A stretch of DNA of 64,000 bases from Treponema sp. OMZ 790. Lineage in GTDB: Bacteria > Spirochaetota > Spirochaetia > Treponematales > Treponemataceae. Each line of letters opens with the position of its first letter. Position 1 is the stretch's first letter. The stretch spans positions 930,001 through 994,000 of the forward strand of contig NZ_CP051201.1 in NCBI RefSeq assembly GCF_024181285.1. Direction: 5' to 3'. Positions 1-64,000 of the stretch are shown here, one piece after another. The notes under the pieces were generated by a model. The model made no database searches, was not told the DNA's origin, and saw nothing but the letters and a program-made list of their open reading frames with translations. A program made the translations under genes and the position numbers.

Positions 1-839
1 AAAAAATTCAAAAAAGAGAAGAATTAACTAAAGAAGATATTCGAGTTTTGAAGCATTTTATTGTAGTACAAAATACTAGAACTCCAGGTAAGATACAGGA
101 GTTTACTGATAGTATAACCGAAATGTCAAAAGAACTATTAATAAAATCTCATAAATTTGATAATTGGAAAAAAGAAATTGAAGCTGCAAAAATTGAGCTC
201 AATAATTATCCGTTTTGGCAACTACTAATGTATTTACAGAGCTTTCTTTTGTTTGTAGATTTAAGGTTTTTAATATTAGAATCAAAAACTACAAATAAAT
301 TTGTAATAGGACAAAACCCTGTAATAATAACAAATAAATTCCTAGAAGAAAAGAGATGGACTAATTCGAAAAAAGGACTTGCATTAAAAGGTGTAACGGT
401 TTTATTACCTATTTCTCCAGAGTTTGTAATTTGTTTTTATGATAACGAATCATATTCAATTATTGGAGAAAAAAAATATCATAAATTAACGGATGAAGAA
501 ATAAATAATTTAAATATGTATCAATTTGTAACTACTGAGAATTCAATTTATTTCAAAGAGTTTAATGAAATTTATAACAAATTTAATTCAGTAACAGAAG
601 AATACAGAAACAATTCAAAAGCAACACTTAAATCTTCACCAATTATTAACAATACACAAATAATTCAGATGGGAAATAAAGATTATCCAATAGAACCAAA
701 ACAAGAATTTTTGGCAATAAAAGAAAAGGCTTGGTTATTACCACTAGAGTATTGTTCATTAGAAAGAAAAGGAGCTAGAGCCGCTCAAGAATATATTGAA
801 AAAGATCCTAAATTGTCAGAGCTTCTTCAAATTGATTAA
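1..839 (+). CDS. DUF4238-like protein, 5' partial (integron cassette gene)
   Basis: The frame is open to the left edge of the window, so the gene is 5'-partial; an internal TTG at 48 is only a possible start. The visible part (about 275 residues) has a QNTRTPGK segment near its start, then NPVIITN and a LLPISPE block, the layout I associate with the C-terminal half of DUF4238 proteins, whose function is unknown. No signal peptide can be judged. It ends 9 bp before an attC site, as expected for an integron cassette gene. The family call is from recalled motifs and is moderately sure. Confidence 0.6.
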   Translation, partial: KIQKREELTKEDIRVLKHFIVVQNTRTPGKIQEFTDSITEMSKELLIKSHKFDNWKKEIEAAKIELNNYPFWQLLMYLQSFLLFVDLRFLILESKTTNKFVIGQNPVIITNKFLEEKRWTNSKKGLALKGVTVLLPISPEFVICFYDNESYSIIGEKKYHKLTDEEINNLNMYQFVTTENSIYFKEFNEIYNKFNSVTEEYRNNSKATLKSSPIINNTQIIQMGNKDYPIEPKQEFLAIKEKAWLLPLEYCSLERKGARAAQEYIEKDPKLSELLQID

Positions 840-848
840 AATAAAATC

Positions 849-1006
849 GTCTAACACCCGCTTCAACCTGACAATTGTTTTGTCACGAAAGTTGCTTGAC
901 GGTCATTGCTAACGCAATTCCCTTTTTTATGCAACTTTCGCGCAAACTTTGCCTTACGCTATACGCGTCGGCAAAGGCACAAATGCAGGTTAAGCGAATG
1001 TTAGAC
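849..1006 (+). other. attC recombination site 1 (long form)
   Basis: The site starts with GTCTAAC (R'' box) and ends with GTTAGAC (R' box). The inner arms CTTCAACCTG and CAGGTTAAG are also complementary, which is the attC plan. The orientation matches + strand cassette genes. At 158 bp it is much longer than the 66-bp sites downstream; the extra central part contains imperfect inverted repeats (GAAAGTTGC at about 888, GCAACTTTC at about 931). Confidence 0.88.
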
Positions 1007-1045
1007 AGATGCCTCACGGCACGATTAACTGCAACTTTGAAAAAT
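1007..1045 (+). repeat. conserved 39-bp cassette leader, copy 1
   Basis: The 39 bp right after attC 1 are repeated after attC 2 at 2606-2644 with three mismatches. They begin with a small hairpin (TGCC-TCAC-GGCA) and end in ACTTTGAAAAAT. The role is unknown; this is the first segment of each cassette. Confidence 0.7.
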
Positions 1046-1136
1046 ACAGGATGTAATTTTGATGAACATGTAAATGCTATTGCGTTTATACATTCGCTAT
1101 CTTGTTATTTAGAATACAAAAAGAAGATTTAAAACA

Positions 1137-1772
1137 ATGAATGAAAAAGAAATAATGTCAGAACTGAATAATTTGACTAAGCAAAAAGAAAAATGGAATA
1201 CATCTATTGACAATGTAGTATTGATACTCAAAAGTACCAATTCTAAAAAAATAAAAGCAAAATCATTGTGGTTGCTTGGTGAAATGGGGCTACAGAATTC
1301 TTCACAAATACAAGACCATATACAAATAATAGCCAGTTTTCTAAATGATAAAGAGCCTAAATTAAGAGAAAGAGCTGTTAATGCTTTAGGAAGGATTGGA
1401 AGAGCTAACCATTTATTAGTAATGCCTTATTGGGATAATATAATGGATATGAAAAATGATGAATCATCGGATGTCAGAATGTGTTTTATATGGGCTTGTG
1501 AAAATATTGCAACAAATTCTCCTGAGTTATATAGCAATTGTATGGATATTTTTTTAGAGTTGATAAATGATAAAAATGACAGAGTTCGTATAGAAGCTCC
1601 TGAAATGTTTAGAGTTATAGGAAAACGAAAACCAAAATATGTAGAACCCTATTTGGACAAATTGCAATGGTTTGCTGATAATGATTTACATCGAGTTGTT
1701 CGTATTCATTCAGCAGGGGCTGTTCGAGTTACAAAAAAAGCATTGGAAGCAACTAAAAATATCGATGAATAA
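1137..1772 (+). CDS. HEAT-repeat-like protein (cassette gene)
   Basis: This is a 211-residue soluble protein with no signal peptide. After a charged helical N-terminus it shows repeated paired-helix units such as KAKSLWLLGEMG, LRERAVNALGRIG, DVRMCFIWACENIA, RVRIEAPEMFRVIG and VVRIHSAGAVRVT, spaced roughly 38-40 residues. That is the pattern of HEAT/PBS-lyase-like scaffolds, which usually bind other proteins. It is the first gene of the cassette following attC 1; no strong ribosome site is visible before ATG 1137. The partner and role are unknown. Confidence 0.7.
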   Translation: MNEKEIMSELNNLTKQKEKWNTSIDNVVLILKSTNSKKIKAKSLWLLGEMGLQNSSQIQDHIQIIASFLNDKEPKLRERAVNALGRIGRANHLLVMPYWDNIMDMKNDESSDVRMCFIWACENIATNSPELYSNCMDIFLELINDKNDRVRIEAPEMFRVIGKRKPKYVEPYLDKLQWFADNDLHRVVRIHSAGAVRVTKKALEATKNIDE

Positions 1773-1923
1773 AAACAGCAAATAAGATAGTGTCAAAAGG
1801 AATAGTGGCTTTAACCGATTGGTGCAAAGTTTATTTTAAGCTTTATCTTACTGACAGCTTTTATACTCGATATGTTATAGATTATTTTTGGGAAAAATAG
1901 TATTATTAATAAAGGAGATTTAT

Positions 1924-2208
1924 ATGACGATTGCAGATTTTGTAAATGAAATTATGGAGCTTTTTATTAAGTCGGCTTCTAGACCTGATGATGTTCTATT
2001 AGTTAGAGATATTTTTAATAAATTTTCTATTTCACAAGGCTCAGAAAAACATTTAAATTTTATAAAGGCTGTAGAAACGCTTAAATCACAGGGGTATATT
2101 TCTATTGAGAAAAGAGCTGCTGGTTTAGAATGCCTTGTATTAACAACCAAAGGTTTTGAGTCGATAAAAAAAGTGAAAAGGATTTTATGTCGATCGAAGA
2201 TTTTGTAA
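1924..2208 (+). CDS. small winged-helix-like protein, tandem copy A
   Basis: This is a 94-residue protein. ATG 1924 is chosen because AAAGGAG sits at 1912-1918; an upstream in-frame start at 1888 lacks such a site. An N-terminal helix is followed by LLVRDIFNKF, a helix around FIKAVETLKSQGYISIEKR and a strand LECLVLTTKGFE, which resembles a winged-helix fold (structure inferred). It is nearly identical to the next gene and overlaps it by 22 bp. The C-terminus differs: after LVLT it continues KGFESIKKVKR and runs 14 residues beyond the shared part. The function is unknown. Confidence 0.6.
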   Translation: MTIADFVNEIMELFIKSASRPDDVLLVRDIFNKFSISQGSEKHLNFIKAVETLKSQGYISIEKRAAGLECLVLTTKGFESIKKVKRILCRSKIL

Positions 2209-2414
2209 ATGAAATTATGGAGTTTTTTATTAAGTCGGCTTCTAGACCTGATGATGTTCTATTAGTTAGAGATATTTTTAATAAATTTTCTATTTCACAA
2301 GGCTCAGAAAAACATTTAAATTTTATAAAAGCTGTAGAAAAGCTTAAATCACAGGGGTATATTTCTATTGAGAAAAGAGCTGCTGGTTTAGAATGTCTTG
2401 TTCTCACTGATACA
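1924..2414 (+). repeat. direct tandem duplication, 263-bp unit
   Basis: The ATG at 1924 and the ATG at 2187 are 263 bp apart. From there about 225 bp match almost base for base (for example TCAGAAAAACATTTAAATTT in both), then diverge after the LVLT codons. This is a recent in-cassette duplication that makes two overlapping genes. Confidence 0.9.
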
Positions 2415-2435
2415 GGATTTAATACTATTGGTTAG
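2187..2435 (+). CDS. small winged-helix-like protein, tandem copy B
   Basis: This 82-residue copy starts inside the 3' end of copy A, with AAAGGA about 7 bp before ATG 2187. Residues 3-75 match copy A almost completely (for example ETLKS becomes EKLKS), then it ends DTGFNTIG. The winged-helix-like reading is the same as for copy A. Both copies lie between attC 1 and attC 2 together with the HEAT gene, so this cassette carries three genes. The function is unknown. Confidence 0.6.
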   Translation: MSIEDFVNEIMEFFIKSASRPDDVLLVRDIFNKFSISQGSEKHLNFIKAVEKLKSQGYISIEKRAAGLECLVLTDTGFNTIG

Positions 2436-2539
2436 ATAATATTAAATGCTATAAAAATAAAGTATTTCATAAAAGCAGTCTATAACATGATGTAAAAAGT
2501 AATGCTTGTCAATTTGTATTAAGTTGTATAAATAAAAGT

Positions 2540-2605
2540 GTCTAACACCGGCTTCAACCTGACATTGCGGAGGAGCCGCAAATGCAGGTTAAGCGAATGT
2601 TAGAC
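2540..2605 (+). other. attC recombination site 2
   Basis: This 66-bp site has GTCTAAC at 2540 and GTTAGAC at 2599. The inner arms GCTTCAACCTGACATTGCGG and CCGCAAATGCAGGTTAAGC pair with a short AGGAG loop region. The orientation is the same as the other two sites. Confidence 0.9.
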
Positions 2606-2956
2606 AGATGCCTTACGGCACGATAAACTGTAACTTTGAAAAATTTGCTGTGTATTTTTATAAATTAAAGCTTAAAACCCAAATTAAAAGCTTATGTTCT
2701 TTGATTAAAGTTGTATTATAATATCTACTTGGATAAGGAAAAGAAAACTTTTATCTAAGTATTTTAAAACTCGTTCAGGAAATCAACGAGTTAAAAGTCC
2801 TTCGGACGGTCATGGTGATTATAATAATTAACTTAGTAAGGAAAATACAAGTTTAGTTTTGTGTTTTAACATTATTATGTAATATAAAAAATAAAGCTTA
2901 TTTATAATATTTGATTTGTTGTTAAAAAGCTGAAAAAATGATATATTATTTATAGT
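2606..2956. other. non-coding cassette leader before the toxin-antitoxin pair
   Basis: The first 39 bp repeat the leader found after attC 1. Further on there is an inverted repeat AACTCGT/ACGAGTT (about 2768-2792) and a tight hairpin GTCC-TTC-GGAC near 2797-2807. I see no convincing open reading frame; the stretch may hold the promoter of the toxin-antitoxin pair. Confidence 0.4.
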
Positions 2957-3244
2957 ATGATATTTGATTGGAATAATGAGAAGAATATGATGCTCAAAAA
3001 AGATAGAAATATATCTTTTGAGCGTATTATTATAGCGATTGAACAAGATAGTTTACTGGATATTTTGGAACATCCGAATAAAGAAAAATATCCAAATCAA
3101 CTTTTGCTTATTGTTGAAATTGATAGATATGTATATGTAGTTCCTTGTGTACTTGAAAATGATATTTGTTTTTTGAAAACTATTTTTCCAAGTAGAAAAT
3201 ATACGAGAGAATATCTCGAAAGGAAAGGAGTAGAGAATGAATAG
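2957..3244 (+). CDS. BrnT-like type II toxin (cassette gene)
   Basis: This is a 95-residue protein beginning IFDWNNEKN, then ISFERIIIAIEQDSLLDI, a strand-rich middle (LLLIVEIDRYVYVVPCVLEND) and FPSRKYTREYLE. The opening F-W-x-x-x-K-N with a following SFE helix and the closing R-x-x-T/R-x-E-Y pattern match the BrnT/COG2929 ribonuclease-fold toxins. The stop overlaps the ATG of the next gene by 8 bp, the usual toxin-first BrnT-BrnA order. As a lone pair in a cassette it may stabilise the array. Toxicity is inferred, not shown. Confidence 0.62.
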   Translation: MIFDWNNEKNMMLKKDRNISFERIIIAIEQDSLLDILEHPNKEKYPNQLLLIVEIDRYVYVVPCVLENDICFLKTIFPSRKYTREYLERKGVENE

Positions 3245-3494
3245 TGAAAAAGAGTTATATGAATCCATAGAAAATGATGAATGGAAATCGGTAAAGAATA
3301 TGCATGAACTTAGTAGTGATTTAAAAAAAGCTGCTGAAAGTATGCTTATGAAAAGTGAAAAGATAGATATAATGCTTGGTAAACAAGATATGAATAATCT
3401 GAAAGCAAAAGCTTTTGAAGAAGGTATTCACTATGAAGTTTTTGCAGGAAGTATATTACATAAATATTTAATTGGAAAACTGGTAGAAGGATAA
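3237..3494 (+). CDS. BrnA/CopG-like antitoxin (cassette gene)
   Basis: This 85-residue protein starts within the toxin gene, with AAAGGAG just upstream. The acidic helical N-terminus (ELYESIENDEWKS) would bind the toxin. The C-terminal part KIDIMLGKQDMNNLKAKAFEEGIHYEVFAGSILHKYLIGK fits the ribbon-helix-helix of COG5304-type antitoxins: a strand, then a helix with LKAKAxEEGIxY. Such antitoxins neutralise the toxin and repress their own operon; that is family knowledge. It ends 12 bp before attC 3. Confidence 0.7.
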   Translation: MNSEKELYESIENDEWKSVKNMHELSSDLKKAAESMLMKSEKIDIMLGKQDMNNLKAKAFEEGIHYEVFAGSILHKYLIGKLVEG

Positions 3495-3506
3495 AAAAAC
3501 TAATGT

Positions 3507-3572
3507 GTCTAACACCCGCTTCAACCTGACATTGCGGACGAGCCGCAAATGCAGGTTAAGCGAATGTTAGAT
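3507..3572 (+). other. attC recombination site 3
   Basis: This 66-bp site runs from GTCTAAC (3507) to GTTAGAT (3566). It is nearly identical to site 2, with one change in the loop (GGACGAG) and T as the last core base. It is the last attC seen. What follows (a CCTGCC-TAAA-GGCAGG hairpin at 3577-3592) does not match the cassette leader, so this probably is the distal end of the array. Confidence 0.88.
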
Positions 3573-3793
3573 TGACCTGCCTAAAGGCAGGCGGGTAATG
3601 GAACCGATCGAAACAGAATAAAAAATAAAATAATTGCAATGAAAAAGAACATTGCGAAAGGAAGGTCGAAATGAAAAATATAAAAATACCTTTAAGGATA
3701 TTGTTTGTATTCAGTATGTTGTTTATTTCTATAGTAACACTACTTGTAGGGTGTTCTCAGCCTGTAGGTTTCCCGCAATCTTTTCGGGTATAT

Positions 3794-3797
3794 TATA
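3794..3797. repeat. 4-bp target duplication TATA, left of IS copy 1
   Basis: TATA precedes the left IS end here and is repeated at 5007-5010 after the right end. This marks a simple transposition event. Confidence 0.85.
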
Positions 3798-5006
3798 GGG
3801 CACCTCTAAAAACCTATTTTTTAGTGTACCTATTTATTATTTTAGTAGCTTTTTTATAAATTGTCTAGTGTAAAACTTGGATTCTTTATCTTAGTTCCCT
3901 TACTTTTCATTTTATTACCTATATGCTCCCTCATTTTATTTCTTTAGATAGCAATATCGACATAAGTTGTATGTTAAGTTCATCATTATTATCGAAAATG
4001 TTGCACGAGCTAATCCTATCGTTCTTACATAGATACCTTTCATTGAGTTTGTCATAAAGCCAAATACATGTTCTACTCTCGCCCGTATTTTTGATTTTTT
4101 TCTGTTACTGATTTTTTGTTTTTTAGTAAGAGGTTTTCCTCTTGCTCCTCTTTCACAAATTTGCCCTTCTATTCCTTTCGCTTTTAAAATCCTGTCTATT
4201 TCTTCTCCTATATAAGCACTATCTGCGTATAATCTTTCATCTTCCTTTTCAACTAAATTTTTTAATTCTTTACTATCATGAACATTGGCTGCTGTTACCG
4301 TCGCTTTCAATATAAGCTTACTTTTTTTATCTACTTTTATATGATCTTTATAACCGTAATAGCTACGTTTGTGCTTCTTTGTCCACCTAGCATCACAGTC
4401 TTTTTGTGATAATTTTGCCTTATTTTTTGCTTCTTGCCATTGTTCAGGGATTTTTCCGTTTTTGATTTGTTCATTTTCATCTTTGCTGTTATGCTGTATC
4501 GGAGCTTCTACTATTGTCGCATCTATTATCGTTCCCTCTTTTCCTATTAAGTTATTTCTAGCTAATTCTTTTCCAAACTTTTCAAATAACTTTTTTGATA
4601 CTCTCGCTTCAATGAGTTTTTCTTTAAAAAGCCATATTGTTTTTGCATCGGGTACTTTATCTTTTAATTCCAATCCTAAAAATCTCATAAAGGATAGCCG
4701 ATCGTTTATTTGATATTCCGTTTGATCATCACTTATGTTGTATAATTTTTGTAAGATTATTATTTTAAACATCATTACATAATCGTATGCAGGTCTTCCG
4801 CCTAAACCTTTTGGCTCTTTGGTTAATGCTTTTTTCAATAGCGGTCTGAATATTTCCCAATTTATTTTTTCATTTAATTTTTCAAGACTATCTCCTAACT
4901 TGCTTAATACTCTTAAACGATCTTCTTCATCAAATAATCCTTTTTGTTTCATATCTCATTTTATCATCTTTTTAATCTTTTTTAAAGGGGGTTTTTAGAG
5001 GTGCCC
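3798..5006 (-). mobile_element. IS5-family insertion sequence, copy 1
   Basis: The element is 1209 bp with perfect terminal inverted repeats GGGCACCTCTAAAAACC. It encodes one transposase on the - strand and has a 4-bp TATA target duplication. It is nearly identical to the copies at 6524 and 12702, so movement is recent. About 140 bp of AT-rich non-coding DNA lies between the transposase stop and the left end. Confidence 0.93.
3936..4952 (-). CDS. IS5-family DDE transposase, copy 1
   Basis: This 338-residue transposase cuts and rejoins the IS ends. The N-terminal DUF772-type region (about 40-110, GGRPAYDYVMMFKIIILQKL) is followed by an RNase-H-like DDE core: Asp in IIDATIVEAP, Asp in YADSAYIGEE and Glu in RARVEHVFGFM. 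The start is preceded by GAGG. The reading frame is intact, so the copy is probably active. It differs from the other two copies by only a handful of residues (for example R37 against K37, and M65 against L). Confidence 0.92.
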   Translation of the reverse strand: MKQKGLFDEEDRLRVLSKLGDSLEKLNEKINWEIFRPLLKKALTKEPKGLGGRPAYDYVMMFKIIILQKLYNISDDQTEYQINDRLSFMRFLGLELKDKVPDAKTIWLFKEKLIEARVSKKLFEKFGKELARNNLIGKEGTIIDATIVEAPIQHNSKDENEQIKNGKIPEQWQEAKNKAKLSQKDCDARWTKKHKRSYYGYKDHIKVDKKSKLILKATVTAANVHDSKELKNLVEKEDERLYADSAYIGEEIDRILKAKGIEGQICERGARGKPLTKKQKISNRKKSKIRARVEHVFGFMTNSMKGIYVRTIGLARATFSIIMMNLTYNLCRYCYLKK

Positions 5007-5588
5007 TATAGTGATAATTATTCACAGCTCATCACGGATGCAAATTATTCAGCAAAAGTAAAAGTTGAAGGTATTCAGGTAATTACGCAACAGGTAAGTT
5101 GTGGATATGCTGTAATAGAAATGCTTGCAAAATGGAAAAATAAAAATATTAACGAGCAATCATTGTTATCCCAAAATAATGGTAGGATTTCCACATCTCT
5201 TGGAGCAGGCTTTTTGAATGAAACGGCCAAGCAGTTTCCGGAATGGAACATAATTAGGTGTGTAAATATTTCCAATACCGAATTGCTAAGGCAAATATAT
5301 TCGTCACTCAAAAATGGATTTCCCGTCCCAATTGAATTTGCTGCGAAAAATACAGATGATGAATGGACACTTCATTTTGCTCTTGTTAATGCAGTTGATT
5401 TTCCTAACAATCAGATTTTTGTGTTAAACCCGTATGGGTATGAGGAAACATATACTATAGATAGTTTTATCAAAGCAACACGGTATGAGTGTTATGAAAA
5501 TATGGAGTGGTATTTCTCCGCCGGATTCCATATGGGTTTATTTAATAAAAACACAATCTATCTTTTAAGTAGTAAATAAGGAGGTGGT

Positions 5589-6230
5589 ATGAAGCGGGTA
5601 ACGATTACTTTCTTTATGTTTATTTTTTTCGTATCGTCTATTTCTCTGTATGCAGTAGAAACCGAAAGACGGTTTTCTATTCAAACAAATCCGATTTACA
5701 TCATCATCGATGCAATTTATCCTTTTCTGGATAAAGAAAAGCAGACTAATTATTTTACAATGAATCTTGAAGTTCAATATTCGCTAAGTAAACAATTTTT
5801 CCTCTCACTGAATAATATCATCACATATGAAAAGTATTTAATGAGTTATTATCAAGATAGTAGTGGAAGAAAGTTTAACAAAAGCTTTGCACAGCAGTTT
5901 CAATATATAGCTGAACCGGAGTTTGCATATAAGCTGTCCGGCTCATATCTGCAGGGCTCCTATGTTGGTGCAGCTCCCAGAATAGGGTTCACACATGTCT
6001 CTTCAAGTAATATAAATGACACCTTCCTTATCTTGGGTTTTGGTGTTATTTCCGGTTACCAGTGGATAATAAAACAGGGGTTTACAATTCAATTAGGAGC
6101 CGGAATCGGCAGATCGTGGACTATTCCGGTCAAAAAGAATGTGAGTGTATATGACCGACGAAGTGAATGGCGTTTATTCAATCTTCCCTTTGATATACCT
6201 CTGAAAATACAAATTGGATATTCTTTTTAG
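5589..6230 (+). CDS. exported hypothetical, outer-membrane-like
   Basis: This is a 213-residue protein with a strong AGGAGGT site before ATG 5589. The N-terminus MKRVTITFFMFIFFVSSISLYA is a cleavable signal peptide. The rest is rich in alternating aromatic and polar strands (YFTMNLEVQYSLSKQFFLSL, GFTIQLGAGIGRSW) and ends in a strand with terminal Phe (KIQIGYSF), the usual signature of a small outer-membrane beta-barrel. I do not recognise a named family. It follows the IS-split peptidase gene by 9 bp and was probably in its operon. Confidence 0.65.
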   Translation: MKRVTITFFMFIFFVSSISLYAVETERRFSIQTNPIYIIIDAIYPFLDKEKQTNYFTMNLEVQYSLSKQFFLSLNNIITYEKYLMSYYQDSSGRKFNKSFAQQFQYIAEPEFAYKLSGSYLQGSYVGAAPRIGFTHVSSSNINDTFLILGFGVISGYQWIIKQGFTIQLGAGIGRSWTIPVKKNVSVYDRRSEWRLFNLPFDIPLKIQIGYSF

Positions 6231-6237
6231 GGCGTAT

Positions 6238-6523
6238 ATGGTATATAAAATGACAATAATGATAATATCAACTCTTATGTTGATGGTGTTTTATTTTCTT
6301 TTGTTGTATGGAGGAGTAGCTTTTGTTCAGAATAAGAAGTTTTTTTCTTCAGCACCTAAAGAAGTTTATGATGCCATTCCTAATAAAAAAGAAAAATTTC
6401 ATGGTGCCCATATAATAGGCCGGATTATAATTGCAATTGCTTTTCTTATCTTTTTAGGTGCATTTATACTTGGTGCATGGAACGGAATACATAATAATTT
6501 TAATTTTATCGAATTCTTTATAA
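6238..6523 (+). pseudogene. small membrane protein gene truncated by IS copy 2
   Basis: The gene overlaps or abuts the previous gene; ATG 6238 or 6250 is the likely start. It encodes two membrane segments (IMIISTLMLMVFYFLLLYGGVAFV and IIGRIIIAIAFLIFLGAFILGAW) around a polar stretch APKEVYDAIPNKKEKFHG. At 6524 the frame runs into the IS and stops after RAPLKTPFKKD. The native 3' end is not found beyond the IS, so it was lost. The family is unknown. Confidence 0.7.
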
Positions 6524-7730
6524 GGGCACCTCTAAAAACCCCCTTTAAAAAAGATTAAAAAGATGATAAAATGAGGTATGAAACAAAAAGGATTATTTGA
6601 TGAAGAAGATCGTTTAAGAGTATTAAGCAAGTTAGGAGATAGTCTTGAAAAATTAAACGAAAAAATAAATTGGGAAATATTCAAACCACTATTAAAAAAA
6701 GCATTAACCAAAGAGCCAAAAGGTTTAGGCGGAAGACCTGCATACGATTATGTACTGATGTTTAAAATAATAATCTTACAAAAATTATACAACATAAGTG
6801 ATGATCAAACGGAATATCAAATAAACGATCGGCTATCCTTTATGAGATTTTTAGGATTGGAATTAAAAGATAAAGTACCCGATGCAAAAACAATATGGCT
6901 TTTTAAAGAAAAACTCATTGAAGCGAGAGTATCAAAAAAGTTATTTGAAAAGTTTGGAAAAGAATTAGCTAGAAATAACTTAATAGGAAAAGAGGGAACG
7001 ATAATAGATGCGACAATAGTAGAAGCTCCGATACAGCATAACAGCAAAGATGAAAATGAACAAATTAAAAACGGAAAAATCCCTGAACAATGGCAAGAAA
7101 AACAAAATAAGGCAAAATTATCGCAAAAAGACTGTGATGCGAGGTGGACAAAGAAGCATAAACGTAATTATTACGGTTATAAAGATCATATAAAAATAGA
7201 TAAAAAAAGTAAGCTTATATTGAAAGCGACGGTAACAGCAGCCAATGTTCATGATAGTAAAGAATTAAAAAATTTAGTTGAAAAGGAAGATGAAAGATTA
7301 TACGCAGATAGTGCTTATATAGGAGAAGAAATAGACAGGATTTTAAAAGCGAAAGGAATAGAAGAGCAAATTTGTGAAAGAGGAGCAAGAGGAAAACCTC
7401 TTACTAAAAAACAAAAAATCAGTAACAGAAAAAAATCAAAAATACGGGCGAGAGTAGAACATGTATTTGGCTTTATGACAAACTCAATGAAAGGTATCTA
7501 TGTAAGAACGATAGGATTAGCTCGTGCAACATTTTCGATAATAATGATGAACTTAACATACAACTTATGTCGATATTGCTATCTAAAGAAATAAAATGAG
7601 GGAGCATATAGGTAATAAAATGAAAAGTAAGGAACTTAAGATAAAGAATCCAAGTTTTACACTAGACAATTTATAAAAAAGCTACTAAAATAATAAATAG
7701 GTACACTAAAAAATAGGTTTTTAGAGGTGC
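6524..7730 (+). mobile_element. IS5-family insertion sequence, copy 2 (right end clipped)
   Basis: The left end GGGCACCTCTAAAAACC is intact, but the right end reads GGTTTTTAGAGGTGC and then ACACATG: the last two bases are missing. No target duplication is seen (ATAA on the left, ACAC on the right). The length is 1207 bp. The pattern suggests a deletion starting at the IS end, consistent with the lost 3' part of the gene it interrupted. Confidence 0.88.
6578..7594 (+). CDS. IS5-family DDE transposase, copy 2
   Basis: This 338-residue transposase is full length, with the same DDE residues as copy 1 (IIDATIVEAP, YADSAYIGEE, RARVEHVFGFM). It starts at an ATG preceded by GAGG. Small differences from the others include EKQNKAK for EAKNKAK, KHKRNYYGYKDHIKI and IEEQICERG. 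The gene is intact, but its element lacks the outermost right-end bases and may be immobile. Confidence 0.92.
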   Translation: MKQKGLFDEEDRLRVLSKLGDSLEKLNEKINWEIFKPLLKKALTKEPKGLGGRPAYDYVLMFKIIILQKLYNISDDQTEYQINDRLSFMRFLGLELKDKVPDAKTIWLFKEKLIEARVSKKLFEKFGKELARNNLIGKEGTIIDATIVEAPIQHNSKDENEQIKNGKIPEQWQEKQNKAKLSQKDCDARWTKKHKRNYYGYKDHIKIDKKSKLILKATVTAANVHDSKELKNLVEKEDERLYADSAYIGEEIDRILKAKGIEEQICERGARGKPLTKKQKISNRKKSKIRARVEHVFGFMTNSMKGIYVRTIGLARATFSIIMMNLTYNLCRYCYLKK

Positions 7731-7876
7731 ACACATGTTATTCATTACATTGTATATATCCCGATTTGTGCCGCTTTAGCGTGGATATGCACTCTGATGT
7801 ACCTCTAAAATAATAAAGTAAAAAATCTAAATTATGAAGTTAGAGGCATAGCCTGTAACTATATAAAGGAGTAAGG
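7731..7876. other. intergenic junction right of IS copy 2
   Basis: I see no gene here. The string ACCTCTAAAA at about 7800 resembles ten bases of the IS left end but has no further match. AAAGGAG at 7866 serves the next gene. Confidence 0.4.
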
Positions 7877-8362
7877 ATGAAAAAAGTACTTTTAATATTA
7901 CTAATTTTAATTATAAATATTCCCTGCTTTTCACAAGTGATAAATATCGATTATTTTCCAAAAAATAATGATATTGATAAACAATATGAAATAGATATGC
8001 AATCTTGGAGTACTAATTATGAATGGCAGATTATTATTGGAAAATATTCATCTATTTGGGAAAGACAAATGTATTTGGAAATGGAAAGACTTATTTCAAT
8101 CATTCCACATTTTGAAAAAAAAATAAGAAAAAATCAAAAAAAATGGGAAGAAACTATAGAACAGGATTTTAAATTAATAGCTGCAAATGTTGATTTCAAT
8201 AAAATAGGACGAGAAGTATATATTGGTGAATATTGCACTGCAAGAATAGAACTTTATAGAAACAAAGCAATATATTATTTATGTCTTTATTACACAATCA
8301 AAGATCAGATATCAGAAGATAATTTATATACTGATATTAAAAAAACTGAACTAGCAAAATAA
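7877..8362 (+). CDS. exported hypothetical, possibly LprI-like
   Basis: This 161-residue protein has AAAGGAG upstream and a signal peptide MKKVLLILLILIINIPCFSQ. The mature part is helical, with a WERQMYLEMERL segment, then NQKKWEETIEQDF and a late YCTARIELYRNKAIYYLCLYY. Spacing of the aromatic/Glu helix, the K-x-W/Q-x-x-W helix and the closing Cys loosely recalls DUF1311/LprI lysozyme-inhibitor proteins. The match is weak, and it should be treated as a periplasmic protein of unknown role. Confidence 0.55.
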   Translation: MKKVLLILLILIINIPCFSQVINIDYFPKNNDIDKQYEIDMQSWSTNYEWQIIIGKYSSIWERQMYLEMERLISIIPHFEKKIRKNQKKWEETIEQDFKLIAANVDFNKIGREVYIGEYCTARIELYRNKAIYYLCLYYTIKDQISEDNLYTDIKKTELAK

Positions 8363-8500
8363 ATATTAACTTATTTAATCTTATTATTGTTTCAAAGATG
8401 AATTATGTTGCGGTTCGTGAAAAATTCATTCAGTTTGATATTATTTTTAAGCCGTAAAAGAAATCGGATAATATGAAATTGATTAATAGGATGTAAGCTC

Positions 8501-8932
8501 ATGAAATATGATTTTAATTTTCTTGAAGATTATTTTAAAGATTACAATGTAACTATAAATATAGATGGTGATACATCTTTTAAAATTACTTTAGATCAAG
8601 AAGTTACAATATATTTTCAAAATGCAGAGAATGAAGATGATTCATTAATTGCGTTTGTAAATGGTGAGTGGCATTGTCATGATGATATAATTTTTTCCGG
8701 AAAAAACGGCTATTATATATCTTTAAATTATATTGATTTTATTTCAGAAATAATTGAAGGGAATGTATTAATTTGTTTATTATATTCAGCCGGAAAATTA
8801 AAAGATATTTTTCCTATTCATAAAAATTATTTTGATGAACTCGATTATATGGAATTTGGTGAAGAGTTAAGAATAAAAAAATTGAAAATAGAAAAAAAAT
8901 TTGGAAAACTTAATTATGAGCAAGAGAATTGA
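8501..8932 (+). CDS. hypothetical protein, 143 aa
   Basis: This is a small acidic soluble protein (DYFKDYNVTINIDGDTSFKITLDQEVTIYFQNAENEDDS) with a mix of strands and a lysine-rich C-terminal helix, and no signal peptide. It overlaps the next gene by 17 bp. I do not recognise the family; orphan proteins of this size in such islands are often immunity proteins, but nothing here proves it. Confidence 0.5.
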   Translation: MKYDFNFLEDYFKDYNVTINIDGDTSFKITLDQEVTIYFQNAENEDDSLIAFVNGEWHCHDDIIFSGKNGYYISLNYIDFISEIIEGNVLICLLYSAGKLKDIFPIHKNYFDELDYMEFGEELRIKKLKIEKKFGKLNYEQEN

Positions 8933-9707
8933 AATATTAAATTCTTTTTATGATGATATCGATGAAGACTCTAGGTTGGACAGAAGCCGTCATGGACAAT
9001 TGGAGTATATCACTACAATGAACTATATTCACCGATATGCAAAAGCCGGAGCGAAGATATTGGAAATTGGAGCCGGTACAGGCAGATATTCCATTACCTT
9101 GGCAAAGGAAGGATATAAGGTAACGGCTGTTGAACTGGTAGAAAGCAATCTTGAGGTGCTGAGAAAAAACGGCAGCGGTATTAAAAATATCGTTTCTTAT
9201 CAGGGGGATGCCTTAAATCTTGATAGATTTGAAGATAATAAATTTGACATTACATTATTATTCGGGCCGATGTATCATTTATATGATAAAAAAGATGTAC
9301 ACAAAGCATTGGATGAAGCAATTCGCGTTACAAAAAAAGGTGGAATAATTTTGACGGCTTTTCTTTCCGTATATGCCATTATGAACAACAATTACCTTAA
9401 AGAAACTCTTGCCGCAGGTATAAAGATGAACTTCGATGATGATTATAAAGTTAAACATTTTGAAGAACAGCTGTTTACAGGCTATGACATTACAGAATTT
9501 GAACAGCTTTTTGAATCTCATAAGACAAAGTATCTGACTACCGTTGCTGTAGACAATATTTTGGAATCGGCAGAAGGTAGAACCGATTTTAAAATGCAGG
9601 ATAAAGACTTTGAGCTATTTGTGAAGTATCACTTAGCAACATGTGAAAAAAGGGAATTGCTTGGAGCTTCAAGTCATCTATTATATATATGCAAAAAAGA
9701 AGATTGA
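8916..9707 (+). CDS. class I SAM-dependent methyltransferase
   Basis: This 263-residue protein starts at ATG 8916; an upstream TTG at 8901 is in frame but less likely. SAM-binding motif I is ILEIGAGTGRYSITLA (about residues 49-64), the acidic residue after strand 2 is in VTAVELVE, motif II is around GDALNL and motif IV is DITLLFGPMYHL, followed by ALDEAIRVTKKGGIILTAF. This is the Methyltransf_11/25 layout, and the substrate cannot be read from the sequence. Its G+C is higher than that of the flanking orphan genes, suggesting a core-genome gene. Confidence 0.85.
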   Translation: MSKRIEILNSFYDDIDEDSRLDRSRHGQLEYITTMNYIHRYAKAGAKILEIGAGTGRYSITLAKEGYKVTAVELVESNLEVLRKNGSGIKNIVSYQGDALNLDRFEDNKFDITLLFGPMYHLYDKKDVHKALDEAIRVTKKGGIILTAFLSVYAIMNNNYLKETLAAGIKMNFDDDYKVKHFEEQLFTGYDITEFEQLFESHKTKYLTTVAVDNILESAEGRTDFKMQDKDFELFVKYHLATCEKRELLGASSHLLYICKKED

Positions 9708-9802
9708 TGGAAATCAAGAGAAAATTGAAAGAAAAGTTTCAGAAATATGTTCTAAATTGTAAAATAGACATGTAAGTATAAATAAATTTATGAAGGTATA
9801 AA

Positions 9803-10438
9803 ATGAAAGATAGGCGTGTAGTTTTAAAGTATTTTGTTGTGATAAATTGGACTGATAGACAAAAGTACACTGAAATATTTAAAAAATTTATAAATGAGTT
9901 TAATAAGTTTCTACATAATAAAAAAATTGATATTATTGACAAATTTGAAATAAATTATAAAGTACAAAAAGATAATTTAGAAAAATTCAATAATGCAAAA
10001 GAAATTGTTGATGTTTTTGCTAGTAATGGACCCAAGAAAATATCTGTTATACTGGAAAATCCGGCTTTGAACCTTATTAAAAAAGATAGAGAAAAATATT
10101 TAATCGGTATTATTTTAGATTTTAAAGAAGGTATACCGGAATTTGATATACAGGAGATTACAAGATTCGTTGATGATATCTTTCATATTACATACGGGTA
10201 CGGATTTTTTCCCGGTAAAAATCAAGATATAATTACGGAAAGTTTTATAAAACAAGGTTTATTCAGTGCTTCGATAAAAGGAAAGCAAAACGACTGTAAG
10301 GTGGATGAAAGCATTGCAATGGGGAATGTAAATAAATTTTATGAGTATAATTTTCTCAATAAACTACAAATAGACAAAAATACAATTTTAGACTATAAAT
10401 CTATAGGAAATAATTTATTTTACTATAAACACAAATGA
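9803..10438 (+). CDS. hypothetical protein, 211 aa
   Basis: This soluble protein with a lysine-rich helical N-terminus (WTDRQKYTEIFKKFINEFNKFL) continues with mixed strands and ends LFYYKHK. It has no signal peptide or membrane segment. ATG 9803 follows GAAGG. I do not recognise a family. It stands alone between the methyltransferase and the HAD gene, both on the same strand. Confidence 0.5.
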   Translation: MKDRRVVLKYFVVINWTDRQKYTEIFKKFINEFNKFLHNKKIDIIDKFEINYKVQKDNLEKFNNAKEIVDVFASNGPKKISVILENPALNLIKKDREKYLIGIILDFKEGIPEFDIQEITRFVDDIFHITYGYGFFPGKNQDIITESFIKQGLFSASIKGKQNDCKVDESIAMGNVNKFYEYNFLNKLQIDKNTILDYKSIGNNLFYYKHK

Positions 10439-10477
10439 TTATTGTAAAAGAATAAATATATATTATATACAAAGAAT

Positions 10478-11215
10478 ATGAAGCAATATACATTTTACCT
10501 TTTTGACATGGGATCTACCTTATTGGAATTCCATAATCCAAAATGGAATGAAGATGAGATAGTTAAAACCGGTCACAAGCGCATGATAAACCATATTTCT
10601 GATATCTATGGGCAGGCTATTGCCGATAAAATAGACAAGGAAGTTATTTTACCATGGTATACTTATGTTGAAAATGAACGTAAAATTAAGAGAATTGAAT
10701 ACCGTATCTGTGAAGCCTTGTTTTTAAAATTTTACGAATTGGGAATTCATATTTCTTATAAAGAAATTATCGAAATATTAAAAAAAGATTATCTTGATTT
10801 TTATAATTATGCCCATCCGAATGAAGGAGTAATTGATTGCCTTAAACTATTAAAGGCTAAGGAGTGTAAAATTGGTGTTGTTTCAAATATCATGTATCCT
10901 CAAGAAATATATATTGAAATTTTTAAGAGGGTAGGGCTTGACACATTTATTGATAATTATACTTTTAGCTATGAAAATACATATATGAAACCTAATCCTT
11001 CTATTTTTTTACGAGCACTTATGCAGCTAAATGCGAAAATTTCTGAAACGCTTATGGTGGGAGATAATGAAAAAGTCGATATTATAGGAGCAAAAGCTGT
11101 AGGATTAAAAACCTGTTTATATGACAAAGATAAAAAATATAAACAGCACCAAGCCGACTTTTATATTAATAATTTTATGGAGCTTATTGATTTTAAAGTA
11201 CGCTATGAATTATAA
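10478..11215 (+). CDS. HAD-superfamily hydrolase
   Basis: This 245-residue protein has the HAD motifs in order: motif I FDMGSTL (nucleophile Asp10, with Gly in place of the usual second Asp), motif II VVSN, motif III Lys in YMKPNPSIF, and motif IV GDNEKVDIIGAKAVG. The helical cap between motifs I and II fits subfamily IA. The missing second Asp occurs in some family members and can alter the reaction. It overlaps the phosphatase gene downstream by 11 bp, so the two are probably co-translated. Confidence 0.85.
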   Translation: MKQYTFYLFDMGSTLLEFHNPKWNEDEIVKTGHKRMINHISDIYGQAIADKIDKEVILPWYTYVENERKIKRIEYRICEALFLKFYELGIHISYKEIIEILKKDYLDFYNYAHPNEGVIDCLKLLKAKECKIGVVSNIMYPQEIYIEIFKRVGLDTFIDNYTFSYENTYMKPNPSIFLRALMQLNAKISETLMVGDNEKVDIIGAKAVGLKTCLYDKDKKYKQHQADFYINNFMELIDFKVRYEL

Positions 11216-11810
11216 ATTTATATTTTTACGGCACGGCAGATCATTGGCCGATGATGAGGGTAAACATGAAGGGCAATATGATTCTCCTTTAACTGAAATA
11301 GGAATAAGGCAGGCTAAGAACATCACCGAAATATTGAAAAGTTATGATTTTGATTTGATTATATCTTCTCCATTAAAACGAGCCTTGCAAACTGCCGAAA
11401 TTATTTCAAAAACATTGAATATCAAAATTGAAGTAAATGACTTATTTAAGGAACGTGATAATGGTATTCTTGCCGGTTTGACATTTGAAGAAGCCGAAAT
11501 AAAATATCCTGAACCTAAAAATCAAAGTATTTATAGAAACTTTCCTTGCGAAAGCGGTGAAAATGAAATTCAGCTTAATTCCAGAGCCTTATTATGTATA
11601 AATGCTATATTAAAGAAAAAACCCGGAAAATATTTAATTATTGCTCATGGAAAAATACTCAATGCGATAATCAAACAAATCCTAAAAATGCCTATAGGAA
11701 ATCTTAATAATTCTGCCGTTTTCAGATTAAAAGATACCGGATATATTGAAATGGATTATTATATTGAAAAAGATTTATGGGTATTCAATAAAATGGAAAA
11801 TCGGATATAA
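11205..11810 (+). CDS. histidine phosphatase (phosphoglycerate-mutase-like)
   Basis: ATG 11205, inside the HAD gene, gives MNYKFIFLRHGRS, with catalytic His10 of the RHG motif close to the N-terminus as in the family; longer starts would add an unlikely leader. Other active-site parts are SSPLKRALQTAEII, FKERDNGILAG and the second His in IIAHGKILNAI. At 201 residues it is the size of the cobC/gpmB-like branch. The substrate is unknown; pairing with a HAD phosphatase suggests small phosphorylated metabolites. Confidence 0.85.
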   Translation: MNYKFIFLRHGRSLADDEGKHEGQYDSPLTEIGIRQAKNITEILKSYDFDLIISSPLKRALQTAEIISKTLNIKIEVNDLFKERDNGILAGLTFEEAEIKYPEPKNQSIYRNFPCESGENEIQLNSRALLCINAILKKKPGKYLIIAHGKILNAIIKQILKMPIGNLNNSAVFRLKDTGYIEMDYYIEKDLWVFNKMENRI

Positions 11811-12701
11811 ATAAAATTAGATATAAATACCGGAGGTAAATGTTTAATGGATTCACAAATTATAACTGCTGCAAGATTGGAATCAGCCGGAAAATATGAG
11901 GAAGCTCTGGCGGCTTACGAAAAAATTATTATTGAAAATTTGAACGATGAGGACTTATTATATCTGCAGAGATCTATTGCAGCTTGTAAATATTATCTAA
12001 AAGACTATGAAAGTGCCGAAAAAGCATTTATTAAAATTTTGGAAGAAGACAAAATAAGTGCCGATGAAAGAGGTGATATTGAAGATTGCTTGTACCTATG
12101 CTGTTTATATGGAAATAAGATAGAAAAGGCTGAAAGATATTTTACTAATAAATTGAAATTATCTGAAAATAATTATGAAGAAAACTTGTGGAATTACTGG
12201 TATTTGGGTCAAATATATTATTTAAAAAAAGATTATTCAAAGTCAGAGCTTATGTATAAAAAGGCCTTGGAAGCTGCAAAAAAATCTAATAATGCAAGGA
12301 TAAAATTCTTTTTAGCTCATTTACTCGGTATTCAAATTATTTTAAAAAAGTACGATGAGGCATGGGAATATATCGAAAAAAATAATGAATATGAAGATAA
12401 GTCATCGGGTCTGTATAAAATAGTGCAGGGCGTATTAACAAAATGTACTCACCCTAATGATAGTAATTGGAAAAAAATATATGATCAAGGAATCAAAGAA
12501 GCTAAAAATGAAAAATTTGAAGAAAATATTGAGTTAGGAAAACGGCTGTTAGATTCACCGATTTCAAAAGAAGAAATTTCGCAATTTCTTGATAAAAATG
12601 GCCGTATTGTAAGGTGGCCTAAAAAAAATTATGACAAAATAAATGTCTTAAAATATTTGCAAGAAAAATTCGAGCCCGATAAAAAATATTCTGAAATTGA
12701 A

Positions 12702-13910
12702 GGGCACCTCTAAAAACCCCCTTTAAAAAAGATTAAAAAGATGATAAAATGAGGTATGAAACAAAAAGGATTATTTGATGAAGAAGATCGTTTAAGAGTA
12801 TTAAGCAAGTTAGGAGATAGTCTTGAAAAATTAAACGAAAAAATAAATTGGGAAATATTCAAACCACTATTAAAAAAAGCATTAACCAAAGAGCCAAAAG
12901 GTTTAGGCGGAAGACCTGCATACGATTATGTACTGATGTTTAAAATAATAATCTTACAAAAATTATACAACATAAGTGATGATCAAACGGAATATCAAAT
13001 AAACGATCGGCTATCCTTTATGAGATTTTTAGGATTGGAATTAAAAGATAAAGTACCCGATGCAAAAACAATATGGCTTTTTAAAGAAAAACTCATTGAA
13101 GCGAGAGTATCAAAAAAGTTATTTGAAAAGTTTGGAAAAGAATTAGCTAGAAATAACTTAATAGGAAAAGAGGGAACGATAATAGATGCGACAATAGTAG
13201 AAGCTCCGATACAGCATAACAGCAAAGATGAAAATGAACAAATCAAAAACGGAAAAATCCCTGAACAATGGCAAGAAGCAAAAAATAAGGCAAAATTATC
13301 ACAAAAAGACTGTGATGCTAGGTGGACAAAGAAGCACAAACGTAGCTATTACGGTTATAAAGATCATATAAAAGTAGATAAAAAAAGTAAGCTTATATTG
13401 AAAGCGACGGTAACAGCAGCCAATGTTCATGATAGTAGAGAGTTAAAAAATTTAGTTGAAAGGGAAGATGAAAGATTATACGCAGATAGTGCCTATATAG
13501 GAGAAGAAATAGACAGGATTTTAAAAGCGAAAGGAATAGAAGGGCAAATTTGTGAAAGAGGAGCAAGAGGAAAACCTCTTACTAAAAAACAAAAAATCGG
13601 TAACAGAAAAAAATCAAAAATACGGGCGAGAGTAGAACATGTATTTGGCTTTATGATAAACTCAATGAAAGGTATCTATGTAAGAACGATAGGATTAGCT
13701 CGTGCAACATTTTCGATAATAATGATGAACTTAACATACAACTTATGCCGATATTGCTATCTAAAGAAATAAAATGAGGGAGCATATAGGTAATAAAATG
13801 AAAAGTAAGGGAACTAAGATAAAGAATCCAAGTTTTACACTAGACAATTTATAAAAAAGCTACTAAAATAATAAATAGGTACACTAAAAAATAGGTTTTT
13901 AGAGGTGCCC
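12702..13910 (+). mobile_element. IS5-family insertion sequence, copy 3
   Basis: This is a complete 1209-bp element with GGGCACCTCTAAAAACC inverted repeats and a 4-bp TGAA target duplication at 12698-12701 and 13911-13914. Its orientation is opposite to that of copy 1. It interrupts the DUF2087 gene. Confidence 0.93.
12756..13772 (+). CDS. IS5-family DDE transposase, copy 3
   Basis: This is an intact 338-residue transposase with the same domain order and DDE residues as the other two. Private differences include HDSRELKNLVEREDE, KQKIGNRKK and FGFMINSMKG. The gene starts 54 bp inside the left end, with GAGG before the ATG. Confidence 0.92.
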   Translation: MKQKGLFDEEDRLRVLSKLGDSLEKLNEKINWEIFKPLLKKALTKEPKGLGGRPAYDYVLMFKIIILQKLYNISDDQTEYQINDRLSFMRFLGLELKDKVPDAKTIWLFKEKLIEARVSKKLFEKFGKELARNNLIGKEGTIIDATIVEAPIQHNSKDENEQIKNGKIPEQWQEAKNKAKLSQKDCDARWTKKHKRSYYGYKDHIKVDKKSKLILKATVTAANVHDSRELKNLVEREDERLYADSAYIGEEIDRILKAKGIEGQICERGARGKPLTKKQKIGNRKKSKIRARVEHVFGFMINSMKGIYVRTIGLARATFSIIMMNLTYNLCRYCYLKK

Positions 13911-14064
13911 TGAAGTAAATGCAATCTTAAAAACTTGGCATACTTTCAATGACCATGCGCTTTTACGGCGTGAACTTTTTGATAAATTTTTATTGGAACG
14001 TACTCCTGATTGTAAAGAATATTGGGTTACTAAGGAGAAAGTTTAAACTTTGTAAGGTTTTATT

Positions 14065-14730
14065 ATGATTAATGAAGAAAAATTTAAAACAGAAATTATT
14101 AAAGATGCGGAAAAATATGTAGAAAAAGTCTTTAATGAAGATTTCAGCGGTCATGATTTTTTCCATACGATGAGAGTATATCGCACGGCAACTTATATTG
14201 CTGAAAAAGAAAATGCCGATATTTTTATTGTTCAATTAGCAGCCTTATTGCATGATGTAGATGACAGAAAACTTTCACCTAAGACAACTGCAAATAAGGA
14301 TAGGGCTGTTTTATTTATGAAGTCTAAAAATATAAGCGATGCTTTATGTAAAAGTATTGTTTCTATTATTGCAGAAGTTTCGTATGCAGGTAAGGATTCC
14401 AAGACGCCTTCTTTAATTGAAGGGATGTGTGTTCAAGATGCTGATAGATTAGATGCCCTAGGTGCAATAGGAATTGCAAGAGCCTTTGCTTACGGAGGAA
14501 GCCGTCATAGACAAATGTATAACCCGGTTGTAAAGCCGTGTATGGACATGGGAAAAGAAGAATATCAAAATCATGTATCGACTACAATTAATCATTTTTA
14601 TGAAAAATTATTTTACCTTAAAGACTTGATGAATACAGCTACAGCAAAGAAAATTGCAGAAAAAAGAGAGTTGTATATGAAAGACTTTGTTTTGGAATTT
14701 TTAAATGAATGGGAACTAAAAGATTTATGA
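14065..14730 (+). CDS. HD-domain phosphohydrolase
   Basis: This 221-residue protein shows the HD signature: His in FSGHDFFHTMRVYRTA, the HD pair in LAALLHDVDDRKLSP and the later Asp in CVQDADRLDALGAIGIARAFAYGG. The layout matches COG1418/YedJ-like metal-dependent hydrolases, which typically act on nucleotides; the substrate is not known. Conserved YFAYGG-like and MDMGKEEYQNHVSTTINHFYEKL segments support this subgroup. It follows the IS-split gene by 18 bp. Confidence 0.85.
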   Translation: MINEEKFKTEIIKDAEKYVEKVFNEDFSGHDFFHTMRVYRTATYIAEKENADIFIVQLAALLHDVDDRKLSPKTTANKDRAVLFMKSKNISDALCKSIVSIIAEVSYAGKDSKTPSLIEGMCVQDADRLDALGAIGIARAFAYGGSRHRQMYNPVVKPCMDMGKEEYQNHVSTTINHFYEKLFYLKDLMNTATAKKIAEKRELYMKDFVLEFLNEWELKDL

Positions 14731-14748
14731 TGTTTGATAAAAATAGTT

Positions 14749-15369
14749 ATGTTACAATTACGGTTTAAAAAACTTTATTTCCTTTTATTTGCAATGACTA
14801 TTAGCATAATAATAATTATCTTATTAACCGGTGTTTAGTTGAATAGTAATAACAAGGCTAAATCTTATTTTATTGGCAGGATAGAAAATTTTGATGGTTA
14901 TTTTGTAAATGACAATTATATCCTTGTCAATTTTTCCGGTAATGGAAGTCATCTTTATGGAGGAATAGTACATAAAGATAAATTTAAAAATAAAAAAGGT
15001 TTATCTGCCGAAGACATTGAAAATTGTTTAAATAGTGAAAATGCTTATAAATTTAAATTAAATGATTATCCTGACAATGCCGTGATATATATCGGGAATT
15101 ATGATTCGGATAAAAGTATAGAAGTGTTTTTTTATGAATTTATGGGTTGGAGCATTGAATTTCCTATAGAAATTACGCCCTCAGGTATAGTGCAAAAACA
15201 CGGTATGTTTAATAATATAGTTGTTACTTTTTCGGTAATACTGCATACGCTTCCTGTTTATATTTTTGTATTTATATGCAGTATACTATTATTACTTGTT
15301 TTGATAATTTATATAGGTATAAAACTTTTAAGGTTTATAAAAAATAATATTTATTCATGGAAGCTTTAA
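14749..15369 (+). pseudogene. membrane-anchored hypothetical with in-frame amber codon
   Basis: ATG 14749 opens a 29-codon segment coding a signal-anchor (LRFKKLYFLLFAMTISIIII) that ends in TAG at 14836. The same frame then runs on for 176 codons to 15369: a soluble part (SYFIGRIENFDGYFVNDNY, KHGMF) and a C-terminal membrane helix (IFVFICSILLLLVLIIYIGI). One base change would restore a 206-residue protein with a helix at each end. Translation from TTG 14839 is possible but would lack the anchor and has no ribosome site. The family is unknown. Confidence 0.55.
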
Positions 15370-15402
15370 TTTTTAAAGCTTTGTTGTAAATCGGATGTTG
15401 TA

Positions 15403-15993
15403 ATGAGAAATTATGTATATATTTGGAATAATCCAAATAAAAATTATATTATTGTTTCAGGTATTGAATTTAAAGATATTGTAAGCATAGATAAAAATAA
15501 AAATTATCTTTTATTATCCCATGAATCTGAAACTGCAGAATATGATTTAAATACCCGATTTGATTATATCAGGTCTAATAAAATAGATAATCTATTAAAA
15601 GAAGATATATATAGTTTTGGAAATTTTTCTTGGGTTCCATATACAGGAGAAGTTTTTCCTATGCTGTCAAAAGAAACTATTGCGGAATTGCTTTATTTTA
15701 ACCACATTACAGAACCCTTTGGTAAAATCCTTTTTGATGAGTTATTAAATGAATATTTAGCCTTTGCACATGATGACGGCTGGTTTTTAAAAATGTATTA
15801 TGATAATTTTCAGTTTATAAATAAAATACTTGAAAAGATAAATAAAGAATTTTCTTGTTGCATTAACACATCGGAATTCCGAAAAGGACTTTATGCCTAT
15901 TGGATAGATAAAAACGGTATAGAAACTGAAATTATATCTGATGATATAGATAAAATTTTAAATAAGAGATATTGGAAACATAAGACGGTATAA
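15403..15993 (+). CDS. hypothetical protein, 196 aa
   Basis: This soluble protein starts at ATG 15403, 33 bp after the previous gene. The N-terminal half is strand-rich (YVYIWNNPNKNYIIVSGIEF, KNYLLLSHESETAEYDL) and the C-terminal half helical, with many aromatic and acidic residues. It has no signal peptide or recognisable motif. Size and composition resemble immunity or phage-type accessory proteins, but no function can be assigned. Confidence 0.5.
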   Translation: MRNYVYIWNNPNKNYIIVSGIEFKDIVSIDKNKNYLLLSHESETAEYDLNTRFDYIRSNKIDNLLKEDIYSFGNFSWVPYTGEVFPMLSKETIAELLYFNHITEPFGKILFDELLNEYLAFAHDDGWFLKMYYDNFQFINKILEKINKEFSCCINTSEFRKGLYAYWIDKNGIETEIISDDIDKILNKRYWKHKTV

Positions 15994-16047
15994 TATATAT
16001 TATTCACATACCAATAAAATATATTCCAACAAAGGAGTTCAAACATA

Positions 16048-16629
16048 TTGATATTTTTAATTATTTTTTTAATTGTTGATTTTTGTGTTTCTCTATTTTT
16101 GATGATCAATGGTATTAAAAAATATATTATTTCACTTGATTCCTGCTTTTTAAATATTGGGTTAATAACAACAGTTATATTTTTTGAGATAGCGGCTCTT
16201 GTAAATTCTTATTATTTGGATTTTGTTTTTATGCCGATTATTATTTGGCTTTTCGGTGTGTTTTTTTTGATTTATCTTGTGGTGTGCGAATATAAAACCT
16301 ATTCGAATGTACAAGAAATTATTGGCCGTCTTACTTTGACAGGCAAGCACAAAGATGTTTGTGATGCTTTGCTGGAAGGCTTTATCAAATTTGGTACAGG
16401 TATGCCTCCTCGTGGGTCGTTTAGATGGTATGGATCTGATGAATATTTATATCAAAAAGCTTTTCTGGAGTTTTCTAATTTGGATTTAACGGAAGAATCG
16501 GAAGATCTGATTAAATTCCAAAAACCTATTCGAAAATCACAAATTATAATAAAAATATGGATTGCTTTTTTTATAGCCTTTGCCTTGCAAATAGTTCCGG
16601 TAATAATCGGTCTAAATATGCGGAGTTAA
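16048..16629 (+). CDS. integral membrane hypothetical, TTG start
   Basis: TTG 16048 is chosen as start because AAAGGAG lies at 16031-16037 and the coding sense runs directly into a membrane helix (IFLIIFLIVDFCVSLFLMI). Further helices are around 35-55 (IGLITTVIFFEIAALVNSYYL), 60-80 (VFMPIIIWLFGVFFLIYLVV) and the C-terminus (IIIKIWIAFFIAFALQIVPVII). A cytoplasmic-type loop of about 80 residues includes RLTLTGKHKDVCDALLEGF. The protein has 193 residues and an unknown family. Confidence 0.6.
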   Translation: MIFLIIFLIVDFCVSLFLMINGIKKYIISLDSCFLNIGLITTVIFFEIAALVNSYYLDFVFMPIIIWLFGVFFLIYLVVCEYKTYSNVQEIIGRLTLTGKHKDVCDALLEGFIKFGTGMPPRGSFRWYGSDEYLYQKAFLEFSNLDLTEESEDLIKFQKPIRKSQIIIKIWIAFFIAFALQIVPVIIGLNMRS

Positions 16630-16744
16630 GTTTTTTAAGGCTTTTTATAAACTTTTTATCATTTTGCAAGTATATATTTTTCAATAGGCTATATCATTTA
16701 TCTATAAATAAGATATATTAAAATAAAGGAGGTGAAGTTTTTTA

Positions 16745-17056
16745 ATGAAAATAACTTTTTGCAAAAAAGAAATCGTGATTTTGATAGTCTTTTTATTATG
16801 TATTGCTTTGTTTTTTTTGGGGAAAAAATATGAAAATAATTTTATAAATAATATTTTAGATATAGCTTTTGAAAAACATAATAAATATTATGGAGAGCAG
16901 CAATATACAATTGAGAATATATGTATTTATAAAGAAAAATATATTATTGTAAGGTTTATTTTAAAAGATGCAGACAAAATAATGCAAGAGGAGCAAGCTT
17001 TCAATTGTTTTGGACAATGGAGAGGTTGTGATATTGTTGAAATTACAGATGATTAA
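16745..17056 (+). CDS. small membrane-anchored hypothetical
   Basis: This 103-residue protein has AAAGGAGGTG upstream of ATG 16745. It has one N-terminal membrane helix (KEIVILIVFLLCIALFFLG) followed by a polar domain ending QAFNCFGQWRGCDIVEITDD. The two late cysteines could form a disulfide outside the membrane. No family was recognised. It is the last gene of the accessory block. Confidence 0.55.
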   Translation: MKITFCKKEIVILIVFLLCIALFFLGKKYENNFINNILDIAFEKHNKYYGEQQYTIENICIYKEKYIIVRFILKDADKIMQEEQAFNCFGQWRGCDIVEITDD

Positions 17057-17199
17057 ACAGTCAATAATCGGCCTAAAGATACGGAATAACTGATAATCTT
17101 TCAAAATTTATGCGACAGTCCATCAAAAAGAGGAAAAGAAGTGAAGTTTTCTTACGGTTTGAAAACATGTAAGTCTATATCAGTTATAAACTTACAAAA

Positions 17200-17273
17200 T
17201 GGGCAATACCGGAATCGAACCAGTGACCCCAAGCGTGTCATGCTTGTACTCTAACCAACTGAGCTAATTGCCC
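17200..17273 (-). tRNA. tRNA-Val (GAC)
   Basis: On the - strand the sequence starts GGGCAATTAGCTCAG and ends ATTGCCC plus discriminator A. The anticodon arm is CAAGC-ATGACAC-GCTTG, placing GAC after T33. The TTCGATTCC T-loop is present and CCA is not encoded. Confidence 0.95.
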
Positions 17274-17296
17274 TTAAAATTCATTAAGATAGTGAG

Positions 17297-17325
17297 ATAA
17301 TATATTATTTTTCACTTTACGTCAA
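17297..17325 (-). promoter_or_regulatory. sigma70-type promoter for tRNA-Val
   Basis: Reading the - strand, TTGACG (17320-17325) and TATTAT (17297-17302) are 17 bp apart, just upstream of the tRNA. Confidence 0.75.
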
Positions 17326-17396
17326 GCCCCTTTTTTGTTATATTATATATGTTGCAGATTTTATTCTGTGAATTTATAAATTTTAGGAGTATGACA

Positions 17397-17783
17397 ATGA
17401 ACAAAGAAATAAGCTTTTTTTTATGTAAAGAGCAAAAGGGAACCATTATAGGGCTTGATTGCTGCCCGGATGCTGAAGTTTCATGCTGTGGAGAAAAACT
17501 TTCAGCAGTAAAAATCGGAAGTGTTGATGCTGCAAAAGAAAAGCATGTGCCTGTAATCGAAGTAAACGGAAACACCGTAAAAGTTAAAGTAGGCTCTGTT
17601 GCACACCCTATGACTGAAGAACACCATATTGCTTGGATATGTCTCAAGACTGAAAAAGGGCTTCAGTTTAAGGAATTGCCTGTTACCGGTGCTCCCGAAG
17701 TTGAATTTGCCCTTACAGCCGATGATAAGGTAATTGAAGCTTACGAATTCTGTAATCTTCACGGAGTTTGGTCAGGAAAATAA
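17397..17783 (+). CDS. superoxide reductase / desulfoferrodoxin-like
   Basis: ATG 17397 lies 7 bp after AGGAG; an ATG at 17391 is too close to it. The 128-residue protein carries the superoxide reductase iron site: His in EKHVPVIEV, His in AHPM, His in EEHHIAWI, then Cys and His in CNLHGVW. These bind the Fe that reduces superoxide to peroxide in anaerobes. The N-terminal desulforedoxin part is degenerate: Cys10 is present, the second Cys of the usual CxxC is Gln13, the CC pair (30-31) remains, and an extra CC sits at 22-23. The rubredoxin-like centre I is therefore probably absent or altered. Confidence 0.88.
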   Translation: MNKEISFFLCKEQKGTIIGLDCCPDAEVSCCGEKLSAVKIGSVDAAKEKHVPVIEVNGNTVKVKVGSVAHPMTEEHHIAWICLKTEKGLQFKELPVTGAPEVEFALTADDKVIEAYEFCNLHGVWSGK

Positions 17784-17799
17784 GGTTTAATTTTTTATG

Positions 17800-17834
17800 A
17801 GCCTCTAAAAATGAAAGTTTTAGAGGCTTTTTTT
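17800..17834 (+). terminator. rho-independent terminator after superoxide reductase
   Basis: AGCCTCTAAAA and TTTTAGAGGCT pair across a 7-base loop and are followed by a T run. Confidence 0.88.
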
Positions 17835-17872
17835 GTGCTTGAGTATGTAAGTTTAATTTTTAGAGGTTGATT

Positions 17873-18892
17873 TTGATTAAAAGAGTATTAGTTACAGGAG
17901 GAGCCGGTTTTATAGGTTCCCACATCGTTACGGATTTATGCGAAAAAGGCTATGAGCCTGTTATTTTGGATAATTTTTCTAATTCTTCTCCCAAAATAAT
18001 TCCGGTATTGGAAAAAATATGCTCTAAAAAGCTGGAGCTTGTACAAATTGACATAAAGGACAAGGAAAAACTCTTTAATTTTTTTAAAGATACCTCTGTC
18101 GATGCGGTAATTCATCTTGCCGCTTATAAGGCTGTAGGAGAATCCGTCGAAAAACCCTTAAAATACTACGAGAACAATATTTCAGGCCTCGTCAATCTTT
18201 TATCCGCCATGCAGGAACACAAGGTCAAGAAGTTTATATTCAGCTCTTCGGCCACGGTTTACGGCGATGCAAAGCTTGTACCCATCCCCGAAAATTCTCC
18301 CATTTCGGCAACAAATCCTTATGGAAGAACCAAACTGATTTCGGAAGAAATTTTACAGGATACGGCCTTTTCCGATAAGGATTTAAGCATAATTGCCTTG
18401 CGTTATTTTAATCCCATAGGTGCCCATAAGAGTGCCGACATAGGGGAGCTTCCTTCAGGTATTCCGAATAACCTTTTTCCTTATATTGCTCAAGTTGCCT
18501 TGGGAAAACTGCCTCATCTAAACGTCTTTGGAAACGATTATGACACCCCTGACGGAACCTGTATCCGTGACTACATCCACATTTTGGACCTCGCATCAGG
18601 ACATACCGCAGCCCTAGAGAAATTAGATTCAGGCTTTAAGGGCTTTGACGTATATAACCTTGGAACAGGAATCGGCTATTCTGTTTTGGATATAGTGAAC
18701 GCCTTTAAAAAAGCTTCCGGTATCGATCTTCCCGTAAAACCGGTTGCACGCCGTGCCGGAGATGTTCCACGCTCTTGTGCAAATCCCGACAAGGCCCACA
18801 AGGAACTCAACTGGAAGGCAAAATACAACCTTGAAGAAATGTGCAAAGACGGCTGGGCTTGGTATAACAAACACCCCGAAGGCTTTGTGTAA
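17873..18892 (+). CDS. galE: UDP-glucose 4-epimerase
   Basis: The enzyme interconverts UDP-glucose and UDP-galactose for surface glycan and galactose use. TTG 17873 is taken as start because AGAGG lies 6 bp upstream; a TTG at 17867 overlaps that site. The about 340-residue protein has the NAD-binding VTGGAGFIGSHI at the N-terminus, the catalytic set FSSSATVYG and YGRTK (YxxxK), NPIGAH, DYIHILDLA and a NLGTGIGYSVLDIV segment, all typical of GalE. It is preceded by a terminator, so it starts a new unit with the next two genes. Confidence 0.93.
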   Translation: MIKRVLVTGGAGFIGSHIVTDLCEKGYEPVILDNFSNSSPKIIPVLEKICSKKLELVQIDIKDKEKLFNFFKDTSVDAVIHLAAYKAVGESVEKPLKYYENNISGLVNLLSAMQEHKVKKFIFSSSATVYGDAKLVPIPENSPISATNPYGRTKLISEEILQDTAFSDKDLSIIALRYFNPIGAHKSADIGELPSGIPNNLFPYIAQVALGKLPHLNVFGNDYDTPDGTCIRDYIHILDLASGHTAALEKLDSGFKGFDVYNLGTGIGYSVLDIVNAFKKASGIDLPVKPVARRAGDVPRSCANPDKAHKELNWKAKYNLEEMCKDGWAWYNKHPEGFV

Positions 18893-18904
18893 TAATCGGC
18901 TAAG

Positions 18905-19588
18905 ATGAAAAATAAAAAATCGGCTCCCAATCTGATAGTAATGCTTACAAGAAATGACTTTACGGTCAATAATGCTTATGATCTGTTTAGTGAGTGTAAG
19001 CATTTGGGCGTTAAATATTGGGGAATAAAAGAAGCTCCTTTGCCTGAATCAGAGATAAAACGCCTGTTTTCCTTTTTTCATCAGTACGGTAAAAACGCTG
19101 TTCTTGAATCGGTTACTTATTCTGAAGAGGAAGGTTTGGAATCCGCAAAAAAAGCGGCAGCCTGTGAGTGCGATATTTTAATCGGAACAAAATATTATGA
19201 TTCCATAAATGAAATTTGTAAAAAAAATAATATAAAATATATGCCTTACATAGGAAGGGTATATAATCGTCCATCAATCTTGGAAGGAACTTCCGATTCT
19301 ATTATCGAAGAATCAAATAAATATATTGACAGTGGTGTTTATGGGGTAAATTTTCTTGGATATCGGCACAAAAATACTTCTCATGAGCTTATCAAAAATG
19401 TATTACAAAAAATAAAAACGAATATTTGTGTTGCAGGCAGTATCGATGACTTTGAGAAACTCAATGAAGTGATAAAATATTCTCCTTGGGGATTTACTAT
19501 AGGTAATGCTTTTTTTGAGAACAAATTCGGTTCAGGTTTTTCTCAACAGATTGAAAGACTGTGTTCCTATCTTGGTAAAGAAGAATAA
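18905..19588 (+). CDS. hypothetical, probable TIM-barrel protein
   Basis: This 227-residue soluble protein has successive strand-helix units: LIVMLTRNDFTVNNAYDLF, VKYWGIKEAPLPESEIKRL, NAVLESVTYSEEEG, CDILIGTKYYDSI, NIKYMPYIGRVYNRPS, VYGVNFLGYRH and ICVAGSIDDFEKLNEVI, ending WGFTIGNAFFE. This matches a (beta/alpha)8 barrel with a late AGS/IGNAFF phosphate-site-like part, as in KDPG-aldolase or hexulose-phosphate synthase relatives. The reaction is unknown. It lies between galE and the YqeG-VanW gene with tight spacing. Confidence 0.6.
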   Translation: MKNKKSAPNLIVMLTRNDFTVNNAYDLFSECKHLGVKYWGIKEAPLPESEIKRLFSFFHQYGKNAVLESVTYSEEEGLESAKKAAACECDILIGTKYYDSINEICKKNNIKYMPYIGRVYNRPSILEGTSDSIIEESNKYIDSGVYGVNFLGYRHKNTSHELIKNVLQKIKTNICVAGSIDDFEKLNEVIKYSPWGFTIGNAFFENKFGSGFSQQIERLCSYLGKEE

Positions 19589-19589
19589 A

Positions 19590-20927
19590 ATGTTAAAGAA
19601 TTTTTTTTCTCACGCATATACAAAAAATGTCTTTTGTATAGATTACGAAAAACTTTTTCGGTTGGGCTATAAAGCCCTTATATTCGATATTGATAACACC
19701 CTTGTCCATCACGGCGATGATGCGCCCAATGAAGTTAAAACCTTATTTTCTACTTTAAAAAAAATAGGCTTTAAACTAATTTTGCTTTCGGATAATTCTA
19801 AAGAAAGGGTTGAAAAATTTGCGAGGGATATTGGTTGTCCTTATATTTGTGAAGCCTCTAAACCCGATACCTCTCCTTTTTATAAGGCTTTGCAGATACT
19901 TGATACAAAAAATAATGAAACAATAGTTATTGGCGATCAGATTTTTAAGGATATCTTGGGTGCAAATAAAAGTAACATTCCGAGTATTTTGGTGCAGTTT
20001 ATAAGGCTAAAATCCGAAAAATGGATTGGATTTACGCGATATGTTGAAAAGCTTATTTTGTTTTTATATAAATTTGCCGGAAAATATAATAATAGAATTG
20101 GGAATATAGAGATCAAAACGGCAAAAAAACGAAGGCTTTTTTGCGAAATAAATCCGTTTTTTTATAAAATTTCGGTTCTAAAAGAAAGACTCAAACGGCA
20201 TTTAACGAATTCGCTTTCAAAAACATCCTTTGCGAAGGATAAGTCTATTGATAGGCTTCCCGTAAGGATATTCCGGTATAGTTCAAGCCTGATTAAACGC
20301 GGAAAAGACATTGATCCCGTTTTACAGCAAAATAAGGCCTTGAATATCGATATTTCGGCAAACAAAATTAACGGATTATTGATAAATCCCGGTGAGGTTT
20401 TTTCTTTTTGGCATATACTGGGAAAACCTTCAAAACGAAACGGTTTTAAAGAAGGAAGAATTATAGTAAACAATAAATTGATTGCCGGAGTAGGGGGCGG
20501 GCTTTGCAATCTTGCGAACACAATTCATCAGCTGATTTTACATAGTCCGCTGGATGTCATTGAAGTTCATTTTCATTCCGATTCATTAGCACCGGAGGAA
20601 GGTGAGCATAAAATATTGAGCTCCGGAACTTCCGTAGATTATAACTACATTGATTTTAGATGTAAAAATAACACGGAGCAAACTTTTCAATTACTGACTT
20701 GGTGCGAAAATGAGCATCTTTTTGCAGAGTTAAGAAGTGTTACGGATATTGCTTATAGCTATCGGCTTTTAGAGGAAAATCGCCGTTTTGTGAACGAAAA
20801 CGATAAATATTTTTGCATGTCGGAAATTTATAAGATTACGTGCGAAAAATCTACCGGCCGAGTTCTAGAAAAGAAGCTGATAAGGAATAACCGGTCCGAA
20901 GTTATGTATGATTATTCTTTAATATGA
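19590..20927 (+). CDS. YqeG-type HAD phosphatase fused to VanW domain
   Basis: ATG 19590 lies one base after the previous stop. Residues 1-165 form a HAD-IIIA YqeG-like phosphatase: motif I LIFDIDNTLV, motif II LLSDN, the Lys in SKPDTSPFYKAL and motif IV VIGDQIFKDILGANK. A linker rich in Lys leads to a VanW domain (about 210-445) with DISANKINGLLINPGEVFSF, GGGLCNLANTIHQL and HFHSDSL. VanW proteins occur beside glycopeptide-resistance genes and in many non-resistant bacteria; their biochemical role is unresolved. Both halves are complete, in one open frame of 446 residues. Confidence 0.85.
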   Translation: MLKNFFSHAYTKNVFCIDYEKLFRLGYKALIFDIDNTLVHHGDDAPNEVKTLFSTLKKIGFKLILLSDNSKERVEKFARDIGCPYICEASKPDTSPFYKALQILDTKNNETIVIGDQIFKDILGANKSNIPSILVQFIRLKSEKWIGFTRYVEKLILFLYKFAGKYNNRIGNIEIKTAKKRRLFCEINPFFYKISVLKERLKRHLTNSLSKTSFAKDKSIDRLPVRIFRYSSSLIKRGKDIDPVLQQNKALNIDISANKINGLLINPGEVFSFWHILGKPSKRNGFKEGRIIVNNKLIAGVGGGLCNLANTIHQLILHSPLDVIEVHFHSDSLAPEEGEHKILSSGTSVDYNYIDFRCKNNTEQTFQLLTWCENEHLFAELRSVTDIAYSYRLLEENRRFVNENDKYFCMSEIYKITCEKSTGRVLEKKLIRNNRSEVMYDYSLI

Positions 20928-20944
20928 ATTATTTCTCAAGCCTA

Positions 20945-20974
20945 TTGACATTTTATACGGTTTTTTGCTATACT
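20945..20974 (+). promoter_or_regulatory. sigma70-type promoter of the rplU operon
   Basis: TTGACA at 20945 and TATACT at 20969 are separated by 18 bp, about 75 bp before rplU. Confidence 0.75.
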
Positions 20975-21051
20975 TCGACCCTAGTGTTTAAATTTGTTTG
21001 GTATAAACCCGTTAATATGCCGGCAAAAGATTTTTTTTATGAGGTATAAAG

Positions 21052-21363
21052 ATGTACGCACTTATTGAGTATAAAGGCAAACAGTATAAGGCTGAAAAGG
21101 GCGCAAAACTCGTAGTTGATAAGCTATCTGCAGAAAGCGGAAGCAAAATCGACATCGACACCGTTCTTTTGATCAGCGATGGCGATAAGGTTACTGTAGG
21201 AACTCCCTATGTAAGCGGAGCCAAGGTTTCTGCTACAGTAGGCGATTCTTTCCGAGAAAGAAAGATTATTGTTTACAAGCACAAGGCTAAGAAAAACTAC
21301 CACAGAACCCAAGGTCATAGACAGGCTCATACCTGCATTACTGTTGACGATATTATCGGGTAA
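21052..21363 (+). CDS. rplU: ribosomal protein bL21
   Basis: This 103-residue large-subunit protein binds 23S rRNA. It begins MYALIEYKGKQYKAEKGAKLVVDKL and ends in the L21 signature KAKKNYHRTQGHRQAHTCITVDDI. Length and start are standard. It is the first gene of the conserved rplU-prp-rpmA-obg unit. Confidence 0.97.
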   Translation: MYALIEYKGKQYKAEKGAKLVVDKLSAESGSKIDIDTVLLISDGDKVTVGTPYVSGAKVSATVGDSFRERKIIVYKHKAKKNYHRTQGHRQAHTCITVDDIIG

Positions 21364-21368
21364 GAAAA

Positions 21369-21722
21369 GTGGTAAAAATTCGGCTTTTTTCAAATGCTGA
21401 AAACTGTTTTTCGGCCTTTGAATCATCAGGCCATGCAATTTCTGATACTGAAGGAAAGCCGGAAAAAGGCGGCAACATAGTTTGTGCCGCCGTTACTATT
21501 TTGCTTAAAACGGCAGTTTTAAGTTTGAGCTCGGCGCAAAAAGAGAGTTCAAGCTTAAAGGCCGAGATTAGGGCAGACAATCCGGGCTATCTTTCGGCAA
21601 AGGTAACAGCTTTTTCGGATGACGATAGACCCGAATTGCAGTATTTACTGAAATTTTTAACAATAGGTTTAATGGCCATCGAGGCAGAATATCCTGATTG
21701 TTTGGATTTACAGATAGCTTAA
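21369..21722 (+). CDS. prp: Prp-like ribosomal-processing cysteine protease
   Basis: GTG 21369 follows rplU by 5 bp. The 117-residue protein has the YsxB/DUF464 fold signature with both catalytic residues: His22 in SSGHAISD and Cys39 in GGNIVCAAVTIL. In Firmicutes, Prp removes an N-terminal extension from L27 (gene order rplU-prp-rpmA). Here the order is kept, but the L27 encoded 30 bp downstream begins [13 protein letters not shown] and lacks that extension. The substrate is therefore unclear; the family call is secure. Confidence 0.88.
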   Translation: MVKIRLFSNAENCFSAFESSGHAISDTEGKPEKGGNIVCAAVTILLKTAVLSLSSAQKESSSLKAEIRADNPGYLSAKVTAFSDDDRPELQYLLKFLTIGLMAIEAEYPDCLDLQIA

Positions 21723-21752
21723 AGATTTTGATAATTTTTTTGGAGGATTATT

Positions 21753-22004
21753 ATGGCACGTAAAAAGGGCGGCAGCGGTGCAAAAAACGGAAGAGATTCC
21801 AATCCTAAATATTTGGGTGTTAAAGTTTACGGCGGACAAGAAGTATCAGCCGGTTCAATTTTGGTTCGCCAGAGAGGTACTTCAATTCATCCGGGTAACA
21901 ATGTAGGCTGCGGAAAAGACTATACATTATTTGCAAAAACTGACGGTGTAGTTACCTATCATGAAAGAAAGGGTAGAAAACTCGCCTCAATCGAAGCAAA
22001 ATAA
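21753..22004 (+). CDS. rpmA: ribosomal protein bL27
   Basis: This 83-residue protein is placed near the peptidyl transferase centre. It starts [19 protein letters not shown] and contains [15 protein letters not shown] and the TDGVV segment, as usual. TGGAGG lies 8 bp before the ATG. There is no leading F-A-cleavage-type extension. It is followed by a strong terminator. Confidence 0.97.
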
Positions 22005-22037
22005 CTTTGCTCTTCGAGCTTAAAATGTATAAATTTG

Positions 22038-22064
22038 AAAGCCGGTTTTTGCCGGCTTTTTTTG
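22038..22064 (+). terminator. terminator between rpmA and obg
   Basis: AAAGCCGG and CCGGCTTT pair across TTTTTG and are followed by T residues. It separates the ribosomal genes from obg, although read-through is possible. Confidence 0.8.
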
Positions 22065-22083
22065 TAGGAAAAAAGAATCGATT

Positions 22084-23232
22084 ATGGTAAAATTTGCAGA
22101 TGAATCTAAAATAAGGGTTTCCTCAGGAAAGGGCGGCAACGGCTGTATTGCCTTCAGACGGGAAAAATATGTTCCCATGGGAGGACCGTCGGGAGGTGAC
22201 GGAGGACGCGGCGGCGACCTCATATTTGAAATACGCCGTAACATGAGGACTCTGGTTCATTTGCGGCATAAGCGTGTCTACAAGGCAAAAAACGGCGGAG
22301 GCGGCGAAGGCTCTCAGCGTTTCGGTAAAAAAGGTGATGACTGCATAATTCCTCTTCCTCCCGGCTGCGTTATAAAAGACCCTGAGACGGGAAAAACTAT
22401 CTTGGACTTCGGCGATGCGGAAGAAGGCCGCTTTGTTTTTCTCAAGGGCGGAAACGGCGGCTGGGGAAACTGTCATTTTAAGACCTCCACCAATCAAGCC
22501 CCTAAAACGGCTCTTCCCGGACAAGAAGGGGAAACGAGGGAAATAATCGTAGAGCTTAACATAATAGCCGATATAGGCTTGGTAGGCTTCCCTAATGCCG
22601 GTAAATCATCTCTTCTCGATTATTTTACAAATGCAAGGCCCAAAATCGCTCCCTATCCCTTTACCACCAAAATTCCGAATCTTGGAGTTTTGCGTGTGGA
22701 TGAAGAAAGGGATGTTATCATTGCCGATATACCGGGAATCCTCGAAGGGGCTTCTGAAGGTATTGGCCTCGGTATAAGATTTTTAAAGCACATATCCCGC
22801 TCGGCAGGTCTTGCCTTTTTAATCGACCTTTCAGATGACAATTATTTGAAGGCATACGATATTCTTTGTAAAGAATTGGAAAACTATTCAAAAGAATTGG
22901 CTCAAAAGAAAAGGATAATAATTGCGACAAAATTGGATTTACCCGATACAAAAGAAAGATTGGCGGAGCTTAAAAATGCAATTCCCGATCAGGAAATTTT
23001 GGGTATCTCGCTTTACAATGAATGGGGCTTATCTGAGGTAAAACAGGCCTTTATTCGATTGGCCGATGAAATGCAAAAATCAAAACCGCAAAAAGAAACT
23101 CTTGACCCCTACGCGCAAAATCAAAATTTTATGACGGTGGAACTTGATGACATTTCTTATGAAGAACAAAACGATGATGAACACTTCGGAGCAACAGTCA
23201 GCCTAAGCCGCAAAAGGAAACCTAAAAAATGA
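22084..23232 (+). CDS. obgE: Obg family GTPase
   Basis: This 382-residue GTPase acts in late large-subunit assembly and stress response. Residues 1-158 are the glycine-rich Obg domain (VSSGKGGNGCIAFRREKYVPMGGPSGGDGG). The G domain follows: G1 GFPNAGKSS, G2 YPFTTKIPNLG, G3 DIPGILEGASEG and a G4 reading TKLD where NKxD is usual. A short charged tail replaces the long C-terminal domain of some relatives. The stop overlaps the next ATG by 4 bp. Confidence 0.95.
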   Translation: MVKFADESKIRVSSGKGGNGCIAFRREKYVPMGGPSGGDGGRGGDLIFEIRRNMRTLVHLRHKRVYKAKNGGGGEGSQRFGKKGDDCIIPLPPGCVIKDPETGKTILDFGDAEEGRFVFLKGGNGGWGNCHFKTSTNQAPKTALPGQEGETREIIVELNIIADIGLVGFPNAGKSSLLDYFTNARPKIAPYPFTTKIPNLGVLRVDEERDVIIADIPGILEGASEGIGLGIRFLKHISRSAGLAFLIDLSDDNYLKAYDILCKELENYSKELAQKKRIIIATKLDLPDTKERLAELKNAIPDQEILGISLYNEWGLSEVKQAFIRLADEMQKSKPQKETLDPYAQNQNFMTVELDDISYEEQNDDEHFGATVSLSRKRKPKK

Positions 23233-24464
23233 GATTGGCAATCTTAGGCGGTTCTTTTAATCCCATTCATCTGGGACACTTAAATTTAGCTTTTTACTCT
23301 CATAAAGAATTAGCCTATGATAAGATTGCTATTGTTCCGGCCTATATTTCTCCCTTTAAAATTTTTTGTAATGATACGCAGGTTGAGGACAGGCTCAAGA
23401 TGATAGACCTTGCCATTGCAGATAAGCCCTACATGTACTGTGAGCTCTATGAGATTGAACGCAAGGGTGTTTCTTACACAATAGATACAATCGGCTATCT
23501 CTATCAAAAATTTCCCGACATCGAAGGAAAAATAGGTCTTATTATCGGGGACGATTTAAAAGAAAATTTTTTCCGCTGGAAGGATGCGGAGGAAATTATA
23601 AAAAAGACCGACATAATTATCGGTAAAAGAACAGGGGTTAACGGTTCTTTTAATCTCTCGGATATCGAGCCTGAAAAGGCTTCTATCAAAGAATTAAATA
23701 ACGAAATTTTAAATATTTCGTCGACTCAAATAAGAGATGCGGTTTTAAAAAATGAAGATTTTTCTTCTCTTGTTCCAAAACCCGTTTACGACTATATTAT
23801 CAAGCACGGCCTTTATAAGAAAAAAGAAATACCTGTTTCTGATATTAAAAGCAGCATTTCTAAATTAATCAATGCCGCCGATATACAAGCAAAAATACGG
23901 GAAATAGACAGCTTTGCAAAAAGTGTTTTAAATGAATCCCGATATGCTCATTCGGTGCGCGTCGCAGAATATGCCCGTCATCTTGCAGAAGAGTATAAAA
24001 CCGAAGGCGTACCGCCGGCTCTTGCTTATTTTACCGGGCTTGCCCATGACATCTGTAAAAAGTGCTCGGATGAAGAGCTTGTAAAACTTGTAGAATCCGA
24101 TAATCTCGGAATTGATGATATTGAAAAGACCCGCTTAAATCTTTTGCACGGAAGAGCAGCTGCCGTTGTTTTGCAAAAAAAATTCGGCATCAATGACAAG
24201 TCAGTCCTAAAGGCTGCTGCCTTTCATACCTTCGGCTACGAAGGAATAGATGCCTTGGGAAAGATTGTTTACATAGCCGATAAGATAGAGCCGGGCCGTC
24301 CTAATACCGAAAACTTTAGGGAGATGGTAAAGTCTTCTTCTCTTAATGAGTTGATGCTTGCTGTCTTGAATTGGAACCTCAGCTTTATCGAAAAAAAGAG
24401 CGCTAGAGTTCATCCCGAAACAAAAAAAATGTATGAACAAATACAAAAGGAGCTTAAAAAATGA
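23229..24464 (+). CDS. nadD: NadD-YqeK fusion: nicotinate-nucleotide adenylyltransferase plus HD hydrolase
   Basis: This 411-residue protein combines two enzymes. Residues 1-195 are NadD, which adenylates nicotinate mononucleotide in NAD synthesis: GGSFNPIHLGHLNLA, DRLKMIDLA, IIGDDLKENFFRW and the SSTQIRD signature. Residues about 210-411 are a YqeK-type HD domain: ESRYAHSVRVAEYA, GLAHDICKKCSDEE, LHGRAAAVVLQ and YIADKIEPGR. YqeK proteins are Ap4A hydrolases. In many bacteria the two are adjacent genes; here they are one. It overlaps obg and the LCP gene by 4 bp each. Confidence 0.93.
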   Translation: MRLAILGGSFNPIHLGHLNLAFYSHKELAYDKIAIVPAYISPFKIFCNDTQVEDRLKMIDLAIADKPYMYCELYEIERKGVSYTIDTIGYLYQKFPDIEGKIGLIIGDDLKENFFRWKDAEEIIKKTDIIIGKRTGVNGSFNLSDIEPEKASIKELNNEILNISSTQIRDAVLKNEDFSSLVPKPVYDYIIKHGLYKKKEIPVSDIKSSISKLINAADIQAKIREIDSFAKSVLNESRYAHSVRVAEYARHLAEEYKTEGVPPALAYFTGLAHDICKKCSDEELVKLVESDNLGIDDIEKTRLNLLHGRAAAVVLQKKFGINDKSVLKAAAFHTFGYEGIDALGKIVYIADKIEPGRPNTENFREMVKSSSLNELMLAVLNWNLSFIEKKSARVHPETKKMYEQIQKELKK

Positions 24465-25705
24465 AAATAAAACTTATGGATACCGGAAAAAATATTATAT
24501 TCCTCTTAGTAATTCTTATCGTTTTAATTACCTCCTTTGTTGTAGTGCTTTTAAAAATGCAAAGAGATACCGTTCAGGATTATCTTTCTTCCGATAAAAT
24601 TTTAAAAGTTCTTTTGGTGGTTGAGGACAAGGGAGTTCCAATTTCGATAAGTATACTGGCCTATTATCCTGAAACGAAGAGGGCTGCCATGTTCGATGTA
24701 CCTGCAAATATCGGTTTGATTATTCAATCCTTAAACCGCACAGATGCTATCGGAGCCGTATATACAGAAAAAGGTATATCGAGTTTTAAAACCGAAATCG
24801 AAAAACTTGCAGGCATTTCCGTGCCTTTTTATCTGACATGCAATCTTGATAATTTTTCTATGCTGACAGACATGCTTGGCGGGCTTTCAGTTTTTATCCC
24901 TTCGCCTGTGGATATAGAACTTGATAATAAGCGGGTTCTTTTGCCTTCAGGATCCGTTTCTCTTGACGGCGATAAGATACGGGATTTTCTTGTTTATGAG
25001 GATGAATTGGATACGGAAGGAGAAGCAGCTGCAAGAAAGCAAAAGGCCGTTCTTGCTCTTTTTAGAGCAATAAGCGATAATTCGCCCGAGATTTTTTCTA
25101 AGGAGAGGTTTTCGGTTTTAAGCAATAATTTTAGATCGAATGTTTCAGGTTCCGACTTAAAAAATTTAATTGAATCTATAAGCAAGATGGATTCTGAGCG
25201 CTTGGTGCCGCAAAGACTTACCGGTGCTGTCCGCATTATCGAAGACAAGCGTCTTTTGACTCCGTTCCGTGAGGGGCAGCAGATAAAAGAAATTATCCGC
25301 CAGACAATTGCCGTTTTGGCATCCGATGATTCTTCTGCTCTTGAACGCGTTTACGCCTTAGAAATTTTAAACGGAACAAATGTACAAGGGCTTGCAAAGA
25401 GCACCTCCGAGCTTTATCAAAGCTTTGCCTATGACGTTGTCAGCATAGGCAACTCAGAAAATCCTGTAGCCGAAACTGTTTTGATAGACAGAATCGGAAA
25501 CCCTTCCGTAGCTAAAATTGTTGCAAAGGTTATACGATGTAACAATATTCAAACTACGCAGCTTCCTGCTGAAGGAGACTACGGAAGCGAAACCAATGTT
25601 GACTTTACCCTGATTTTGGGTTCGGATTTTAACGGTTTTTTTGTTGTCGAGAAAAAAGATGACAAAAAAGATAATGATGATGAAAATGATAAGGATAAAA
25701 ACTAA
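24461..25705 (+). CDS. LytR-CpsA-Psr (LCP) family protein with LytR_C domain
   Basis: This 414-residue protein has a short cytoplasmic start, one membrane helix (IIFLLVILIVLITSFVVVLL) and an outside domain. LCP-like features include KILKVLLVVEDKG, the TDAIGAVYTEKGISSFKTEIEKLAGI block, YLTCNLDNFSMLTDMLGG and RKQKAVLALF. A LytR_C domain follows (about 295-395: VYALEILNGTNVQGLAKST, TLILGSDF), then a Lys/Asp-rich tail. LCP enzymes transfer glycopolymers to peptidoglycan; the acceptor in spirochaetes is unknown and activity is inferred. Its position between nadD/yqeK and rsfS is a conserved order. Confidence 0.82.
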   Translation: MKIKLMDTGKNIIFLLVILIVLITSFVVVLLKMQRDTVQDYLSSDKILKVLLVVEDKGVPISISILAYYPETKRAAMFDVPANIGLIIQSLNRTDAIGAVYTEKGISSFKTEIEKLAGISVPFYLTCNLDNFSMLTDMLGGLSVFIPSPVDIELDNKRVLLPSGSVSLDGDKIRDFLVYEDELDTEGEAAARKQKAVLALFRAISDNSPEIFSKERFSVLSNNFRSNVSGSDLKNLIESISKMDSERLVPQRLTGAVRIIEDKRLLTPFREGQQIKEIIRQTIAVLASDDSSALERVYALEILNGTNVQGLAKSTSELYQSFAYDVVSIGNSENPVAETVLIDRIGNPSVAKIVAKVIRCNNIQTTQLPAEGDYGSETNVDFTLILGSDFNGFFVVEKKDDKKDNDDENDKDKN

Positions 25706-26064
25706 TGATAGAAAATTTTGACTTTTATGCTCCGGCCTTGGAGCTTGGAAAATTATTGCACGATTTTAAGGGTGAAGATGTTGTTGTCTTGGATTTGCGG
25801 GATAAAAACATTTGGACCGATTTTTTTGTAATTTGTACCGTAACAAGTGCCGCTCATTCAGGCGGTTTGGAAAAAAGAGTGTACGAATTTTTGCCTGAGC
25901 ACAACTTGGAAGAATATCATACCAAGCGTAAGTCTCCCGACGGCGATGAGTGGCGGCTTATAGATTTGGGCGGTATTGTTGTTCACCTTATGAGCGAAAC
26001 TGCCCGTAATTTTTACAGCCTTGAAAAGATTTGGTTCGATTCAAAAAATGTTCTTGAGGACTAA
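25705..26064 (+). CDS. rsfS: ribosome silencing factor
   Basis: This 119-residue RsfS/DUF143 protein binds uL14 and blocks subunit joining when nutrients are short. The signature is VVLDLRDKNIWTDFFVICTVTSAAHSGGLEKRVYEFL, with DEWRLIDLGGIVVHLMSETARNFYSLEKIW. The ATG overlaps the LCP stop by one base. Confidence 0.94.
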   Translation: MIENFDFYAPALELGKLLHDFKGEDVVVLDLRDKNIWTDFFVICTVTSAAHSGGLEKRVYEFLPEHNLEEYHTKRKSPDGDEWRLIDLGGIVVHLMSETARNFYSLEKIWFDSKNVLED

Positions 26065-26093
26065 TTTAAATTTCTTTTGATGAAGCTTTAAAA

Positions 26094-26681
26094 ATGAATA
26101 AAACAAATCGTTTTAAAAATTATTTTTCTCTTTTTGCAAGTTTTTTTAAGATAGGTCTTGTAACCTTCGGCGGAGGGCTAGCCATGCTGCCCATATTAAA
26201 AAGAGATTTGGTTGATTCCAAGGGCTGGGTAACAGAGGCTGAGATTTTGGATTACTTTGCAATAGGTCAGAGCACACCGGGAATTATAGCGGTAAATGTT
26301 GCAACCTTTGTCGGATATAAAAGAGGAGGGCTGATAGGTTCAGTTTTTTCTACCTCAGGGGTTGTTTGTCCTTCTCTTATAATAATTACGCTCATAGCCG
26401 CCTTTGTTTCAAATTTTAACGAATTAGTCTGGGTTCAAAAAGCTTTAAAGGGAATAAATGTTGCAGTTTCCGTTTTATTGGTAAAAGCAGTTTTTGCATT
26501 CGGAAAAAAGACGGTTTTTGATCTTTGCACATTTTTAATAGCAGCCTTTTCATTTGCGCTTATGTTTATTTTTAATGTGCAGGGAATATGGATAGTAATA
26601 GGCTCGGCTTTTTTTGGTTGGCTTTTTCAAACCTTCAAATCGCGGCAGCTTTTAAAATCGAGCGGAGGAGAAAAATCCTAA
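26094..26681 (+). CDS. chromate transporter ChrA-type, first half-protein
   Basis: This 195-residue membrane protein is of the short-chain CHR family. It has the hallmark FKIGLVTFGGGLAMLPILKRDL near the N-terminus, then AIGQSTPGIIAVNVATFVGYKRGG, and about six hydrophobic helices. Short-chain CHR proteins work as pairs encoded side by side with opposed topology. The natural substrate in anaerobes is not certain; chromate or sulfate-like anions are family inference. It overlaps its partner by one base. Confidence 0.88.
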   Translation: MNKTNRFKNYFSLFASFFKIGLVTFGGGLAMLPILKRDLVDSKGWVTEAEILDYFAIGQSTPGIIAVNVATFVGYKRGGLIGSVFSTSGVVCPSLIIITLIAAFVSNFNELVWVQKALKGINVAVSVLLVKAVFAFGKKTVFDLCTFLIAAFSFALMFIFNVQGIWIVIGSAFFGWLFQTFKSRQLLKSSGGEKS

Positions 26682-27244
26682 TGAGCCTGATTGGTTTGTT
26701 TTTTTTGTTTATGTACATAGGGCTTTGTACCATAGGCGGCGGCCTTGTGGCTATTACTTTGATGCAGCAAGAGTTGATTACCAGAGGGCTTATAAGTTCC
26801 GAAGATTTTTTTGCAATGGTTGCCATTTCAGAATCAACTCCCGGTCCGATGGGGATCAATATGGCAACCTATATAGGCTATGAACTTTACGGAGTTTTGG
26901 GAAGTATAGTTTTGACTACCGGAATTGTTCTTCCTTCACTGATAGTTATAGTTTTGATAGCCCGCTTTGCCTCAGCTTTCCAAGAAAAGCCTTTGGTAAA
27001 AAAAAGTTTTTACGGCTTAAGAGCCGGAGCTGTCGGTATGATTGCCGTTGCCTGTTGGCAGGTAATAAATATTTCGGTTTTAAATTTATCTGTCTTTAGA
27101 ACAAGCGGAAAAATACTCGACATTGTGCATATAAAACAGTTTGCTTTTTTTTGGCTTCTATTTTTTGTAAGTGTTTTTTTTAAAAAGCTTCATCCGGTAG
27201 TTTTGGTTGCAGCCGGAGCCCTGTTCGGCATTCTGTTTTTATAA
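26681..27244 (+). CDS. chromate transporter ChrA-type, second half-protein
   Basis: ATG 26681 is chosen for the GGAGGAG at 26664-26670 and one-base overlap with the partner. The 187-residue protein repeats the CHR hallmark: YIGLCTIGGGLVAITLMQQEL and AISESTPGPMGINMATYIGYELYG, with hydrophobic helices through to the C-terminus. It forms the second half of the two-gene transporter. The next feature is a tRNA-Pro promoter. Confidence 0.88.
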   Translation: MSLIGLFFLFMYIGLCTIGGGLVAITLMQQELITRGLISSEDFFAMVAISESTPGPMGINMATYIGYELYGVLGSIVLTTGIVLPSLIVIVLIARFASAFQEKPLVKKSFYGLRAGAVGMIAVACWQVINISVLNLSVFRTSGKILDIVHIKQFAFFWLLFFVSVFFKKLHPVVLVAAGALFGILFL

Positions 27245-27254
27245 TCAAAACCTA

Positions 27255-27283
27255 TTGACATTTTTTGTATTTTGCTATATTAT
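27255..27283 (+). promoter_or_regulatory. sigma70-type promoter for tRNA-Pro
   Basis: TTGACA at 27255-27260 and TATTAT at 27278-27283 are 17 bp apart, 11 bp before the tRNA. Confidence 0.7.
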
Positions 27284-27294
27284 ATTCACCGTTA

Positions 27295-27368
27295 CGGGCA
27301 ATAGCGCAGTTGGTTAGCGTACAAGTCTGGGGGACTTGGGGTCCCCGGTTCAAATCCGGGTTGCCCGA
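27295..27368 (+). tRNA. tRNA-Pro (GGG)
   Basis: The acceptor CGGGCAA pairs with TTGCCCG. The anticodon arm is CAAGT-CTGGGGG-ACTTG, giving anticodon GGG. The T arm is CCGGTTCAAATCCGG and the discriminator is A. CCA is not encoded. Confidence 0.95.
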
Positions 27369-27370
27369 TA

Positions 27371-27408
27371 AAGAACTTCGTTTTTAAAAACGAAGTTCTT
27401 TTTTTTTG
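27371..27408 (+). terminator. terminator after tRNA-Pro
   Basis: AAGAACTTCGTTTTT and AAAAACGAAGTTCTT form a long perfect stem followed by a T run. Confidence 0.88.
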
Positions 27409-27412
27409 CAAA

Positions 27413-27434
27413 AAAAGCAGTCTTTTAGACTGCC
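27413..27434 (-). terminator. terminator of the 27.4-31.1 kb minus-strand genes
   Basis: The stem GCAGTC-TTTTA-GACTGC has a T run on the - strand (AAAAAAA at 27410-27416 on +). Confidence 0.75.
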
Positions 27435-27442
27435 TTTATCTT

Positions 27443-28891
27443 TTAATATCCGAATACCAGTTTTACTGCTGCTTCAGCACCGGCAGCTTTAAAGCTTTCC
27501 GTAAATGAAGGCGATGTCAAAGAAACAGCTGTTTCAACTCTGAAAATTCTTGTTTCCAAAAAAAAACCTGCCCCGTTTTTCCATACCCTATCTTCATAAT
27601 TCATTGAAAGGTAAGTTCCCAATACCTTTAAAAATCGGCTTTCGATTTTAAGACCTGCATCTACATAAAAGGGCCTAAAACAATGACAGCCTATGCTCGG
27701 CGTAATAATCAAATAATCGTTAGAAAAAGGTCTTATATCCGAACTTACTGAAAGTTTTAAAGGCCGGAATATCTTTTTTTCCGGTAAATCGTATACTATC
27801 GGAGTTTCTGTAAAAGATCCGCCGGGAGGTTTTATTTTTGAGGCCTTGTCGGGTGTTATAAAATTATTCAGATATTGAATTATAGATTCTATTTTAAAAT
27901 CTCCTTCGAATGTTTTTGAAAATCCTTTATTTAAATGTGCCGGAAAAAGCGGAATATTTATAAGATTAAAATTTATATTTGCGAGTTCATTAAATTTATA
28001 GGTACCGTAAAAACTAAAATCTACGCCTCCCTTCGATAAAATATCTTTTATATCTAATTTTGACTTGGGGTTTCCAAATATGGGAATATGAGAATACATA
28101 TTAAGTTTTAATTTGCCTTTTAAAACTAATCGGCCGGTTATCGAATCCGTTAAAAATTCATAGTCACCGATATCGGATTCCATATAAAAGCCGGGTACAA
28201 AATAAGAAGTGCTGAGTCTGAATTTAAATGAGTTAAAACTCATGCCGTAAAAAATACCTGTTGATGCAAATGTTTGTGAATTGCCTAAGATTTTTCCTTT
28301 AAAATTGTTCGATGAAAGATTCCCTTTTGCCGCAAGATCGATTATATTTTTTGGTATATTTGAAAAAGTATAGGCTTCCGCTTTTACAAATATACCGAAT
28401 TCAATTTTCGATTTTATATAAATGTTTAAATATATGTTTGCATCGGCAGCAGTCGATATTCCGAAACCCGCTTTGGGCAGCGTATTTGACATTTGCGATA
28501 AATCTATTTCAAGCGTTTTTTTAAATAAATCTTTAAATCTAAAATATGAATTTGAAGCTCCGGCTTTAAATTCGATGCCTAAAGCGAATGACTGTCTGCC
28601 GGTTTTTAAAAAAGGTTCTTTGGGCGGTTTTTCGGTTTCTATCGTTTTATCTTCATTTTCGATTAATGTTTCGGTAGATTCAGGTTCTTCTTCTTTAATA
28701 TCTTCTTCGGTTTCATTCTCTTCGTTTTCAAAAGAATCGGTAAAATAATCTATTCCGTTTCTTATTCTAATTTCGTTGAGCATTGTCTCTGTTTGTTCGG
28801 TTAAATAATCTGATGAAGTTTCCGTATCTTCGGAATATATGTTTAGAAATATAAGTGAAATTACAGTGAATATAAAAATATATTTTTTCAT
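27443..28891 (-). CDS. exported hypothetical, probable outer-membrane protein
   Basis: This 482-residue protein has a signal peptide (MKKYIFIFTVISLIFLNIYS). A Glu/Asp-rich low-complexity stretch (about 25-85) is followed by a long strand-rich region with alternating aromatic residues (SFKFRLSTSYFVPGFYMESD, LNMYSHIPIFGNPK, KLSVSSDIRPFSNDYLIITP), and it ends in VKLVFGY with a terminal aromatic. This is the composition of a large beta-barrel. No family was recognised. It lies 12 bp downstream of a large lipoprotein gene and probably shares its transcript, so the two may form one surface assembly. Confidence 0.7.
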   Translation of the reverse strand: MKKYIFIFTVISLIFLNIYSEDTETSSDYLTEQTETMLNEIRIRNGIDYFTDSFENEENETEEDIKEEEPESTETLIENEDKTIETEKPPKEPFLKTGRQSFALGIEFKAGASNSYFRFKDLFKKTLEIDLSQMSNTLPKAGFGISTAADANIYLNIYIKSKIEFGIFVKAEAYTFSNIPKNIIDLAAKGNLSSNNFKGKILGNSQTFASTGIFYGMSFNSFKFRLSTSYFVPGFYMESDIGDYEFLTDSITGRLVLKGKLKLNMYSHIPIFGNPKSKLDIKDILSKGGVDFSFYGTYKFNELANINFNLINIPLFPAHLNKGFSKTFEGDFKIESIIQYLNNFITPDKASKIKPPGGSFTETPIVYDLPEKKIFRPLKLSVSSDIRPFSNDYLIITPSIGCHCFRPFYVDAGLKIESRFLKVLGTYLSMNYEDRVWKNGAGFFLETRIFRVETAVSLTSPSFTESFKAAGAEAAVKLVFGY

Positions 28892-28903
28892 TTAACTTAC
28901 CTC

Positions 28904-31060
28904 TTAAAATTCATGGATTATATCCATATTCGTAACTGTGTAAGCCGAAAAGTTTAAAGCTCCGTTTTTTTTGAGTCTTTGATTTGATGCATTATCAAAT
29001 TTAATATTTACTTCAATGGGAAACGGTATTCTTTTTTGAATTTCTTGTAATTCGTTTTGAGGTATTTTTATTTTGATTTCATTTTCTCCATCTTTTAATA
29101 AGATGTTTTTTTGGAATTGATGTATGCCGTTTTCTTTCCAATCGGGATTTAAAATCTCTGCTTTAAGGTTAATACCTAATTGATTGTTATATTTTATTAC
29201 AAGTTCCAGTTCTTTTGTTTTATTGATAATATCATCAATATTTTTATTTGCTTCTTTGCGTGAAAATATATCTTTAATCGATATAATTTTTTTTGTTATG
29301 GCACGGTTTAAAGTTGCATCAGCTTTAATATCAAAAACAATGTCGATATTAAATTGCGCTCTTCCGTTGTTTTTTTCTAATGCTTTTTTTGAAACAATGA
29401 GTTTTTCTAAACTTGAATTAACATCAAACTGCATTTCGGCTGCCTTTTTTGCAAAAATATTTTTTATATCGATATCGGTATTAAACAAGCTTGCCTTTGA
29501 AAAGTTTGTTTTGTATGCAGATACTTCCGAAAAATCGGGTCTTGCTTCTACAAAGGATACCTCTCGGCTCTGGTTTTGAATTATATCTATATGTGAAAAA
29601 TTTGTTTCATTTTTCGGCTTATATAAAAGTTCTATGTTTGTGTTAAGCGTAGGTTTATCTTCCATTTTAATAATGTTTGAATTAAGATAAATATAAGCGG
29701 CTGCAGGTTTTGGATCGATATTATCTAAATACTCATTGTCCTTAAATATATTTAAGATCATAGGATTTTTCGGGATTTTACTTTTGATGGTGTTATTAGG
29801 CTGTGCAGGTTTTATACAAGCCTTGTTCCAGTCAAAGTTTACGGTAATCTTTCCGCCTAAAGAATATGTATGTTTATTTTTTATATTTTGTAATTTTAAG
29901 ATTTTAGGATTTGCCGAAGTATGAGATTCCGGAAAACCCAGATTCGCTGTAAAGTCTAATTGAGTTAACCCGCCGAGTTCCAATTTATAATTATCTTTTT
30001 TAATCATATTATATGTTTCTGTATTATTTTGATCGGTAGTTACAAAGGTGTGAGAGCCATTACCTATCGGTGGTGATTCAATAGTAATATTTATATCATT
30101 TCCTTTTGGTAAGTTATTTGTAAGTTCGATATCTGCCGAAATGCTGTTAAATTCTATCCAGTCTACAAGATTTTTTAAATCTGTGCTGATTGGTTGTGTA
30201 ACCGTGTAATCAAGATTCAGATCTTTTTCAATCGTAATCTCTTCAAATGTATTTATAGCACTTGCAATGTTTAAAGTTAAGTCTCCGCTTCCTTGGTAAC
30301 CGGCAGGTATTGTTCCTGTTATTTTTATCTTTCCTGCAATAGTTATAGGATCACTTGGTTTTAGTATTAAACCTTTTAAGCCCAGTTCTCCTTCCACATT
30401 CGAATTAGTCTTGTTTGTAAAATTTTTAAAATTAATACCATTACTTCTCACTTCTATCCCGGTATAATCAATGTTTATTGTATTTGGTAAATTAGCTCCT
30501 GATACTGAAATATTTAGTTTTCCTTCTGCAATTTTGGCTTCTTTAAAACTTCCTGCCGTAAATGATAGTTCCTGGAAATTTTGAATAGGAATTTCTATCG
30601 GCTGTGCCGACAGCGGAATATCGTTTCCGCTGATGTTATCTGGAATTTCCACTCCGGTCAATTTTTTACTTCTTCCAATGTTAATTTCAGGAATGTTTAT
30701 TTCAATGTTGTCAATATTTTTTTCGATAGTGCCCGGTGCAAAATTTTTGATTTTATCAACATAGTTACGCATGTCGACTTCTGTTCCGGTAATAGGGTAA
30801 TGTACCAAATAATGTAAAGTATTGGCTTCATCTCCATATTCATATACTTTAATGGAATCAAGTTCTTCTACGTTTCCTTTTAGTGCGGTTTCGACCGATT
30901 TTTTCGTGATAAAATCGTCAACATTTATCCGACTTGTTCCCAGATTAATCTTTATTTGCGGGGAGGCTTTTATTCTGACTTTTTTAAAAAAGCCTTGTTT
31001 ACATGATGTTAAAATAAGCAATATTAGAATAGCCGAAAATATATTCCTTTTGTGTTTCAT
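28904..31060 (-). CDS. large lipoprotein, unknown function
   Basis: The start is ATG 31060, with GAGGAG just upstream and a lipoprotein signal MKHKRNIFSAILILLILTSCKQG (lipobox LTSC). The frame is open further upstream but lacks a ribosome site. The mature 700 residues are strand-rich with repeated ionic/asparagine-rich segments (INLGTSRINVDDF, GKIKITGTIPAGYQGSGDLTLNIAS, VTQPISTDLKNLVDWIEFNSISADIEL), suggesting stacked beta domains. No catalytic motif is seen. The partner is likely the co-transcribed barrel-like protein downstream. Confidence 0.75.
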   Translation of the reverse strand: MKHKRNIFSAILILLILTSCKQGFFKKVRIKASPQIKINLGTSRINVDDFITKKSVETALKGNVEELDSIKVYEYGDEANTLHYLVHYPITGTEVDMRNYVDKIKNFAPGTIEKNIDNIEINIPEINIGRSKKLTGVEIPDNISGNDIPLSAQPIEIPIQNFQELSFTAGSFKEAKIAEGKLNISVSGANLPNTINIDYTGIEVRSNGINFKNFTNKTNSNVEGELGLKGLILKPSDPITIAGKIKITGTIPAGYQGSGDLTLNIASAINTFEEITIEKDLNLDYTVTQPISTDLKNLVDWIEFNSISADIELTNNLPKGNDINITIESPPIGNGSHTFVTTDQNNTETYNMIKKDNYKLELGGLTQLDFTANLGFPESHTSANPKILKLQNIKNKHTYSLGGKITVNFDWNKACIKPAQPNNTIKSKIPKNPMILNIFKDNEYLDNIDPKPAAAYIYLNSNIIKMEDKPTLNTNIELLYKPKNETNFSHIDIIQNQSREVSFVEARPDFSEVSAYKTNFSKASLFNTDIDIKNIFAKKAAEMQFDVNSSLEKLIVSKKALEKNNGRAQFNIDIVFDIKADATLNRAITKKIISIKDIFSRKEANKNIDDIINKTKELELVIKYNNQLGINLKAEILNPDWKENGIHQFQKNILLKDGENEIKIKIPQNELQEIQKRIPFPIEVNIKFDNASNQRLKKNGALNFSAYTVTNMDIIHEF

Positions 31061-31136
31061 TGTTTGTGTCTCCTCGATATTTTCGTAAATCTGACGGGTA
31101 AGAAAACGGCATAAAGTCTTTTTCTTAAACCTTATG

Positions 31137-31165
31137 AGAATATCAATTTTCTCTATAAAAGTCAA
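31137..31165 (-). promoter_or_regulatory. sigma70-type promoter of the lipoprotein operon
   Basis: On the - strand, TTGACT (31160-31165) and TATTCT (31137-31142) are 17 bp apart, about 75 bp before the lipoprotein start. Confidence 0.65.
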
Positions 31166-31252
31166 TAGGTAAGAGCAAGATTTTTTTGTATTAATGCTTA
31201 TATTTTTCATTTATATATTGATATATTCTTATATTTATGATAGCATTTAGTT

Positions 31253-33178
31253 ATGAAAACTCTTGATAAATCATTACCGTTGTTGTTAAAACGGATTTCT
31301 GAAAAATATCCCGATATAAGGGCGCAAATGTTTAAGGGAGAGGATAAGGAATTCCGAAGCCTTTCTTATAAAGAACTTTATGAGGCAACTCTCGATTTTG
31401 CTGCCGGATTGCTTTCGATTGGAGCTAAACCTAAGGACCATATAGGTCTTATAGCCGATAACCGTAAAGAATGGCTTCATGCAAGTTTTGGAATTATGAG
31501 CATAGGAGCTGCAGATGTTCCGCGAGGCTGTGATGCAACCGAACAAGAGATAACTCACATTCTTTCCTTTTCGGAATGTAAATTTGCCGTTTTGGAAAAC
31601 GAGGCTCAGGTCAAAAAAGTTTTGAACAATATAGCCGAAATTCCTCTATTGGAATCGATTATCGGTATTGAGAGTGCAGATTTTAAAAAGCTTATTGAAG
31701 AATATAAAATTCAAGAAAGAAAGATCAGATTTTATACCTATGCAGACATCATCGAATTAGGAAAGAGTGCAAGAATCGAAGGCAAATTCAAACCTGAAGA
31801 ATATGCCGAAAACGTTGATACCGATGATTTGGCATCTATAATTTTCACTTCTGGAACAACCGGAAATCCTAAGGGTGTTACAATGACTCATAGGAATTTT
31901 ATGACGCAGCTTGTTGAGCTTCCCGATAGGATTATCCTTAAACCCGGTCAAAAAGCTATATGTGTTCTTCCTGTCTGGCACTCATTTGAAAGAGCCTGTG
32001 AGTATGTTATAATGATTTCAGGCGGTACTATTGCTTATTCAAAGCCTATAGGAAGTGTTCTTTTAGCCGATATGATAAAGATAAATCCGTCTCTTTTTCC
32101 CTCTGTTCCTCGAATATGGGAGGCCGTTTATGACGGTATATTTAAGGCAATGAAAAAAAGGGGCCGCCCGCTTTATTATCTTTTCCTATTCTTTATTGAT
32201 GTAGGAATAAAGACAATGAGGTTAAAGCGCAGAGTAACAGGTCAGTGTCCTCATTTTCAAAAAAGAAGTAAGTTTATATATCCGGTATTGGCCCTTCTCC
32301 CTCTTTTGTGCATAGCCCCTCTTTATTATATAGGAGACCTACTTATTTACCGCACAATCCGCAAAAAGTTCGGTAAATGTTTTAGAGCAGGTGTTTCAGG
32401 CGGAGGTGCATTGCCTCCCAATGTTGACGAATTTTTTTGGGCAATACGCATAAGCGTTATGGAAGGTTACGGTATTACCGAAACGGCTCCCGTAATTTGT
32501 GTCCGTCCCATGCCTAAGCCGGTTTTCGGTACGCTGGGTAAACCCCTTGCATGTTTTGAATCCAAAATTATAGATAAAAATGGCAAGGAATTGCCTCATA
32601 ACAGAAAAGGATTGCTTCTTGTCAGAGGTGATGCCGTAACAAAGGGCTATTATAAGGATCCGGAAAGAACTGCAGAAGTCATAGATAAGGACGGATGGTT
32701 TGATACAGGCGACCTTGCAATGAAGACAATTGACGGGGAATTAATTCTTAAAGGAAGGCGAAAAAATACTATAGTTTTGCGCGGCGGAGAGAATATTGAG
32801 CCTGTGCCCATTGAAGTAAAACTGCAAGAGTCTCCTTTAATTTCGATTGCCGTTGTTTTAGGTCAAGATCAGAGAGGTTTGGGAGCATTGATTGTAGTCA
32901 ACAAAGAAAATCTCCAATCATGGGCTGCGAATAACGGTCTGCGTAATGTTCCTGTCTCGGAACTTGTATGTGATCCGAATGTTCAAAAAATGTATGAGGC
33001 TGAAGTCGCCGAGCTTGTTAATTCAAAAACAGGATTTAAACTTTTTGAAAGAATAAATAAGATTGTTCTTATTCCTGAAGAATTTCAGGCAGGAAAGGAG
33101 TTGTCAGCAAAGGGCGAGATGATGCGCCATAAAATAAATCAGCTTTACCGCAAAGAAATATACGAGCTTTTTAAATAA
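31253..33178 (+). CDS. long-chain-fatty-acid-CoA ligase
   Basis: This 641-residue AMP-forming ligase activates fatty acids to acyl-CoA, for phospholipid synthesis from host lipids. Visible motifs are the P-loop IIFTSGTTGNPKGVTMTHRN (about 196-215), GYGITETAPVICV, DGWFDTGDLA, LKGRRKNTIVLRGGENIEP and a C-terminal Lys in KGEMMRHKI. A hydrophobic segment near residue 345 (YPVLALLPLLCIAPLYYIGDLL) could place it at the membrane. It is a single gene with its own terminator. Confidence 0.92.
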   Translation: MKTLDKSLPLLLKRISEKYPDIRAQMFKGEDKEFRSLSYKELYEATLDFAAGLLSIGAKPKDHIGLIADNRKEWLHASFGIMSIGAADVPRGCDATEQEITHILSFSECKFAVLENEAQVKKVLNNIAEIPLLESIIGIESADFKKLIEEYKIQERKIRFYTYADIIELGKSARIEGKFKPEEYAENVDTDDLASIIFTSGTTGNPKGVTMTHRNFMTQLVELPDRIILKPGQKAICVLPVWHSFERACEYVIMISGGTIAYSKPIGSVLLADMIKINPSLFPSVPRIWEAVYDGIFKAMKKRGRPLYYLFLFFIDVGIKTMRLKRRVTGQCPHFQKRSKFIYPVLALLPLLCIAPLYYIGDLLIYRTIRKKFGKCFRAGVSGGGALPPNVDEFFWAIRISVMEGYGITETAPVICVRPMPKPVFGTLGKPLACFESKIIDKNGKELPHNRKGLLLVRGDAVTKGYYKDPERTAEVIDKDGWFDTGDLAMKTIDGELILKGRRKNTIVLRGGENIEPVPIEVKLQESPLISIAVVLGQDQRGLGALIVVNKENLQSWAANNGLRNVPVSELVCDPNVQKMYEAEVAELVNSKTGFKLFERINKIVLIPEEFQAGKELSAKGEMMRHKINQLYRKEIYELFK

Positions 33179-33211
33179 GCCTTTAACACAAAGTGTATAA
33201 AGCTTAGCATA

Positions 33212-33248
33212 AAGCCCTTATAAGATTATTTCTTATAAGGGCTTTTTT
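33212..33248 (+). terminator. terminator after acyl-CoA ligase
   Basis: AAGCCCTTATAAGA and TCTTATAAGGGCTT form a 14-bp stem followed by TTTTTT. Confidence 0.9.
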
Positions 33249-33265
33249 GTGTTTAAAAACGATTA

Positions 33266-33300
33266 TGCAAAAAAAAAGAACTCAAAACTTTGAGTTCTTT
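33266..33300 (-). terminator. terminator after tRNA-Leu
   Basis: AAGAACTCAAA and TTTGAGTTCTT pair; the T run on the - strand comes from AAAAAAAAA at 33269-33277. Confidence 0.8.
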
Positions 33301-33383
33301 TGCGGCGAACTGGACTTGAACCAGCACACCCGTTAAGGCATCAGCACCTCAAGCTGACGTGTCTACCATTCCACCACCGCCGC
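33301..33383 (-). tRNA. tRNA-Leu (GAG)
   Basis: On the - strand, acceptor GCGGCGG pairs with the 3' CGCCGC. The anticodon arm is TCAGC-TTGAGGT-GCTGA with anticodon GAG, the variable arm is long as in class II tRNAs, and the T arm is CTGGTTCAAGTCCAG. The length is 83 nt including the discriminator A. Confidence 0.95.
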
Positions 33384-33394
33384 AACTGAAAAGG

Positions 33395-33423
33395 ATTTTA
33401 TCAGATAATCAAAAAAAAGTCAA
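33395..33423 (-). promoter_or_regulatory. sigma70-type promoter for tRNA-Leu
   Basis: On the - strand, TTGACT (33418-33423) and TAAAAT (33395-33400) are 17 bp apart. Confidence 0.75.
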
Positions 33424-33460
33424 TAGGAGATAAAAACTAAATTTTATTTCCTATTAAATA

Positions 33461-36037
33461 TTATATCCAAGGATTTTCCGTTTCATCGGTATTTTGGTTA
33501 TCGTCATTGGCAGCATTCGATGTATCTTCGTTTTCATTTATTTTTTCTCCGTTTGCCGGAGCTCCGTCTGCCGGAGGATCTATAAAAATTGAAGGATCTA
33601 TTTCTATAGGTTCTATGTCTACCTTAATTTCTTCTTCACCTTGGGCCATTCCCGATCCCTTGATTCTGTCTATACCCATATCCCTAAGCTTTATACCTGT
33701 CGTATGTTCGGTACAAACTTCAGAAGGCTGAGTTCCATAAAGGAAGGGTAGTGTGATGGTTTCATCGGTGCAGTTCTCCGATGGCAGCATTCCGGATTTT
33801 TTACATACATCAACCATTATAACGCCTTTTTCAGGCCGTACGAAATCTTTAAAAGGTTTATTTTTATGGACTTCCCTCATAAAGTTAGCTGCAACATATC
33901 CTGATAGTGCGGCTCCTGCATTATCGGTTCCAAGCGAATAACTTCCGCGGTCAAAACCGTACCAAACAACTGCCGAGTAGTACGGAGAATATATAGCCGT
34001 CCATGAGTCTGCCCAGTTTTGGGTTGTTCCCGATTTTGCGGCCATCGGCATTCTAAATATCTTTCCCGTTTTTTCGTTTTTATAATCGAATTTTTTACCG
34101 CCGGAAGAAGCTCCGTAAAGGGTTCCCAAGGTAAGAGTCTTTTTAAGAATTTCCGTCATAATAAAGGCATTGCTGGGGCTTATAACCTGCATTGCAGCTC
34201 CGCGTTTTCTTTGTTCGATTCTTAAATCCAATTCCGGATCCATTATCGTAACTCCATCCCTGTCTTCTATTGCTCTTACGGCTATCGGGTCTACAGCCCT
34301 TCCTTGATTTCCGAATACTGCAAAGGCTCTTAAAAGCTGAACAGGAGTTACGGCACTTATTCCGAGGGCTAAGGGATATACTTTTTCAAAGGTTTTATCT
34401 ATTTCCGCAGGGTCGGTAATGCCCATGAGGCTTGCGATACGGTCTATAGCTCTGTCAAAACCTACAAGTTCCAAAGTTTTAATTGCCGGAATATTTAAAG
34501 AGAGGGGTAAGGCCTTATATACAAGAACGGTTCCGTTCCATTTACCGCTGTAGTTGTTAGGAATATATTGTACTCCGTCTGCCGATTCAAAAACTTGAGG
34601 AGTGTCATCAAGTCTTGTGGCTGCGGTAATTATTTTTTCGTCAATAGCAGCCGAGTATATCAAAGGTTTTATTGTACTTCCTACCTGAAGTTTTGACTGG
34701 GTTGCTCTGATAAGCTGGTTGGTCTCGCTGTATTTGCTTCCCCCTATGATTGCTGTTATATAACCCGTTTCATTTTCTATCGAAATAAAGGTTCCTTCTA
34801 CAACTCTTTCTTTTAAAACTTCCTGTGTCTTAGCTGTAGATTGTTTTGTAAGAGTTTTCAGGTTGTCTATACCGCACATTAAAGCGAGCACATCTATTGT
34901 GTCGTTTAATTTTTTTCGGTAATAAGAATTGGTCTTTACCTTGAGCTGCTTTTCTCCGAGGCTTAACGATTCTATTCCGAAACAAAGGCTTAAAAGGGAA
35001 GTCAGATTGCTGTAGTGCTCCGCTTGACTGAATGAAGCCGAGGTTGAAGCGGAAACTCTATCGTTTGCCGTAGTAATATATTTTTGGAATTCCTTATCGG
35101 CAATTTCCTGATGCCGTAAATCGCAGGTTGTGTGTACCGTGTACCCGTCTTTATATAGGTTCATTGTACCGTATAACATATTGTCTGCAACTTCTCGTCT
35201 TACATATTCGGAAAACCACGCTGCTTTGTCTTCCCGTGTAAACCATGCCGATAAGGCAATTCTGGTATAGTCAAAATTCGCCCAGTAATCTTCAAAGGAT
35301 TCTCTTGCTTCTTCTTTGGTGATAAAGCCCAGATTGACCATATTTTGAAGAACATTTTCCTGTCTTTCTTTTGCCCTGTTCGGATAATTGAAAGGATTGT
35401 ATCTTGTCGGATTTGAAAGCTGTATGATCAAGATAGCCGCTTCTGCCGGCGTAACTTCTGCTGCGGAACGGCCGAAATAAAAGCGCGAAGCCGCACTTAC
35501 TCCGTTTGTGCCCCCTCCAAAATAAGCTTCATTTAGGTAGAGCATCATAATTTCATCTTTTGAGTGCCGCCTTTCCATTTGGATAGCCCACCAAAGTTCT
35601 TTTATCTTTCTTCCAACTCTTTTATCTGTTCTGTCACAATATAGAAGTCCTGCAATCTGCTGAGTGATTGTACTTCCGCCTCCTAAAGACCTTCCGGTAA
35701 GCTGTCCTATTACGGCCCTGATTATTGATTTTATTCTAAAACCTTTGTGCTCGTAAAAGAGGCGGTCTTCACGGGCTAAAAGAGCTGCAATCAGGTTAGG
35801 TGAAATGTCTCTGTAGTTGATGAGCTCTCTTTTTTCATCCAAAGAAAATTCGGTTATAAGATCGCCCCTTATGTCCAATATTCTTGACGGGAGGGCAGGA
35901 TTGAAGTCAACAAATAATTCGCTTTGTTTTATGTTTTTTGTAAGTGCCAGCATTTTTCCGAGAGCGAAAGCTCCTCCGGCTAAAACCAAAAAAATCAAAA
36001 TAAGATATAGGTATATTATCTTGTTAAGCTTATTCAT
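33461..36037 (-). CDS. mrcA: class A penicillin-binding protein (PBP1A)
   Basis: This 858-residue bifunctional peptidoglycan synthase is anchored by an N-terminal membrane helix (IIYLYLILIFLVLAGGAFAL). The GT51 glycosyltransferase is at about 60-230: EDRLFYEHKGFRIKSIIRAV, GGGSTITQQIAGLLY, RRHSKDEIMMLYLNEAYFGG. The transpeptidase has its SxxK in GSTIKPLIYSAAI (about 448) and KSGTTQNWADSW (about 663). The C-terminus is a long acidic Pro/Asn-rich tail. It makes glycan strands and cross-links them in the periplasm. It lies in the same direction as the FemAB-like gene, separated from it by a terminator. Confidence 0.93.
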   Translation of the reverse strand: MNKLNKIIYLYLILIFLVLAGGAFALGKMLALTKNIKQSELFVDFNPALPSRILDIRGDLITEFSLDEKRELINYRDISPNLIAALLAREDRLFYEHKGFRIKSIIRAVIGQLTGRSLGGGSTITQQIAGLLYCDRTDKRVGRKIKELWWAIQMERRHSKDEIMMLYLNEAYFGGGTNGVSAASRFYFGRSAAEVTPAEAAILIIQLSNPTRYNPFNYPNRAKERQENVLQNMVNLGFITKEEARESFEDYWANFDYTRIALSAWFTREDKAAWFSEYVRREVADNMLYGTMNLYKDGYTVHTTCDLRHQEIADKEFQKYITTANDRVSASTSASFSQAEHYSNLTSLLSLCFGIESLSLGEKQLKVKTNSYYRKKLNDTIDVLALMCGIDNLKTLTKQSTAKTQEVLKERVVEGTFISIENETGYITAIIGGSKYSETNQLIRATQSKLQVGSTIKPLIYSAAIDEKIITAATRLDDTPQVFESADGVQYIPNNYSGKWNGTVLVYKALPLSLNIPAIKTLELVGFDRAIDRIASLMGITDPAEIDKTFEKVYPLALGISAVTPVQLLRAFAVFGNQGRAVDPIAVRAIEDRDGVTIMDPELDLRIEQRKRGAAMQVISPSNAFIMTEILKKTLTLGTLYGASSGGKKFDYKNEKTGKIFRMPMAAKSGTTQNWADSWTAIYSPYYSAVVWYGFDRGSYSLGTDNAGAALSGYVAANFMREVHKNKPFKDFVRPEKGVIMVDVCKKSGMLPSENCTDETITLPFLYGTQPSEVCTEHTTGIKLRDMGIDRIKGSGMAQGEEEIKVDIEPIEIDPSIFIDPPADGAPANGEKINENEDTSNAANDDNQNTDETENPWI

Positions 36038-36100
36038 ACTTTATATAAGAACATAAATTTAAGTTTTTTACAAGGGGGTTTGGAATTTTGTTTCAAGATA

Positions 36101-36130
36101 TAAAAAAAGAGCCGGTTTAAAAAACCGGCC
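36101..36130 (-). terminator. terminator after the FemAB-like gene
   Basis: GCCGGTTT and AAACCGGC pair across AAA; the T run on the - strand comes from AAAAAAA at 36102-36108. Confidence 0.82.
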
Positions 36131-36200
36131 CGCCCATCAGGCTGTCGGCGGACGGTGGGTGGGAGGGGAACCATCCGCCGATATTTATTTATCGGCGGAG
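36131..36200. repeat. GC-rich inverted repeats between envelope genes
   Basis: A stem TCCGCCGATA/TATCGGCGGA (about 36174-36199) with loop TTTATT lies beside a G-rich stretch holding several GGCGG/CCGCC elements. It is possibly a second terminator or an interspersed palindrome. Confidence 0.5.
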
Positions 36201-36217
36201 AATCAAAAAACTTAAAG

Positions 36218-37273
36218 CTATCTTCGCTTATTTTTTAAAATAATCCATCTGATTTTATCTGCAATGTTAAAGAGTTTGTACATGAACGGTTTATAAACAA
36301 GGTCGAATGTTCCTATGTATTCCACCAATTGAGGCTTATATCCTGCCTTAAATTTATGAAAGCCGTACCATGAATTCTCTGTATCGGGATTTGGACCTAA
36401 GCAGCCCCAAAGGTCAAAAAGAGAGCAATTTAAGTTTTTTCCGTATTTAATTGCTTCCCACATTATTAGATTATTCGGCATCAATTCCCGATGGCTGTTT
36501 CCTGAGGCTCCATAGGGGTAATAAAGTTTCCCGTTAAATTTAAAGAGTATCCATGCGGTTAAAACTTCTTCTCCATAAACGGCTTCAAATATTCTTAGAC
36601 TTTCTTTCGGAAATATTTTAAACATTTGCCTAAAATATTTTCCGTTGTGATTAAAAAATCCCTGTCTTTTTGTGGTTTCTTCCATCAGCCTTATATAGTC
36701 TTCCATGCCTTCTTCGGTGCTTTTGTCGATTACACTTACTCCTTTTTTTTCGGCAAGACGGATATTGTACCTTGTTTTGGAATGAAAAGAGGCTAAAAGT
36801 TCGTCTTCGGTTTTTTCGATATTTAAAAGAAAATTATATTTTTCAAAAAAAGGTTTTCCGATTTTTGCTCCGTTTTTTAACAAAAAATTTATTTTTTCTT
36901 CAAAAAAATTTCCGGGTAAAAGGGACGTTTCGGTTGAAGACTCAGTTTCGGATACGGGTTTAAAGATATCCGGTTCTATTTTTATAAAAACCGCATTATG
37001 TTTTTTCCCAGCTTTTTTTAAGGCTTCAAGGCATTCAAAATCAGGCATTACGGTTTTTGAAGCTATGCCGACCGTATAATTAGTCTTGGGTATTTTAGAA
37101 AAAATAATCTGAATTCCGCTTTTTAGTTTTCCGTCTTCAAAAAAACCTATTCTTTCAGCCGCTGCTCCCATGCTTTCCTTAAAGTCGCCCCAAATCCATG
37201 ATTGGATGGGGTGAGGTGCAAGCTTGTCGAATTCGTCTTTATATTCGGATGTTAAGAGTTTAGTTTCTTTCAT
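36218..37273 (-). CDS. FemAB-like peptidoglycan bridge aminoacyltransferase
   Basis: This 351-residue protein has no signal peptide. It shows the duplicated GNAT layout of FemAB/MurM proteins: HPIQSWIWGDFKESMGAAAERIGFF at the N-terminus, SKTRYNIRLAEKKGVSV in the middle and the C-terminal GASGNSHRELMPNNLIMWEAIKYGKNL, FDLWGCLGP, GFHKFKAGYKPQLVEYIGTFD. These enzymes add amino acids from aminoacyl-tRNA to the lipid II stem peptide; a glycine addition would suit treponemal peptidoglycan (inference). Neighbours are a LysM-M23 endopeptidase and PBP1A, all on one strand. Confidence 0.88.
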   Translation of the reverse strand: MKETKLLTSEYKDEFDKLAPHPIQSWIWGDFKESMGAAAERIGFFEDGKLKSGIQIIFSKIPKTNYTVGIASKTVMPDFECLEALKKAGKKHNAVFIKIEPDIFKPVSETESSTETSLLPGNFFEEKINFLLKNGAKIGKPFFEKYNFLLNIEKTEDELLASFHSKTRYNIRLAEKKGVSVIDKSTEEGMEDYIRLMEETTKRQGFFNHNGKYFRQMFKIFPKESLRIFEAVYGEEVLTAWILFKFNGKLYYPYGASGNSHRELMPNNLIMWEAIKYGKNLNCSLFDLWGCLGPNPDTENSWYGFHKFKAGYKPQLVEYIGTFDLVYKPFMYKLFNIADKIRWIILKNKRR

Positions 37274-37282
37274 AAAAAATTC

Positions 37283-38194
37283 CTATTTATTTTTGTTTAC
37301 AAAATTGGCAGGATTTTTTGGTATACCTTGCTCATGTATTTCAAAATGAAGATGAGGGCCCGTTGACATTCCGGTAGATCCTACGGCTCCTATGATTTTA
37401 CCCGATTTTACGGTTTCATTCAAGGTCACATAAACCTTACTCAAATGACCGTAAAGACTTATTCTTCCATCGGTGTGGGCTAAAATGATGTAGTTTCCGT
37501 AAACATTGCTATAAGAGATTTCTTTTATTCTGCCTGCAGCACATGCCATGACAGGGCTCCCTGTGGGGGCTGCAAGGTCTATTCCCGGATGGTAGCCGGT
37601 TTTACCCGTAAACGGATCCTGTCTTTTGCCGAAGCCTGAAGTAAGAACAGCTTCTTTAAGAGGAAACCTATAAAATGGCATAAAGAAAAAAGCTCTTATT
37701 GTTCCGTCAAAAATTTCTCCCGGAAAACAAAAGATATCTCTTTTTCCCTCCATTCCGTATATTTTTATTTTTACAGGTTCAAGTTTACTTTTTTTAAAAA
37801 AAGCTTCGGTAAGTTTTTCGATACTTGAAATGGATTTTCCGGGAAGGTAAACAGCCGGCATTGTAGGAAGAATAAGATTCTGTCCCGAAATATCGGTTTG
37901 AACAGATTCAATTCTGTTTAATGTAACTATTGCATCATAAGGAATGGAGCAGCGGGCCGCAATTTTTATTATGGTGTCTTCACCGGTTGCCTTATAAGTG
38001 TAAAATCTGAGCGGGAGTTCATTTCCGGTTTTGGCTGCGGCCAAGGCTTTACGGGCATCGGCTACATCATCACTGTATTGAACAAAAATATGGTCATCAA
38101 TATTTAATTTTTCTATGTGAGGGTAGGGGATTTGGGCATACATGAAGGATGCCGATAAAAAAAAGGAAAAAACAAGAAATTTAAAGACCTTCAT
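37283..38194 (-). CDS. LysM-M23 peptidoglycan endopeptidase
   Basis: ATG 38194 is preferred because it starts a clean signal peptide (MKVFKFLVFSFFLSASFMYAQ); a TTG at 38218 is also in frame. A LysM-like domain (LRFYTYKATGEDTIIKIAARCSIPYDAIVTLNRI) is followed by an M23 metallopeptidase domain: HPGIDLA, LAHTDGRISLYGHLSKV and GPHLHFEIHEQG, giving the HxxxD and HxH zinc ligands and the catalytic His. It acts on peptidoglycan cross-links in the periplasm. It overlaps the membrane protein gene upstream by 14 bp and sits 9 bp before the FemAB-like gene. Confidence 0.9.
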   Translation of the reverse strand: MKVFKFLVFSFFLSASFMYAQIPYPHIEKLNIDDHIFVQYSDDVADARKALAAAKTGNELPLRFYTYKATGEDTIIKIAARCSIPYDAIVTLNRIESVQTDISGQNLILPTMPAVYLPGKSISSIEKLTEAFFKKSKLEPVKIKIYGMEGKRDIFCFPGEIFDGTIRAFFFMPFYRFPLKEAVLTSGFGKRQDPFTGKTGYHPGIDLAAPTGSPVMACAAGRIKEISYSNVYGNYIILAHTDGRISLYGHLSKVYVTLNETVKSGKIIGAVGSTGMSTGPHLHFEIHEQGIPKNPANFVNKNK

Positions 38195-38597
38195 TACCGT
38201 TATTTTTTGTTTGATCAATACCGAATGCCAAAAAACCGTAAATTACAAAAATCAAAACAAGCACAATTAGTGCCGGTATCTTATTGAAAGTTAAAACCAA
38301 ACCTATGCATAATAGGAGTCCTCCTATTACGGTTATTTTTTTTAAGATGGAAATGATGAGTCCGCGAGGGCTTTTTTTGTATGCCTTAATTACCGATTTT
38401 ATTAAAAGGTAAAAAATTCCGCATACAAACAGGCTTATGGAAATTATCGTGTACAGACCCGTATTTGTAACAGCCAGCTTCCACAAAGGATAGGCTACCG
38501 CGATACCTGCGAGTATACACACTCCGGCTATTGCCGAAAAGGTCAACAGACCGAAAAGAACGGCCCCGTATCCCTTGATGATTTTTCCAATATTCAT
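38181..38597 (-). CDS. small multi-span membrane protein
   Basis: This 138-residue protein has four hydrophobic helices in two pairs (AVLFGLLTFSAIAGVCILAGIAV, YTIISISLFVCGIFYLLIK, ITVIGGLLLCIGLVLTF, IPALIVLVLIFVIYGFLAF). ATG 38597 has GGAGGG upstream. No known family. Overlap with the endopeptidase gene indicates coupled translation and perhaps an envelope role. Confidence 0.65.
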   Translation of the reverse strand: MNIGKIIKGYGAVLFGLLTFSAIAGVCILAGIAVAYPLWKLAVTNTGLYTIISISLFVCGIFYLLIKSVIKAYKKSPRGLIISILKKITVIGGLLLCIGLVLTFNKIPALIVLVLIFVIYGFLAFGIDQTKNNGNEGL

Positions 38598-38650
38598 AAA
38601 GCCCTCCAGACTCGTGATTGAGGTTAATTCTCCTTAAAATTTAAGGCGGA

Positions 38651-38821
38651 TTATTCCTCTGAGATTGCTTCAACAGGGCAAACGCCTGCGCAAGCACCAC
38701 AGCTGATACAGGTATCAGCATCAATTACGTGTTTGCCGCCGGCTTCGCTGATAGCGTTTACGGGGCATTCACTTTCGCACGCGGCACAGTTCGTGCATTC
38801 GTTAGAAATTTTATAAGCCAT
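38651..38821 (-). CDS. ferredoxin, 2[4Fe-4S]
   Basis: This 56-residue clostridial-type ferredoxin has two CxxCxxCxxxCP clusters: CTNCAACESECP and CISCGACAGVCP. ATG 38821 is chosen for AAGGAG 7 bp upstream; the longer frame has no such site. It carries low-potential electrons for fermentation enzymes such as pyruvate:ferredoxin oxidoreductase. It is a single gene. Confidence 0.96.
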   Translation of the reverse strand: MAYKISNECTNCAACESECPVNAISEAGGKHVIDADTCISCGACAGVCPVEAISEE

Positions 38822-39176
38822 TTGCATACTCCTTATGATAAATTTCCATATTTTTATTATAACATTTACACATAAAAAAGGCAAGGTCTCCCATGAAACT
38901 CAGAAACTTGAGTAAAAAAAAAAGAGATTGGCAGTTTTGCCAATCTCTAAATTAAACGTCCTTGAAATAAGATTCAAAACGTATCATTTTATCGGTTAAA
39001 AAAAACGGCATCCGGATGTCAAAATGATGCCGTCTGTAAATCCGACCGTTATTTATATTATCGGGTATATTTAAAAAAAACTTAAATTTTTTATTCAAAA
39101 TATGTTAAAAAAGACGGTATTTTATGATTATTTTCAATAAAAAAAGGGATATAAGATAATCTTATATCCCTTTAAG
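38822..39176. other. intergenic region with three hairpins
   Basis: There is no gene. Hairpins are AGAGATTGGC/GCCAATCTCT (about 38929-38947), ACGGCATC/GATGCCGT (about 39005-39034) and AGGGATATAAG/CTTATATCCCT (39145-39171). The last has a - strand T run and ends tRNA-Phe transcription; the first probably terminates transcription as well. Confidence 0.7.
39141..39172 (-). terminator. terminator after tRNA-Phe
   Basis: An 11-bp perfect stem AGGGATATAAG/CTTATATCCCT has a T run on the - strand, 5 bp from the tRNA 3' end. Confidence 0.85.
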
Positions 39177-39249
39177 TGCCGTCGGACAGAATCGAACTGT
39201 CGACACAAGGATTTTCAGTCCTTTGCTCTACCGACTGAGCTACAACGGC
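39177..39249 (-). tRNA. tRNA-Phe (GAA)
   Basis: On the - strand, GCCGTTG pairs with CGACGGC (one G-T-type pair). The anticodon arm is AAGGA-CTGAAAA-TCCTT with anticodon GAA, and the T arm is ACAGTTCGATTCTGT. Discriminator A is present and CCA is not encoded. Confidence 0.95.
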
Positions 39250-39261
39250 GTAACACAGGCG

Positions 39262-39290
39262 ATATTATCAGTTTTTCTAAATTATGTCAA
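39262..39290 (-). promoter_or_regulatory. sigma70-type promoter for tRNA-Phe
   Basis: On the - strand, TTGACA (39285-39290) and TAATAT (39262-39267) are 17 bp apart. Confidence 0.78.
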
Positions 39291-39329
39291 TAGATTTTTC
39301 AAATCTTTTTCCAATAAATCGCCTTTAGT

Positions 39330-40100
39330 TTAGTAGATTAACTTGACGGGGCAGTGATCTGAGCCCATTACTCCGTCCAATATGATAGAATCCTTTATTT
39401 TAGGTAAAAAAGAATCATTTACGCAGTGATAATCAAGCCGCCACCCGATGTTTTTTTCTCTGGCTCTAAAGCGGTAGCTCCACCATGTGTATTTTTCTGG
39501 TTCTTGGCAAAAGTGCCTAAAAGTATCGGTATAGCCTGATGAGGTAAACTCATCCATCCAAGCCCTTTCTTCAGGAAGATAGCCGGGATTTTTTTCGTTG
39601 CTCTTAGGATTTGCTAGGTCTATCGGCTTATGGGCTATGTTGTAGTCCCCGCAAAGGATTACGTTGTTTCCTTTTTTTTGAATGGAATCGCAGAATTCGA
39701 GAATGGCTGCGCAAAAGTCCAGCTTGTAGCCTAGGCGGGCTCCTCCGTCTTGCGAGTTGGGAAAATAAGCCGAAATAATAGAAATCTTGTCAAAGTCGGC
39801 TACCAAGACCCTTCCTTCATCGTCGAATTCTTTTAAACCCATTGTTCTTACCTGCAAGGGTTCTTTTTTTGTAAATACGGCAGTTCCCGAATAGCCTGCC
39901 TTCTTTGCTGAAGCCCAATAGGCAAAATATCTTCCGTTCGGGAGCTCAGGTTCCGTAAGCTCCTTGCTGAGTTGAGGCTTCGCTGCTTTTGTTTCCTGCA
40001 CGCAAAGTACATCGGGATTTTCGGTATTAAGCCAATCCAAAAAGCCTTTTTTTTCTACGGCCCTGATGCCGTTTACATTCCATGAAATAATCGAATTCAT
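39330..40100 (-). CDS. xth: exodeoxyribonuclease III / AP endonuclease
   Basis: This 256-residue enzyme cleaves DNA at abasic sites and trims 3' ends in base-excision repair. Motifs in order are SWNVNGIRAVEKKGF, CVQETKA (metal-binding Glu), GTAVFTKKEP, GDYNIAHKPIDLANPKSN, the Trp/Arg block TWWSYRFRAREKNIGWRLDYH and the closing GSDHCPV. Length and motifs are standard. It lies 24 bp downstream of map. Confidence 0.95.
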   Translation of the reverse strand: MNSIISWNVNGIRAVEKKGFLDWLNTENPDVLCVQETKAAKPQLSKELTEPELPNGRYFAYWASAKKAGYSGTAVFTKKEPLQVRTMGLKEFDDEGRVLVADFDKISIISAYFPNSQDGGARLGYKLDFCAAILEFCDSIQKKGNNVILCGDYNIAHKPIDLANPKSNEKNPGYLPEERAWMDEFTSSGYTDTFRHFCQEPEKYTWWSYRFRAREKNIGWRLDYHCVNDSFLPKIKDSIILDGVMGSDHCPVKLIY

Positions 40101-40124
40101 AAAAAAATTCCTTAACTATAATTG

Positions 40125-40871
40125 TTATAACTGCGACAAAATTTCTGTGTGGTCTTCAAAGATTGCAACGGTATGCTCCATGTGGCATGAAACTGACCTA
40201 TCGGCTGTTACGACAGTCCATCCGTCTTTTTTTACCTCGACATCGGCTGTTCCCATGTTAATCATGGGCTCTATTGCAACGACCATTCCTGCCCTCAGCC
40301 GTGGATTCGGCCTCATTCTTTCGGGTACGTTCGGAATGCTCGGGTCTTCGTGCACGCCGAGGCCTACTCCGTGTCCGCAATAGTCATAAACAACCCCGTA
40401 ATTATGGGAACTTGCCAGATTAAAGACAGCCTTCGAAATATCGGAAACTCTTTTGCCTGCCTTACATGCTTCGATTCCTGCGTAAAGACACTGAGTGGTA
40501 ACTTCCAAAAGTTTTAGGTTTTCCTTTGAAACATTTCCGACAGGGTAGGTTACGCAGGCATCGCTTATGTAGCCCCCAAGGTCGATTCCTATATCCATCG
40601 AAACAAGGTCTCCGTCTTTTACTATTCTTTTTCCCGGAAGACCGTGAATAACCTCTTCATTTATCGAAATACATGCTGCCCCCGGAAAACCTTCAGAATA
40701 CCAAGCAGGAACACCTCCGATTTTTTTTATATAGCTGACACAAAAATCATCAAGTTCTTTTGTAGTCATACCGGGTTTTATTACCGGTTTTAATTCTTCA
40801 AAAAGTCGGGCAAGAGCCTTACAGGACTTTCTGATACCGTTAATTTGTTCTTCCGTTTTAATTATAATCAT
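40125..40871 (-). CDS. map: methionine aminopeptidase, type I
   Basis: This 248-residue metalloprotease removes the initiator Met. Metal ligands sit in SMDIGIDLGGYISDACVTYPVG (two Asp), CGHGVGLGVHEDP (His) and the two Glu of AIEPMI and MEHTVAI. HGLPGKRIVKDGD is the His substrate motif. It overlaps the DnaJ-domain gene by 14 bp, so both are on one transcript. Confidence 0.95.
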   Translation of the reverse strand: MIIIKTEEQINGIRKSCKALARLFEELKPVIKPGMTTKELDDFCVSYIKKIGGVPAWYSEGFPGAACISINEEVIHGLPGKRIVKDGDLVSMDIGIDLGGYISDACVTYPVGNVSKENLKLLEVTTQCLYAGIEACKAGKRVSDISKAVFNLASSHNYGVVYDYCGHGVGLGVHEDPSIPNVPERMRPNPRLRAGMVVAIEPMINMGTADVEVKKDGWTVVTADRSVSCHMEHTVAIFEDHTEILSQL

Positions 40872-41694
40872 AGCGATTCTCCAATTGATTTTGAATAATT
40901 TTAATGCCCCTTAATTTGGGGCTGAGCAGTATTGCCTCATTTAAGCATTGAGAGGCTCTATATGTGTCCCCAAACCTATAATATATTTCGGACATACGTT
41001 TAAGAATGTTAGCTCTATCTATCTTTTTAAAGCCTAATTCCAGAGCAGCTTCATAACAGTCTAAGGCAAGCTCGTCTTCGGTATACCTATGCAGTTTATC
41101 GCTTATTATGGATTTTATCAAGCCGGTAACCTCAGGAAAAAAATGTTTAAAATAGGGCTTTTGTTTTTCCAAGTAAAAGATTTCTTCCAAAAGCAAAAAA
41201 GACTCATAATATTCTCCGCGGAAATAAAGTTCTTCTGCAAGGACAAAGCCGCAGTCCATAAAATCTTCTTTATTAAAATACTTTGAAAGATAAAAGCCTC
41301 CTGCCTCGCTTCTTCTTTTATTGTATTCTTCTACGGCAGACTGTTCCAATCCGTGGAAAAGATCAAAAAAGATGAGTTTAGCCCGGCTTTCGTAATCCGT
41401 TTTTTTTAAAAGCCAAAGCCTGTAGTCGAAGCTTTCCGCCGCATTTTTTTTTGAAAAAAAATCGAAATAATCAAAAGGGTTTTCGCCCGCCGTTTTTTCT
41501 TTTAAAAGACTTTGATAGGCATTTAAAAGAAGCCTCATAGCCGATTCGGATTTTTCCTTTTCTTCTTTTGTCTTATTTTGAGTTAAGTCCGGATGGTGAA
41601 GCTTAGCTTTTTTTCTAAAAGCCGTCTTTATCTCGGCCGGTGAAGCCTCAGGCGAAACTCCTAAAATGGCATAATTATCGTTTTTTTTCATCAT
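40858..41694 (-). CDS. DnaJ-domain protein
   Basis: This 278-residue protein has an N-terminal J domain (NYAILGVSPEASPAEIKTAFRKKAKLHHPDLTQ) with the HPD motif that stimulates Hsp70 ATPase. The rest lacks the Gly/Phe and zinc regions of DnaJ and is helical, with TPR-like pairs near the C-terminus (ALDCYEAALELGFKKIDRANI, RASQCLNEAILLSP). It is thus a class III J protein with an unknown client. Either of two Met at 41694 and 41691 could start it. Confidence 0.85.
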   Translation of the reverse strand: MMKKNDNYAILGVSPEASPAEIKTAFRKKAKLHHPDLTQNKTKEEKEKSESAMRLLLNAYQSLLKEKTAGENPFDYFDFFSKKNAAESFDYRLWLLKKTDYESRAKLIFFDLFHGLEQSAVEEYNKRRSEAGGFYLSKYFNKEDFMDCGFVLAEELYFRGEYYESFLLLEEIFYLEKQKPYFKHFFPEVTGLIKSIISDKLHRYTEDELALDCYEAALELGFKKIDRANILKRMSEIYYRFGDTYRASQCLNEAILLSPKLRGIKIIQNQLENRYDYN

Positions 41695-41833
41695 AGAACC
41701 CGTGATGATAGCATTTATTTAGGCCGATGTCTAGTAGAAAAAATCGATGGAATTCTTTTAAAAAAATTTGATTTTTCTTAAAACTCTTATTAAATTTCTA
41801 TTTATATAAAGCTAATTTTTAAGGAGAAATCTA

Positions 41834-42301
41834 ATGGGAATTTATGATTATACTGTTAAAGACAGTTTTGGGAATGACTTTTCTTTTAAAGACTACAAAG
41901 ATTATGTCATTTTAGTCGTGAATACGGCTTGCGAGTGAGGTCTTACCCCTCACTTCCAAGGTTTGGAAGCATTGTACAAAGAATACAAGGATAAGAAATT
42001 CCTTGTTGCAGCCTTTCCATGTAATCAGTTCGGAGGGCAGGACCCCGGAACAAACGAAGAAATAAGGAATTTTGCTCAAAGCAAGTACGGGGTTTCTTTC
42101 CCCATAATGGCAAAGATTGAAGTTAACGGTGAAAATACCGAACCTCTTTTTTCTTTTTTGAAAAAAGCTTCTAACGGTGAAGACATCAAATGGAATTTTG
42201 CCAAATTCTTAGTCGATAAAACGGGAGAAAAAGTCACAGCTTATGCACCGACTGTTGCTCCTGAAGACTTAAAAAAAGATATCGAAAAACTTTTGAAATA
42301 A
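41834..42301 (+). CDS. glutathione peroxidase, selenocysteine-containing (in-frame TGA)
   Basis: ATG 41834 with AAGGAG upstream opens a frame whose codon 35 is TGA (41936-41938) in the context NTACE-U-GLTPHFQGLE, the place of the catalytic Cys/Sec in glutathione peroxidases. The same frame then continues to 42301, giving 155 residues. The rest of the catalytic tetrad is present: Gln69 in NQFGGQDPG, and Trp120 and Asn121 in IKWNF. A hairpin 15 bases after the TGA fits a bacterial SECIS. The enzyme reduces peroxides; the small size fits the monomeric GPx4-like type, which often uses thioredoxin. An annotation starting after the TGA would lose the active site. Confidence 0.92.
41953..41969 (+). 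promoter_or_regulatory. bacterial SECIS-like hairpin
   Basis: CTTCCAA-GGT-TTGGAAG is a perfect 7-bp stem with a 3-base loop starting with G, lying within the coding sequence. The loop is about 22 bases after the TGA, inside the distance known for SelB-recognised bacterial SECIS elements. Confidence 0.82.
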
Positions 42302-42310
42302 GATTTTTGA

Positions 42311-42339
42311 TTGACGGCACTTCATTCCTGTGGTATAAT
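42311..42339 (+). promoter_or_regulatory. sigma70-type promoter for the cupin gene
   Basis: TTGACG at 42311 and TATAAT at 42334 are 17 bp apart, 35 bp before the start. Confidence 0.8.
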
Positions 42340-42373
42340 TCTTCATTGAAATAAAAACATTTGAGGTGATTTT

Positions 42374-42718
42374 ATGATAATAAACAAAAATGAAGTGCCG
42401 AAAAAAGTTAAACCCAATCTCCGCGGCGGTAACGGTGAGATAAGCGTAATAGAATTTTTAAGTGTCAGATCGGTCAAAAACTGCCGTATGTTTTCCGAAA
42501 TGACTGTTCCGGTTGGAGCAAGTATAGGAGAGCACGTGCATACAGGTGAAACCGAAATCTACATTATCCACGAAGGCAAAGGTCTTGTTACGGATATGGG
42601 TGAAAAGCAGGAAGTCGGTCCCGGCGATGTAGTAATTACCGAGGATAATCAACTTCACAGTCTTGAAAATACAGGTGCTGTTCCCATGGTGTTAACAACT
42701 CTTGTAATAACGCATTAA
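42374..42718 (+). CDS. cupin-domain protein
   Basis: This 114-residue single cupin barrel has metal-site motif 1 GASIGEHVHTGETEIYIIHEG (HxH...E) and motif 2 GDVVITEDNQLHSLENTG. These folds bind a metal and small ligands, and the substrate is unknown. GAGGTG precedes the ATG. It has its own promoter and precedes the redox operon by about 100 bp. Confidence 0.88.
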   Translation: MIINKNEVPKKVKPNLRGGNGEISVIEFLSVRSVKNCRMFSEMTVPVGASIGEHVHTGETEIYIIHEGKGLVTDMGEKQEVGPGDVVITEDNQLHSLENTGAVPMVLTTLVITH

Positions 42719-42821
42719 AAGAATTACCCGGCTAAATATATAAACCCTTATAGATAATTTTAAAATTTATTATTGCGTTTTTTTTGACTTTGGTATATAA
42801 TCTTTTTTCAAGGAGATTTAT

Positions 42822-43655
42822 ATGAACGCAAAAAAAAATAAAGCTTATCTCAATTGGTTTGTTTTCACTGTGCTTTTAACCTGTGCTACATTTTTAACCT
42901 CATTTTTTCCGTTGTGGGCAAATGTTCCTATCAACATTATCGCTCCTATTGTCGTGCTGTTTGCATGCAAAATGGTAATGTTTGAGCGGCTAAAACTTTC
43001 AACCCTCATCATAATGAGGACTCTTATCGTTTTGGTTTTATTTAACCTTATGAACGGAGACTTTTTTGTTAAACTTGTTCTAATTTTTTTGGTTATCAAT
43101 ATTTTGGAAGCAACTTTTACAGATTTATTAAAAAATAAACAACCGTATAATTTTGTTACCGGTCTTGTTCTTGCCGCTTCCGTTTTCTGTCTTGCAGGTT
43201 CTTGGCTGCCTGAATATATGGGCCCTCTTACCGGTATTTATAAGGCTGAAGCAGGAGTTTTCGGAGAAGGACTTTTTGCTTCTAAAACCGTTTTTACGGT
43301 AGGAACCGTGTCTTGGATTTTGGCCTATACTCTTTGGAATTGGCTCTTTGTAATCGGAGAATTCGGACCTTCCGTTGCTCTTGAACATGTAGGCATTCTC
43401 CTAATGCCTCTTTTAGGAATATGTATCACCGGCACTCCCGGTTTTTGGCTCGTATTCCGTGCAAACTCTCTGACCACAGGAGGAGTTTTTCAAATCTCGT
43501 GTAAAAATTTTGTTGAAAACGAATTTAAACATGAGTCAATGATAAGACTTTGCGAAAAAATAAAAACCTCAAAGTTGCAGTGTATTTTAATGATTGTGAA
43601 CTTAATATTAATGGCTGTTCCGATTGTTATGTTCTTTACGGGTAAGGGATTTTAA
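42822..43655 (+). CDS. DUF5692-like membrane protein, first
   Basis: This 277-residue protein has about eight membrane helices (LNWFVFTVLLTCATFLTSFFP, IAPIVVLFACKMVMF, IIMRTLIVLVLFNLM, FFVKLVLIFLVINILEATF and others). The markers VINILEATFTDL and AYTLWNWLFV recur in the second membrane protein of this operon (VINILEAVYADI, AYDLWNISYC), so the two are related. I associate them with DUF5692, of unknown function. AAGGAG precedes ATG 42822. It is the first gene of a probable five-gene redox operon. Confidence 0.72.
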   Translation: MNAKKNKAYLNWFVFTVLLTCATFLTSFFPLWANVPINIIAPIVVLFACKMVMFERLKLSTLIIMRTLIVLVLFNLMNGDFFVKLVLIFLVINILEATFTDLLKNKQPYNFVTGLVLAASVFCLAGSWLPEYMGPLTGIYKAEAGVFGEGLFASKTVFTVGTVSWILAYTLWNWLFVIGEFGPSVALEHVGILLMPLLGICITGTPGFWLVFRANSLTTGGVFQISCKNFVENEFKHESMIRLCEKIKTSKLQCILMIVNLILMAVPIVMFFTGKGF

Positions 43656-43661
43656 GATTTT

Positions 43662-45203
43662 ATGGAAAATTATGATGTCGTTATTATAGGTGCCGGAAAC
43701 GGAGGGCTTGCATCTGCTGCAACTCTTTCTCAAGCCGGAAAAAAAGTATGCGTGTTGGAAAAGCACAATATCCCGGGCGGATGCGGTACAAGCTTTTGCC
43801 GAGGCCGTTTTGAATTTGAGGTGGCCTTACACCAGCTGAGTTCTATGGGAACAAAGGAAAATCCCGGCCCGCTTCGCAAGCAATTCAGACGCTACGGAAT
43901 CGAAGATAAAATCGAATGGATTCCTATCGAGTCCTTGTACAAAATCAATTTGCCTGATGGGCGAGGGATTACTCTTCCTGCCGATAAGGAAGAAGTTCAA
44001 AAAAAACTGATTAAAGAATTTCCGGCAGAAGCGGAAAACATAAAAAGGTATTACCAAACCGTTTATAAGTTCAATGAAGAGATAAATTCTTTTAGGGCAA
44101 AAAGTGCGGGCTCTAAAGGAGAACCTTCGAGGCTGAAAAAATGGCTTACCAAAACATTATTTCCTTCCGTATATCCTACCTTGACAAAGTATGCCGTACG
44201 AAGTACGCAGGATGTTCTTGACGAGTTTTTTAAAGATAAGGCTCTGCAATTATGCCTTTCCGCCTATTGGTGTTTTATGGGAGTCGCTCCCGAAAACTTT
44301 CCTTTCACGATTCTTGCAATGTGTACTTATATTTACACAGAGGATAAGCCCTTTTATGTAAGAGGCGGTTCTCAAGTTATAAGTCAGGCCCTTACCGAAA
44401 TGATTCGGGAAAACGGCGGAACCATTTTATTTAATAGAAAAGTTGAACGTATTATTATTGAAAACGGAAAAGCTTGCGGTGTTATCGATGATGAAGGACA
44501 GGAGTTTAGAGCAAAGAAGATAATATCCAATATTTCGCCGACTCAAACCTATGCAAAACTTTTGCAAAAGGAAGAGCTTCCCGATTCAGTCCGCTCGTAT
44601 TTTAAAAGTTATAAGCCGGGTATTTCCGCTTTAACTTGTTTTATCGGACTGGACTGTCCGCCGGAAACGATAGGTTTTACCGATTCTTTTAATTTGACCT
44701 ATGCGAGTTTGGATGCAAATGAAGATTTTAAAAATGCCTATAAGCTTGATACTTCAATCGATCCGATTATTTCTACATGTTACACAGTAGATGATCCTAA
44801 AGTTTCACCTCCGGGTACAAGTATAATCACTGCCGGAACTCTTAAATATTCTGAAGCCTGGGAAAAACTTTCGCCTGAAGAATATCATCAAAAAAAATAT
44901 GAACTTGCTTCGACGATAATTGACAGGCTTGAAAAACGCTTTCCCGGTTTACGAAGCCATATCGAAGAAATAGAAGTTGCAACTCCCTTAACCCATATGC
45001 GGTATCTTGGACATCCTTCCGGGGCTATTTATGGATATGAACAAGATTTACGCTCTTCGGTATTTTTCTTTCCTGCAACCGATAATGCTATTCCTAATTT
45101 GGTTTTTGCAAGCGGATGGGTAAATACCTGCGGTTTCGGCCCCAATTATATGTTCGCCGATAGGCTTGCATCGTCATTATTAAAGGAGATGGACAATGAG
45201 TGA
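43662..45203 (+). CDS. phytoene-desaturase / retinol-saturase-like FAD oxidoreductase
   Basis: This 513-residue flavoprotein of the COG1233 group has an N-terminal dinucleotide fold VVIIGAGNGGLASAATLSQAGKKV, then LEKHNIPGGCGTSFCRGRFEFEVALHQLSSMG, a FYVRGGSQVISQALTEMI segment, RKVERIIIENGKACGVID and a C-terminal FAD part ASGWVNTCGFGPNYMFADRLA. Members desaturate carotenoids or saturate polyene chains such as retinol. No other carotenoid genes are seen here, so the substrate is unknown; an isoprenoid or fatty chain in the membrane is plausible. It overlaps the reductase gene by 8 bp. Confidence 0.85.
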   Translation: MENYDVVIIGAGNGGLASAATLSQAGKKVCVLEKHNIPGGCGTSFCRGRFEFEVALHQLSSMGTKENPGPLRKQFRRYGIEDKIEWIPIESLYKINLPDGRGITLPADKEEVQKKLIKEFPAEAENIKRYYQTVYKFNEEINSFRAKSAGSKGEPSRLKKWLTKTLFPSVYPTLTKYAVRSTQDVLDEFFKDKALQLCLSAYWCFMGVAPENFPFTILAMCTYIYTEDKPFYVRGGSQVISQALTEMIRENGGTILFNRKVERIIIENGKACGVIDDEGQEFRAKKIISNISPTQTYAKLLQKEELPDSVRSYFKSYKPGISALTCFIGLDCPPETIGFTDSFNLTYASLDANEDFKNAYKLDTSIDPIISTCYTVDDPKVSPPGTSIITAGTLKYSEAWEKLSPEEYHQKKYELASTIIDRLEKRFPGLRSHIEEIEVATPLTHMRYLGHPSGAIYGYEQDLRSSVFFFPATDNAIPNLVFASGWVNTCGFGPNYMFADRLASSLLKEMDNE

Positions 45204-46359
45204 TCTTAAAACTCTTATTATAAGCCGTATGGAAAACGGAGCAAATATATTAAACGAATTGGCTGTTTCAAAAAAAATAGGGAAGGATATTACGGTTGAT
45301 GCATCGGCTGTCGAGAAAAAAATTAACCAGTATCATCCCAATATTATGAAACTCATAGTTTCCGAAACCGAAAATATCGGCAATTATGCAAAAAAAATTC
45401 GCTTTGTAAGTGAAACAGGCTTTTTACCGATTTTTGAAGCCGGTCAGTACATAAACCTTTTTGTTCAAATTGAGGGGGTAAGAACTTCAAGACCTTACAG
45501 CCTTTCTTCTTCTCCAAAAGAACGCAGCTATTTTGAAATTATTGTTGCAAGACAAGAAAAAGGTTTTGTTTCCGATTATCTGATTGATAATGTAAAGCCG
45601 GGAGACAGATTTGAAGCTAACGGCCCTGCCGGAGTGTTTCATTTTAATCCGGTATTTCATCATAAAAGACAAGTTTTTTTGGCCGGAGGAAGCGGTATTA
45701 CTCCATTCCTTTCAATGAGCCGGGAAATACTTCATGCCGGTTTGGATCGAGAGGTATTCCTTATTTATGGAACTCGAAACGAAGAGCTTGCCATAAATCA
45801 TGAGGAGTTGACCCATCTTTCCGCCGAGTTTAAAAATTTTCATTATTCTTTGGTTGTATCGAATGACCCTGAATGCAAAAAATACCGTACAGGTTTTATC
45901 GATTCCGAATGTATAAAGGCTCTTGTTCCTGATTATAAAAATGCTACCTACTATATCTGCGGCCCCGAAATTATGAACCAATTTTGCAGCAAGGCTTTAA
46001 CCGAAATAGGTATTTTGCCTAAGCACATAAGACGGGAAATGTTCGGCGCAAGACAAGACATTCAAAGCGAGCCCGGATGGCCCCAAAACTTAAGCGGAAA
46101 AGAAACCTTCACTATAAAGATCGGCGATAAAAAAATTCCTGCCTTATCCGGCGAAAGCGTTCTTACTGCCTTGGAGCGCTCGGGTATCAGAATGAATGTA
46201 TGCTGCAGAAGCGGTGAATGCAGTTTGTGCAGAATCCGTTTGGTTTCGGGAACCGTTTTTACGGCCCGCGGAGTTTTAAGCCGATATGCGGATGAACTTT
46301 TTAATTATATCCATTCATGCAAGGTTTATCCCACAAGCAACTTGGAAATTATTTTGTAA
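45196..46359 (+). CDS. ferredoxin-NAD(P)H reductase with C-terminal [2Fe-2S] domain
   Basis: This 387-residue electron-transfer protein has an N-terminal 60-residue helical extension, an FAD-binding barrel with RPYSLSSSP (about 97-105), an NAD(P) domain with LAGGSGITPFLSM and YICGPEIMNQF, and a plant-type ferredoxin domain at the end: CRSGECSLC plus a later HSC gives four ligands. The order FAD-NAD-2Fe-2S matches class IA/IB oxygenase reductases. In this anaerobe-like genome it more likely passes NAD(P)H electrons to the overlapping flavoprotein. An operon partnership is inferred from the 8-bp overlap. Confidence 0.88.
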   Translation: MSDLKTLIISRMENGANILNELAVSKKIGKDITVDASAVEKKINQYHPNIMKLIVSETENIGNYAKKIRFVSETGFLPIFEAGQYINLFVQIEGVRTSRPYSLSSSPKERSYFEIIVARQEKGFVSDYLIDNVKPGDRFEANGPAGVFHFNPVFHHKRQVFLAGGSGITPFLSMSREILHAGLDREVFLIYGTRNEELAINHEELTHLSAEFKNFHYSLVVSNDPECKKYRTGFIDSECIKALVPDYKNATYYICGPEIMNQFCSKALTEIGILPKHIRREMFGARQDIQSEPGWPQNLSGKETFTIKIGDKKIPALSGESVLTALERSGIRMNVCCRSGECSLCRIRLVSGTVFTARGVLSRYADELFNYIHSCKVYPTSNLEIIL

Positions 46360-46380
46360 TTTTATTTATGGAGGAATAAG

Positions 46381-47307
46381 ATGTTTTTCTTTACAGGTTA
46401 TACTTTAAAGACTTTACTTGGATTTGTCTTTTTACTGGTTATGCTCATAGGGCTTAATGAATTGACGAGAAGGAGCAAGTGGATTTCGATTATCTTTTAT
46501 GCCGCTTTACCGATTGTTCTTTCTATCTTTGTTTGGCCTCTTACAACTGCAAACGGAGGTTCAGGCGCAACTTGGTTTGCATGGGTAAAAACTTATTCGG
46601 CTTTGGCCGGTGTCATAGGTTTTATGCTTTTGCGCTATGTAAAAAAACTTGAAACAAATAAGTTTATGCTTACCTTTCCCATGCTGATTTTGGTTATCAA
46701 TATTTTGGAAGCTGTTTATGCCGACATTGAATGTTATTCAATGCATGGCGTAGTACGCGGAGGACTTTTGATGGAAGGAGGTCCTTGGAATATTATAAAT
46801 GCTATTGCAGGTATCTTCCTTTGTCTTTCTCTTTCCGGCTGGCTAAAAATAAAGATAAGCAATACAAAATCACGGGATATGATTTGGGCCGATCAATTAT
46901 GGTTTTGGATTATTGCATACGATTTATGGAATATTTCTTATTGCTATAACTGTATTTCGAACCGCTCTTTTTATGCGGGATTTACATTGATAGTTTCTTG
47001 TACGGTTGCGGAATTTTTCTTCCGAAAAGGTGCATGGCTTCAGCATAGGGCTCAAACTCTTGCTATCTTTGCAATGTTCTCTCTTACCGCCAATTATGCT
47101 TCATATACGGATTGGTTCGGTATTACCTCAACTCAAGCCCCGGCTCCTAAAACCGTATTGGCTATTGCTGCTTTGATAGTAAATGTTGCCGTATTTGCTT
47201 ACGAACTGTATATTATAAGCAAAACAAAGCGTAATCCGCTTAAAGAAGAAGTTTTTACCGATTTAAAATCATACAAGGCTATACTTGCAGAAAATAAATT
47301 GGTATAA
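46381..47307 (+). CDS. DUF5692-like membrane protein, second
   Basis: This 308-residue protein has about nine membrane helices, beginning LKTLLGFVFLLVMLIGLNEL. Shared markers with the first membrane protein are VINILEAVYADI and AYDLWN; it adds EGGPWNIINAIAGIFLCLSL and YNCISNRSFYAG. GGAGG lies before ATG 46381. It bracketed the two redox enzymes with a related protein on each side, hinting at a membrane complex or a lipid-substrate carrier. The function is unknown. Confidence 0.72.
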   Translation: MFFFTGYTLKTLLGFVFLLVMLIGLNELTRRSKWISIIFYAALPIVLSIFVWPLTTANGGSGATWFAWVKTYSALAGVIGFMLLRYVKKLETNKFMLTFPMLILVINILEAVYADIECYSMHGVVRGGLLMEGGPWNIINAIAGIFLCLSLSGWLKIKISNTKSRDMIWADQLWFWIIAYDLWNISYCYNCISNRSFYAGFTLIVSCTVAEFFFRKGAWLQHRAQTLAIFAMFSLTANYASYTDWFGITSTQAPAPKTVLAIAALIVNVAVFAYELYIISKTKRNPLKEEVFTDLKSYKAILAENKLV

Positions 47308-47345
47308 TTCTATATTCGATATATTTTTATATATGGAGGTTTATT

Positions 47346-47762
47346 ATGGCAAACGAATTTAAGGCAAAAGCCGAAATCGATTTGGGCGAAGGTTTTAAAG
47401 TTGAATGTGAGGCATCCGGCAAAAAGATTATTGCAGATGAACCTGTCAGTTTCGGCGGAACCGATTTGGGTATGAACCCGATCGAAGTTCTTTTGAGCGG
47501 CCTTGGGGCTTGCAAGTGCGTTATTTCGAAAATGCTCGCAAAGAAAAAAGGCCTTAAACTGGATTATTTGGCTGTCGAATGTATAGGTTCTTTCAGTTCA
47601 GGAAAGGTAGGACTTTCCGATATTGAAACAATCTATCATATTAAGTCCGATGCTTCCGATGAGGAGCTTGAAAAGTTTATGACCTTGGTTGACAATAATT
47701 GTCCGGTAAACGACACACTCAAAAATCCGCTCCCCATAACTCATAAACTTATTAGAGCTTAA
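47346..47762 (+). CDS. OsmC/Ohr-family protein
   Basis: This 138-residue cytosolic protein has the family's first cysteine in PIEVLLSGLGACKCVISKML and the second in DNNCPVNDTLKNPL. OsmC/Ohr proteins reduce organic and lipid hydroperoxides, though many YhfA-like members lack tested activity. ATGGAGG precedes ATG 47346. As last gene of the redox operon it would fit protection of membrane lipids (inference). Confidence 0.87.
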   Translation: MANEFKAKAEIDLGEGFKVECEASGKKIIADEPVSFGGTDLGMNPIEVLLSGLGACKCVISKMLAKKKGLKLDYLAVECIGSFSSGKVGLSDIETIYHIKSDASDEELEKFMTLVDNNCPVNDTLKNPLPITHKLIRA

Positions 47763-47787
47763 GTCTCTTGTATTTTTTTTGAGCTTT

Positions 47788-47820
47788 AAAGATACGGATT
47801 TATTTAATCCGTATCTTTTT
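47788..47820. terminator. bidirectional terminator between OsmC gene and pcnB
   Basis: AAGATACGGATT and AATCCGTATCTT pair across TATTT, with T on one side and A on the other. The hairpin includes the pcnB stop codon. Confidence 0.82.
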
Positions 47821-48970
47821 GCGTTTCCTGTCTTTTTGTCTTTTTCTTTCGGCGGACATGTTTAACCTGTTTACCCAATTTTGCAGGGCGGGGCTGGCTT
47901 CTTTCCATCGAAACCTTAATTCCTAAGTCATTTAGAGTGCTTTTTACGGCAAATTCCAATTCCCTTCTTTGAGGATTCATTGGGAGAATAAAGTGTCTGC
48001 ATTCTTTGTAAACGTAAGTGTACACTTCTTGAGGAAGTCCTTCAGGGTCTGCAATCAGTTTTATGTAATCTTTTAGTAATGATTTTAAACACTCTCCCTG
48101 TTTTATCTGATGTTTAGAATTGGCTTCTTTATCCAAAAGAGCAAGGTTTTCTAAATACATCTTTTTGAATTTGGAAGAAGAGTCTATAAAAGCGCAGGCT
48201 CCCGGCTGAAGGTAAACATAGAGCTTAAAGTCTAAAAGTTTTTTTATAATGTCGCTTGAGTGCCCGCTAAAAACAATCTTATTTATTTCTTCGGTTATTC
48301 TTGACGGGGACACAAATTCCAATAGATAGGCATTTTTACGTATTTGCAGCTGAACAAAAAACGGAATACTTGAATCGGTCATTGCTGCATACTTTATAGC
48401 CCGAATCATTCTTACCGGATCTTCTGAAAATATAAGTTGAAGCGGAATAATGGGTTTTATCTTTTTTGCTCTTATATCCTTAACCCCGCCTACATAATCG
48501 ATTACGAGCTCGTGAATAGGGTCGTAGTAGAGGGCATTTAAAGTAAAATCTCTCCGGTGTACATCCTCATCAATCGTACCGAATTTATTTCCTATGCTTC
48601 CGTCTTCAGTAGATCTAAAGGTACTGACTTCATATATTTTTTCTCCAAAAAATATATGAACCAATCTAAAACGTCTGCCTATTACTCTGGAATTCCGGAA
48701 CATTTTCCGTATTTTTGAAGGTTCTGCCGAGGTCGCAATATCAAAGTCTTTTGGAACATGGCCTATCAATAGATCCCGTACTGCTCCCCCTACTATGTAG
48801 GCTTCAAAACCTTGAGAATTTAAACGCTGTATAATTTTCACGGCTTCAATGTCTATTTTTTCGGGGGCAATGTGGTGCTCGTCCTTAGTATAGACTAAAG
48901 CCTGCCGAACCTGCTTTCCTTCGGCATTTTGACCGTATCGAACTAACATTTTTGAATGAATATATTGCAT
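47804..48970 (-). CDS. pcnB: poly(A) polymerase / CCA-adding-type nucleotidyltransferase
   Basis: This 388-residue class II nucleotidyltransferase has an active site VGGAVRDLLIGHVPKDFDIAT (GG, RRD-like, DxD) at about residues 59-80. It has the RVIGRRFRLVHIFFGEKIYEVSTFR block typical of PcnB-type poly(A) polymerases, RRDFTLNALYYDP, and EDPVRMIRAIKYAA. The basic C-terminus (KQVKHVRRKKKTKRQ) would bind RNA. CCA is not encoded in any of the four tRNAs seen here, so some enzyme of this class must add it; whether this one does cannot be told from sequence alone. Confidence 0.88.
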   Translation of the reverse strand: MQYIHSKMLVRYGQNAEGKQVRQALVYTKDEHHIAPEKIDIEAVKIIQRLNSQGFEAYIVGGAVRDLLIGHVPKDFDIATSAEPSKIRKMFRNSRVIGRRFRLVHIFFGEKIYEVSTFRSTEDGSIGNKFGTIDEDVHRRDFTLNALYYDPIHELVIDYVGGVKDIRAKKIKPIIPLQLIFSEDPVRMIRAIKYAAMTDSSIPFFVQLQIRKNAYLLEFVSPSRITEEINKIVFSGHSSDIIKKLLDFKLYVYLQPGACAFIDSSSKFKKMYLENLALLDKEANSKHQIKQGECLKSLLKDYIKLIADPEGLPQEVYTYVYKECRHFILPMNPQRRELEFAVKSTLNDLGIKVSMERSQPRPAKLGKQVKHVRRKKKTKRQETQKDTD

Positions 48971-49115
48971 GTAAAAAGGCTTTATGTCAATGAGTACTTG
49001 CTTATTTTTATTAAAATTTTATGGTTTTAGATAAAAAAGCTCTTTAAAAATTCATTGGAATATAGTACAATATTTCTTCTATACATTGCATAATTGGGGA
49101 AGCAGCGAAAAAACT

Positions 49116-50147
49116 ATGACAATAAATAATGCCGGACTCGGAACTATAATCTCTACAGATATCGTTGTTTTAAATGATCATGAAAGAACCTTGGTCGAAC
49201 ATGCTTTCGAGCGATTAAATGAAGAATACAAGTCTGCTGTTTTGGAAATAGGAAAAAAACTCATGGACTTGGAAAGAATGTCGGCTGCAATTTCCCGTTT
49301 TCCTTCAATCCATGAAACAAGCGTTCTTGCCGGCGAAAAACGAAGTCAGGCAACCTTGATAGAAAACCTTTGTAAAACCCCTTCCGATGCCCGCACTCTT
49401 TCAATGCCCACAAAGGCCGTTTTGGGGAGGGGGTTTCTTGTCGCCAAATTCCATATTTTTTCGGCCCTTAGCAAGGTTGCTTCAAATTCCTCATTTTCTG
49501 AAGAAGAAATTGAAGAACTCAGATCCGCTACCATGAATATCATGTTTACTATTATGTCCGAAGATGTATATATTTCGATTTTGGACAGCAATATCTTGGA
49601 TGAGCAAAAACAAGAAAAGGTTGCAAATGCTTTAACCTATCTTTGGGAACACCGCTTGGATCAAAACACAACTTCATTTGCTCCCGTCTTAACCCGTGTT
49701 TGGACTGCCCGTGACACAATAGCCCCCGTATTCGGCACAATGATGGGTACAAGCGAGCTTTTTTTGCTTTCTTCCAAACTGGATGACTCATGGCAAAGCT
49801 TCATGCTTGCAAAACTTTCTAATAAAACGGTAGGACAGTCACTGGAAGAGTTTTTATTCGGTATCTCATATGAGGACATTCTCTATGTCCGCAACCAGCT
49901 TGTAAGCTGTAAGATACCGGCAATGGGCAGGGACGATGTTGCTAAACTTTTAAACAAAAAACTTGATTTTGATAATTCCGATCCGCGTCATTTTTACTCT
50001 TCCTATGTGCAGCGCCGAAACAACGCCGATGCCCGTAAGCGCCTCAACGCCGCCGGCCCCAAAAACACAATCGAAGACTACTACATCAGCTTTCTATTCG
50101 AAAAAGGCTTGGAGCTGAAAGACGGGAAGGCTGAAGGTAGAAAGTGA
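49116..50147 (+). CDS. conserved-looking hypothetical, 343 aa
   Basis: The start is ATG 49116 (MTINNAGLGT); a TTG at 49086 is in frame but weaker. The soluble helical protein contains ISTDIVVLNDHERTLVEHAFERLNEEYKSAVLEIGKKLMDL, a central VWTARDTIAPVFGTMMG, and a basic C-terminus with RRNNADARKRLNAAGPKNTIEDYY. No known domain was recognised. Codon use is like that of the core genes, suggesting a resident spirochaete gene. Confidence 0.65.
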   Translation: MTINNAGLGTIISTDIVVLNDHERTLVEHAFERLNEEYKSAVLEIGKKLMDLERMSAAISRFPSIHETSVLAGEKRSQATLIENLCKTPSDARTLSMPTKAVLGRGFLVAKFHIFSALSKVASNSSFSEEEIEELRSATMNIMFTIMSEDVYISILDSNILDEQKQEKVANALTYLWEHRLDQNTTSFAPVLTRVWTARDTIAPVFGTMMGTSELFLLSSKLDDSWQSFMLAKLSNKTVGQSLEEFLFGISYEDILYVRNQLVSCKIPAMGRDDVAKLLNKKLDFDNSDPRHFYSSYVQRRNNADARKRLNAAGPKNTIEDYYISFLFEKGLELKDGKAEGRK

Positions 50148-50153
50148 GAGGTG

Positions 50154-51449
50154 TTAATTAGGTAAATATTGTGTTTTTTTACCTTTACCATCTTTTATTA
50201 TATTTCCGTTTTCACTAAGACTCTTTAGAAGCCTCGATACGCTTGATGAGCTCATGCCGAATTTTTGTTCTATATCGGAGCGGGAGACTCTTTCCTGATT
50301 TTTTATAAATTCCATTATTTTTACTTCTGTGTCCTTTAGCTTATTATTTTGAAGTATATGGTTTGAATTAACATTGGGCAGCACTATTTTAAAGGCATTT
50401 GCAGTATTTTCGATTACCGGCTTTTGTGTAAGATTCTCGTATGCTCCTATAATTTTACTCATACCTGTTCCGTAGGCTTCAATAAGGTGAAGACGGTAAA
50501 AAACTCCTGCCAAATTCTTATTTCTGCATACTGAAAGCCCCAACATAATATCCTCAAGTAAAATTCCGGGCAAAAGTCCGCCTATAGAAACAAATTCAAT
50601 TCTGTCCGTATATATGCTTATCAATGAGCTTGCACTAAATGAATAGTCCCTATGTACCAATAGATTTAAAAGAGCCTCACGAATTGCTGATGGAGGGTAA
50701 TCCCGTGTGTCTATACGCAGCAGCTTATCAAAGGTTGATCTGGTTTGATTGTGCATGTCGATGTACGCATAAATATCATTCAATTGTTGAATGAGAGAGC
50801 CTGAAAATTCTTTTCTGTCCTTGAAAATACTTTGATCCCTGCCTTCAAATACGGCTGCCTTTACGGAGTGTATACATTGGTCCGATAACAATAATCCCAT
50901 ATTTGTGTATATCTCGTCTTGATTAAATATTTTCAAGGTTTGTTTTTGTTTGGCTCCAAAATCCAATTTTCTCAACTTAAATTCCTTTGATAAGGCATTA
51001 AATGTTAAATTTTGTTCTGTGGAGCGCATATCTTCAAAATTATCACCATCCGTTTCCTTTATCATGTTTCTTATTGCCGTATCGCTTGCAGGGGCGGAGG
51101 ATGAACCCTGCCTGACATATACACCTTCCGGTCTTAAACCTTTTTTAGCAAGATAATAGGGGCGGTTGCTGCCTCTTTGAACGGTAATTTTGATTATTGC
51201 CTTTCCCTGTTCTTGTATTATTTTATAATTAACAAACATTGTTATATCAGGTCTGATTGAATCTCTTATCATATTACTAAGCCGGAGCATTGAATCATCA
51301 ATATCTTTTAGCCCTGCGATTGTGCCGTCATCCTTGACACCGGCATAGACTGTTCCGCCCTTGCAATTTGCAAATGCGATAATCGCTTTTTTGATGTTTT
51401 CATCGATAGTTTCTTTGAGTTCTAAGATTTCACTTTCTTGAAAAATCAA
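50154..51449 (-). CDS. AlbA_2/Schlafen-like ATP-binding regulator
   Basis: TTG 51449 follows GGAAGG with 6-bp spacing. In this 431-residue protein, residues 1-125 form an AlbA_2/Schlafen core (ESEILELKETIDENIKKAIIAFANCKGGTVYAGVKDDG, YYLAKKGLRPEGVYVRQGSSSAPA). The middle (about 240-350) fits the HATPase_c_4 module (YPPSAIREALLNLLVHRDYSFSASSLISIY, EAYGTGMSKIIGAYE). The end is a winged helix (RVSRSDIEQKFGMSSSSVSRLLKSL). Such proteins are usually called transcriptional regulators, often in accessory or defence settings; the target is unknown. Confidence 0.86.
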   Translation of the reverse strand: MIFQESEILELKETIDENIKKAIIAFANCKGGTVYAGVKDDGTIAGLKDIDDSMLRLSNMIRDSIRPDITMFVNYKIIQEQGKAIIKITVQRGSNRPYYLAKKGLRPEGVYVRQGSSSAPASDTAIRNMIKETDGDNFEDMRSTEQNLTFNALSKEFKLRKLDFGAKQKQTLKIFNQDEIYTNMGLLLSDQCIHSVKAAVFEGRDQSIFKDRKEFSGSLIQQLNDIYAYIDMHNQTRSTFDKLLRIDTRDYPPSAIREALLNLLVHRDYSFSASSLISIYTDRIEFVSIGGLLPGILLEDIMLGLSVCRNKNLAGVFYRLHLIEAYGTGMSKIIGAYENLTQKPVIENTANAFKIVLPNVNSNHILQNNKLKDTEVKIMEFIKNQERVSRSDIEQKFGMSSSSVSRLLKSLSENGNIIKDGKGKKTQYLPN

Positions 51450-51528
51450 TTTATACCTTCCTTTGTAGGCAAACTTGTACTTGGGTATATTATAACTTGT
51501 TTTATGTTTCTCGTCAAGTATTTTTGGG

Positions 51529-51564
51529 GAGAACTGACGAGAATGAGGAGAACTGACGAGAATG
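51529..51564. repeat. short direct repeat between two convergent-strand units
   Basis: GAGAACTGACGAGAATG occurs twice with a 19-bp period (51529-51545 and 51548-51564), just after guaA and before the regulator gene. The role is unknown. Confidence 0.8.
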
Positions 51565-51581
51565 GGGAGAATAGTTTTAGG

Positions 51582-53117
51582 CTACTCCCACTCAATCGTA
51601 GCCGGCGGCTTTGAGGTTATGTCGTAGACTATTCTGTTGATGCCGCTTACCTCATTTATGATACGGGAAGAAACCTTGTCCAGTACCTCGTAAGGGATGC
51701 GTACCCAGTCGGCTGTCATAAAATCCGAGGTCTTTACTGCACGCAGGGCGAGGGTATAGTCGTATGTTCTAAAGTCTCCCATAACGCCGACCGTCTTTGT
51801 GGAGGTAAGCACGGCAAAATACTGGCTTAAATCTTTTTTTATGTCTGCCCGTTCAAGTTCGCTTCGCCAGACAGCATCGGCTTCACGCAGAATATCGAGC
51901 TTTTCTTCGGTTATCTCGCCCATGATTCTTATGGCAAGACCGGGGCCGGGGAAGGGTTGGCGGTGTACCAGATAATCGGGGAGGCCGAGCTCCGTGCCTA
52001 ACTTTCTTATTTCGTCCTTAAAGAGAGTTTTTAGAGGTTCAATCAATGACTTAAAACTTATGTGATCGGGAAGGCCTCCTACATTGTGATGGCTCTTTAT
52101 AACGGCAGAACTCTTGGCTCCGCTTTCAACTATATCTGCATAAATTGTGCCTTGGGCAAGGAAGTCCACGGTTCCGATTTTTTTGGCTTCTTCTTCAAAA
52201 ACGCGGATAAACTCTTCACCGATTATCTTGCGTTTTTTTTCGGGATCCGAAACGCCTTTTAGTTTTCCTAAAAAACGGCTTTCCGCATTTACTCGGATAA
52301 AGTTCATCGGAGCATCTCTAAAGGCTGCCTCTACCTCATCTCCCTCGTTTTTGCGCATAAGGCCGTGATCCACAAAGATACAGGTAAGGTTTTTTCCCAC
52401 AGCCTTGTTTAAAAGGGCTGCAAGCACCGAAGAATCTACTCCGCCTGATAGAGCTAAAAGCACCTTGCCGTCACCGACCGTATTTTTTACATCTTTTATT
52501 GCTTCGGCCAAAAAGCTTTTCATGTTCCAATCGCCCTTGGCTCCGCATACATTGTATAAAAAGTTTTTGATTATATTTTGACCTTCTTCGGAATGTTCAA
52601 CCTCGGCATGGAATTGAATACCGTAAAGCTTTTTTTCCTTGTTTGCCATGGCTGCATTTTTTGTGTTTGCCGTTTGAGCTGCCGAGACAAAGCCTTCAGG
52701 CAGACGGGAAACACAGTCTACATGGCTCATCCAAACCGAAGATTTATCCTTTATGTTTTTAAAGAGCGGAAAAGCTGTGTCGAATTTTGTTATGGTTTTG
52801 CCGAATTCTCTTTTTAAGCTTTTTTCGGCCTTTCCGCCGAGGCAATGAGCCATGGCCTGCATACCGTAACAGATGCCTAAAATCGGAATACCTAATTCAA
52901 AAATTTCTTTTGGGGGCAGGGGAGCATTTTCTTCATAAACGCTGTTAGGCCCGCCCGTAAAAATAATACCTATCGGCTTATTTTCTTTTATGTAATCAAG
53001 GGTCTTTGAGGCTCCGACAATATCCGAATAAACATTTAGGTCGCGTACCCGCCTTGCTATGAGCTGATTATATTGACCGCCGAAATCCACAATTAAAATC
53101 TTTTCCGTAATCTTCAT
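51582..53117 (-). CDS. guaA: GMP synthase (glutamine-hydrolysing)
   Basis: ATG 53117 ([23 protein letters not shown]) is the usual GuaA start; in-frame ATGs at 53126 and further up would add a leader. The enzyme converts XMP to GMP. Residues 1-190 are the class I glutaminase with Cys in [10 protein letters not shown] and the His/Glu pair in [12 protein letters not shown]. The PP-loop ATPase has [17 protein letters not shown], and the C-terminal dimer domain ends with [18 protein letters not shown]. It is complete at 511 residues. Confidence 0.96.
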
Positions 53118-53169
53118 AAGAATCATTTTAGCCGATGAGTCTTTTTTTTTCAAGATGTATATCTTTCAA

Positions 53170-53198
53170 TTGACTTATGATAATGATTGTGTTATACT
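53170..53198 (+). promoter_or_regulatory. sigma70-type promoter for the VOC-pgk unit
   Basis: TTGACT at 53170 and TATACT at 53193 are 17 bp apart, 21 bp before the VOC gene. Confidence 0.75.
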
Positions 53199-53218
53199 TT
53201 TTTTAACGAGGTATAAAA

Positions 53219-53596
53219 ATGTTTTTAAACAGTGTCGCCATCCGCACGGATGAAATGGAAAAATCACTTGAGTTTTATGAAAAAGTGCTCGGATTTACTT
53301 TTAATTATATGATGTCGGCCGCTCCCGGAAAAAGAATTGCCTTTTTGACGGATCCCGACAGCGGAATGAATCTTGAACTTATCAGTCATGAAGTTCCAAA
53401 AGCTCACAACGGCAGCCGCCTTTCTCTTACCGTTCAGGTAGACCAGATAAGCGAGGCTGAAAAATATTTAAAAGCCAATAATGTCCGCATTACGGCTCCT
53501 CCAAGAACCGTAAAGGACGGTAAAAAAATCTTAACCGCAGTAGATCCCAACGGGGTTGAAATAGACTTTATAGAATTTAAAAAAGAAAACGAATAA
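53219..53596 (+). CDS. VOC/glyoxalase-family protein
   Basis: This 125-residue protein has one VOC module pair: [27 protein letters not shown], then MNLELISH and ADP-like [14 protein letters not shown], where the last Glu would be a metal ligand. This resembles lactoylglutathione lyase-like proteins, which remove methylglyoxal. Its position directly before pgk fits a role beside glycolysis, but the substrate is not proved. Confidence 0.85.
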
Positions 53597-53606
53597 AGGA
53601 CTTATT

Positions 53607-54866
53607 ATGATTAAGACTGTAAAAGATATAAACTTAAAAGATAGACGTGTCATAATGCGTGTCGATTTTAATGTTCCGATGAAAGACGGAGTAGTGCAGG
53701 ATGATACCCGAATCAGGGCCGCCCTTCCTACAATAAAATATATACTCGAACAAGGCGCAAGATCTCTTGTTTTGATGAGCCATTTGGGCGATCCTGCAAA
53801 AGATACAAAAAAAGCCAAGGAAAAGGCCGAAAAAGACGGAAAAGCTTTTGATGAAGATGCCTATGTCGCCGGAAAGCACAGGATGAAGCCCGTAGCCGAA
53901 TACTTATCCGATCTTCTCAAACTTCCCGTGGATTTTGCTCCTTCATGCATGGGGCAGCTTGAAAAGGTAAAATCCCTTCCACAAGGCGGGATTTTAATGC
54001 TTGAAAACACCCGCTTCCACAAAGAAGAAACCTCAAAGGAAAAGGCCGAACAGCAAATCTTGGCAAAAGAACTCAGCCTTTACGGAGATGTGTTTGTAAA
54101 TGATGCTTTCGGAACTGCTCACCGCTCCCATGCTTCTACAGCCGAAATTTCGAACTTCCTAAATGTTCGTGTCGCAGGTTTTCTCATGGAAAAAGAAATT
54201 AAATATCTTGAACCCATGTTAAATAATCCTGCAAAGCCGATGACTGCAATTATAGGCGGCGCAAAGGTTTCTTCCAAGATTGCGGTTTTAGAAAGCCTTT
54301 TAAAAAATGCCTCTTCTTTAATAATCGGAGGAGGAATGGCCTATACTTTTTTAAAGGTTCAAGGAAAAAAAATAGGGAAATCCTTGTTTGAAGAGGATTT
54401 TATAGATACGGCTAAAAATCTTCTGGATGAGGCTGAAAAGCAGGGTGTAAAAATAATTTTACCCATCGATCATATATGTTCTGAAACTTTTTCGCCTAAT
54501 GCTGAGGCTGTTCTAATAGATACATCCGATATTCCCGATAATCTTATGGGAATGGATGTAGGACCCAAAACTCTGGCTCTTTATAAAGATATTGTATCTT
54601 CATCAAAGTCTATTGTTTGGAACGGCCCTGTCGGTGTTTTTGAGTTTGAATCCTTTGCAAAGGGAACCGAAGAAACTGCCCGTCTTGTAGCATCCGTAAC
54701 CGAAAAAGGAGCTGTTACAATTGTGGGCGGAGGCGATTCCGTAGCTGCCGTCAACAAATTTAATCTGTCCGATAAGATGAGCCATGTGTCTACCGGAGGC
54801 GGAGCTTCTCTCGAATTCCTTGAAGGGAAAATTCTGCCGGGTATTGCTTGTCTTGACAGTGTATAG
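53607..54866 (+). CDS. pgk: phosphoglycerate kinase
   Basis: This 419-residue glycolytic enzyme makes ATP from 1,3-bisphosphoglycerate. The signature [31 protein letters not shown] opens the protein. [29 protein letters not shown], the [16 protein letters not shown] segment and the nucleotide loop [12 protein letters not shown] follow. Residues about 55-90 contain a Lys/Asp-rich insertion ([20 protein letters not shown]) longer than in the shortest family members. The frame is intact. Confidence 0.96.
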
Positions 54867-54872
54867 GTTTTA

Positions 54873-55888
54873 ATGAGTTATAAGACGAATAAGAAGCCCT
54901 TTTTTTTGATTTTTCTCTTAAGTTTGCTTTGTCTGAAAGCCTTTTCTGCAGGAGTTTCGGTTACCGATGCTGCAGGAAAGCTAGATCTTGATATTTCGTG
55001 GGATCCTCTTTCGCAAGAATTGATTTTTATGAAAAATAATTCTCAAGTGAGCTGTAAAGTAGGGGAAAGTCTTATAGTATTCGATAACGGAAAAGCCGAA
55101 TTTACATATCCTCCGTATCAAAAAGACGGACTTACCTTCATAAGCGGTGAAATGTATAAAAAACTTGAAACGTTTTTTGCAGTTCCTCAAAAAGAAACAA
55201 AATATAGGGTAGGGGTTATTTTGATAGATCCGGGGCATGGAGGCAAAGATCCCGGTTGCGTCGGTTCATACACCGAAAATAACAAAACAATAGTAGTCCA
55301 TGAAAAAACGGTTGCTTTAAAGGTAAGCCTTGACCTTTACAAGATGTTAAAAAAAGCTTATCCCGATAAAAAAATTCTTTTAACCAGAAATAAAGATGTC
55401 TATCCTACCCTCGAAGACAGGGTAAATATGGCAAATTCCGTAAAACTTAAGAAAAATGAAAGTATTCTCTATGTTTCGGTCCATGTAAATGCTTCTCTTA
55501 ACTCAAGAGCTTCAGGTTTTGAAGTTTGGTATCTTCCGCCTGAATATCGGCGTGAAGTAGTCGATAAAAAAACTGTCCCCAAAGAAATACATTCTATCTT
55601 AAATTCGATGATGGAAGAAGAATTTACAATGGAAAGTATCTTGATGGCTCAAAACATTTTGGACGGGTTGGATGCTCAAATCGGAAAAAGAGTCCGAAAC
55701 GGGGCATACGCGAGAACCAATGGTTTGTGGTAAGGAATGTAAAAATGCCTAGTGTTTTAATCGAGTTGGGTTTTATCAGCAATAAAACGGAAATTAAGCT
55801 TTTAAATTCACCCGACTACTTGAAAAAATGCTCGCTTGGCATATATAATGGACTTTCGGCTTTTATAAGCAATTTTGAAAACAATTAA
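54873..55888 (+). pseudogene. N-acetylmuramoyl-L-alanine amidase, frameshifted near the 3' end
   Basis: This exported Amidase_3 protein has signal peptide ending CLKAFSA. An AMIN-like N-terminal part precedes zinc-site motifs LIDPGHGGKDPG, HEKTVALKVSLDL and VSVHVNASLNSRASGFEVW. The ATG frame stops at 55733 (NGLW), but another frame continues with PSVLIELGFISN (catalytic Glu) and runs to 55888. Adding one A in AGAACC near 55715 joins them (about 338 residues). It either lost its last domain part or carries a sequencing error, and the second is favoured. Confidence 0.85.
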
Positions 55889-55900
55889 TCGGAGTATGGA

Positions 55901-56352
55901 ATGAATTACATAAAAACAAAGATCGTTTTAGCTTTTTTATTACTATTGATAATAGGAACTGTACTTTTACATCTGTTCTAAATAAAAACATGACCGCTAT
56001 GTTTTTTTAAAATTCCATAACAGGTAAGGTAGATACCGAAATACGCTATGTTCCGGTACAAAATATAAAGGAACCCGAAGCCGCTTTTTTTGAAGAATTG
56101 ATGCTCGGTCCCGTAAATCATCATTGTTTTTCCTTTATTCCGGCCGGTTCCAAACTTTTGTCTTGTTTTGTGAAAGAAGGCATTTTATATGCAGATCTGC
56201 CTGCTTCTTTTATTGATGGAATAAAGGAAGAATTGGATTCCGAGGAAATCCGGAAACTTTTGCAAAAAAATATATTTACAAACTGTAAACATTTAAAAGC
56301 TGCCTATATTTTTGCAGAAGGTACCGAGATTTACGAATTATTAAAAAAATAA
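55901..56352 (+). pseudogene. GerMN-domain protein, several frameshifts
   Basis: ATG 55901 with CGGAG upstream codes a signal-anchor (KIVLAFLLLLIIGTVLLHLF). The following coding sense switches frame within 60 bp: one frame gives DRYVF, another GKVDTEIRYVPVQNIKEPEAAFFEELMLGP. The rest, to 56352, is the GerMN fold (PAGSKLLSCFVKEGILYADLPASFID, ending EIYELLKK). Four added bases in homopolymers at about 55976, 55987, 56005 and 56010 restore one frame. GerMN proteins are anchored extracytoplasmic binding domains. Their place beside an amidase is a common pairing. Confidence 0.75.
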
Positions 56353-56374
56353 CGTCAAAAATGAAGAAAAAGTG

Positions 56375-56402
56375 TTGACAAAATTGAATTATTACGTATA
56401 CT
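56375..56402 (+). promoter_or_regulatory. sigma70-type promoter of flaA
   Basis: TTGACA at 56375 and TATACT at 56397 are 16 bp apart, with AAAGGAG before the ATG at 56447. Confidence 0.78.
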
Positions 56403-56446
56403 TATAGTAACAGGGCATAAATTAAGTGCATAAAAGGAGTTTTTGA

Positions 56447-57496
56447 ATGAAAAAAACATTTATACTTGTAGCTATGGCATTCCTTTTGATGGGTGCCGTT
56501 GCGGTTGCTGAAGAAGCGATTATTATTGATTTCGCGCTGTTGAATGCCGATATCATTGCAAATGATGCAGGCAAGATGACTCAAAACCGACGAACCGTTA
56601 TGGATTACGGTCAAGCTGCCGGTGCCTCTTACACTGAGGAACAAAAAGCTTTGATGAGATCATCTTTGGCCATTGAGCAGTGGGAAGTAAAATTAAATTC
56701 TTCTGCTAGGAACCCTCTTTCTGTTGCTACTTCAACAGTTAAAGAAGCTGAAGTAAGAGCTGAAGGCGATAAATTCGCAGGTCAGAAGTTGATGGGTGTA
56801 CGCATCTTGTTCCCGACTTGGACAAACAATGCCAATGCAGAAATTAGACCCGGATTTTTAATTCCTGCTTACGAAAAAATGGCTCAAGTTGACGATCAGG
56901 GTAACTTACAGGAACCCACTGAAGAGGATAAGGCTTCAGGAAAATCAAGATTTGAAGAAGGCTACGGTGTTGTTCGAAATACCGGCGTTATCAAATCAAT
57001 TGCCGTAAATACTTATGGTATGAACTTCCCCCATGGTCTTTATGTTCTTCTCAGAGATCAGAACAACGAAGTAAAAAGATACTTCATGGGTTATCTTTTG
57101 TTTGACGGTTGGAAAGAGCTCGTTTGGAACAACCCTGCCTATATTGCACATGTAAAGGCCAGAGAGTTGAGACTTTATCCTGTTTATCCTGTTTCTCTTC
57201 CCCATGTTGCTTTCGAAGGTTTCTTAATTACCAGAGATGCAGCTCATGACGGAGGCGATGCTATCGCATACTTCAAAGATGTTAAAATCATTTATGACAA
57301 AGCAGTATTGACAACAGTACGTGACTTTGCTGATGAAGATCTTTGGGGTATTCAGACCGAAAGAGAAATGAAACGAAAGAAGATTGAAGTTGAAAAATTC
57401 GGACATGTTCAGGTTTTAAGATTCCTCGAACAAGAGAAACTTGCTACCGAAGAAGGTTTTACACCCTCTGAAGGTTCCGAAAAGAAACAACAATAA
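56447..57496 (+). CDS. flaA: flagellar filament outer layer protein FlaA
   Basis: This 349-residue sheath protein of the spirochaete periplasmic flagellum is exported by a Sec signal peptide (MKKTFILVAMAFLLMGAVAVA). FlaA coats the FlaB core. Features include EVKLNSSARNPLSVATSTVKEAEV, GVRILFPTWTNNANAEIRPGF, GYGVVRNTGVIKSIAVNTYGMNFPHGLYVLLRDQ and HVQVLRFLEQEKLA near the end. Length and content are standard. It is intact despite lying in the frameshift-rich stretch, and it stands alone with promoter and terminator. Confidence 0.95.
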   Translation: MKKTFILVAMAFLLMGAVAVAEEAIIIDFALLNADIIANDAGKMTQNRRTVMDYGQAAGASYTEEQKALMRSSLAIEQWEVKLNSSARNPLSVATSTVKEAEVRAEGDKFAGQKLMGVRILFPTWTNNANAEIRPGFLIPAYEKMAQVDDQGNLQEPTEEDKASGKSRFEEGYGVVRNTGVIKSIAVNTYGMNFPHGLYVLLRDQNNEVKRYFMGYLLFDGWKELVWNNPAYIAHVKARELRLYPVYPVSLPHVAFEGFLITRDAAHDGGDAIAYFKDVKIIYDKAVLTTVRDFADEDLWGIQTEREMKRKKIEVEKFGHVQVLRFLEQEKLATEEGFTPSEGSEKKQQ

Positions 57497-57517
57497 GTTT
57501 TAAAAATTAGCATAAGC

Positions 57518-57548
57518 GGTCGAGATAATGACTCGGCCGCTTTTGTTT
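57518..57548 (+). terminator. terminator after flaA
   Basis: GCGGTCGAG and CTCGGCCGC pair (one G-T) across ATAATGA and are followed by TTTTGTTT. Confidence 0.82.
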
Positions 57549-57574
57549 GATGTCCTGTTAGGTTTTACCAAAAT

Positions 57575-58799
57575 ATGTTGTCTGAAGATATTCCTTGGCT
57601 CCCTAAAAAAGAGAAATTGAGGGAGATGTATTCTTCTTATGTGCCTCATTTAAATGTTTTGATAGTGCGCATAGAAGAGTTTTGCGTTCTATTGTTAAAA
57701 TAGCTTCTGCACCCACATATAAGACAAGGGTAAAAGTTTTAACAGTTATTATCTGAAACTGTTGAAATTTCCGCCCAAAAGTGATACGTCCGATTTACCT
57801 GTCCTCACAGATATTATGGGGGTCAGGATCATATGTCCTTTTTTACAGGATATAAATGAAGTTGAAACTATTTTACTAAAGAAATTTAAAGTAATAGAAG
57901 TAGAGCGCAAAGGTTCGGAAAGGACTTTAGAGAATTCGGATATGAATCTGTTCATTTTTGCTCGAAATACCCGAGGATTTAAGGTAGGCCTTGTATTACC
58001 TAAAATTTAATCTTTGAAATCCAGCTTAGAACAATTCTTCAAGATGCTTGGGCAGAGGTTGAACATGAGCTGGTATATAAGTCGGAGTTTTCTCCCTTTG
58101 ATCAACCCCTAAAAAGAAAGCTTGCTTCGATAAACGCAAGTTTGAGTTTGGCTGATATTATTTTTCAGGAAATTCGCGATTATCAAAACAAGCTTAATAC
58201 TGAACTTGAAAAGAGACGCTTTGAATTTTATTCGATGGCTGACGAATATACGGCAAAGGTTTTGCCTGAAACCGATATTGTTCAGCATGATAATTTAGAG
58301 CATAGCGGAGAATTGAAGGTTGCCGAAACAATAGACGATTTGATTTTGGCCGCGATTGAAGCCCATAATCAAAATCTTTTGATAAGGCAGAAAAAATTAT
58401 ACAAAAATAATCGAGCAAAACCCGAATGATGTTGTCCTTTCGGTCGTATTTAAGCATAGGGGAATGGCGTATTTTGCTCAAGCTGACTATGAAGATGCTT
58501 ATAAAGATTTTTTGCAGAGTTGTAAATACAATCCTGCTAACTTTCGATCTCTTTACTATGTAGGAATAGCTTTAACTCTCTTAAATAGAGATGATGAAGC
58601 TATCGAGTATTTTACAAAATCGCTTGAAATCAATAAGTTTCAAGCTCATGTTTATTTTAGGCGAGCATTGTCCTATTTTAAATTGGCCTTGTATCCTGAA
58701 GCTGCCAAAGATTTAGATTCCGCCTCGGATCTTGGCTTGGCTGAAGAAGATGCAAAAAAATTGCGCATAGCTATTGCAAAAAAAATTGATATGGTGTAA
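57575..58799 (+). pseudogene. RelA/SpoT-type alarmone synthetase with C-terminal TPR, many frameshifts
   Basis: The pieces of a (p)ppGpp synthetase domain appear in order in different frames: LREMYSSYVPHLNV, RSIVKIASAPTYKTRVK, LPVLTDIMGVRIICPF, FGYESVHFLLEIPEDLR, then EIQLRTILQDAWAEVEHELVYK and an intact helical stretch to 58429. The last 112 residues (58464-58799) are TPR-like (AQADYEDAYKDFLQSCKYNPANFRSLYYVGIAL). No N-terminal HD hydrolase domain precedes it. About eight single-base additions in homopolymers join all parts into roughly 410 residues. An active gene hidden by errors is more likely than decay. Confidence 0.82.
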
Positions 58800-58865
58800 T
58801 CTAAGCGGCTGTATTATGTCATATACAATAACTATAGTTTTAAATTAATTACGGAGGTACCTTAA

Positions 58866-59135
58866 ATGAAAAATCGATCTGCGATTAAAAGACATAACCA
58901 GAGTGAAGTTCGCCGAATGCGAAACCGCTCTGCAAAGAGTGAAGTACGTACAACAGCAAGAAAGTATACTGAGGCTGTTCATGCCGCTAATGCAGAAACT
59001 GCCGCAGCCTTACTTCGCGAGCTTTCCAGTCAGCTTGATTCGGCAGCCAGAAAGGGAATTTTAACAAAGAATTCGGCAGCCCGCAAAAAGTCAAGAATGC
59101 AGCTCTTGTATAATGCTTCATTTGCAGCAAAATAA
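58866..59135 (+). CDS. rpsT: ribosomal protein bS20
   Basis: This 89-residue small-subunit protein, all helical and basic, starts MKNRSAIKRHNQSEVRRMRNRSAKS with a GGAGG upstream. The C-terminal LDSAARKGILTKNSAARKKSRM is the family signature. Intact. Confidence 0.96.
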   Translation: MKNRSAIKRHNQSEVRRMRNRSAKSEVRTTARKYTEAVHAANAETAAALLRELSSQLDSAARKGILTKNSAARKKSRMQLLYNASFAAK

Positions 59136-59195
59136 AAATGAAGGAAAACCGCAAAACCTATCCGGTATTGCGGTATTTTTTTATAATTTAAAAAG

Positions 59196-59507
59196 ATGAA
59201 AAAAAAACTGTCGAAGGTAGACATAATAGATTCCGTTTATAGAAATAATCCTCAATATCAACTTAAGCAGATTACAGGTATAACAAATCTGTTTTTGGAG
59301 GAATTGTCTCTTCTTTTGAAAAAGGGAACTCCCATAGAAATACGAGGTTTAGGTTCTTTTGATTTTGTGGTTTTACACGGAAAAAAAAATGCCCGAAATC
59401 CTAAAACAGGAGAAAGAGTTTTGACCGCTGACAGGTGTAAAATAAGGTTTAAGCCGGGAAAAGAACTTAAAGAGGCTCTCCTTAAATTAAATACAAAAGA
59501 GTTTTAG
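59196..59507 (+). CDS. hup: HU/IHF-type DNA-binding protein
   Basis: This 103-residue nucleoid protein starts KKKLSKVDIIDSVYRNNPQY and has the beta-arm signature EIRGLGSFDFVVLHGKKNARNPKTGERV. The arm Pro lies in RNPKTG. It bends DNA and compacts the chromosome. The N-terminus is slightly longer than in standard HU. It is followed 4 bp later by the lnt gene. Confidence 0.92.
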   Translation: MKKKLSKVDIIDSVYRNNPQYQLKQITGITNLFLEELSLLLKKGTPIEIRGLGSFDFVVLHGKKNARNPKTGERVLTADRCKIRFKPGKELKEALLKLNTKEF

Positions 59508-59511
59508 GATA

Positions 59512-61142
59512 ATGAAAAATAAACACATTTCTTTTTTTATAAATCTTTTACTCGCCCTTTTTGGAGCTATTCTCTTTGCCCTATCTCATCCCAATTATTT
59601 ATGCTTAAACGGATTCAGTTTTTTAGCTTACATAGCCCTTATTCCGTTTTTTTTATTGATTAAAAGAACCCGTCTTAAATTTTTCATTTTTGGGGAGCAT
59701 TTTCGGGAGCTCTTTCATATTTTATTTTTAATTTTTGGATAATGTTTTTCATCCTATTGCGATTTATGTAATTATTGCAAAATACTCCGTAATGTATTCG
59801 ATTTTATTTTTTATGTTAAAATAATCGATTCTTATCTTCCGAAATACGGTTTTATTTTTCAAACGATAGTATGGGTGTCCTTTGAGTATCTAAGTACTTT
59901 AGGCTTTTTGGGTTATTGTTACGGTATAATGGGCTATAGTCAATGGCGCTTTTCCGTCTTAATCAGAGTATCTTCCATATTTGGAGTTTGGGGAATTTCT
60001 TTTTTGGTTATTTTCTTTTCAGCTTGTACGGCTGCAATAATTTTTGATTTTTTTAAAGAAAGAAAGGTTTGGCCGGTTTTTAAAAAATATAACTTGCCTA
60101 TGATGATTTGGCTGGGAACATTTTTCGCTTTTATTTTATACGGAATTTTTACAAAGATAAATCTTTCAGAAATTCCAAAAACAAAGATTGCTCTTGTCCA
60201 GCCTAATAGAGACCCATGGCTTGGAAATTTGGAAGTTTATAGAAATAATTATGAAGAACTGAAAGATTTATCTGAAAAAGCCATAAAAAATTTTCCTGAT
60301 TTGGAATTAGTAGTTTGGCCGGAAACTGCTTTTATTCCCATGATAAGATGGCATTATAAATACACCTCAACCTCTAATCCCAATTCTCTTTTGGTGCGGG
60401 AATTACTGCATTTTTTGGATAATCAAAAAGTTTCTTTTTTAATAGGAAATGATGAAGGTGTTTTGGATAAAAAATTTTTAGATAACAATTTTGATGATCT
60501 TGAAGATAAGAGGCTTGACTATAATGCTGCCTTACTCTTTACTCCAAAAAAAAATGTTTTACCTCCTGAGCCTCAAGTATACCGAAAAGACACTTGGTTC
60601 CGTTTACGGAACATTTTCCTTATCAAAAACTTTTCCCGGTATTTATCGATTCTTAAAGAAAATGATACTCATTTTGGGAAAAAGGAGATAAAGCAAATCT
60701 TCTTGAGTTTAATCATTTAAAAATCGGAGTGCCAATTTGTTTTGAGGATACCTTCGGCTATATTTCAAGGGATTTTTCAAAAAACGGTGCAAATATCATA
60801 ATTAATCTTACAAATGATGCTTGGGCAAGAAGCCTTGTAAGCCAATACCAGCATTTGGCTATGGCCGTTTTTAGATCTGCGGAAAATCGCATACCCGTAT
60901 TGCGGGCTGCAAGTTCCGGTCAAACGGCTTTTATCGATCAAAACGGCAGCATAAAAAAAATGGCGGCTCCGTTTACAAAGGACATTTTAATTGCAGATGT
61001 ACCCGTCTTGACAGAAGGATATAAAACGGTTTACTCTTATTTTGGTGATTTTTTCGGAGTATTTTGCACAATAGGTTCAATTATGATTTTGTGCTTTATC
61101 ATAGTGAATAAATTTATCGAGAAAAATTCGGAGGTTAAATGA
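59512..61142 (+). pseudogene. lnt: apolipoprotein N-acyltransferase, frameshifted
   Basis: Lnt N-acylates lipoproteins in the inner membrane. The start to 59742 encodes membrane helices (FINLLLALFGAILFALSHPNYLCLNGFS), continued out of frame by GAFSGALSYFIFNFW and HPIAIYVIIAKYSVMYSILFFML. From 59875 come FEYLSTLGFLGYCYGIMGYSQ and the nitrilase-like domain: WPETAFIPM (catalytic Glu), the HLVPFTE block lying in another frame at about 60590-60640, and PICFEDTFG with the catalytic Cys after 60729. About seven missing homopolymer bases restore one frame. Because Lnt is needed in many diderms, sequence error is favoured. Confidence 0.85.
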
Positions 61143-61555
61143 AACGGAATAATAAATATAAAGAAAAGAATGTGACGGTTTTAGGTAAAGAAACCGTTTT
61201 TGACGGAGTGATGAAATTTTCTGAAAGTTTGCAAATTGAAGGTAAATTTATCGGTGCCATAGATTCTCAAGGTTCTTTACATGTGTCAAAAAGTGCCGAT
61301 TGCAGAGTTCAGTATGTAAAGGCTGCTTCTATTACCGTTGAAGGCTCTGTTGTCGGGTCCCTTTCTGCTGCCGATAAAGTTGATTTAAAATCCGGATGTT
61401 CCGTTAAAGGCGATATTACAGCCGGGAAGTTAAGAATAGCCGACAAGGTTTCTTTTGAGGGCTCTGTCAGAATGATTAAAAATACCGGTGTTCCCGAAAA
61501 AAACTTTTTTTCGATAAAGTCGGAGCAGCTTAAAGAACAGCTTAGCCGTCAATAA
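61139..61555 (+). CDS. bactofilin
   Basis: This 138-residue bactofilin/DUF583 protein forms polymers that organise the cell envelope. It has the right-handed beta-helix repeats FDGVMKFSESLQIEGKFIGAIDSQGSLHVSKSADCRV, GSVVGSLSAADKVDLKSGCSVKGDITAGKLRIADKVSFEG. Charged tails flank the core as usual. It overlaps lnt by 4 bp. Confidence 0.92.
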   Translation: MKRNNKYKEKNVTVLGKETVFDGVMKFSESLQIEGKFIGAIDSQGSLHVSKSADCRVQYVKAASITVEGSVVGSLSAADKVDLKSGCSVKGDITAGKLRIADKVSFEGSVRMIKNTGVPEKNFFSIKSEQLKEQLSRQ

Positions 61556-61581
61556 TTTAAAAGCTTTTAAGGTAAAGCTGA

Positions 61582-62139
61582 GTGATTGATTTTGAACTTG
61601 TAAAAAAAGTTTTTTTTGTTCTAAAAGAAAGAGACATAAAACTTATAACCTGCGAATCATTGACCGGAGGTTTAATATCTTCGGAGTTTACAAAAATTCC
61701 GGGTGCGTCCGAAGTTCTTTGGGGCGGCTATGTGGTATATACGCCTCAGGCAAAAATTGAACTTTTAGATGTAGACCCTATGATTTTAAAAAACTTCGGC
61801 CTTGTGAGTGCTCAAACCGTAGAAGCCATGAACTTGGGAGCCGTTAATACGTTTTTAGCGGCTTCTTCCGCTCCGATTTCTGTAGTTTCTATTGCCGTAA
61901 GCGGAGCGGCCGGCCCTTCGAGTCTTGAAGGCCATCCGGCCGGAACTGTATATGTGTCTTCTGCTCTTTTTGATTCTAAAAACTTGAATTTTAAAATTCA
62001 AAACGGTTTAAAAAAAGTCGAAAAATCTTCTCTTTTATTTGATACTCATTTTTATAAATTTTCGGGTTCAAGGGATGAGGTGAGAGAACAAACTTTAAAT
62101 AAAGCTTTTTTACATGTTCTATCATTGATAAAAAATTGA
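61582..62139 (+). CDS. pncC: CinA C-terminal-type nicotinamide-nucleotide amidase
   Basis: GTG 61582 follows AAGG. The 185-residue stand-alone CinA_C domain has CESLTGGLISSEFTKIPGASEVLWGGYVVYTPQAKIELL, then VSIAVSGAAGPSSLEGHPAGTVYV. The Ser/Lys of these segments act in deamidating NMN to NaMN for NAD recycling. This fits with the NadD enzyme elsewhere in the window. Intact. Confidence 0.88.
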   Translation: MIDFELVKKVFFVLKERDIKLITCESLTGGLISSEFTKIPGASEVLWGGYVVYTPQAKIELLDVDPMILKNFGLVSAQTVEAMNLGAVNTFLAASSAPISVVSIAVSGAAGPSSLEGHPAGTVYVSSALFDSKNLNFKIQNGLKKVEKSSLLFDTHFYKFSGSRDEVREQTLNKAFLHVLSLIKN

Positions 62140-62155
62140 TAATCATACACAAGTT

Positions 62156-62736
62156 ATGAAAAAGATAAGACTTTATACAAGACAAGATATTCGTTCGTTA
62201 AAAGAAATTGAAGAATTAGGATGTTTTACAAATAAAATTTCTTATGTTAAAGAACAGTTTGATGATATGTCGGATTATATTTTAGATTGTTATAAATATT
62301 TTGTAAAGAAGCTTCTACGCGCGTTACAAAAGCTGAAAATGTAGAACTTCCGGTGTGGTGTTCAATAAGCAACGAAAATTGTCTTCATCCGATTGAAAAT
62401 ACTATTGTTTATGTTTTGGATGTACCTGAAGACGAAGTTATTTATTTTGACGGTACAAAATGGGATTATGTTTTAAATCACCATTATATTCCTTTGGATG
62501 AAGAGGATCATAAAAGTTACAAGGCTCATTTAAAAGAAAGAGGTTTTGATAACGGTTTTGAATTTTTACCGGGAAATATAAGGGAAATTTCCGCAAGAAG
62601 TTAAAATAATCATGGACAGTTGGACAAGAATTTTTGATATTGATGAATGGAATATTTTTAAAGTTCAGGCAAATATCTGGCAGATTAAAAAAGAATGGAT
62701 AAAAACTATAGTGAATATCGGAGAACCTATTCCGTA
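62156..62736 (+). pseudogene. DUF3841 protein, frameshifted
   Basis: Three frame segments read IRLYTRQDIRSLKEIEELG (start to 62344), VELPVWCSISNENCLHPIENTIVYVLDVPEDEVIYFDGTKWDYVLNHHYIPLDEE (to 62604) and DSWTRIFDIDEWNIFK (to 62736). The YT-Q opening, PxW, WxxVLN and SWxRIFD are the DUF3841 hallmarks; the function is unknown. Adding A near 62307 (GTAAAG) and two bases near 62580 yields one protein of about 193 residues. Confidence 0.75.
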
Positions 62737-62770
62737 ATTTTTTTGTTTTAATATACATGAAAAAAAGAAC

Positions 62771-62797
62771 GGCAGCTTCTATTAGAAACTGCCGTGA
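62771..62797 (-). terminator. terminator between DUF3841 gene and minus-strand genes
   Basis: ACGGCAG and CTGCCGT pair around 13 bases, with an A run on one side (T on the - strand). It probably serves the - strand gene. Confidence 0.65.
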
Positions 62798-62862
62798 TTT
62801 TAAGTGTTGAACTGAAATTATAAATATGGAATACTGTTTTTCGTAAGACTCCTCCAAGTCTT

Positions 62863-63798
62863 TTATTCGTAAGGAATAACCTCAGTTCTCCACAAAATCA
62901 TAAAATGAATAGCAGTGTCCTCGTACTTTGTTCCCTTGTACACATCCAATATCGTAATCTTAACATCTTCTTGTTCCGGCAAAAAGCTTATATCGACAGT
63001 TTGAGGATGAGGCGTATCTTTTACGGTAAATTCCTTTTTCTTTCCGCTTTTAACACCCTCAACAGATATTTTTTTAATCCTTCCGTTTTCATCATAAAGC
63101 TTAGGGTTTGAAGCTGAAATATAACCGTTCATCAAGAGGATGTATTTATCATCACTATTTTTCCATGTTTTTATAACAAAGGATTCTCCTATACCCCAAC
63201 CGTCTACTCCTTCTACCCAAGGAGTATCTTGGTTCATATCAGATAGGTTTTCTATCTTGTACTCTCTTTTTTCTTTTTTTGTTTCTTCAACAAGATGTGA
63301 ATTTACATTTTCATAATTGAATAAAGGATACTCTCCTGTTCCTCCCATAGGAAATCTTGTAAAAAAATCTGATGCTTCTTCACCATTGAGTGCAGGCAAC
63401 ATGCCCAGGCCTATAACAGCGTCCTCATTTTCTCCCCAAGCTTTTTTTGCCAAGCCCGTTAAAAGCATAAACTTATTGCCTAAATATTCTTTTGATTCGG
63501 GATCAAGATTTGCATATAGGTCTTCAGGCATGTCCGCATTCAATTCGAATAGAGGAAAGCGGCCTACGTACTTTTTTTTTGTACTTGTAGATTTTTTTTA
63601 CCTCTTGCTCTTTTGAATTATACCAGCTTATCTCAATCATGTTTCCTTTTGGAATCGATAAAATAAGCAACAGGAGGTCCATCCGTATATCCGAAGCCTG
63701 TTAAATCAAAGTTTTGCCCTATTGCAAAACTACCCATAATTAAAAAGACACAAAAGTGAAGTTTTTTTTAATAAACCGATCTTTCTTTCTAAAAACAT
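62863..63798 (-). pseudogene. exported NADase-type glycan-binding-domain protein, frameshifted
   Basis: ATG 63798 with GGAG upstream codes a signal peptide (MFLERKIGLLKKTSLLCLF, continuing LIMGSFAIGQ in another frame). The 5' part (LTGFGYTDGPPVAYFID, then MIEISWYNSKEQEVKK) changes frame at runs near 63743, 63648 and 63575; from 63543 one frame continues to 62863. The C-terminal region DTPWVEGVDGWGIGESFVI...LMNGYI and TVDISFLPEQEDVKITILDVYKG matches the discoidin-like NADase-type glycan-binding domain. Role unknown, probably periplasmic or surface. The adjacent partial gene lies 13 bp upstream. Confidence 0.7.
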
Positions 63799-63810
63799 TT
63801 TCGTTTCTCC

Positions 63811-64000
63811 TTACTGTTTTATATATGAATAGAAAAGCCCTAAAATCTTACCATTTTTCTTATCGGGAAGCCAAATATCAAGTTGTGTATTTCCTATATT
63901 TTTATTATAAAATTTTACTATTATAGAAATATCATTTTTTTTAGGCTCCATAACGGTAAACTCCAGTTTCTTGTTTTTAATCTTTTTAATAATTTGTGAG
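63811..64000 (-). CDS. hypothetical protein, 5' part outside the window
   Basis: The - strand frame is open from the right edge to TAA at 63811-63813: 62 codons ending LDIWLPDKKNGKILGLFYSYIKQ. Strand-rich, with EFTVMEPKKNDISIIVKFYN. Family not recognisable from the fragment; it was probably co-transcribed with the next gene downstream. Confidence 0.55.
   Translation of the reverse strand, partial: SQIIKKIKNKKLEFTVMEPKKNDISIIVKFYNKNIGNTQLDIWLPDKKNGKILGLFYSYIKQ

Follow-up and report, generated by a model that had tools for sequence, protein, structure and literature searches.

We analyzed a 64,000-nucleotide stretch of the Treponema sp. OMZ 790 genome, referred to here as the window. The five tightly packed genes described in the original prediction are all present, each on the + strand, and the stop of sat and the start of red overlap by exactly 8 bp, as predicted. 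The features of the locus are as follows.

42822..43655, + strand: tmA, a 277-amino acid membrane protein and divergent DUF5692 paralogue
43662..45203, + strand: sat, a 513-amino acid FAD flavoprotein with a CrtI/CrtD fold
43689..43706, + strand: FAD dinucleotide-binding motif of Sat (GAGNGG, residues 10–15)
45196..45203, + strand: overlap of sat stop and red start (exactly 8 bp)
45196..46359, + strand: red, a 387-amino acid NAD(P)H reductase with FAD_binding_6, NAD_binding_1, and C-terminal Fer2 domains
46204..46320, + strand: plant-type [2Fe-2S] ligands of Red (Cys337, Cys342, Cys345, and Cys375)
46381..47307, + strand: tmB, a 308-amino acid DUF5692 multi-span membrane protein
47346..47762, + strand: osmC, an OsmC-family gene (PF02566 match) outside the conserved unit
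47788..47818, + strand: terminator-like hairpin 3' of osmC (13 pairs and a T tail)

The hairpin trailing osmC ranks first among the 11 sites listed (6.3 expected).

Domain profiles identify Sat as an amine-oxidase/CrtI-type flavoprotein, which we take to be of the COG1233 type. Glycines G10, G12, and G15 are invariant in all 25 rows of sat and the more distant sat2, including the sat row of locus L040, which was retained even with its extension beyond the stop codon. The neighboring gene encodes a [2Fe-2S] reductase, in agreement with the original prediction. Red has complete FAD, NAD, and [2Fe-2S] motifs and on these grounds is a ferredoxin-type NAD(P)H reductase; its [2Fe-2S] cysteines (C-x4-C-x2-C...C) are invariant in 24 of 24 rows of red and red2. 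In the 17 other loci measured, sat and red are spaced by –4 to +2 bp, as judged from script-chosen starts. The sat of L025 was skipped in this analysis (in-frame stops), and there is no tmA row for L025 (two pieces) or for L015 and L027 (contig ends). The more distant sat2-red2 pairs occur in 13 spirochaete genomes, without DUF5692 and without IsrA, an oxidoreductase of the isoprene-reductase family.

The genes flanking this pair encode two related multi-span proteins, both belonging to DUF5692 (PF18948, cut-off 27 bits). TmB scores 368.9 bits and TmA passes narrowly at 31.3 bits, and their kinship is supported by a single hhalign comparison of profiles built from 16 TmA and 41 TmB sequences (probability 96%, E 4.9e-9). 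A simple hydropathy scan finds eight hydrophobic segments in TmA and seven in TmB. Long helices predominate in the AlphaFold2 model of TmB (pLDDT 89.8), and ten of its residues are invariant across 65 rows (N26, R30, K70, N107, N137, N140, D171, N184, R223, and N268). Five near-duplicate or short rows were omitted from the DUF5692 tree, in which L018, L027, and L033 were given their sat-linked label by hand.

The conserved unit consists of four genes, tmA-sat-red-tmB, rather than five. This set is common to spirochaetes and gut clostridia. The original prediction turned on whether the genes co-occur elsewhere, and they do: sat, red, and tmB are found together in 19 of 37 loci, and tmA in 17 of these, the other two being truncated by contig ends. 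Because the search for these 37 loci used short stretches of the TmB protein encoded in the window, the fraction is not a population estimate. The clustering of sat, red, and tmB exceeds chance. One close relative lacks tmA save for its final codons. All four genes are under purifying selection, with dN/dS of 0.02–0.06 against close relatives. OsmC, which had been proposed as the fifth member, must be set apart from this unit. It adjoins sat-red in none of the 19 sat loci and, like the glutathione peroxidase gene gpx, has no match in any of the 37 loci. In two close relatives osmC (82–83% identical) lies 2.1–2.3 kb from tmB, with a gene of 676–678 amino acids between them.

The key lead to function is the co-occurrence of DUF5692 with IsrA-type oxidoreductases. 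Among 198 Spirochaetota genomes, 18 have DUF5692, 13 have IsrA, and 11 have both (p 7e-12, Fisher, kinship ignored); the corresponding numbers among 341 Clostridia genomes are 22, 28, and 18 (p 2e-19, Fisher, kinship ignored). DUF5692 has been described as a frequent neighbor of IsrA homologues (0.4; PMC10134865). The window itself has no tblastn match to an IsrA-like 900-amino acid oxidoreductase with HypA/HypB, and its operon is not an isr operon. IsrA and HypA lie beside the sat operon in 4 of the 19 sat loci, with HypB in two of these four (domains checked in L024), and isrA-hypA-hypB occurs elsewhere in the genome in both near-identical Treponema-like genomes. Full-length IsrA is missing from two of seven sat genomes, whose assemblies may be incomplete. 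Sat and IsrA loci are flanked alike by GntR/FCD regulators (35–46% identity between locus types) and TetR regulators (30–42%). In the random Clostridia sample, neighborhoods were fetched for 20 of the 22 DUF5692 genomes (G003 and G316 were left out), and none of the 20 holds sat, making sat a minority partner of DUF5692.

Several DUF5692 neighborhoods point to unsaturated fatty acids. Homologues of 2b9w, titled in the PDB as the fatty-acid isomerase of P. acnes that produces conjugated linoleic acid (CLA), lie 0.4–5.2 kb from DUF5692 in four loci (L037, L143, L145, and L146), none of them with sat. Such homologues occur in 6 of 341 Clostridia genomes, of which five have IsrA (1.1–2.1 kb away in four) and four have DUF5692; the query came from one of the six (G417), and three were first noticed through DUF5692. 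Oleate hydratase is found near IsrA homologues in A. woodii and A. fimetarium (PMC10134865). Its association with DUF5692 in Clostridia is weak (7 of 22, p 0.006, Fisher, kinship ignored), as tabulated from 38 genomes picked by hand for their strong oleate hydratase matches (E < 1e-80; 61 of 341 genomes match at E 0.001, and 48 are over the cut-off). Neither isomerase nor oleate hydratase occurs near any sat locus examined, and oleate hydratase is absent from both near-identical genomes. The fatty-acid link of sat is thus second-order, by way of DUF5692 and IsrA. The isomerase homologues near DUF5692, together with the oleate hydratase near Acetobacterium IsrA homologues, favor unsaturated fatty acids over isoprenoids or carotenoids. 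Fatty-acid hydrogenation by a rumen Treponema is also cited in the literature.

A role of the operon in C=C redox chemistry is fairly well supported. We tentatively favor, at just under even chances, the reading that the products of tmA-sat-red-tmB work on the C=C bonds of a lipid dissolved in the membrane, with NAD(P)H as the driver and no need for O2. Unsaturated fatty acids, either free or part of the membrane, are the most likely substrate, and the reaction would be of the biohydrogenation type. The choice of fatty acids as substrate, and that between reduction and isomerization, are reached at second hand. Counting against this reading are the sat2-red2 pairs that manage without DUF5692 and IsrA, the loss of tmA in a close relative, and the minority place of sat among DUF5692 neighborhoods. 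Red would accept hydride from NAD(P)H at its FAD, and its C-terminal [2Fe-2S] domain would relay the electrons one at a time to the Sat FAD, as the domains of Red and the strict gene pairing suggest. Reduced Sat would then saturate a lipid double bond, or else isomerize it in the manner of carotenoid isomerase, which works with reduced FAD. The TmA/TmB pair, with its conserved asparagine- and charge-rich core, may present the lipid to Sat. The Sat-Red system would operate beside the separate IsrA-HypA-HypB module carried by most DUF5692 genomes, whose founding member is a putative conjugated-diene (isoprene) reductase (PMC10134865). An A. wieringae strain reduced conjugated dienes and not ethene, propene, or fumarate. 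The likely gain would be disposal of toxic polyunsaturated fatty acids from host or diet, along with an electron sink.

Sat might instead be a fatty-acid isomerase, its FAD kept reduced by Red, that moves or flips double bonds to supply conjugated dienes to IsrA and replaces the isomerase of other DUF5692/IsrA loci. We consider this unlikely: the NAD(P)H reductase with which Sat is strictly paired is more than a redox-neutral enzyme would require, and the two sat genomes without full-length IsrA, if complete, also argue against it. The original prediction had envisaged NAD(P)H-driven reduction or desaturation of a polyene or isoprenoid within the membrane. Its conserved membrane protein, flavoprotein, and reductase operon stands, and NAD(P)H-driven C=C chemistry is probable. 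The isomerase and oleate hydratase neighbors shift the likely substrate to unsaturated fatty acids. The energetics (redox potentials) make desaturation unlikely for an anaerobe equipped with a reductase of the NAD(P)H type. Saturation of an isoprenoid or polyprenyl lipid, such as a quinone tail, polyprenol, or retinoid-like host lipid, appears quite improbable. It accords with the membership of Sat in the carotenoid-enzyme superfamily, the link of A. wieringae IsrA to isoprene, and an undecaprenyl-phosphate-translocase-like neighbor at one DUF5692/IsrA locus (L099). Against it, the phytoene/squalene-synthase family (PF00494) is present in only 2 of 12 operon genomes and missing from the other 10, and scanning of neighbors, mostly at non-sat loci, turned up no identified gene for isoprenoid synthesis. 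The gpx gene upstream of the operon in the window and two relatives, with osmC downstream, could suggest an operon for redox detoxification or oxidative stress in which Red is a peroxide- or O2-linked reductase; the absence of both genes from the 37 loci, and the gene intervening before osmC in two relatives, make this very doubtful. It is scarcely credible that Sat desaturates or isomerizes carotenoids by way of an unusual electron carrier, despite its fold and family resemblance. Sat scores far under the curated NCBIfam cut-offs (TIGR02730, 217.5 versus 586.9 bits; TIGR02734, 147.9 versus 238.1 bits), and neither near-identical genome has PF00494 to indicate a carotenoid pathway, consistent with the predicted lack of carotenoid genes.

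Extending the favored fatty-acid reading, we offer as a speculation, on balance rather unlikely, that anaerobic biohydrogenation of unsaturated fatty acids has DUF5692 as its missing integral-membrane core, and that this protein may even be the membrane-bound linoleate isomerase. Two interchangeable reductases, IsrA-HypAB and the newly recognized Sat-Red, would serve it. If so, IsrA-clade enzymes would be fatty-acid conjugated-diene reductases generally, with isoprene reduction a side branch, and DUF5692, found by name in one paper of the open-access library, would gain a function. Biohydrogenation of fatty acids shapes milk fat and meat fat in ruminants, and little is yet known of the genes behind it in anaerobes of the rumen and gut. 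Three elements together form a directly testable gene set: the conserved cluster, the ties of a DUF to fatty-acid isomerases and the isoprene-reductase family, and the finding that Treponema-like genomes carry both modules.

The enzymology of CRTISO and retinol saturase provides a comparison for Sat, which differs from these enzymes and from CrtI/CrtD desaturases in falling under the curated cut-offs, in having a dedicated [2Fe-2S] reductase, and in the lack of a carotenoid pathway in close genomes. The sequence of the Butyrivibrio CLA reductase (cla-r gene) was reportedly described by Fukuda in 2007. This conjugated linoleic acid (rumenate) reductase resembles the proposed system by description, as a membrane-associated, NADH-linked enzyme reducing fatty-acid C=C bonds in an anaerobe (PMC4478896). 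The P. acnes polyunsaturated fatty-acid isomerase PAI (2b9w) has no useful full-length homology to Sat (best blastp E 0.002 over 36 residues among four PAI homologues) and is missing from the four PDB matches of Sat at E 1e-5; no PAI homologue occurs in the sat loci examined. Finally, the A. wieringae IsrA/Hyp operon (PMC10134865) differs in its catalyst, a 900-amino acid Fe-S/FAD GltD-like protein with Hyp chaperones, none of which is in the window and whose architecture is unlike that of Sat/Red, but shares with the present operon a tie to DUF5692, a frequent neighbor of its homologues, as well as an anaerobic host, the proposed reduction of unfunctionalized C=C bonds, and the same regulator families.

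The five genes tmA, sat, red, tmB and osmC lie on the + strand at 42822–47762, exactly where the original prediction had placed them, and the 8-bp overlap between sat and red was also as described. The proposed relatedness of the two membrane proteins was borne out: TmB is a full-length DUF5692 protein by Pfam match (PF18948), TmA clears the same cut-off by a narrow margin, and profile-against-profile comparison supports their kinship (hhalign 96%). The expected cofactor motifs are present in both Sat, a CrtI/CrtD-fold flavoprotein, and Red, a reductase whose four [2Fe-2S] cysteines are invariant (24 of 24 aligned rows). A terminator-like hairpin lies 3' of osmC. Two genomes of 2.8–2.9 Mb encode a Sat 98% identical to that of the window. 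Neighboring features are as follows.

Window 41834–42301, + strand: gpx (glutathione peroxidase), upstream, whose active-site codon is an in-frame TGA (NTACE-U-GLTPHFQ)
Window 42374–42718, + strand: cupin gene, between gpx and tmA
L095:13689–15719 and L096:13286–15322, loci of the two closest genomes: gene of 676–678 amino acids, trypsin-like in L095, the sole one scanned

Because of its in-frame TGA, the gpx product is probably a selenoprotein; the gpx start in the ORF list is too late. The two closest genomes have neither an ORF nor a match at the place equivalent to the cupin gene.

Co-occurrence of all five genes, as the original prediction would have it, held for four. Among 37 genome loci found with TmB peptides, whose hosts include Lachnospiraceae, other Clostridia, an Erysipelotrichaceae (Holdemania) MAG and spirochaetes, sat and red adjoin tmB in 19, and tmA is also present in 17 of these; in the other two, a contig end falls within sat or just ahead of it. 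The order is tmA-sat-red-tmB in 15 loci and sat-red-tmA-tmB in two, and sat and red are separated by –4 to +2 bp (17 loci measured). No match to osmC was found in any of the 37 loci, and both closest genomes, unlike the window, have the 676–678-amino acid gene between tmB and osmC. The conserved unit is therefore four genes, tmA-sat-red-tmB. With respect to closest relatives, dN/dS is 0.02–0.06 for these four and 0.12–0.14 for osmC. One of the two closest genomes (L096, G029) keeps sat, red and tmB, with tmA gone save its last codons.

Sat occurs in 20 of 198 Spirochaetota genomes at E 1e-80. Seven have at least 65% identity, all with DUF5692; the other 13 (sat2) have 38–44% identity, none with DUF5692, and a Red homologue adjoins sat2 in 11, the remaining two matches reaching contig ends. 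Sat-Red is thus the redox core, and DUF5692 the mark of one clade. Four cysteines (Cys204, 221, 326 and 490) occur in each of 14 Sat rows and are missing from 11 sat2 rows. An NMO-type FMN enzyme follows sat2-red2 in both pairs scanned.

A single open-access paper naming DUF5692 was found, on the putative isoprene reductase IsrA of Acetobacterium wieringae; in the part of it available, DUF5692 is close to IsrA homologues (co-occurrence 0.4, 988 homologues; PMC10134865). With IsrA called at E 1e-110, 198 Spirochaetota include 18 genomes with DUF5692, 13 with IsrA and 11 with both (1.2 expected; p 7e-12, ignoring kinship), and 341 Clostridia include 22, 28 and 18, respectively (1.8 expected; p 2e-19, ignoring kinship). 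IsrA belongs to the DUF5692 gene run in 12 of 20 Clostridia neighborhoods fetched, 11 of the 12 having its partners hypA and hypB; sat is in none of the 20. IsrA also lies within nine of the 37 loci, four of them with sat-red (domains checked in L024). Each of the two near-identical Treponema-like genomes has one isrA-hypA-hypB cluster, distant from sat-red-tmB. IsrA occurs in five of the seven sat genomes, one copy broken, and in none of the 13 sat2 genomes at E 1e-110. Two genomes (G041, G174) have IsrA scoring like the Treponema type and no DUF5692 or sat at the thresholds used, and the sat operon may accordingly be patchy among near relatives. In a spirochaete MAG (L025/L154), tmA (in two pieces), sat (with stops) and isrA are all interrupted, as if both modules had been lost together.

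A DUF5692 tree of 65 proteins places the sat-linked members within a single starred clade of 32, made up of 21 sat-linked, two IsrA-linked and nine with neither; the remaining 33 comprise 20 IsrA-linked and 13 with neither. The window TmB clusters with Lachnospiraceae, which suggests horizontal transfer. Regulators beside both sat and IsrA loci are of the GntR/FCD (35–46% identity between locus types) and TetR (30–42%) families. DUF5692 genes without nearby sat or IsrA were seen beside a DUF1295 protein and, in convergent orientation, beside a flavoenzyme resembling flavocytochrome c/fumarate reductase (L036:6919–7869; L007:9052–10812), possibly further partner reductases. Two MAGs with near-identical gene runs (L017:1463–5911 and L019) have a TetR regulator, an MFS_2 transporter and a DUF6937-DUF6938 protein near DUF5692.

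The tmA-sat-red-tmB unit is a real, conserved four-gene system, and no prior description of it was found in the open-access literature. Electrons would pass from NAD(P)H through FAD and [2Fe-2S] of Red to the FAD of Sat and on to a C=C bond, with TmA and TmB serving in substrate delivery or catalysis; invariant polar residues of DUF5692 (65 rows) are N26, R30, K70, N107, N137, N140, D171, N184, R223 and N268. Reduction is the likely reaction rather than desaturation, because removing hydrogen from an alkyl chain with NAD+ is energetically very unfavorable. Its most probable place is in the anaerobic metabolism of C=C bonds in lipids. Rumen Treponema reportedly carry out fatty-acid hydrogenation, judging from titles in the reference lists of two papers.

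A clue to the substrate comes from flavoproteins of 410–419 amino acids in four DUF5692 neighborhoods, which match PDB 2b9w nearly full length (E 1e-68 for L037, 7e-24 for L143, 3e-62 for L145 and 7e-42 for L146; next best 4e-8 or weaker). This entry is titled 'CLA-producing fatty acid isomerase from P. acnes' (PAI; CLA, conjugated linoleic acid), in agreement with the available part of PMC2885616, where six PAI structures are mentioned. The PAI-like gene is 0.4 kb from DUF5692 in L037 (Paenibacillus glacialis) and about 4–5.2 kb away in the other three, with isrA and hyp genes in between. Only six of 341 Clostridia genomes have PAI-like genes (E 1e-20). Five of these have IsrA (p 1.5e-5) and four DUF5692, one a fragment (p 1.8e-4), both values being flattered because one of the six (G417) supplied the query and DUF5692 had already drawn attention to two others. 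The PAI-like gene is 1.1–2.1 kb from IsrA in four of the six, including 1.4 kb in G502, which had not previously been selected. Oleate hydratase is likewise close to IsrA homologues in A. woodii and A. fimetarium (PMC10134865). For IsrA substrates, the available part of that paper proposes further conjugated hydrocarbons, terpenes for example; fatty acids are not among them there, and the word 'linoleic' is absent from it. An A. wieringae strain reportedly reduces conjugated dienes and leaves ethene, propene and fumarate unreduced. Similarly, Butyrivibrio CLA-R, according to the available part of PMC2654759, does not reduce non-conjugated t11,c15-18:2 and reduces conjugated fatty acids.
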